This document shows positions 1-19,954 of a stretch of DNA of 19,954 nt, piece after piece. Numbering within the stretch: the stretch's first letter is position 1; each line of letters starts with the position of its first letter. Origin of the DNA: Candidatus Planktophila sp. (GTDB lineage: Bacteria > Actinomycetota > Actinomycetes > Nanopelagicales > Nanopelagicaceae); the NCBI GenBank assembly GCA_030832135.1, contig JAURJS010000068.1:1-19954 (forward strand), given 5' to 3'. The translations under genes and the position numbers were made by a program. The notes under the pieces are model-generated. The model was not told the origin of the DNA, made no database searches, and saw only the letters and a program-made list of their open reading frames with translations.

Positions 1-486
1 GGCCTTGCAACAGTTGCAGCGGTAGCAGTACTTGGCTCAACACTCGCAGCTAACATCTCACTCGGATCAGGTTCAGCAATTGAATTCGGTCAGGGTGTTC
101 AGACAACCTCTGCTTGCGATGACTCAATCACATTGTCACCAAAGGTGACCTTCGTTAACAGCTCTTCAAATCCACAGTTCTTCTTGTCAACTGTGTCATT
201 CACAGGCGTTAACTCAACTACAGCTGGCTGCCAGGGTAAGACACTTACTCTCAATGCATACGGTGATTCATCTGCTACACCACTCCAGTTAGCGACAGTG
301 GGCTCATCAGCTCTCTCAGCCGCAACAATCGGAATCACAGCTACAACACCTACTTCTGCAGCTGGAACAACAATTGCAGGCGTTACAGGTAATGCTTCAA
401 CCACACATGCTTTTGATCTTGGATTTACGATTCCATCATCAACATCAGGCGCGGTTTACAAGCTCACTCTCCAGAGCTCAAACTAA
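1..486 (+). CDS. Secreted/anchored GQG-ACD domain protein (5' end cut off)
   Basis: The reading frame is open from the first base of the window to TAA at 484-486, so the start lies upstream. The visible 161 residues begin inside a hydrophobic helix ending in LAANIS, followed by IEFGQG and TTSACD, then a Thr/Ser-rich beta-strand-like region. Cys39 and Cys77 (numbered from the window edge) match cysteines in the proteins at 633-1289 and 3567-4532, so a disulfide is likely. The helix followed by Ala-Asn resembles the SipW-processed signal of TasA, and a SipW-type peptidase is encoded at 1292-1987. A strong hairpin follows at 519-563. Function is not recognised; I infer a surface fibre or pilin-like subunit. 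Low Lys/Arg content and many Thr/Ser/Ala fit an extracellular polymer subunit. Confidence 0.85.
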   Translation, partial: GLATVAAVAVLGSTLAANISLGSGSAIEFGQGVQTTSACDDSITLSPKVTFVNSSSNPQFFLSTVSFTGVNSTTAGCQGKTLTLNAYGDSSATPLQLATVGSSALSAATIGITATTPTSAAGTTIAGVTGNASTTHAFDLGFTIPSSTSGAVYKLTLQSSN

Positions 487-518
487 GGAATTAATCCAAC
501 CCATTTAACGATTCTCTG

Positions 519-563
519 ATGCGGCGATAGAGGCCACCAACAGGTGCGCTTCTATCGCCGTAT
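519..563 (+). terminator. Strong hairpin between two subunit genes (terminator or attenuator)
   Basis: CGGCGATAGA (522-531) pairs perfectly with TCTATCGCCG (551-560). Pairs 519-521 with 561-563 extend it to 13 bp with one G-U, and an inner ACC/GGT pair closes a small apical loop. No T-run follows, so it is not a textbook intrinsic terminator. It could end most transcripts of the upstream subunit gene, allow partial read-through, or protect the 3' end of that mRNA. Confidence 0.6.
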
Positions 564-587
564 TAAGGGAGTAGTTAAGTAAAAGGA

Positions 588-617
588 TTGAATTCTAAAT
601 CAGTTATCAAGTTAGAT
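588..617 (+). promoter_or_regulatory. Possible sigma-70 promoter of the surface-protein operon
   Basis: TTGAAT (588-593) and TTAGAT (612-617) are separated by 18 bp, 15 bp upstream of the ATG at 633. It lies after the hairpin at 519-563 and before the tightly packed genes 633-5205, so it could drive them independently of the upstream subunit gene. The purine run at 621-626 may serve as a weak ribosome site. Confidence 0.4.
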
Positions 618-632
618 TTTAGAGAGAAGTAA

Positions 633-1289
633 ATGAATATCCTTAAGCGTTACGAGAGCGATGACTTTGATGAGTCATATGCTTTTGACGACGCTGAATA
701 CGGGGATATTGAAGCAAGTGGAAGTTCAAAGCCCTTCCTCGTGAAGGCAATTGCAATGATCTTGGCTGTGACCGGTATTGCCTACGGTGCCAACATTGCG
801 CTTTCGCCATCTGGCTCAGTCACTGAGTTTGGACAAGGATTTGTAACTACAGCAGCCTGTGACACAAATGGTGGAATTACCATCATTCCTTACGCAGGTT
901 TTATCAATGACACCGGCACCGGTAAGTTCAGCCTCGACTCGATTATTCTCGAGAATGTCGATGCGGCTTGTGTGGGTGAAGATTTCACAATTCAGGTTTA
1001 CGGTGAGACCGGAACCGCTCTCACAGTCAGTGAGTCCGCAACAGCGGCTAACGGCGCCTCCTATGTTCAATTTGATCTAGGCCGCTTCTACTTCCAGGAT
1101 TCTTCGACAGTCCTTGCTATCGATAGGTCCTATATCGACTACGACGTTCTCACCGATACAAGTGCAGGTTCAACTGAATTTACCAGCAACCAATCTTCAA
1201 TTCAGATTACATTCGACCCAGATCGCACGCTCTCATTTGCAGATGCGACAGTAATTCGCAGAATTACGATTCAAACCGTCAAGCACTGA
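633..1289 (+). CDS. Signal-anchored GQG-ACD domain protein, putative fibre subunit
   Basis: This 218-residue protein has an unusual acidic N-terminal tail (about residues 7-28, rich in Asp/Glu), a hydrophobic helix (about 35-55) ending YGANIA, then TEFGQG and TTAACD (Cys76) and DAACVG (Cys113). The rest is predicted beta-rich. The helix-GQG-ACD core aligns clearly with the partial protein at 1-486, and the domain recurs at the C-terminus of 3567-4532. The Ala-Asn-Ile after the helix resembles the cleavage region of TasA/camelysin proteins, and the next gene, 2 bp downstream, is a SipW-type signal peptidase, so I infer it is the substrate. No known function is recognised. The long acidic cytoplasmic leader is odd for a signal peptide and may keep the precursor from being exported or cleaved too early. 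Confidence 0.85.
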   Translation: MNILKRYESDDFDESYAFDDAEYGDIEASGSSKPFLVKAIAMILAVTGIAYGANIALSPSGSVTEFGQGFVTTAACDTNGGITIIPYAGFINDTGTGKFSLDSIILENVDAACVGEDFTIQVYGETGTALTVSESATAANGASYVQFDLGRFYFQDSSTVLAIDRSYIDYDVLTDTSAGSTEFTSNQSSIQITFDPDRTLSFADATVIRRITIQTVKH

Positions 1290-1291
1290 CC

Positions 1292-1987
1292 ATGGCCTCA
1301 GAGGTAATGCGCCGCCCTCTCTTTGAAGCAACATCAACTGAAGAGATGTGGGTTGAAGGTCAATCACAATATGCTGATTCAAAGATTTTGCTGACAATTT
1401 CTAATGCCAATGGTGAAAAGACAGTTTTAATTACGCCACATGAAATAACTCCAACTAAATCAAAGTTATTCGTCCAAGCACCGCCAGAGCGAATTGCAAC
1501 CCCTGCGCAGGCGCGAAATAACAAAATTGGCCAGGTTGTTAAGTTTCTTGGATATGCCCTCAGCGCCATCTTGATTTCATTCTCAGTTCTTTCGGCATCA
1601 GGATTTGTTAAGGCGCGAATTGTTCTAACCGGTTCGATGGAACCGGTAATTCATGCAGGAGATATTGTTCTTTTGGCACCCACACCTCGCACGCAACCTG
1701 AGTTAGGTGATATCGCTGCCTATACAGCTCGTCGCTTCAGTGGAGAGTCTGTAGGGATCTTTACCCACCGCATTATTGGCGGCGATCCAGTCAATGGTTG
1801 GTTGATGAAGGGTGATAACAACCCAACTCCCGATGTGCAGAAGCCTAAAGCTGAAGATATCAGCGGGGTTGTCTTCTTTGTCATTCCTTGGATCGGCAAA
1901 TTGATGGCGCCGAAGATGTTGATGATTCTCATTCCTGTGGCAGTTGGTATCTGGTTAATCATCGATACCTTAAAGGGGGACTCATAA
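1292..1987 (+). CDS. SipW-type signal peptidase (S26B, Ser/His dyad)
   Basis: This 231-residue membrane peptidase has the ER/SipW-type S26 boxes: TGSMEP with Ser115 as nucleophile, AGDIVLL, ELGDIAAY, THRIIG with His159 in place of the bacterial Lys, and KGDNNPTPD (173-181). One TM helix lies before the active site (about 82-104) and one after it (about 206-226), giving an extracytoplasmic catalytic domain. In Bacillus, SipW releases the TasA and TapA fibre proteins; here the flanking genes encode GQG-ACD proteins, the likely substrates. An extra ~80-residue cytoplasmic N-terminus is unlike ordinary SipW and is not recognised. The gene starts 2 bp after the upstream stop and its TAA overlaps the next ATG by one base (TAATG), so translation is probably coupled. 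Family assignment is firm; substrate is inferred. Confidence 0.93.
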   Translation: MASEVMRRPLFEATSTEEMWVEGQSQYADSKILLTISNANGEKTVLITPHEITPTKSKLFVQAPPERIATPAQARNNKIGQVVKFLGYALSAILISFSVLSASGFVKARIVLTGSMEPVIHAGDIVLLAPTPRTQPELGDIAAYTARRFSGESVGIFTHRIIGGDPVNGWLMKGDNNPTPDVQKPKAEDISGVVFFVIPWIGKLMAPKMLMILIPVAVGIWLIIDTLKGDS

Positions 1988-3570
1988 TGCGTCGCCTCAA
2001 AGTTATTGCTCTGACTCTGATTGCACTTCTACTTTCACCAGTAGCAGCTCACGCCTTTGATATTCCGCTCCTTACCTGGGAGCGCGGACGCGAACAGCAG
2101 GTGGTTCTCGGCGGCGGCGCATATACCCAGAAGTGGGTAGTAACCCTTGAGGGCAATGGGGTAGAAGCGAAGACCTTTAGCGCAAGCGATAAGAATGAGG
2201 CTGGCTACGTCGTTTACTCACTCTTTATTCCAAACGATCTTCCAACAGGTGCGTACTCCATTGTTACCAACGGTGAGGGCTCACCTCGCACAGTCGTTGC
2301 CGGTATCAACGTCATTGAGGCGCAGACTAAAACCGTCACCTCAAGCCTCTTTGATCTCACTTTAATTATTGCAATCTTTATCTTTCTGACTGGAATCGTC
2401 TCGACGATTAGGGCGCGTAAGTACACATACATTCCATTGCAGAGCACCCAGGTTCTTCCACGATTGACTGATCCAATCTTTGATGAGGAACCAAATTTCT
2501 GGGATCGACTTGAGGCCTCTCCTTATCGCATTCGAGTGCAGTCATTGATTGCGCTACGTCCCTCCCTGCTGCGCTTCCTGCTTATTCGCGAGGGCGAGCT
2601 AGCTCATCGCATCTCTAAGCATTTCTATGGCCTCTCACCCCTCATTGGATTGGTAGCTGGCGCAATCGCTGCCATTGAAGTCGGCAGAAATAATGGCTTA
2701 GCAGCGACGCCTATGACGATCTTTATCATCGTTGCAGCGATTGCTATCGCTGATGCATTTGCAGGAGTAGCTGCAACGCTAGGATTCTGGGCAATTCAAT
2801 TAGCAACTGGAAACATCACAAGCTTCCGAGATTTCTTGATTGCAATCGCAGTCGGCATCGCTTGGGTTGGACCTTCTCTCTTTGCAGCCCTTCTGCGAGA
2901 GACGATTAACCGTGATTTCGAGCCAAAGAGTGCGCGCGGATCTGATCCTATTAAGTTCTTAGGTGTTCTCGGTTCAAGCCTTGTTGGGGGAGCGGTCTTC
3001 TATCTCGGCCATGCGCTCATCAATAGCGTTATCTATACAGAAAGCCAAGCACGCTCTCTGACAATCATCCATGTGGCGATAGTGGCAGCAATGCTGCTCG
3101 TGCGCGGAGTTGCAGATGGCATCGTTCTTGAGCGCGACAGTGATCTACCGACTCGCGATGAATCATTCATCATCTCTCGTGTGAGTTCTCCGATAACTGC
3201 CTTCCTTGTATTCATGATGATCTTCGCCTTTGTCTATATCTGGACGGCAGGTGCGGCAAGCGCATTCTTCGTGGCAATCCTCTTCTCACTTCCATACTTC
3301 TTGATCTTCGTCCGATTGAATAAGATCTCTCGTCTCAATACTTCTCGGATTCCACGGAATATCCTCTTAGAGTCGGCCCTTATCTCAGCCATCGCCTTTG
3401 CAATCTTTAAGCAGATCTCGATGAAGCCGCTCTTACTCGACCAGCGGGCCAACCTCCTGCTCATGCTGACCGCCGTAGCCCCGGTAATTCACTCCATTTA
3501 TAGCGCGATTTACTCCTCTAACGAGGATAAGTTTTCTTTTGATGAGAATTCGGAGACAATAAGACCATGA
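1987..3570 (+). CDS. Polytopic membrane protein with extracytoplasmic beta domain
   Basis: The ATG at 1987 overlaps the preceding stop codon and begins a clear signal peptide (1-23, ending AAHA), so it is preferred to the in-frame upstream ATG at 1888, which lies inside the peptidase gene. The 527-residue protein has a beta-rich, Ig-like outer domain (about 24-115, opening with a TWERGREQ motif), a TM helix at 121-141, a cytoplasmic stretch (142-213), then roughly nine hydrophobic helices between 215 and 508. No transporter, flippase or enzyme motif is visible. It lies between the signal peptidase and the collagen-stalk protein and overlaps the latter by 4 bp (ATGA), so it is probably part of the same surface system: anchor, assembly platform or export helper are all possible. 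Function is not recognised. Confidence 0.88.
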   Translation: MRRLKVIALTLIALLLSPVAAHAFDIPLLTWERGREQQVVLGGGAYTQKWVVTLEGNGVEAKTFSASDKNEAGYVVYSLFIPNDLPTGAYSIVTNGEGSPRTVVAGINVIEAQTKTVTSSLFDLTLIIAIFIFLTGIVSTIRARKYTYIPLQSTQVLPRLTDPIFDEEPNFWDRLEASPYRIRVQSLIALRPSLLRFLLIREGELAHRISKHFYGLSPLIGLVAGAIAAIEVGRNNGLAATPMTIFIIVAAIAIADAFAGVAATLGFWAIQLATGNITSFRDFLIAIAVGIAWVGPSLFAALLRETINRDFEPKSARGSDPIKFLGVLGSSLVGGAVFYLGHALINSVIYTESQARSLTIIHVAIVAAMLLVRGVADGIVLERDSDLPTRDESFIISRVSSPITAFLVFMMIFAFVYIWTAGAASAFFVAILFSLPYFLIFVRLNKISRLNTSRIPRNILLESALISAIAFAIFKQISMKPLLLDQRANLLLMLTAVAPVIHSIYSAIYSSNEDKFSFDENSETIRP

Positions 3571-4532
3571 AGAAGTTCGCTGTCATCCTCCTAGTGCTCT
3601 CGCTGACTCGCATCGGTGTCGCCTACGCGGATTCAACTAACAGCACTGATTCACAGAATTATTTCTTCGGAACAAAATCTGCTTCTGAGAACCTCAATCA
3701 GGTTCTTGCACTCCTTGTCGGCCCTAAGGGCGATCCTGGACCTGCCGGAGTTGCAGGTAAAGATGGTCTGATCGGCATGGATGGTAAAGATGGCGTTGAC
3801 GGTAAAGATGGAAGAGACGGCCTCGATGGCGCTCCTGGCGCTGTTGGTGTACCCGGCTCCAGTGTTCTCTCTGTTGCCTTTACCGGAGCTCAAGGAAGTT
3901 GCACAGCTGGTGGAGTGAGATTTACCGATGGCGCAGGAAATGTGACCTATACATGTAATGGAACACCGGGCGCCAACGGCTTAAATGGAATCAACGGCAC
4001 CAATGGAACCAACGGCACAAACGGTATTAATGGTGGTTCTGGCAATGGTGGATCAATCACCTACGGCCAAGGCGTTATTGCAGTGGGCGCATGTGACACA
4101 GATGGCGTTGTCGCAATGGATGTGCAGCGCAAATTCAACGGATCAGACTTTGTATTCTCACAGTTCTCCTTTGGAGATTCAGCTGTCACCGATGGCGATG
4201 TGGATGCAGCTTGTAGTGGCCTGCCGATGTCGGTCTACATCACTATTAGCAACTCTGTGACAAAGGATTATCAGCGAAAGTATCAACCTGGCGATGTGAT
4301 TGTCTGTACCAAGACATACACAACAGCTCCTTGGCCAACTTCAAATCCTCAGTTCACCTTCTCTGATTCACTAACACCAAATATCTGCAAGATTAGCTCT
4401 CGAGATTCTGCAGTGACTTCTTACTTCGCAGGACGTGGCGAAACGCCAGTTCGTGTAGTAAACGGCATTATCAATATTGAAGATATCTCAACTGCCGATT
4501 ACACAGATCGCGTTGGTTTCTCAATTGGCTAA
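3567..4532 (+). CDS. Collagen-like stalk protein with C-terminal GQG-ACD domain
   Basis: This 321-residue protein has a signal peptide (1-21, VAYA then DS), a linker, a collagen-like region of 16 Gly-X-Y triplets (about 52-99, rich in Gly-Lys-Asp), a Cys-pair module (Cys112 to Cys130, SCTAGG...TYTCNG) seen between collagen blocks of other bacterial proteins, and a second Gly-X-Asn block (about 132-162). The C-terminal 150 residues carry TYGQG, VGACD (Cys176) and DAACSG (Cys216), the domain shared with 1-486 and 633-1289. The architecture suggests a trimeric extracellular stalk presenting a head domain. It overlaps the upstream gene by 4 bp, so it belongs to the operon. Without Pro hydroxylation the Lys-Gly-Asp triplets would stabilise a triple helix. 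Adhesion or fibre-tip function is inferred. Confidence 0.92.
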   Translation: MKKFAVILLVLSLTRIGVAYADSTNSTDSQNYFFGTKSASENLNQVLALLVGPKGDPGPAGVAGKDGLIGMDGKDGVDGKDGRDGLDGAPGAVGVPGSSVLSVAFTGAQGSCTAGGVRFTDGAGNVTYTCNGTPGANGLNGINGTNGTNGTNGINGGSGNGGSITYGQGVIAVGACDTDGVVAMDVQRKFNGSDFVFSQFSFGDSAVTDGDVDAACSGLPMSVYITISNSVTKDYQRKYQPGDVIVCTKTYTTAPWPTSNPQFTFSDSLTPNICKISSRDSAVTSYFAGRGETPVRVVNGIINIEDISTADYTDRVGFSIG

Positions 4533-5205
4533 CCAAGAGAGCGAGCAAGGCTCGCCAAAGGTTTCAAAGCTCCCTCTGCCAATCTCGGATTCACCACTTG
4601 TCATTGATCTTCCAGATGGACAGAAGATTGTCGTCGGAAAGATGACCCAGGGAAGTGTTATCGAGGTCGCAACGTGGCGTGGTGTAGGCCGGCCAGATAG
4701 TCGCACTAGCCGTCTTATGCTCGGCATGGGTAGCGGAAATGTTAATGATGATTCCGATGGCGATCAGAACCAACAAGCTGGTCCTGCGCGACCACCTGTA
4801 TCACGCAAGCCAGCAGGTGTTGCAGGAATTATTTTCTCTATTCAACACTTCTTTAAGAATTTCTCTCGCATCAACTGGTCTGCAACATTTAAAGCGCTTA
4901 TCCAGTCGCTCACATCAAAGAAGTCGAAGAAGGTTAAATCACCTTCGCTCTCATCTGAGAATCAAACAAGTTCTGAAATCTCAACATCTTCAAGTATCGC
5001 TCCTGCGATTACAGTCTCACCTGTTTCAGAAGATGCTGAGATTGAGGCATGGCTCAATAAGATCACTGAGAAGGCTTCACGCTCAACAGGTGCGACATCT
5101 GTGGCGAAAGCGAAGAGCTCAAGTAAGCCTGCTGTGAAGAAAAGTGCCGCAAAGAAGGCTCCGGTAACGAAAAAGGCCGCTCCTAAGTCAACTAAGAAGC
5201 GCTAG
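4525..5205 (+). CDS. Lys/Ser-rich operon protein of unknown function
   Basis: The start is unclear. There is no ATG near the head of the frame; TTG codons at 4477, 4513 and 4525 are possible, and 4525 is chosen because it overlaps the upstream gene by only 8 bp. The N-terminal ~70 residues form a small compact segment (LVIDLPDGQKIVVGK followed by EVATWRG and SRTSRLMLG) that looks conserved but which I cannot name. A mildly hydrophobic, amphipathic stretch follows, then a Ser-rich linker, and the last ~30 residues are a Lys/Ala-rich tail like histone H1 or HupB tails. No signal peptide is visible, so it is probably cytoplasmic, perhaps binding nucleic acid or the inner membrane surface. Its place at the end of the surface operon suggests regulation or assembly. 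Function unknown. Confidence 0.75.
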   Translation: MANQESEQGSPKVSKLPLPISDSPLVIDLPDGQKIVVGKMTQGSVIEVATWRGVGRPDSRTSRLMLGMGSGNVNDDSDGDQNQQAGPARPPVSRKPAGVAGIIFSIQHFFKNFSRINWSATFKALIQSLTSKKSKKVKSPSLSSENQTSSEISTSSSIAPAITVSPVSEDAEIEAWLNKITEKASRSTGATSVAKAKSSSKPAVKKSAAKKAPVTKKAAPKSTKKR

Positions 5206-5213
5206 CGGTAGGT

Positions 5214-5219
5214 TAGACT
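5214..5219 (+). promoter_or_regulatory. Leaderless -10 element TAGACT
   Basis: TAGACT ends 6 nt before the ATG at 5226, so transcription would start at or next to the start codon. It overlaps the intergenic space just after the lysine-rich gene and suggests that 5226-5567 has its own promoter. Confidence 0.5.
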
Positions 5220-5225
5220 TTGATT

Positions 5226-5567
5226 ATGAAGACGAAGCTCATTGCCCTTGCTGCAATCTTTGTCGTCCTCTTCGCCCTCGGATTCCGCGTTGTTCATCCT
5301 GAGAATGGACTTGAGAGCGCGATGGGATCTGCTAAATCAAGCATTGTGCTCTACAAGAGCTCAAGCAGCTATGCAGTTGGCCATAAGGTTGTCGTTGAAG
5401 TAGCTGGCCAAGGCAAGCAGACCGGAATTGTTAAATCTGCCAGCGATGGAAGCGTCGATGTAGATACCCTCGTATCTTTTGTCCGCGTCAAGAATGAAGA
5501 TGTTTTAGGTAAGTTAATTATCGTCATTCCATTCTTTGGAACAATTTTGGGCGTTGTAGGGCTCTAG
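5226..5567 (+). CDS. Small membrane protein resembling an inactive signal peptidase
   Basis: The ATG at 5226 is preferred to TTG at 5220 because of the leaderless -10 element. The 113-residue protein has an N-terminal TM helix (about 4-22) and a C-terminal hydrophobic end. By eye it parallels the nearby SipW-type peptidase: ESAMGS...SIVLY against TGSMEP...DIVLL, GHKVVVEV against LGDIAAYT, TGIV against THRII, and NEDVLGKLIIVIPFFG against AEDISGVVFFVIPWIG. The positions of the catalytic Ser and His are not conserved (Ala and a gap/Gly), and the KGDNN box is missing. It is therefore probably a catalytically dead S26-fold protein, perhaps a partner or inhibitor of the active peptidase. The similarity was judged by eye only; a plain small membrane protein is the alternative. 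Confidence 0.8.
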   Translation: MKTKLIALAAIFVVLFALGFRVVHPENGLESAMGSAKSSIVLYKSSSSYAVGHKVVVEVAGQGKQTGIVKSASDGSVDVDTLVSFVRVKNEDVLGKLIIVIPFFGTILGVVGL

Positions 5568-5606
5568 CCCTCATTCTTCACTGGGGTATCCCTAACAAAA
5601 CCACCC

Positions 5607-6089
5607 TTACTGCGGTGAGAGGGTAAGTCGTAAGACAATCTGGTTCTTCTTCAATAATTTACTTGCACCGAGATCAACCTTCGCATTCTGGAAGTACTCG
5701 ATCTCTGCCTTTGTAATCTCAGCGCTAAAGATGAGGGCTCTAAATTTCGCCTCATTCTCACCCTCTATATTTGGGTCGTAGCCGCCCACAATCTTTGCAA
5801 AGAGGACCTTTGAGCTGCGAGGAAGCTTCTCACCGATAATAAAGCCTTCAATATCTTTTTGGATCTGCACCGCATCAAATTTCTCATAGGCGATATTGAG
5901 GCCTTTAACATAATTTCCGCCGGCGATATTTCCAATATTTCCTGTTCCTGTTAATCCGCCGCCGATTGAGGGGACAAAGGAGATAGTTGCAAGGAAGATC
6001 ACCATGAGAGCAAGGAATGAATCAGCGAAGAGCCAACCACCTTGATGGGTGGAATCTTCTTCAACGCGACGAGGGCGTACTTTACGCAC
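5607..6089 (-). CDS. Small MotB/ZorB-like single-TM protein
   Basis: This 160-residue protein starts at GTG (6089) and overlaps the stop of the upstream gene by 8 bp, so the pair is translationally coupled. After a basic N-terminus comes WLFADSFLALMVIF, a single TM helix (about 19-40) with Asp23 at its start, the arrangement found in MotB, TolR/ExbD and ZorB, where the Asp carries protons. A Gly/Asn-rich linker follows, then an alpha/beta domain (about 66-158) that vaguely recalls the OmpA-like peptidoglycan-binding fold (IVGGY..., an Ala-rich helix and a terminal strand) but is shorter and lacks its clear signature. It may be the stator/plug partner of the two-TM protein at 6082-6879. Assignment is inferred; function unknown. 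Confidence 0.8.
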   Translation of the reverse strand: MRKVRPRRVEEDSTHQGGWLFADSFLALMVIFLATISFVPSIGGGLTGTGNIGNIAGGNYVKGLNIAYEKFDAVQIQKDIEGFIIGEKLPRSSKVLFAKIVGGYDPNIEGENEAKFRALIFSAEITKAEIEYFQNAKVDLGASKLLKKNQIVLRLTLSPQ

Positions 6090-6879
6090 GACGTGTCTTT
6101 CTACGCTTTGGCTTAGCTAATTCTGATGTCTCATCAGAGTCGAATGAGAATGATGAGAGAAATGAAGATGGCGCACTCTCTTTAGGGAGCTTGCGCGTTG
6201 CCTTCTCTAGATTCTGAGAAGCATCCTCCAACTTACCGGTGGCGCCGACGAGGCGGGAGATCGCACCAGCCAAGCTGGCATTCATTGTCACAGTTGAAAT
6301 CTTGCGCTTATCGTGAAGGGCGGCATGAATTTCAATGGCCAGAGCAAGACGTTCGCGATCAATCTCATTCTCAGCTCTTCGCTGGATCTCCTCCACCTGA
6401 TAGCCGGCGCGTGAGACATAGAGAGTCAGGGCTATGACGATGACCACGATGATAAAGTCGAGGCGAGCGACATTTCCAATCTTCCACTCATCATGAAGGA
6501 TCCCATAGCCGTTCTGCCAGAAATCAAGGAAGTTCACTACATCTGCGCCATTTGCCTCGATATATTGCGAGAAGCCAGTTGTTGCAGCGCTCACCGCGGC
6601 CCATGTCAGAGCAACCGGTGCGAAGACGAGGACGTTGCGAATAACGGTGAGCAGACGCACTAAACGTTCCTTCGCTCCCGCAGCATCTGTATCTGGGTGG
6701 GGGAGATACTCATTGGGATCTAACTCAGCCCAGATATGAAGATCCTTCTTACCTTCAATCGCAGCAAGTAGGCCGGTGAGGTAGGGATCGTTCTGGAGGT
6801 TGTACCGGGCAACCCATTGCGCAATCTTCGTTGCTAGCGCATCGACCGCCTGAGGTTTACGTGGCTTACGTGGCGCCAT
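6082..6879 (-). CDS. Two-TM coiled-coil membrane protein, partner of the MotB-like protein
   Basis: This 265-residue protein has a basic N-terminus, a soluble helical part, TM1 (about 80-101), an extracytoplasmic loop of ~38 residues with FLDFWQNGYG, TM2 (about 139-156), then a long charged helix likely to form a coiled coil (about 160-235) and a basic C-terminal tail (KPKRRKTRR). A purine-rich AAAGGA lies 6-11 nt before the ATG, making it one of the few genes here with a Shine-Dalgarno-like site. It overlaps the MotB-like gene downstream. The combination of a multi-TM coiled-coil protein with a small single-TM protein having an Asp at the membrane edge recalls ExbB/ExbD, MotA/MotB and ZorA/ZorB pairs, but no family motif is firm. 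Not recognised beyond that. Confidence 0.8.
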   Translation of the reverse strand: MAPRKPRKPQAVDALATKIAQWVARYNLQNDPYLTGLLAAIEGKKDLHIWAELDPNEYLPHPDTDAAGAKERLVRLLTVIRNVLVFAPVALTWAAVSAATTGFSQYIEANGADVVNFLDFWQNGYGILHDEWKIGNVARLDFIIVVIVIALTLYVSRAGYQVEEIQRRAENEIDRERLALAIEIHAALHDKRKISTVTMNASLAGAISRLVGATGKLEDASQNLEKATRKLPKESAPSSFLSSFSFDSDETSELAKPKRRKTRRA

Positions 6880-6975
6880 GAGATTCCTTTCACATATCCT
6901 CCTGGAATCGAACCCCAGGCTAATACCTCGAGTCTAATGCAGGCGGGGCGAAAGGAAAAAGGGAGGAGAGAAAGA

Positions 6976-6981
6976 TAGGGT
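6976..6981 (+). promoter_or_regulatory. Leaderless -10 element TAGGGT
   Basis: TAGGGT lies 7 nt before the ATG at 6989. This spacing supports ATG 6989 rather than GTG 6980 as the start of the FKBP gene. Confidence 0.45.
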
Positions 6982-6988
6982 GCATCCC

Positions 6989-7513
6989 ATGAAGAGCCCT
7001 CGCACAATCGTGGCAGCAGTACTCGCCCTGGCCTTGGTGGCCCTCGCAGCTTTAGGAGCAATCAATATGAACTCATCCGACTCATCAAACCCAACATCAT
7101 CAGCGGCAGAGTCAACGCCAACTTCTGGCAACCTCCCTGTCGTTTCAGCAAATGCTGGCGAAGTTCCAACGGTCTCAGCGCCCACTGGTGCTGCTCCAAC
7201 GGAGCTCACAACCCAAGACATCATTGTGGGAAGTGGTGCGGAAGTTCTTCCTACCTCAACTCTTACAGTGCATTACTACCTCATGACATGGTCTGATGGA
7301 AAAGTAATTGAGTCATCATGGATTGGACAGCCTGCAACATTCCCATTGGCTCAAGTAGTTGAGGGATGGCAGAAGGGACTACCTGGCGCAAAGGTGGGTG
7401 GACGTCGCCTCTTAGTACTTCCACCAGAGATGGGTTATGGCGCAGCAGGTGCTGGTCCCATTGGCCCCAACGAAACCTTGATCTTCGTCGTAGATATTCT
7501 CGGAGTTTCGTAA
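6989..7513 (+). CDS. Membrane-anchored or secreted FKBP-type prolyl isomerase
   Basis: The 174-residue protein has an N-terminal hydrophobic signal or anchor (about 6-26), a Ser/Thr/Pro-rich linker (28-74), and an FKBP domain (about 75-174). Typical FKBP features are LTVHYYLMTWSDGKVIESSW, FPLAQVVEGWQKGLPGAKVGGRRLLVLPPEMGYG and the final strand LIFVVDILGV. It should catalyse cis-trans isomerisation of prolyl bonds in exported proteins outside the membrane. There is no lipobox Cys, so it is an anchored or cleaved protein rather than a lipoprotein. The FKBP domain is complete. It stands alone: divergent from the two-TM gene and convergent with the alpha-glucosidase gene. The start at 6989 is set by the -10 element 7 nt upstream. 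Confidence 0.95.
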   Translation: MKSPRTIVAAVLALALVALAALGAINMNSSDSSNPTSSAAESTPTSGNLPVVSANAGEVPTVSAPTGAAPTELTTQDIIVGSGAEVLPTSTLTVHYYLMTWSDGKVIESSWIGQPATFPLAQVVEGWQKGLPGAKVGGRRLLVLPPEMGYGAAGAGPIGPNETLIFVVDILGVS

Positions 7514-7550
7514 GAACTTATCTCTCCGAGTTGCTCCTCATCTGAGAACT

Positions 7551-9206
7551 CTAGGCTTTAAACCAGACAGTTGTTCCAGAGGGAATCTTTCCATCGACAA
7601 GTGGCTGAGTAGTCAGTAGAACTTCACCCTTAGGCATTGGATATCTTCCACCCTTAAAGTTGGTGATGCAGTTCCAACCATTTGGTCGGCTAAAGTGGAG
7701 AACATTCTCACGTGAAGTCTTATGCCAGGTGATCTCTTCTGCGCATTGCAATTCGCGTCGAAGTTTGAGCGCCTTGCGGAAGATCTCAAGTGGAGACTCT
7801 GGAACGCCATCTTCGGCCTCGACGGAGTAACTTCCAAACCACTCTGGTTGCGGAAGGTGTGGTGAGCCATCACCAAATCCAAAGTTCTCTCCCGCTCGAG
7901 TCCAAGGAAGCGGAACTCGAGCACCATCACGGCCCTTCGCCTTCTTATGGTTTCGCAGGTAGATCGGATCCTGAATTTGATCTTCAGGGATATCGGCAAC
8001 CTCATGGATTCCAAGCTCATCACCTTGATAGATATAGGTGCAGCCAGGAAGAGCCAAGATAAAGACATTGGCAGCGACCGAGCACTGTGTGCCGATCTCA
8101 AAATCAACAGGGTGTGATGTGCCATTTCCTAGCAACCATTCATCGCGATCAACGACAGGATGGAGCCCCTGCTTTGTCGCATAACGCATCTGATCGTGGT
8201 TGCCGAGCGTCCAGGTTGTGGAGGAGTTGTTCTTCTTCGCCATCTCAAGGCTATCTGTCACGCAATGTTTAAAGCTTGCAGAGTCGAATGTGGCATCGAT
8301 AAAGCGGAAGTCGAAGCACTGTCCGAGAGTCTCTTCACTTGCATAGAGCGGCAGGCGGCTGGGATGAACATTTGCCTCAGCAACAGCTACGCGTGGTGGG
8401 TCGTATGAGTTAAAGAGCGTGCGCCAAGTCTTATAGACCTCAAGAACCTCATTGCGATCCATCAAGATTCCTGTGCCATTGAGATCGCGTGGCTCCTCAT
8501 ATTCCATAGTCGCGCGCATGCGAAGGGGCTCAGAGAGATCTTTCTTCAGCGCATGTGCAACATCGATACGGAAACCATCAACGCCACGGTCAGCCCAGAA
8601 TTTAAGCGTCGCGAGGAAATCAGCTTCCACCTCAGGGTTATCCCAATTCCAATCAGGTTGCTCAGGAGCGAACCAGTGCATGTACCACTGATTGCCTTCG
8701 CCTCCCCAGACAGATTCGTGTGTCCATGCAGATGGAGCAAAGTGAGATGGCCAATCAGTGGGAGGAAGTTCACCATTGGCGCCGCGACCATCACGGAAGA
8801 TATAGCGATTGCGCTCGGCAGATCCTGGAGCTGAAGCAATCGCATCCTTAAACCATTGATGGAGATTAGAGGAGTGGTTCGGAACGATATCTACAAAGAC
8901 TCGGATGCCAACGTTATGTAGTGCGGCGAGCATCTCATCGAAATCATCGAGCGTGCCCAGCTTTGGATCAACGTTGCGATAGTCATCAACATCGTAACCA
9001 CCATCGGCGAGAGCCGATGGATAGAAAGGAGATAGCCAGACAGCATCGAGGCTCAGAGATTTGAGATAGTCGACGCGAGAGGTAACGCCCTTGAGGTCGC
9101 CGATTCCATTTCCATCTGCATCTGCAAAGCTTCGTGGGTAGATTTGGTAGATCGCAGCTTGGCGCCACCAGTTCTTATCTGTGCTTAATCCATGGCTCAA
9201 TGACAT
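7551..9206 (-). CDS. Alpha-glucosidase, GH13 family
   Basis: This 551-residue cytoplasmic enzyme has no signal peptide and has the length usual for oligo-1,6-glucosidase/alpha-glucosidase. GH13 regions are all visible: WWRQAAIYQIYPRSF (14-27), DIVPNHSS (106-113), GFRIDVAHAL with nucleophile Asp215, VAVAEAN with acid/base Glu277, and LGNHDQ with transition-state Asp338, followed by YQGDELGI (393-400). It resembles actinobacterial GH13_30-type enzymes that release glucose from the non-reducing end of maltose-type or sucrose-type sugars; exact substrate cannot be read from sequence. A secreted pullulanase at 17885 suggests uptake and hydrolysis of alpha-glucan fragments. The ATG at 9206 is preceded by TAGGCT with 6 nt spacing. 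Upstream direct repeats (9242 and 9284) may bind a regulator. Confidence 0.96.
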   Translation of the reverse strand: MSLSHGLSTDKNWWRQAAIYQIYPRSFADADGNGIGDLKGVTSRVDYLKSLSLDAVWLSPFYPSALADGGYDVDDYRNVDPKLGTLDDFDEMLAALHNVGIRVFVDIVPNHSSNLHQWFKDAIASAPGSAERNRYIFRDGRGANGELPPTDWPSHFAPSAWTHESVWGGEGNQWYMHWFAPEQPDWNWDNPEVEADFLATLKFWADRGVDGFRIDVAHALKKDLSEPLRMRATMEYEEPRDLNGTGILMDRNEVLEVYKTWRTLFNSYDPPRVAVAEANVHPSRLPLYASEETLGQCFDFRFIDATFDSASFKHCVTDSLEMAKKNNSSTTWTLGNHDQMRYATKQGLHPVVDRDEWLLGNGTSHPVDFEIGTQCSVAANVFILALPGCTYIYQGDELGIHEVADIPEDQIQDPIYLRNHKKAKGRDGARVPLPWTRAGENFGFGDGSPHLPQPEWFGSYSVEAEDGVPESPLEIFRKALKLRRELQCAEEITWHKTSRENVLHFSRPNGWNCITNFKGGRYPMPKGEVLLTTQPLVDGKIPSGTTVWFKA

Positions 9207-9212
9207 TCGGGT

Positions 9213-9218
9213 AGCCTA
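9213..9218 (-). promoter_or_regulatory. Leaderless -10 element TAGGCT for the GH13 gene
   Basis: On the minus strand TAGGCT is followed by 6 nt and then the ATG at 9206, matching the leaderless pattern of several other genes in the window. Confidence 0.5.
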
Positions 9219-9241
9219 CTTGAGAGGCTCGACACTTCCCT

Positions 9242-9294
9242 CTTTTTTCATAGCAAATTAGGATTTTGTAACCGAATTGAAACCTTTTTTCATA
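9242..9294. repeat. Two 11-bp direct repeats in a divergent promoter region
   Basis: CTTTTTTCATA occurs at 9242-9252 and 9284-9294, 42 bp apart (four helical turns), between the divergent GH13 and GNAT genes. The second copy overlaps an imperfect palindrome TGAAACCTTTTTTCA (9278-9292). The regular spacing suggests binding of a dimer or tetramer regulator, but chance in AT-rich DNA is possible. Confidence 0.35.
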
Positions 9295-9311
9295 TTTATG
9301 CAGAGGCAAAG

Positions 9312-9317
9312 TACGCT
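9312..9317 (+). promoter_or_regulatory. Leaderless -10 element TACGCT
   Basis: TACGCT ends 6 nt before the ATG at 9324. No good -35 is seen at the expected place. Confidence 0.4.
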
Positions 9318-9323
9318 GATGTA

Positions 9324-9812
9324 ATGAGTATTCGCCCCGCCACAATTGAAGATAGCGATGAGATCATCGCCCTTATCTATGAGCTCGCTCTCTATGAGAA
9401 GGCCCCTGATGAGGCAAAGGCTACGAGAGAGCAGATTATCGAAACCTTCTTCTGTAGCGATCCGAAGGTCTTCTGCGAAATAGTTGAGGTAGATGGAGCA
9501 ATTGCCGGTCTGGCAATCTGGTTCTTAAATTACTCAACATGGCAGGGCAAGCATGGAATCTATTTAGAGGATCTCTTTGTGCGGCCGCAATATAGAGGTG
9601 CAGGATATGGAAAAGCTCTTCTCCAACACCTTGCAGCGATCTGCCAAGAGCGCGGATATGGTCGTTTCCAATGGTGGGTTCTCGATTGGAATGAGCCGGC
9701 AATTGAGTTCTATAAATCATTCGGAGCATTAGCGATGGATGACTGGACCGTTTACAGAGTTAGTGGGCAGGCGCTTAGTGATTTGGCTCGTGGAGCTGAC
9801 TCCAACCGATAA
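9324..9812 (+). CDS. GNAT acetyltransferase, diamine/thialysine type
   Basis: The 162-residue protein covers one GNAT domain. The acetyl-CoA loop RGAGYGKALL lies at 91-100 after LEDLFVRPQY, and the C-terminal signature VLDWNEPAIEFYKSFGA (119-135) followed by DDWTVYRVSG is typical of the spermidine/spermine and thialysine N-acetyltransferase (SSAT-like) branch. It probably acetylates the primary amine of a polyamine or lysine analogue using acetyl-CoA in the cytoplasm; the real substrate cannot be read from sequence. The next gene begins 9 bp downstream, so the two are likely co-transcribed. The protein has the length of SSAT enzymes and no visible defect. Confidence 0.93.
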   Translation: MSIRPATIEDSDEIIALIYELALYEKAPDEAKATREQIIETFFCSDPKVFCEIVEVDGAIAGLAIWFLNYSTWQGKHGIYLEDLFVRPQYRGAGYGKALLQHLAAICQERGYGRFQWWVLDWNEPAIEFYKSFGALAMDDWTVYRVSGQALSDLARGADSNR

Positions 9813-9821
9813 ACTCATGTC

Positions 9822-10421
9822 ATGGATCTTCTTCATGCGCTCGATCTCCTCTCGACATTTGTCTTTGCCCTGGTAGGAGCGCGCATCGCGGCAGATCGTG
9901 GCCTTGATTATGGAGGAATTACCTTCATCGCCATCATTGCATCTATATCTGGCGGAACTCTTCGAAATGTCTTTCTTGGAATAATGCCGGTCTGGATTAC
10001 AGATCCATGGATTATCGCCTCAGTTCTCGCAGCAGTATTAATTACCCTCACATTCCGCAGAGTCACTCATGTTGGAAAGACCTTGCTCGTCATGGATACA
10101 TTCGCCCTTGCGACTGCAACGATGTCTGGCACTCAGCTCGCCTTTGAACTCAACATCCCTTGGTACTCATCGATTATTTTCGGAGTCATCACTGCAGTAA
10201 CAGGCGGACTTCTTCGTGATGTGCTCTGCCAAGTTGAGCCGGTCTTATTACATCGCGAAACTATTGGAACAAGTGCTCTCGTTGGGGCTAGTGCATTTGT
10301 TGCTCTCATCGCGCTCGGTGTTGCAGAGTTCCCTGCAGTCTTAGTTGGAGGGTTACTCGTAATTCTCACTCGAGTAATTTCAATCCAATTCGATCTCCAC
10401 CTGCCAAAATTTGTGAAATAG
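9822..10421 (+). CDS. TRIC-type cation channel / UPF0126 membrane protein
   Basis: This 199-residue protein is mostly hydrophobic with about seven TM helices. It has the internal duplication typical of UPF0126 (YadS/YicG): GGTLRNVFLG at 44-53 and GGLLRDVLC at 128-136, each at a helix break, the glycine-rich kinks seen in prokaryotic TRIC channels. Family members form trimeric monovalent-cation channels; some have been proposed to carry glycine, so the transported species here is uncertain. It starts 9 bp after the GNAT gene. The ATG at 9822 is used rather than the out-of-frame ATG at 9817. No defect is seen. Confidence 0.93.
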   Translation: MDLLHALDLLSTFVFALVGARIAADRGLDYGGITFIAIIASISGGTLRNVFLGIMPVWITDPWIIASVLAAVLITLTFRRVTHVGKTLLVMDTFALATATMSGTQLAFELNIPWYSSIIFGVITAVTGGLLRDVLCQVEPVLLHRETIGTSALVGASAFVALIALGVAEFPAVLVGGLLVILTRVISIQFDLHLPKFVK

Positions 10422-10467
10422 CCTTCAATTCATCGCGCACTGCGCACGGATTTCATAATTTAAAGGA

Positions 10468-10496
10468 TTGACGGTAGAATTCGGGACTGTTACAGA
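10468..10496 (+). promoter_or_regulatory. Sigma-70-like promoter of the helicase leader
   Basis: TTGACG (10468-10473) and TACAGA (10491-10496) are separated by exactly 17 bp, the best -35/-10 pair in the window. Transcription would begin near 10503 and give a ~120-nt 5' leader, unlike the leaderless genes around it. Confidence 0.55.
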
Positions 10497-10515
10497 AGTA
10501 ACAGAACCAATAAAT

Positions 10516-10611
10516 ATGAGCCTAATTCAGGCTCTTCTTGCGAGTCTTATCACCACCCTGGTTAACCCACAGAGGTTTTTCCTAATCGAGACGAGCTTGA
10601 TATCTCGATAG
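10516..10611 (+). CDS. Possible 31-codon leader ORF upstream of the helicase
   Basis: An ATG at 10516 opens a 31-codon frame (starts MSLIQALLASL, ends ETSLISR) stopping at TAG 10609-10611, 11 nt before the helicase ATG. It would begin ~13 nt after the predicted transcription start, without a clear ribosome site. Its last codons run through the hairpin at 10575-10616, so a ribosome translating it would melt that structure. It may be a regulatory leader peptide or a chance frame; a short inverted repeat GAGCCT/AGGCTC lies at its start (10518-10534). Confidence 0.3.
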   Translation: MSLIQALLASLITTLVNPQRFFLIETSLISR

Positions 10612-10616
10612 GAAAC
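10575..10616 (+). promoter_or_regulatory. Hairpin covering the ribosome site of the helicase gene
   Basis: The arm at 10575-10591 pairs with 10603-10616: TCGAGA with TCTCGA, then CCTA with TAGG and TTT with AAA, interrupted only by one bulged A and two extra T, with an 11-nt loop. The 3' arm contains AGGAAA, the only Shine-Dalgarno-like sequence before the ATG at 10623, so folding would hide it. DEAD-box helicase genes are often cold-induced and controlled through their leaders, so this may be a thermo- or autoregulatory switch. Confidence 0.55.
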
Positions 10617-10622
10617 TTAATA

Positions 10623-12746
10623 ATGACTTTACAAAAGCGTACAGCCGCGCCCGGAAAAGCACGTCGTGAAGCCTCAAAGGGCAAGCCACGTCGCGCAGTA
10701 GTTGCAAAGGCAGCAAAGAAGGCAGCCCCAGCAGTTCGTTCCAAGAGCGCATCAACAACACCTCGCACATCATCGAAGGCGACCCCTCGCAAGAGTGGTG
10801 AATTTAAACCAACGACTACCGTGCGCTACTCAGATCGCGATGCGGTGCCAGCAACTCGTAAAGAGGCACGCTTAACCGATCGCTCCAAGCTTCGTGCAGC
10901 GCGTTTCCAGAAGGAGATCAGCTCAAAGTCCAAGGAGATTGAAGGCGCACCAAAGGGAAATCCTCGTCAGAGCGCATCAGAGCGTGTCTTTGAAAAGGGT
11001 GGCCGTCCAAAGCCAAAGACTCGTGCAGAAAAATTTGTCTCAGATCGCAACGAACGCCCAGCGCGTCGCTCACCAGAGCGCACAGAGCGCACAGAGCGTC
11101 CACGTGGTGCAAGTTCAGCGCCGAAGCGTTCCTTCGATAAGCCAGCTCGTTCATTTGATAAGCCAGAGCGCACATCACGTCCAGCCGATCGCACAGAGCG
11201 TCCAGCAAAGTCTTTCGACAAACCAGCGCGTTCATTCGATAAGCCAGAGCGCACATCGCGTCCTGCTGATCGCACAGAGCGTCCAACCCGCGACTTTTCA
11301 AAGCCTCCTCGCGATCGTCGCACAGCGACAGGTCGCAACAATGAGCCACAATCTTTCTCTAAGGGTCGTGGCCGCAATGTTGCAGAAGATTTCGGTGCAG
11401 ATGATTCGTATATCTCACCAAATTTGGCAGATGCCAACCTCATTGATGCAACTCCGCTCGATGCAGTTGCAAAGACATTCCGCGAACTTGGAATCCCAGC
11501 AGCGCTCGATAATGCTTTGAGAGCACAAGGAATCCTTAGCCCATTCCCAATTCAGGTGGCGACTGTCCCTGATGCGATTGCAGGCCATGACATTCTTGGA
11601 CGAGGACAGACCGGTTCTGGAAAGACTCTCGCTTTCAGCCTCGCCTTACTCTCAAATATCGCTGAAAAGCGCGCAAATCCACATAAGCCATTGGCTTTGA
11701 TTCTTACACCTACCCGTGAACTAGCTCAGCAGATTGATGAAGTTCTTCTGCCACTTGCTCGCTCAATCGGTCACGCATCTGTAGTTATTGCAGGCGGCAT
11801 GTCATACACAAAGCAGATCACCGCGATGCGTAAGGGCACAGCGATATTGGTTGCAACACCTGGCCGCTTGATTGACCTTCTCAACAAGGGTGAAGTTCAA
11901 CTCGATCAGCTTGAGATCACTGTTCTCGATGAGGCAGATCAGATGGCTGACATGGGCTTCTTACCTGTCGTTCAAGAGATTCTTGATCAAGCTAAGCAGG
12001 GTGGACAGCGTCTTCTCTTCTCAGCGACTTTGGACCGCGGTGTTGATGCACTTGTACGCCGCTACCTGAAGAACCCAAAGACTCACTCATTGCAGAATGA
12101 CCGCGCATCAGTTTCAACTATGGAGCATTACCTTCTCGTAATGGATCCTTCTGAGAAGGATGAAGTCACAGCAGAGATTGCAGCTCGCAACGGAAAGACA
12201 ATTCTCTTCGTCAAGACACAGCGCGGTGCAGATCGTCTGGCTGACAAACTTGCACATGCAGGTGTTCCAGTCGGAGCACTCCACGGCGGTAAGTCACAGG
12301 CTGTTCGTACTCGCACATTGGCTCTCTTCAAGGAGTCAGAGAATGCAGCGCTCGTGGCAACAGATGTTGCAGCACGTGGAATCCACGTTGATGGAATCTC
12401 TCTTGTTGTGCACGTTGATCCTGCGCAAGATCACAAGGATTATCTCCACCGTTCTGGTCGCACAGCTCGCGCTGGTGAATCAGGCACAGTGGTCTCACTT
12501 GCCACAACTCGTCAGCAGAAGTCTGTAAAGGGCCTCACAACACGTGCAGGTGTTAATCCTTCAACTGTCTATGTGAAGCCATCGAGCGAAGAGCTGATGC
12601 GCGTTACAGGTGCTCAGCAGCCATCAGGTATTCCGTATGTTCAGCCAGTCGTCGAGCAGCCAAAGCGCTCTCCACGTTCAGGTGGTGGTGGAGGAGGCCG
12701 TGGTTACCGCGGTAACCGTAGTGGTGGAGGACGTGGTCGTCGCTAA
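10623..12746 (+). CDS. DEAD-box ATP-dependent RNA helicase with long basic N-terminus
   Basis: The 707-residue protein has a basic, low-complexity N-terminus (1-255) followed by a complete DEAD-box core: Q motif region (286-311), Walker A GQTGSGKT (328-335), PTRELA (363-368), DEAD variant DEAD at 436-439, SAT (467-469), a RecA2 domain with ATDVAARG (579-586) and HRSGRTARAG (609-618), and a Gly/Arg-rich tail (686-707). It unwinds short RNA duplexes using ATP; relatives (RhlE, DeaD/CsdA) act in ribosome assembly, mRNA decay and cold adaptation. The N-terminus contains a tandem 27-residue repeat (170-222) and is likely disordered and RNA-binding; most such helicases have little or no extension there. 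The gene has a long structured leader, and its stop is 4 bp from the stop of the convergent gene. Confidence 0.97.
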   Translation: MTLQKRTAAPGKARREASKGKPRRAVVAKAAKKAAPAVRSKSASTTPRTSSKATPRKSGEFKPTTTVRYSDRDAVPATRKEARLTDRSKLRAARFQKEISSKSKEIEGAPKGNPRQSASERVFEKGGRPKPKTRAEKFVSDRNERPARRSPERTERTERPRGASSAPKRSFDKPARSFDKPERTSRPADRTERPAKSFDKPARSFDKPERTSRPADRTERPTRDFSKPPRDRRTATGRNNEPQSFSKGRGRNVAEDFGADDSYISPNLADANLIDATPLDAVAKTFRELGIPAALDNALRAQGILSPFPIQVATVPDAIAGHDILGRGQTGSGKTLAFSLALLSNIAEKRANPHKPLALILTPTRELAQQIDEVLLPLARSIGHASVVIAGGMSYTKQITAMRKGTAILVATPGRLIDLLNKGEVQLDQLEITVLDEADQMADMGFLPVVQEILDQAKQGGQRLLFSATLDRGVDALVRRYLKNPKTHSLQNDRASVSTMEHYLLVMDPSEKDEVTAEIAARNGKTILFVKTQRGADRLADKLAHAGVPVGALHGGKSQAVRTRTLALFKESENAALVATDVAARGIHVDGISLVVHVDPAQDHKDYLHRSGRTARAGESGTVVSLATTRQQKSVKGLTTRAGVNPSTVYVKPSSEELMRVTGAQQPSGIPYVQPVVEQPKRSPRSGGGGGGRGYRGNRSGGGRGRR
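11130..11291 (+). repeat. Tandem 81-bp coding repeat in the helicase N-terminus
   Basis: Two units (11130-11210 and 11211-11291) encode near-identical 27-residue segments, SFDKPARSFDKPERTSRP then ADRTERP. Each unit itself has a shorter SFDKP internal repeat. Silent differences between copies show the duplication is not brand new. Copy number may vary between strains. Confidence 0.85.
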
Positions 12747-12750
12747 TTAA

Positions 12751-13692
12751 TTAAGGCTTTAAAACGATTTTGCCGGTTGTTCCTCGCGCAAGCATTGCGC
12801 GATGAGCGCCGGCAGCTTCGTTTAGTGGGTAAGTTCCGCCAATCACAGGCTTTAACTTTCCATCGGCAATTAATGCAAATAACTCATCGATGACATCGTT
12901 CATCATCTCTTTCTTACCGAAGCAATTTGCGAGCCAGAAACCTGAGATTGTCTTAGAGCCATGCATCAGCGATCCAGGATGAACCGGTGTTGGCGCTGTG
13001 CGAGAGGCCATTCCAAAAGTCAGTAAGCGACCAAAATCTGCAAGTGCGAGCAAGCTCTGATCAAATGTAGTTCCGCCCACCATCTCAAGAACAATATCTA
13101 CTCTCTTCCCACCATTGGCTTCACGAATTGCCTTTGCAAGATCTGAGGAGTTCGCATCAACCACGGCATCTGCGCCAAGAGAGGTCGCGAGAGCTGACTT
13201 CTCATCTGAGGAAGTAACTGCGATGACCTTGGCGCCCCAGAGCTTTGCTAATTGAATCGCGATTGTGCCCACTCCACCTGCTGCGGCATGGATAACTACT
13301 GATTCACCGGCCTTCACCCGACCCATTGTCTTGAGAAGATGCCATGCTGTTGTGCCTTGAACCAACATGCAGAGCGCTTGCTCATCAGTGACTGCATCGG
13401 GAATGGGAAAGAGAACTGCCTTATGGGCAACTGCCTTTTCGGCATATCCTCCGGATGAACAGGAAGCGAGATAACGCTTACCTTCAAAGGTGCCGACAAC
13501 CTCAATACCTGGAACAAGTGGGAGAGTCTGTGCGGAGAGGTAACTATTCTCTGTCTGATGGGTGTCGGCATAGTTGATTCCGATAGCGGTTACATCGAGA
13601 AGAACTTCACCTTCGCCAGGCGTTGGGTTGGCAATTTCTACCATCTTCATTACATCAGGGCCGCCGAACTCAGATATTTGAATAGCTTTCAT
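12751..13692 (-). CDS. Zinc-free MDR oxidoreductase, quinone reductase type
   Basis: The 313-residue protein is a medium-chain dehydrogenase/reductase: an N-terminal GroES-like domain (about 1-120, with ISEFGGPDVMKMVEI and a GINYADTHQ motif typical of quinone oxidoreductases), and a Rossmann domain with HAAAGGVGTIAIQLAK (135-150) for NAD(P)H binding. The structural-zinc cysteines and catalytic-zinc ligands of alcohol dehydrogenases are absent, so it fits the NADPH:quinone oxidoreductase (QOR) group that reduces quinones or other activated double bonds. The substrate is unknown. It is cytoplasmic and monocistronic in appearance. The ATG at 13692 is preceded by TATGGT with 6 nt spacing. It converges on the helicase gene with a 4-bp gap. 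Confidence 0.94.
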   Translation of the reverse strand: MKAIQISEFGGPDVMKMVEIANPTPGEGEVLLDVTAIGINYADTHQTENSYLSAQTLPLVPGIEVVGTFEGKRYLASCSSGGYAEKAVAHKAVLFPIPDAVTDEQALCMLVQGTTAWHLLKTMGRVKAGESVVIHAAAGGVGTIAIQLAKLWGAKVIAVTSSDEKSALATSLGADAVVDANSSDLAKAIREANGGKRVDIVLEMVGGTTFDQSLLALADFGRLLTFGMASRTAPTPVHPGSLMHGSKTISGFWLANCFGKKEMMNDVIDELFALIADGKLKPVIGGTYPLNEAAGAHRAMLARGTTGKIVLKP

Positions 13693-13698
13693 GGGGCA

Positions 13699-13704
13699 AC
13701 CATA
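13699..13704 (-). promoter_or_regulatory. Leaderless -10 element TATGGT
   Basis: On the minus strand TATGGT is followed by 6 nt and the ATG at 13692. Confidence 0.45.
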
Positions 13705-13743
13705 GGGCAGAGGTCATTATATTTCGGCAGGAAGTGGCGCTTT

Positions 13744-13788
13744 CGATCAAGAGATCGCAGGTTGGAAACCCCCTTCTGCCAGGAGGCA
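13744..13788. other. Three short hairpins in a row
   Basis: Three perfect stems follow each other in 45 nt: CGATC-AAGA-GATCG (13744-13757), GGTT-GGA-AACC (13760-13770) and TGCC-AGGA-GGCA (13777-13788). They lie between the esterase stop and the promoter of the MDR gene. They may help end the esterase transcript or form a small structured RNA; no known family is recognised. Confidence 0.35.
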
Positions 13789-13809
13789 CCGACTCTTCTC
13801 CACGGCTGA

Positions 13810-14748
13810 CTACTTAAACTGCACGAGCCAAGCAATCACTTTCTGAGCGAATTCGATATCAAGGGCTGGAGTGTGAATTCCAAGGGGGAGGCTCCAGAAC
13901 TCGAGAGAACCGTTCTTACAGCTGAAGTTACCGATCTTCGTATCAGAGCCCTCAATAGATTCGAGGAGGTCTAGCGAGCCACCTTCTTTCGAGGTGCACT
14001 TATTGATCTGCTGCCATTGGGCAACAGTTTCTGCTGCAGATGTGTATGAGTTGCCGAAGAGAGCACCACCTCCATAAAGGATGGTTCCATCTTTCTCGCC
14101 ATGGATATGCAAAATATTATTGGGATTGGCCTTACAGGAAGTCAGGTCCGGATCCATCGCTCCAGCTAAGCCAGCGATTGCTGCGATCTTGGTCGATCCA
14201 CTGCAGAGATATGCATAAGACATAAAGTGACCATTGGAGTGGCCGAAGAGATAGATGCGGGAGGGATCGATATTTGCAGCTTCTATTGATTTCTCAATGA
14301 GCGAATCGATGTATTCGATGTCATTGACCTTAGATTTATTGAAATCACAACATGCATCAGTGGCATTCCAGTAAGTACTTCCAAAAGAGTCTTCATTTCC
14401 GGTCGGTGCGATATATGCAAGACCAGAGTTGAAGGCAGCTTCTTGCAGGAATGTGTAGGAACTCTGGGATGGACCGTTGCCGCTATATCCATGGAGATTG
14501 ATAAGCAGGGGAGTAGAGACGCCTGAGTCGTAACTCTTTGGGAGGATGAGCTCTGCGCTTCGCTTACCTTCCAAGGTAATGACAGATTCCTTGGATTCAC
14601 CTACGGCGCTAGAGCTCTGTTGGAAGGTGTAGTCGCCGCTTCCTGTAAATCCTTGGGTTATCTGAAGGATAACTATCCCGATCAGAACTCCCGAAAGGGC
14701 CACTTTATGGCGGCGGGCGAGCTCGCTTAACTTCTTTCGGGCTTGCAT
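13810..14748 (-). CDS. Secreted or anchored CE1/PHB-depolymerase-type esterase
   Basis: The 312-residue protein has a basic N-terminus and one hydrophobic signal or anchor helix (about 16-34), then an alpha/beta-hydrolase of the LpqC/poly(3-hydroxybutyrate) depolymerase/feruloyl esterase type. Visible features are LLINLHGYSG (81-90, oxyanion region), YWNATDACCDF (126-136, Cys pair), GHSNG with nucleophile Ser171, HGEKD with Asp220 and GIHTP with His292. It should hydrolyse ester bonds outside the cell; natural substrates could be polyhydroxyalkanoate fragments, acylated polysaccharides or phenolic esters, which sequence does not settle. Further cysteines (205, 251, 277) fit a disulfide-bonded extracytoplasmic domain. 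The ATG at 14748 is preceded by TATTCT with 7 nt spacing, in a promoter region shared with the VOC gene. Confidence 0.92.
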   Translation of the reverse strand: MQARKKLSELARRHKVALSGVLIGIVILQITQGFTGSGDYTFQQSSSAVGESKESVITLEGKRSAELILPKSYDSGVSTPLLINLHGYSGNGPSQSSYTFLQEAAFNSGLAYIAPTGNEDSFGSTYWNATDACCDFNKSKVNDIEYIDSLIEKSIEAANIDPSRIYLFGHSNGHFMSYAYLCSGSTKIAAIAGLAGAMDPDLTSCKANPNNILHIHGEKDGTILYGGGALFGNSYTSAAETVAQWQQINKCTSKEGGSLDLLESIEGSDTKIGNFSCKNGSLEFWSLPLGIHTPALDIEFAQKVIAWLVQFK

Positions 14749-14755
14749 GAGTCCA

Positions 14756-14761
14756 AGAATA
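14756..14761 (-). promoter_or_regulatory. Leaderless -10 element TATTCT for the esterase
   Basis: On the minus strand TATTCT is 7 nt before the ATG at 14748. It lies only 7 bp from the opposite-strand -10 of the VOC gene. Confidence 0.5.
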
Positions 14762-14768
14762 GCCCCGA

Positions 14769-14774
14769 TATGCT
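14769..14774 (+). promoter_or_regulatory. Leaderless -10 element TATGCT for the VOC gene
   Basis: TATGCT is 7 nt before ATG 14782. It supports that start over ATG 14743, which lies inside the divergent esterase gene and would add 13 residues not expected for the family. Confidence 0.55.
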
Positions 14775-14781
14775 TAGGCTC

Positions 14782-15258
14782 ATGGAACTTACTACCTGCC
14801 TCTGGTTCAACGGAAATGCTCGAGAAGCGGCTAATTTCTATGTAAGTATCTTCCCCAACAGCTCCCTAGCCGACAATTGGATAGCACCAACCGATACACC
14901 AGGCAATGCTCAAGGCGAAGAGATTGTCGTAAATTTCAAAATCTTCGGCCAGAACTTCATTGGCCTCAATGGTGGCCCACAGTTCCCACATAGTGAGGCA
15001 ATCTCATTTCAGATCCCTTGTAAGGATCAGGCAGAGATTGATAAGTATTGGCAGATTCTGACAGCTGATGGTGGGCAGGAGAGCCAATGCGGTTGGCTAA
15101 AAGATAAGTTCGGAGTTTCTTGGCAGGTGACATCCTCAGAGATGATGAATTATCTCGGCGGAGCAGATGCGCAGGGATCACAACGTGCTACCCAGGCGAT
15201 GCTTGAGATGAAGAAGATTGATCTTGCTGCGATGGAGAAGGCTTACAAAGGCGCCTAA
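14782..15258 (+). CDS. VOC-family protein, PhnB/3-demethylubiquinone methyltransferase-like fold
   Basis: The 158-residue protein starts with MELTTCLWFNGNAREAANFY, the usual opening of PhnB-like VOC proteins, followed by VSIFPNS, a variable strand region, IGLNGGPQFPHSEAISFQI (60-78) and CGWLKDKFGVSWQV (103-116). It has the normal length and all strands of a paired beta-alpha-beta-beta-beta fold. Despite the historic name of the Pfam family, such proteins are not proven methyltransferases; they are thought to bind small molecules or metal, and the function is unknown. The start at 14782 is set by the -10 element 7 nt upstream and by the family pattern. Confidence 0.92.
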   Translation: MELTTCLWFNGNAREAANFYVSIFPNSSLADNWIAPTDTPGNAQGEEIVVNFKIFGQNFIGLNGGPQFPHSEAISFQIPCKDQAEIDKYWQILTADGGQESQCGWLKDKFGVSWQVTSSEMMNYLGGADAQGSQRATQAMLEMKKIDLAAMEKAYKGA

Positions 15259-15288
15259 TAGGAACTGCCCAGTAAGAATTACGTGCCA

Positions 15289-15915
15289 ATGAGAATGAGA
15301 TATAGCCGCAGCACCTTTGCACGCGTTGCCTCCTCATTTCTCGTCAACATCCTTGTCATTGCAGGGTTGAGCGTAGCTCCGCTATCGAGCGCAAGCGCCG
15401 CGCCCTCGGGTGTTGCTGGCAGCATTGTTCTTGGATCTGGAAATTACTTTAAATCGGTCGATTCATCAGAGTTCATCATGGGAGCAAGTGACTTCACCTT
15501 TGAGACGTGGGTCCATCCGACTTCTCGACCAAATAACGATTTCACTGGAATCATCAGTATCGGCATGCCCAGTGATTTAACAAATGGAATCAATGGCCAT
15601 GAGATTCGCATCGGCCAAAGTTTTGCCGGCGATGGCAAGCTCGGGTTCATGGCGCCGAATGATGCAAGTAGCGCCGATATTTGGACTTCAACATCATCTG
15701 CACTGCCTATCGGTGAGTGGACTCATTTGGCGCTTGTGCGAAATGGATCCACTATGACGCTCTACGTCAATGGTGTTGCAGGAGCAACCAGAACGGCTGT
15801 CGGTTTACCCATATCGGGTACCCGGCAAAGAGTGGTCTCGGTGCCTTCTTTATCTCGAAGAATGGTGGCTGGGGCGACGGTGAATTCTTCGGCTCGGTCG
15901 CAGATATTCGATTGA
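15289..15915 (+). CDS. N-terminal part of a frameshifted LamG/Gly-rich surface protein
   Basis: This frame begins with a signal peptide (basic MRMRYSRSTF, hydrophobic core, cleavage near SASAAPS) and the first three quarters of a LamG/concanavalin-like domain: DFTFETWVHPTS, then GEWTHLALVRNGSTMTLYVNG. After about 15810 the sequence loses family character (a run rich in Arg/Ser/Val) and stops at 15915. The missing end of the same LamG domain (GYPAKSGLG, ISKNGGWGDGEF, ADIRLIKGTAAYTSNFTPPTS) is encoded in the -1 frame from about 15810. One base is therefore missing near the CCC at 15808-15810, either in the genome or in the assembly. Start could also be GTG 15283. See the partner entry at 15717-17771. 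Confidence 0.85.
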   Translation: MRMRYSRSTFARVASSFLVNILVIAGLSVAPLSSASAAPSGVAGSIVLGSGNYFKSVDSSEFIMGASDFTFETWVHPTSRPNNDFTGIISIGMPSDLTNGINGHEIRIGQSFAGDGKLGFMAPNDASSADIWTSTSSALPIGEWTHLALVRNGSTMTLYVNGVAGATRTAVGLPISGTRQRVVSVPSLSRRMVAGATVNSSARSQIFD

Positions 15916-17771
15916 TAAAAGGAACTGCTGCATACACCAGCAATTTCACACCGCCAACGTCGCAGCTCTCTGCTGTGGGTGGAGGCAGTACCAAGGTCTT
16001 AATGAATACCAACTATTCGTCTGGAAATACTGTCGCCGATTACGCACATAACTCAGCGCCCGGAGGGCTACAAGTTACCGCGGTGGGGTCTCCCGCAAGT
16101 TCGAGCATCTCTCCATATCAGCCACTGGATACAGCGCTAGCGTTTACTCGTTCATCGAGTATGTCTGCCGCTAGTAATTCGGCAACGGCGCCACTGCAAA
16201 ATCTCAGTAACTACACCGTTGAAGGTTGGGTAAAACCAAATTCAGCGTGCATCGGGGTGGGAATACGATGTGAGACTTTGGTGCGAGATGGTGATTACGA
16301 TATCGCGATCTCTGACGGCACTTATAAATTGGTGATCTATTTCAATGGCACATCCAACACTGGTTGGATTGATACGGGAGTAGTTCCGGAAGCTGGAGCC
16401 TGGTCACATATTGCACTCACTCGCAATGGAACAGCCATAAAGTTTTATCTCAATGCAGCTCTCCTATATTCATATACGCTCTCTTCAGCTGTTGCTTCTA
16501 GCTACACAAATATTCCTTTCCGAATTGGATATGCCGGTTACGGCTCGACTTATTTTGATGGCGCTATAGATGAGGTGAAGCTCTGGAATACCGAGCGAAG
16601 CCTGGCGCAGATTCAAGGAAATTTATATTCAGCTCCTACGCTGAGTGACTCCACGCTCCTTGCTTACTATGACTTCAACACTGGCCAAGGTGCGACAGTT
16701 GCTAATAGAAAAGTTGGTGCTGCTGCAACATCTTTCTTATCCCTTACGAATTCGCCAGCATGGAGCGATGTGAAGATACAGAGCTCAAGTGGATCCGGCG
16801 TAACCGTCACCTTCCCAAGGTCGTATATCAATACTTCAGGTGGATTTACGCTTCCAGCTACCGTTACTGGGTTTGACTACCTCGTTGTCGGCGGCGGCGG
16901 TGGTGGTGGAAACGGTCACGATAATGGTGGCGGTGGCGGCGGCGCGGGTGGAATGGTGCTTACGGGATCTTCAACTATCGCCGCTGGCGCTGTTGTTGCC
17001 GCAAAGGTTGGAGCCGGTGGAGCCGGTGGTGCTAATACACGATCAACGCTCTCTGGTTCATCGGGAGACTCTTCGATAATTGGAAGCGTTACATCACTTG
17101 GTGGAGGTGCAGGAAGTGGCTCACGCAACTATCCCACCGGTGCTCAATTAGGAGGAGTCAGGCAAAGCGGATCGATAACTTCGGCAGCTGGAGGCAATGG
17201 CGGCGGTGGAGGCTACGGCGGAGGCGCAGGAGAAGCTGGAGGCAATGGCTCTGGCTCGACTGCAGGTTCTGCTGGTGTTGGATTATCAGTAACTATCGGA
17301 GGCATCACTTCTACTTATGGCGGCGGTGGCGCCGGCGGCCCGGGCAGCACTAACTTTTCAGGTGCTTGGGGAGAGGCGAATATTGGAAAAGGTGGTGGCG
17401 CGGGAGCTGCTAGCAGTTCCTCTTCTCGCGCCGGTGGAATTGGTGGAAGCGGAATCATCATCATTTACTACGCCACAAGCAGTACCGCCACACTCTCTTA
17501 TTCAGTGGGGCAACCTGTCTATCGAACCCTTGGCACAATCACTGTAACTGCAACTACCACCGGAAAAATTACATTTTATGAGCGCGGCAAGGTAATCCCT
17601 GGATGTCGAAATAAATCGACCAATGGATCCTTTGTCGCAACCTGTTCTTGGAAACCAGCTACGCATGGAACCGTCTCGATACGTATTGTCTTTATGGCCA
17701 ATAGCGGTTCAAGCGCAAATACTTCAACAACGGCAACGTTCTTTGTGGCAAAGCGAGCTGGCCTGAGATAA
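15717..17771 (+). CDS. C-terminal part of the frameshifted LamG/Gly-rich surface protein
   Basis: The frame is open from 15717 (GTG), but real coding character begins near 15810, where it completes the first LamG domain. Then come a linker, a second LamG domain (LSNYTVEGWVKPN, AGAWSHIALTRNGTAIKFYLN, FDGAIDEVKLWNTERS), a glycine-rich block (about 16880-17470, opening FDYLVVGGGGGGG and closing GGSGIIIIYY, like bacterial Gly-rich domains), and a C-terminal Ig-like domain with a Cys pair (GKITFYERGKVIPGC...ATCSW). Together with the first part the intact protein would be about 830 residues, exported and probably a surface adhesin or carbohydrate-binding protein. No sorting motif or terminal TM helix is visible, so release into the medium is possible. 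Start of this part is not real if the frameshift is genuine. Confidence 0.85.
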   Translation: MDSFGACAKWIHYDALRQWCCRSNQNGCRFTHIGYPAKSGLGAFFISKNGGWGDGEFFGSVADIRLIKGTAAYTSNFTPPTSQLSAVGGGSTKVLMNTNYSSGNTVADYAHNSAPGGLQVTAVGSPASSSISPYQPLDTALAFTRSSSMSAASNSATAPLQNLSNYTVEGWVKPNSACIGVGIRCETLVRDGDYDIAISDGTYKLVIYFNGTSNTGWIDTGVVPEAGAWSHIALTRNGTAIKFYLNAALLYSYTLSSAVASSYTNIPFRIGYAGYGSTYFDGAIDEVKLWNTERSLAQIQGNLYSAPTLSDSTLLAYYDFNTGQGATVANRKVGAAATSFLSLTNSPAWSDVKIQSSSGSGVTVTFPRSYINTSGGFTLPATVTGFDYLVVGGGGGGGNGHDNGGGGGGAGGMVLTGSSTIAAGAVVAAKVGAGGAGGANTRSTLSGSSGDSSIIGSVTSLGGGAGSGSRNYPTGAQLGGVRQSGSITSAAGGNGGGGGYGGGAGEAGGNGSGSTAGSAGVGLSVTIGGITSTYGGGGAGGPGSTNFSGAWGEANIGKGGGAGAASSSSSRAGGIGGSGIIIIYYATSSTATLSYSVGQPVYRTLGTITVTATTTGKITFYERGKVIPGCRNKSTNGSFVATCSWKPATHGTVSIRIVFMANSGSSANTSTTATFFVAKRAGLR

Positions 17772-17788
17772 ATCAGATCTGACCATAG

Positions 17789-17841
17789 AACTGGAGGAGT
17801 CTGCCTCAAAAGGTCCCGAGAGTCTCGAACTCACTCCAGTT
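17789..17841. terminator. Three-way-junction inverted repeat
   Basis: AACTGGAG GAGT (17789-17800) pairs with ACTC A CTCCAGTT (17829-17841), 12 bp with one bulged A. Inside are two small hairpins: CCT-CAAA-AGG (17804-17813) and CGAG-AGT-CTCG (17817-17827). No T-run follows. Its place just after the LamG gene stop and before the pullulanase promoter suggests a terminator or a structured mRNA 3' end. Confidence 0.5.
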
Positions 17842-17872
17842 GGCAAGGCTTCTCTTTCGGCAGATATGAATC

Positions 17873-17878
17873 TAATAT
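17873..17878 (+). promoter_or_regulatory. Leaderless -10 element TAATAT for the pullulanase gene
   Basis: TAATAT ends 6 nt before the ATG at 17885; there is no ribosome site between them. Confidence 0.55.
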
Positions 17879-17884
17879 TTGAGA

Positions 17885-19954
17885 ATGAGAAATCCACTCC
17901 GTAATTCCATTTTCTTTATCTCAATCGTGGCAGTTCTGGCCACACTCTTTCCTGCCATCTCAAATGCAGCCAACCCTGAGACGATAAAGCTCACCGTTCA
18001 CTACCAGCGCACTGAGCCTGATTATGCATCCTGGAATCTCTGGATCTGGAAGAACATGCTTACCGGCGCTGATGTGGATGTTAATAAGGCTGGCGTGCAA
18101 TTTACCGGTGAAGATGCCTACGGAAAGATTGCAACTGTAGAAATTCCTGGAATGGATAAGTTTGATAATTTAGGAATTATCGTCCGTAAGGGTGAGTGGC
18201 TCTCGAAAGATGTTCCGGATGATCGCTTCATCACAAAATTTGGTACAGATGGCGTCACCGAGATTTGGCTGCGCCAAAATGATCCAACAATTCACTACTC
18301 GCTCCCAACAACGCCAGCTCCGGTGGCTGCTGGCAATAAGCTGGCAAAGCTCTATGACTCACCAGAGTTTGCCGCAAAATACACATACGCAGGCAATGAT
18401 TTAGGAAATACCTACTCTCCAACTTCAACTAAGTTCCGAGTCTGGGCGCCAACTGCAATTGCAGTCACCCTGGTGACTTATGAGAAGGCTGAGACGCCAC
18501 TTGCATCGGGTGCTGAGATTGCAATGTCCTCAGATATCAACGGCACGTGGGTAACTACCCTTACAGGCGATAAGAATGGTCTGATCTATAACTATCGCAT
18601 CACTTTAGATGGCGCCAATAACGAAGCTGTTGATCCTTATGTCCGAGCCACGACAATCAACGGTGAGCGCGGTGTTGTAGTAGATCTATCAAAGACAAAT
18701 CCAGCTGGATGGAGCAAGGTAAGGCCGAAGTTCAGCGGTAAGCCAACCGATGCTGTTATCTACGAGCTCCATGTCCGAGATCTCTCCATGGATGCATCGA
18801 GTGGAATCTCTGCTGGAAATAAGGGCAAATTCCTTGCCTTTACCGAACTCAATACCAAGAGCGGGGGAGTTGCCACGGGAGTATCAGCAATCAAGGATCT
18901 TGGTATCACTCACGTTGAGCTACTTCCTGTTTATGACTATGCATCAGTCGATGAGGCAGCCCCAACATTTAACTGGGGTTATGACCCACAGAACTACAAC
19001 GTCCCTGAAGGTTCATATAGCTCGAATCCAAGGAACCCAACAGCTCGCATAACTGAGCTCAAGAGCGCTATTTTGGCGATGCATAAGGTCGGCCTTCGAG
19101 TAAATATGGATGTCGTCTATAACCACGTCTATAACTCCAACACCTTCAGTCAGAACCTCATCATTCCCGGTTACTTCTTCCGCACCGATGAGAATGGAAC
19201 TCTGACCAATGGCAGCGGATGCGGCAATGATGTTGCTTCGGAGCGATCAATGGTTCGAAAGTTCATTGTTGATTCAGTCAAGTATTGGGCAAGTGAATAT
19301 AACTTTGATGGCTTCCGCTTTGACTTGATGGGGTTGATGGATATCACCACAATCAATGAAGTCTCAGCTGCCCTCAAAGCAATCGATCCAACAATCATCA
19401 TCATTGGTGAGGGCTGGGAGATGGGAACCTTGCCGCAAGAGTTGCGAGCTAGCCAAACAAATATTGCCAAGCTCTCCAACGTTGCACACTTCAATGATCA
19501 ACTTCGCGATGGTTTGAAGGGCTCTGTCTTTAAGGCAGCCGACACAGGATGGGCAACAGGCAAGTCGACTGCCGTGGGTGATATCTACCCAGGTATTGCT
19601 GGTAACACTCTCTATAACCCTGCTTTTCTCAATAAGTGGGTTACGAGCGCACCAGTGCAGTCGGTGAACTATGTAGAGGCACACGACAACCTCACCTTGG
19701 CAGATAAGTTGACTGCTAGCGTGAAGGGAATTTCTCCAACCGGTGTTGCGCAGATAAGCCAATTTGCGACTTCAGTAGCCTTCTTATCTCAAGGCATTCC
19801 ATTTATGCAGGCAGGACAAGAGTTCTTGCGTTCAAAAAATGGTGATGAGAATAGTTACAAATCAGATGATGCAACTAATTCGCTTAAGTGGGGCACTAAG
19901 GTGAAGTACTCCGCCACAGTCAATTACTACAAGGGGCTAATCGCCCTTCGCGCA
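17885..19954 (+). CDS. pulA: Secreted type I pullulanase (3' end cut off)
   Basis: The first 690 residues are present; the frame is still open at the window edge. A signal peptide (1-28, ending ISNAA) is followed by a CBM41/PUD-like alpha-glucan-binding domain (about 33-135, IKLTVHYQRTEPDYASWNLWIW), a CBM48-like domain (about 165-270, FRVWAPTA), and the GH13_14 catalytic barrel. Visible signatures are VIYELHVRDLS, NWGYDPQNYNVPEGSY (the type I pullulanase motif), MDVVYNHV, FDGFRFDLMG with nucleophile Asp480, IIGEGWE with Glu509, and VEAHDN with Asp601. It should cleave alpha-1,6 branches of pullulan, amylopectin or glycogen outside the cell. The products would suit the cytoplasmic GH13 alpha-glucosidase at 7551-9206. 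Expected full length is roughly 850 residues or more. Confidence 0.96.
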   Translation, partial: MRNPLRNSIFFISIVAVLATLFPAISNAANPETIKLTVHYQRTEPDYASWNLWIWKNMLTGADVDVNKAGVQFTGEDAYGKIATVEIPGMDKFDNLGIIVRKGEWLSKDVPDDRFITKFGTDGVTEIWLRQNDPTIHYSLPTTPAPVAAGNKLAKLYDSPEFAAKYTYAGNDLGNTYSPTSTKFRVWAPTAIAVTLVTYEKAETPLASGAEIAMSSDINGTWVTTLTGDKNGLIYNYRITLDGANNEAVDPYVRATTINGERGVVVDLSKTNPAGWSKVRPKFSGKPTDAVIYELHVRDLSMDASSGISAGNKGKFLAFTELNTKSGGVATGVSAIKDLGITHVELLPVYDYASVDEAAPTFNWGYDPQNYNVPEGSYSSNPRNPTARITELKSAILAMHKVGLRVNMDVVYNHVYNSNTFSQNLIIPGYFFRTDENGTLTNGSGCGNDVASERSMVRKFIVDSVKYWASEYNFDGFRFDLMGLMDITTINEVSAALKAIDPTIIIIGEGWEMGTLPQELRASQTNIAKLSNVAHFNDQLRDGLKGSVFKAADTGWATGKSTAVGDIYPGIAGNTLYNPAFLNKWVTSAPVQSVNYVEAHDNLTLADKLTASVKGISPTGVAQISQFATSVAFLSQGIPFMQAGQEFLRSKNGDENSYKSDDATNSLKWGTKVKYSATVNYYKGLIALRA

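Follow-up and report, generated by a model that had tools for sequence, protein, structure and literature searches.

In the tapA-sipW-tasA operon of Bacillus subtilis, a dedicated Ser/His-type signal peptidase is encoded beside its likely substrates. The locus described here, at positions 1 to 5,567 of the window (the whole stretch of 19,954 nucleotides of Candidatus Planktophila sp. that was analysed), has the same arrangement with other partners, and it raises the question of what such a peptidase does beside proteins that do not look like TasA. We favour the reading that a SipW paralogue dedicated to this locus processes Ig-like subunits, which then form an adhesive fibre. There is good support for linked export and display of the proteins sharing what we call the GQG domain; the formation of a fibre and the joining of its subunits by donor strands are inferred.

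Gene order and distribution

The locus start in the window is a contig end, which cuts the 5' end of gene A (1..486). The start of A (MEILKFENAP...) was found, with genes U and A0, on contig G000:C39; the end of that contig is a repeat of the window start, with one difference in the 120 bases compared (by eye). Genes A to G all lie on the forward strand, and the overlaps of C with D (1 nt), D with E (4 nt) and E with F (8 nt) agree with the sequence-only reading, which had described overlapping or nearly overlapping genes. The locus end that it gave, 5,567, was also correct; gene G (5226..5567), which it had missed, is the conserved last gene.

Gene order was counted in 41 other loci and the window, leaving out places cut by contig ends. 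The order U-A0-A-B-C-D-E-F-G is near-invariant where contigs permit it to be seen. In 37 of 38 loci a GQG gene lies upstream of C at a distance of no more than 400 nt, so that the peptidase gene adjoins genes for its candidate substrates; C is next to D in 39/40, D to E in 34/34, E to F in 31/31 and F to G in 27/27. A0 was present in 18 of 19 loci, as was U (18/19), with one to three A/B genes between A0 and C wherever both are seen, and 31 of 34 loci show the same D/E overlap of exactly 4 nt. It had been stated beforehand that the idea of a system would fail if these genes were rarely neighbours in related genomes; almost all related loci keep them side by side.

Actinobacterial labels are carried by 40 of the 41 named loci (six being Nanopelagicaceae, Nanopelagicales or Planktophila), which fits the earlier attribution to planktonic actinobacteria. 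Within the window's family, A0 (E<=1e-50) was found in 38 of 296 genomes, and D (E<=1e-49) in 34 of these 38 versus 6 of the 258 without A0. Similarly, a SipW-type peptidase scored over the cut-off in 41 of 57 genomes with GQG proteins versus 37 of 239 others (p 3e-16). Thirteen single-contig genomes of the same genus gave no strong A0 match. An order-level A0 search gave matches in the window's family only, in a sample where the presence of other families was not evident, and it does not bear on wider spread. Our literature search, confined to open-licence PMC, found no paper on the cluster, which may still have been published elsewhere.

The GQG domain and the peptidase

Gene products A, B (633..1289) and E (3567..4532) had been said to share a domain with (F/Y)GQG, ACD and a second Cys 37-40 residues later, preceded in two of them by a helix ending in Ala-Asn-Ile. 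Their sequences agree on both counts. A reads AANISL..IEFGQG..SACD, its second Cys following that of ACD by 38 residues; B reads GANIAL..TEFGQG..AACD, with a spacing of 37 (C76, C113); and E reads ITYGQG..GACD, with a spacing of 40 (C176, C216). The N-terminal helix of A, aligned with its orthologues, ends in STLA|ANIS, while B comprises an acidic cytosolic tail (net charge -7 over residues 1-34), a helix, a predicted cut at AYG|ANI and an Ig-like core. The GQG domain of E lacks a membrane helix of its own and was assigned by profile comparison. Such comparison linked A0 with A/B at 99% (E 2.4e-18), A/B with E at 94% (E 1.4e-7) and A0 with E at 95% (E 4.3e-8); judged by these profiles, the sharing of the domain among A0, A/B and E is beyond chance. 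Lack of relatedness among the three domains, the other ground on which the idea was to be abandoned, was thus not what the sequence profiles returned, B being the one that was modelled.

Structure models gave Ig-like cores for B and D, and the GQG core is predicted to be Ig-like. The best-conserved part compared is the 20 residues after the predicted cut (2.82 vs 2.29 bits in A/B, 3.99 vs 3.25 in A0), and pLDDT is below 50 over residues 1-69 of the B model. In the monomer model, this most conserved stretch just past the predicted cut is disordered, as would be expected of a donor strand. A junction pattern requiring (A/G)|A is present in 85 of 106 GQG proteins, 62 of these 85 having TxA|A. The short proteins A0, A and B are each hardly more than one GQG domain. 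Longer GQG proteins, of about 330-600 residues, are mostly encoded elsewhere in the genomes and have Lcl_C, LamG, propeller or Gly-rich ends; adhesin-type C-terminal domains were found on 7 of the 9 scanned, with Lcl_C on four of the nine (one over the Pfam cut-off). These ends, together with the collagen repeats of E, indirectly support a role in adhesion. Many A/B-type proteins also carry an MxILxF-type N-terminal tag, found in 40 of 58 tested tails where 0.23 would be expected with starts fixed; 24 of 82 proteins had been dropped from this test, their junction pattern being absent or their tail too short.

Among the protein-family libraries searched, none gave a clear match to the common GQG domain. 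A and B matched no Pfam family, none of the 240 listed homologues had a Pfam domain, and searches of the operon proteins with Pfam, NCBIfam and PADLOC gave only the peptidase and the collagen repeats above cut-off. Members of the A/B alignment weakly match 19 NCBIfam families, among them VexA (2/70, E 3.6e-4), the putative pilus protein FilA (1/70, E 9.6e-4) and the fibril protein FapE (2/70, E 0.051), and these matches are too few and scattered for use. In a sequence search of solved structures, the A/B profile had no match up to E 10, and the A0 profile returned 20 sequences, all from a single viral fusion glycoprotein (best E 1e-4, others 0.018-0.25), which we judged to be chance. A PDB fold search with B and D gave no match at E<=0.001; its rows were largely Ig-type domains, and the absence of TasA from the rows shown has no exclusion value.

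The description of C (1292..1987) as a SipW-type Ser/His signal peptidase proved sound. This SipW/ER-type protein scored 63.2 bits against TIGR02228 (cut-off 51.85), with Ser115 in LTGSMEP and His159 in FTHRI as catalytic residues. The Ser motif is kept in 42/42 loci and the His motif in 41/42, the remaining one being cut by a contig end; moreover, S115 and H159 align with four peptidases that adjoin TasA-like genes. Against the Bacillus SipW equivalog NF046067, C scored 34.3, below the cut-off of 190. It has an N-terminal part of about 75 residues ahead of its first helix.

Genes D to G

D (1987..3570) has a signal peptide (by eye), an outer Ig-like domain at residues 26-114 and about ten membrane-length helices. 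Its model, with an Ig-like outer beta domain and about ten membrane helices, supports the earlier idea that D is polytopic and carries such a domain outside.

E has a signal peptide by eye (..AYA|DS), a collagen-like Gly-X-Y stalk and a C-terminal GQG domain. The collagen triple-helix repeat PF01391 scored 40.9 bits (gathering cut-off 27.2), and nine Gly residues of this region are invariant in 19 aligned sequences of the 33 at hand. In these repeats, and in a weak similarity to Lcl/Scl models, E is like the collagen-like adhesins Lcl and Scl. Unlike them, it stays far under the NCBIfam cut-offs (33.3 bits against Lcl NF046116, cut-off 500), lacks LPXTG and ends in a GQG domain. Direct reading of the C-termini of A, B and E showed no LPXTG sorting signal.

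F (4525..5205, with a TTG start) is the Lys-rich protein of the earlier description, with a Lys-rich tail and a net charge of +17. No signal peptide could be seen by eye in this protein, which looks cytosolic and contains a conserved stretch of the type SPLVIDLPDGQK..G..SVIEVATWRG.GRPDSRTSRLMLGM. G has one membrane helix and a small domain. An alignment of 26 G proteins weakly resembles the C-terminal part of the peptidase (hhalign 43.8%), and none of the 26 members matched an NCBIfam peptidase family. As a lead, G might be an inactive, SipA-like second peptidase-like partner. In Group A Streptococcus pilus islands, the signal peptidase-like SipA serves pilus assembly (PMC4049620); unlike C, which retains its catalytic residues, SipA is without them. 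The collagen-like nature of E, the apparently cytosolic F and the conserved G were all absent from the sequence-only reading.

A proposed fibre and its alternatives

The cluster combines a SipW-type peptidase with GQG proteins, and we consider it an even chance that these build an adhesive surface fibre, the subunits being cut by that peptidase and likely joined by donor-strand exchange. In such a mechanism, C would cut at (T/A)x(A/G)|A, a pattern shared with the TasA cut, behind the hydrophobic helix of A0, A and B, and the freed N-terminal strand (ANIALSPSGSVTEFGQG in B) would insert into the next Ig-like subunit. Since its GQG domain lacks such a helix, E would be limited to accepting a strand, and its place would be at the fibre end, as a collagen-stalked adhesin. 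D may be the membrane assembly platform, F may dock the charged cytosolic tails, and GQG proteins encoded elsewhere with lectin-like or Lcl_C ends would be clients entering the same fibre. The likeness to TasA covers the cleavage site, given as TWA-AFND in PMC10269814 and matched by the predicted TxA|A, and the conserved strand at the mature N-terminus, where residues 28-38 form the donor strand of TasA (PMC9674648). In combining a predicted Ig-like core with a free, conserved strand at the N-terminus, the subunits are also reminiscent of donor-strand fimbriae (chaperone-usher and type V), and E may be likened by analogy to their tip adhesin with its strandless pilin domain. Unlike the bearers of those fimbriae, the cluster's hosts presumably have one membrane, and no curated fimbrial family matched above cut-off, only weak ones.

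It is possible, though on balance doubtful, that the cluster serves export and display without any fibre, the GQG proteins coating the wall or staying on D and U as single adhesins and the GQG segment being a tag for both recognition and anchoring. The long GQG proteins with their Lcl_C, LamG, propeller or Gly-rich ends do resemble single adhesins, conservation right after the cut would suit recognition by the peptidase, and the MxILxF-type tag, so far above expectation, resembles a sorting signal. However, signal peptidases are known to read only a few residues and the conserved segment extends past them, while short A0, A and B, with one to three A/B genes between A0 and C, are built in the style of shaft subunits.

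Much less probable is a divergent tapA-sipW-tasA system in which the GQG proteins are TasA homologues too diverged for profiles, in spite of the SipW-type peptidase, the TxA|A junction, the small beta-rich subunits and the operon logic. Profile comparison (hhalign) of GQG with five TasA-like proteins of such genomes gave 0.1%. PF12389 (TasA/camelysin) matched none of 17 A0 members, whereas 5 of 38 genomes have other proteins that it matches, as does B. subtilis, the control; a separate SipW-TasA pair which it found in the same genome is a natural control. The core is predicted to be Ig-like, where TasA has a jelly-roll fold (PMC9674648), but the fold matches are weak and leave some room for this reading. 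The earlier view of tapA-sipW-tasA logic with subunits unlike TasA is thus upheld. In contrast to that operon, there are several kinds of GQG protein, unrelated to TasA by profile, and the cluster has collagen-like E, polytopic D, F, G and U.

We regard as least probable that the GQG proteins are uncleaved single-pass signalling receptors and that C processes something else. Charged or tagged cytosolic tails (12 of 14 B tails read were acid-rich by eye), the basic F and regulator-like genes upstream of some loci (by eye) would fit such receptors, but the small-x-small|A junction at the helix end is widely kept, and linkage to a peptidase with intact catalytic residues is tight.

To return to the fibre, its fullest form can be offered only tentatively. 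In it, the SipW paralogue would free Ig-like subunits, each N-terminal strand would complete the next subunit, a collagen-stalked protein would form the end and the MxILxF tag would recruit lectin- or Lcl-ended adhesins from across the genome, alongside a true TasA system, making a new fibre class. If the fibre is real, it would be a second use of the SipW-type peptidase next to the unrelated TasA fibre. SipW-type peptidases would be separated from TasA, the same peptidase logic being used with an unrelated subunit family, so that a TasA-type fibre should not be assumed wherever SipW adjoins a gene. A variable adhesion system of this accessory kind would mean that some members of the family attach to something, and it would offer surface variation for phages and grazers to act on. 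Testable roles are also given to proteins now called hypothetical.

Two genes on the reverse strand, X1 (5607..6089) and X2 (6082..6879), are possible associates of the cluster. X1 is a membrane protein with an invariant segment GW..AD..L..M..FLATISFVP and a weak MotB-like pattern; its partner X2 has two hydrophobic helices (by eye). A MotAB-like pair was considered and rejected, MotB_plug having matched one of the three X1 proteins scanned, at E 0.13, and not the window's own X1. Among the 38 genomes with A0, 26 have X2, as against 21 of the 258 without A0.

Layout and conservation of the operon

The window's genome is incomplete (59.94% complete, 118 contigs), and the first 5.6 kb of the window, its contig C30, carries seven genes in the same direction, all on the plus strand: A (1-486, truncated at its 5' side by the contig border), B (633-1289), the SipW-type signal peptidase C (1292-1987), the polytopic membrane protein D (1987-3570), E (3567-4532), which combines a GQG domain with a collagen-like stalk, the Lys-rich F (4525-5205, TTG start) and, last, the small protein G (5226-5567). 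C and D overlap by 1 nt, D and E by 4 nt, and E and F by 8 nt. The missing upstream genes U and A0, followed by the 5' part of A, lie on contig C39. Its end duplicates the start of the window, with one difference among the 120 bases compared by eye, and the operon therefore most likely reads U-A0-A-B-C-D-E-F-G across the two contigs.

In a scan of named genomes, the peptidase profile detected 43 loci, of which L093 (an archaeon) and L094 (Clostridiales) were excluded as distant; the other 41 make 42 with the window and include two MAGs each split over two contigs (L065/L089 and L069/L087). Forty of the 41 are labelled actinobacterial, six of them as Nanopelagicaceae, Nanopelagicales or Planktophila, and one (L086) as a beta proteobacterium; loci labelled Streptomyces griseus or Bifidobacterium breve were taken as misnamed MAGs. 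As the loci were chosen via C, linkage is tested by the remaining genes only, and adjacency was counted solely where the contig continues. The gene system proposed in the sequence-only reading proved real and conserved, with C next to D in 39 of 40 loci (exception L092), D next to E in 34/34, E next to F in 31/31 and F next to G in 27/27. A GQG gene lies within 400 nt upstream of C in 37 of 38 loci (exception L066), and A0 and U are each present in 18 of 19. Among 296 genomes of the window's family, strong matches to A0 (E<=1e-50) occur in 38 and to D (E<=1e-49) in 40; 34 genomes have both and six have D without A0 (p 5e-34). None of the 13 single-contig genomes seen from the same genus has a strong A0 match.

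Open frames of about 500-635 aa in G051 (G051:C1 446737-447315 and 1390407-1391039) and further genomes match the membrane part of D only (E 1e-15 to 1e-10). One such genome is a single contig lacking the operon, and the membrane part of D perhaps belongs to a wider membrane-protein family. Locus L047 (G084:C17; 3199-3966, 7695-11376 and 13633-14436) contains another cluster, a divergent one, that encodes a peptidase, D-like and collagen-like proteins and GQG proteins; its 255-aa protein resembles F at the start and G at the end, as though the two were fused.

A GQG domain family separate from TasA

The three window proteins suspected of sharing a domain do so: in A, B and E, (F/Y)GQG is followed by ACD and, 38, 37 and 40 residues after the first Cys, respectively, by another Cys, and the A0 domain begins alike, with LEFGQG and then ACD. 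Profile comparison shows at the sequence level that these domains are homologous (A0 with A/B 99%, E 2.4e-18, 176 columns; A/B with E 94%; A0 with E 95%). No curated family exceeded its cut-off for the domain in A, B, A0 or 70 A/B members. A search of 5.8 billion proteins, with 7994 candidates scored, returned at least 1298 relatives at E<=1e-5, and none of the 120 relatives listed has a Pfam domain.

The TasA family profile PF12389, which matched the B. subtilis positive control, found TasA-like proteins in five of the 38 A0 genomes, including the window's, where the protein on contig C64 (31.9 bits, cut-off 22.5) adjoins a second SipW-type peptidase above the TIGR02228 cut-off. C shares 23-27% identity with the peptidases of four such pairs, with Ser and His common to all, and GQG profiles compared with the five TasA-like proteins gave 0.1% only. 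The window's genome thus encodes two SipW-type peptidases beside partner proteins that are unrelated by profile, and the earlier impression that the subunits do not look like TasA is upheld. A TasA-like protein also stands beside a peptidase in G259, G206, G090 and G046 (with the window's genome, 5/38), and the C64 locus (L046 2039-3414; L105) holds a third small protein.

Of the 296 family genomes, 57 encode the GQG domain, seven of them with at least ten matches; many of the matches fall within open frames of about 330-600 aa that are located on other contigs or distant from the operon. Nine longer GQG proteins, candidate clients of the predicted fibre system, were scanned: four contain Lcl_C (one above cut-off; one of the four has Laminin_G_3 as well), two a Sortilin/BNR propeller, one a Gly-rich domain, and two had no domain match. 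Two of the nine are sited at the operon (L098:9402 beside A0; L037:383 downstream of G), and seven lie elsewhere.

Predicted processing and fibre

C exceeds the TIGR02228 cut-off of 51.85 with 63.2 bits and, at 34.3 bits, stays below the cut-off of 190 of the Bacillus SipW equivalog. Its catalytic Ser motif is present in all 42 loci and the His motif in 41, the sole gap being a gene cut by a contig end. The hydrophobic helix of the subunits terminates at a small-x-small|Ala junction, and a pattern requiring (A/G)|A was matched in 85 of 106 GQG proteins (TxA|A in 62, the remainder mainly AxG|A). The comparable TasA site, TWA-AFND, is processed by SipW, whereas E. coli LepB cleaves it poorly (PMC10269814). 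Among A/B-type proteins, 40 of 58 tails begin with an MxILxF-type tag ahead of the helix, against 0.23 expected when the start residues are kept fixed (24 of 82 proteins had been dropped beforehand); because the tagged sequences are related, this reflects conservation and not 40 events. A SipW-type peptidase above cut-off is found in 41 of 57 GQG genomes versus 37 of 239 others in the family. Yet G079 (one contig, 100% complete), G015 (99%), G227 (95%) and G226 (94%) have GQG proteins and no peptidase above cut-off, which counts against exclusive dependence on it. Linkage gives good support to the idea that a subunit family unrelated to TasA is processed by a dedicated peptidase and displayed on the surface; the operon most likely produces an adhesive fibre.

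How such subunits might be joined is suggested by the 20 residues past the predicted cut (ANIALSPSGSVTEFGQGFVT in B, AASVTVGNGALEFGQGSQQA in an A0). Their conservation reaches 2.82 bits in A/B, versus 1.92 in the tail, 2.48 in the helix and 2.29 in the remaining domain, and 3.99 bits in A0, versus 3.21, 3.14 and 3.25, respectively; despite this, the monomer model of B shows the segment as disordered. The mature N-terminal strand of TasA (28-38) completes the next subunit in the fibre (PMC9674648). By analogy, we predict specifically that the conserved post-cut segment of one GQG subunit would complete the next as a donor strand, although selection of this segment by the peptidase alone would produce the same pattern. 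Under donor-strand joining, E, whose GQG domain comes without a hydrophobic helix like that of A0, A and B, could accept a strand but not donate one, and may thus sit at one end of the fibre with its collagen-like stalk.

Genes beside the operon

The conserved membrane-protein pair X1/X2 (5607-6879, minus strand), possibly associated with the operon, lies downstream of it in 13 of the 42 loci and upstream in 5; it did not appear in the remaining 24, many of which are truncated by contig ends. Present in 26 of 38 A0 genomes versus 21 of 258 others (p 9e-16) but absent from five of six A0 genomes of genus g4, X2 is linked to the operon but probably dispensable. The X1 helix carries an invariant Asp, and its membrane segment has a MotB-like pattern that is weakly matched (one orthologue, E 0.13). 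In L043 (9756-11806) and L044 (2960-5010), genes that by eye resemble a response regulator and large membrane proteins lie upstream of the operon.

Elsewhere in the window, also by eye, the overlapping frames 15283-15915 and 15717-17771 can be read as a single LamG-type surface protein interrupted by a frame break, with a glycine-rich part after it, and two genes resemble glycoside hydrolase family 13, one of alpha-amylase type (7551-9206) and one of pullulanase type (17879-19954, cut by the contig end).
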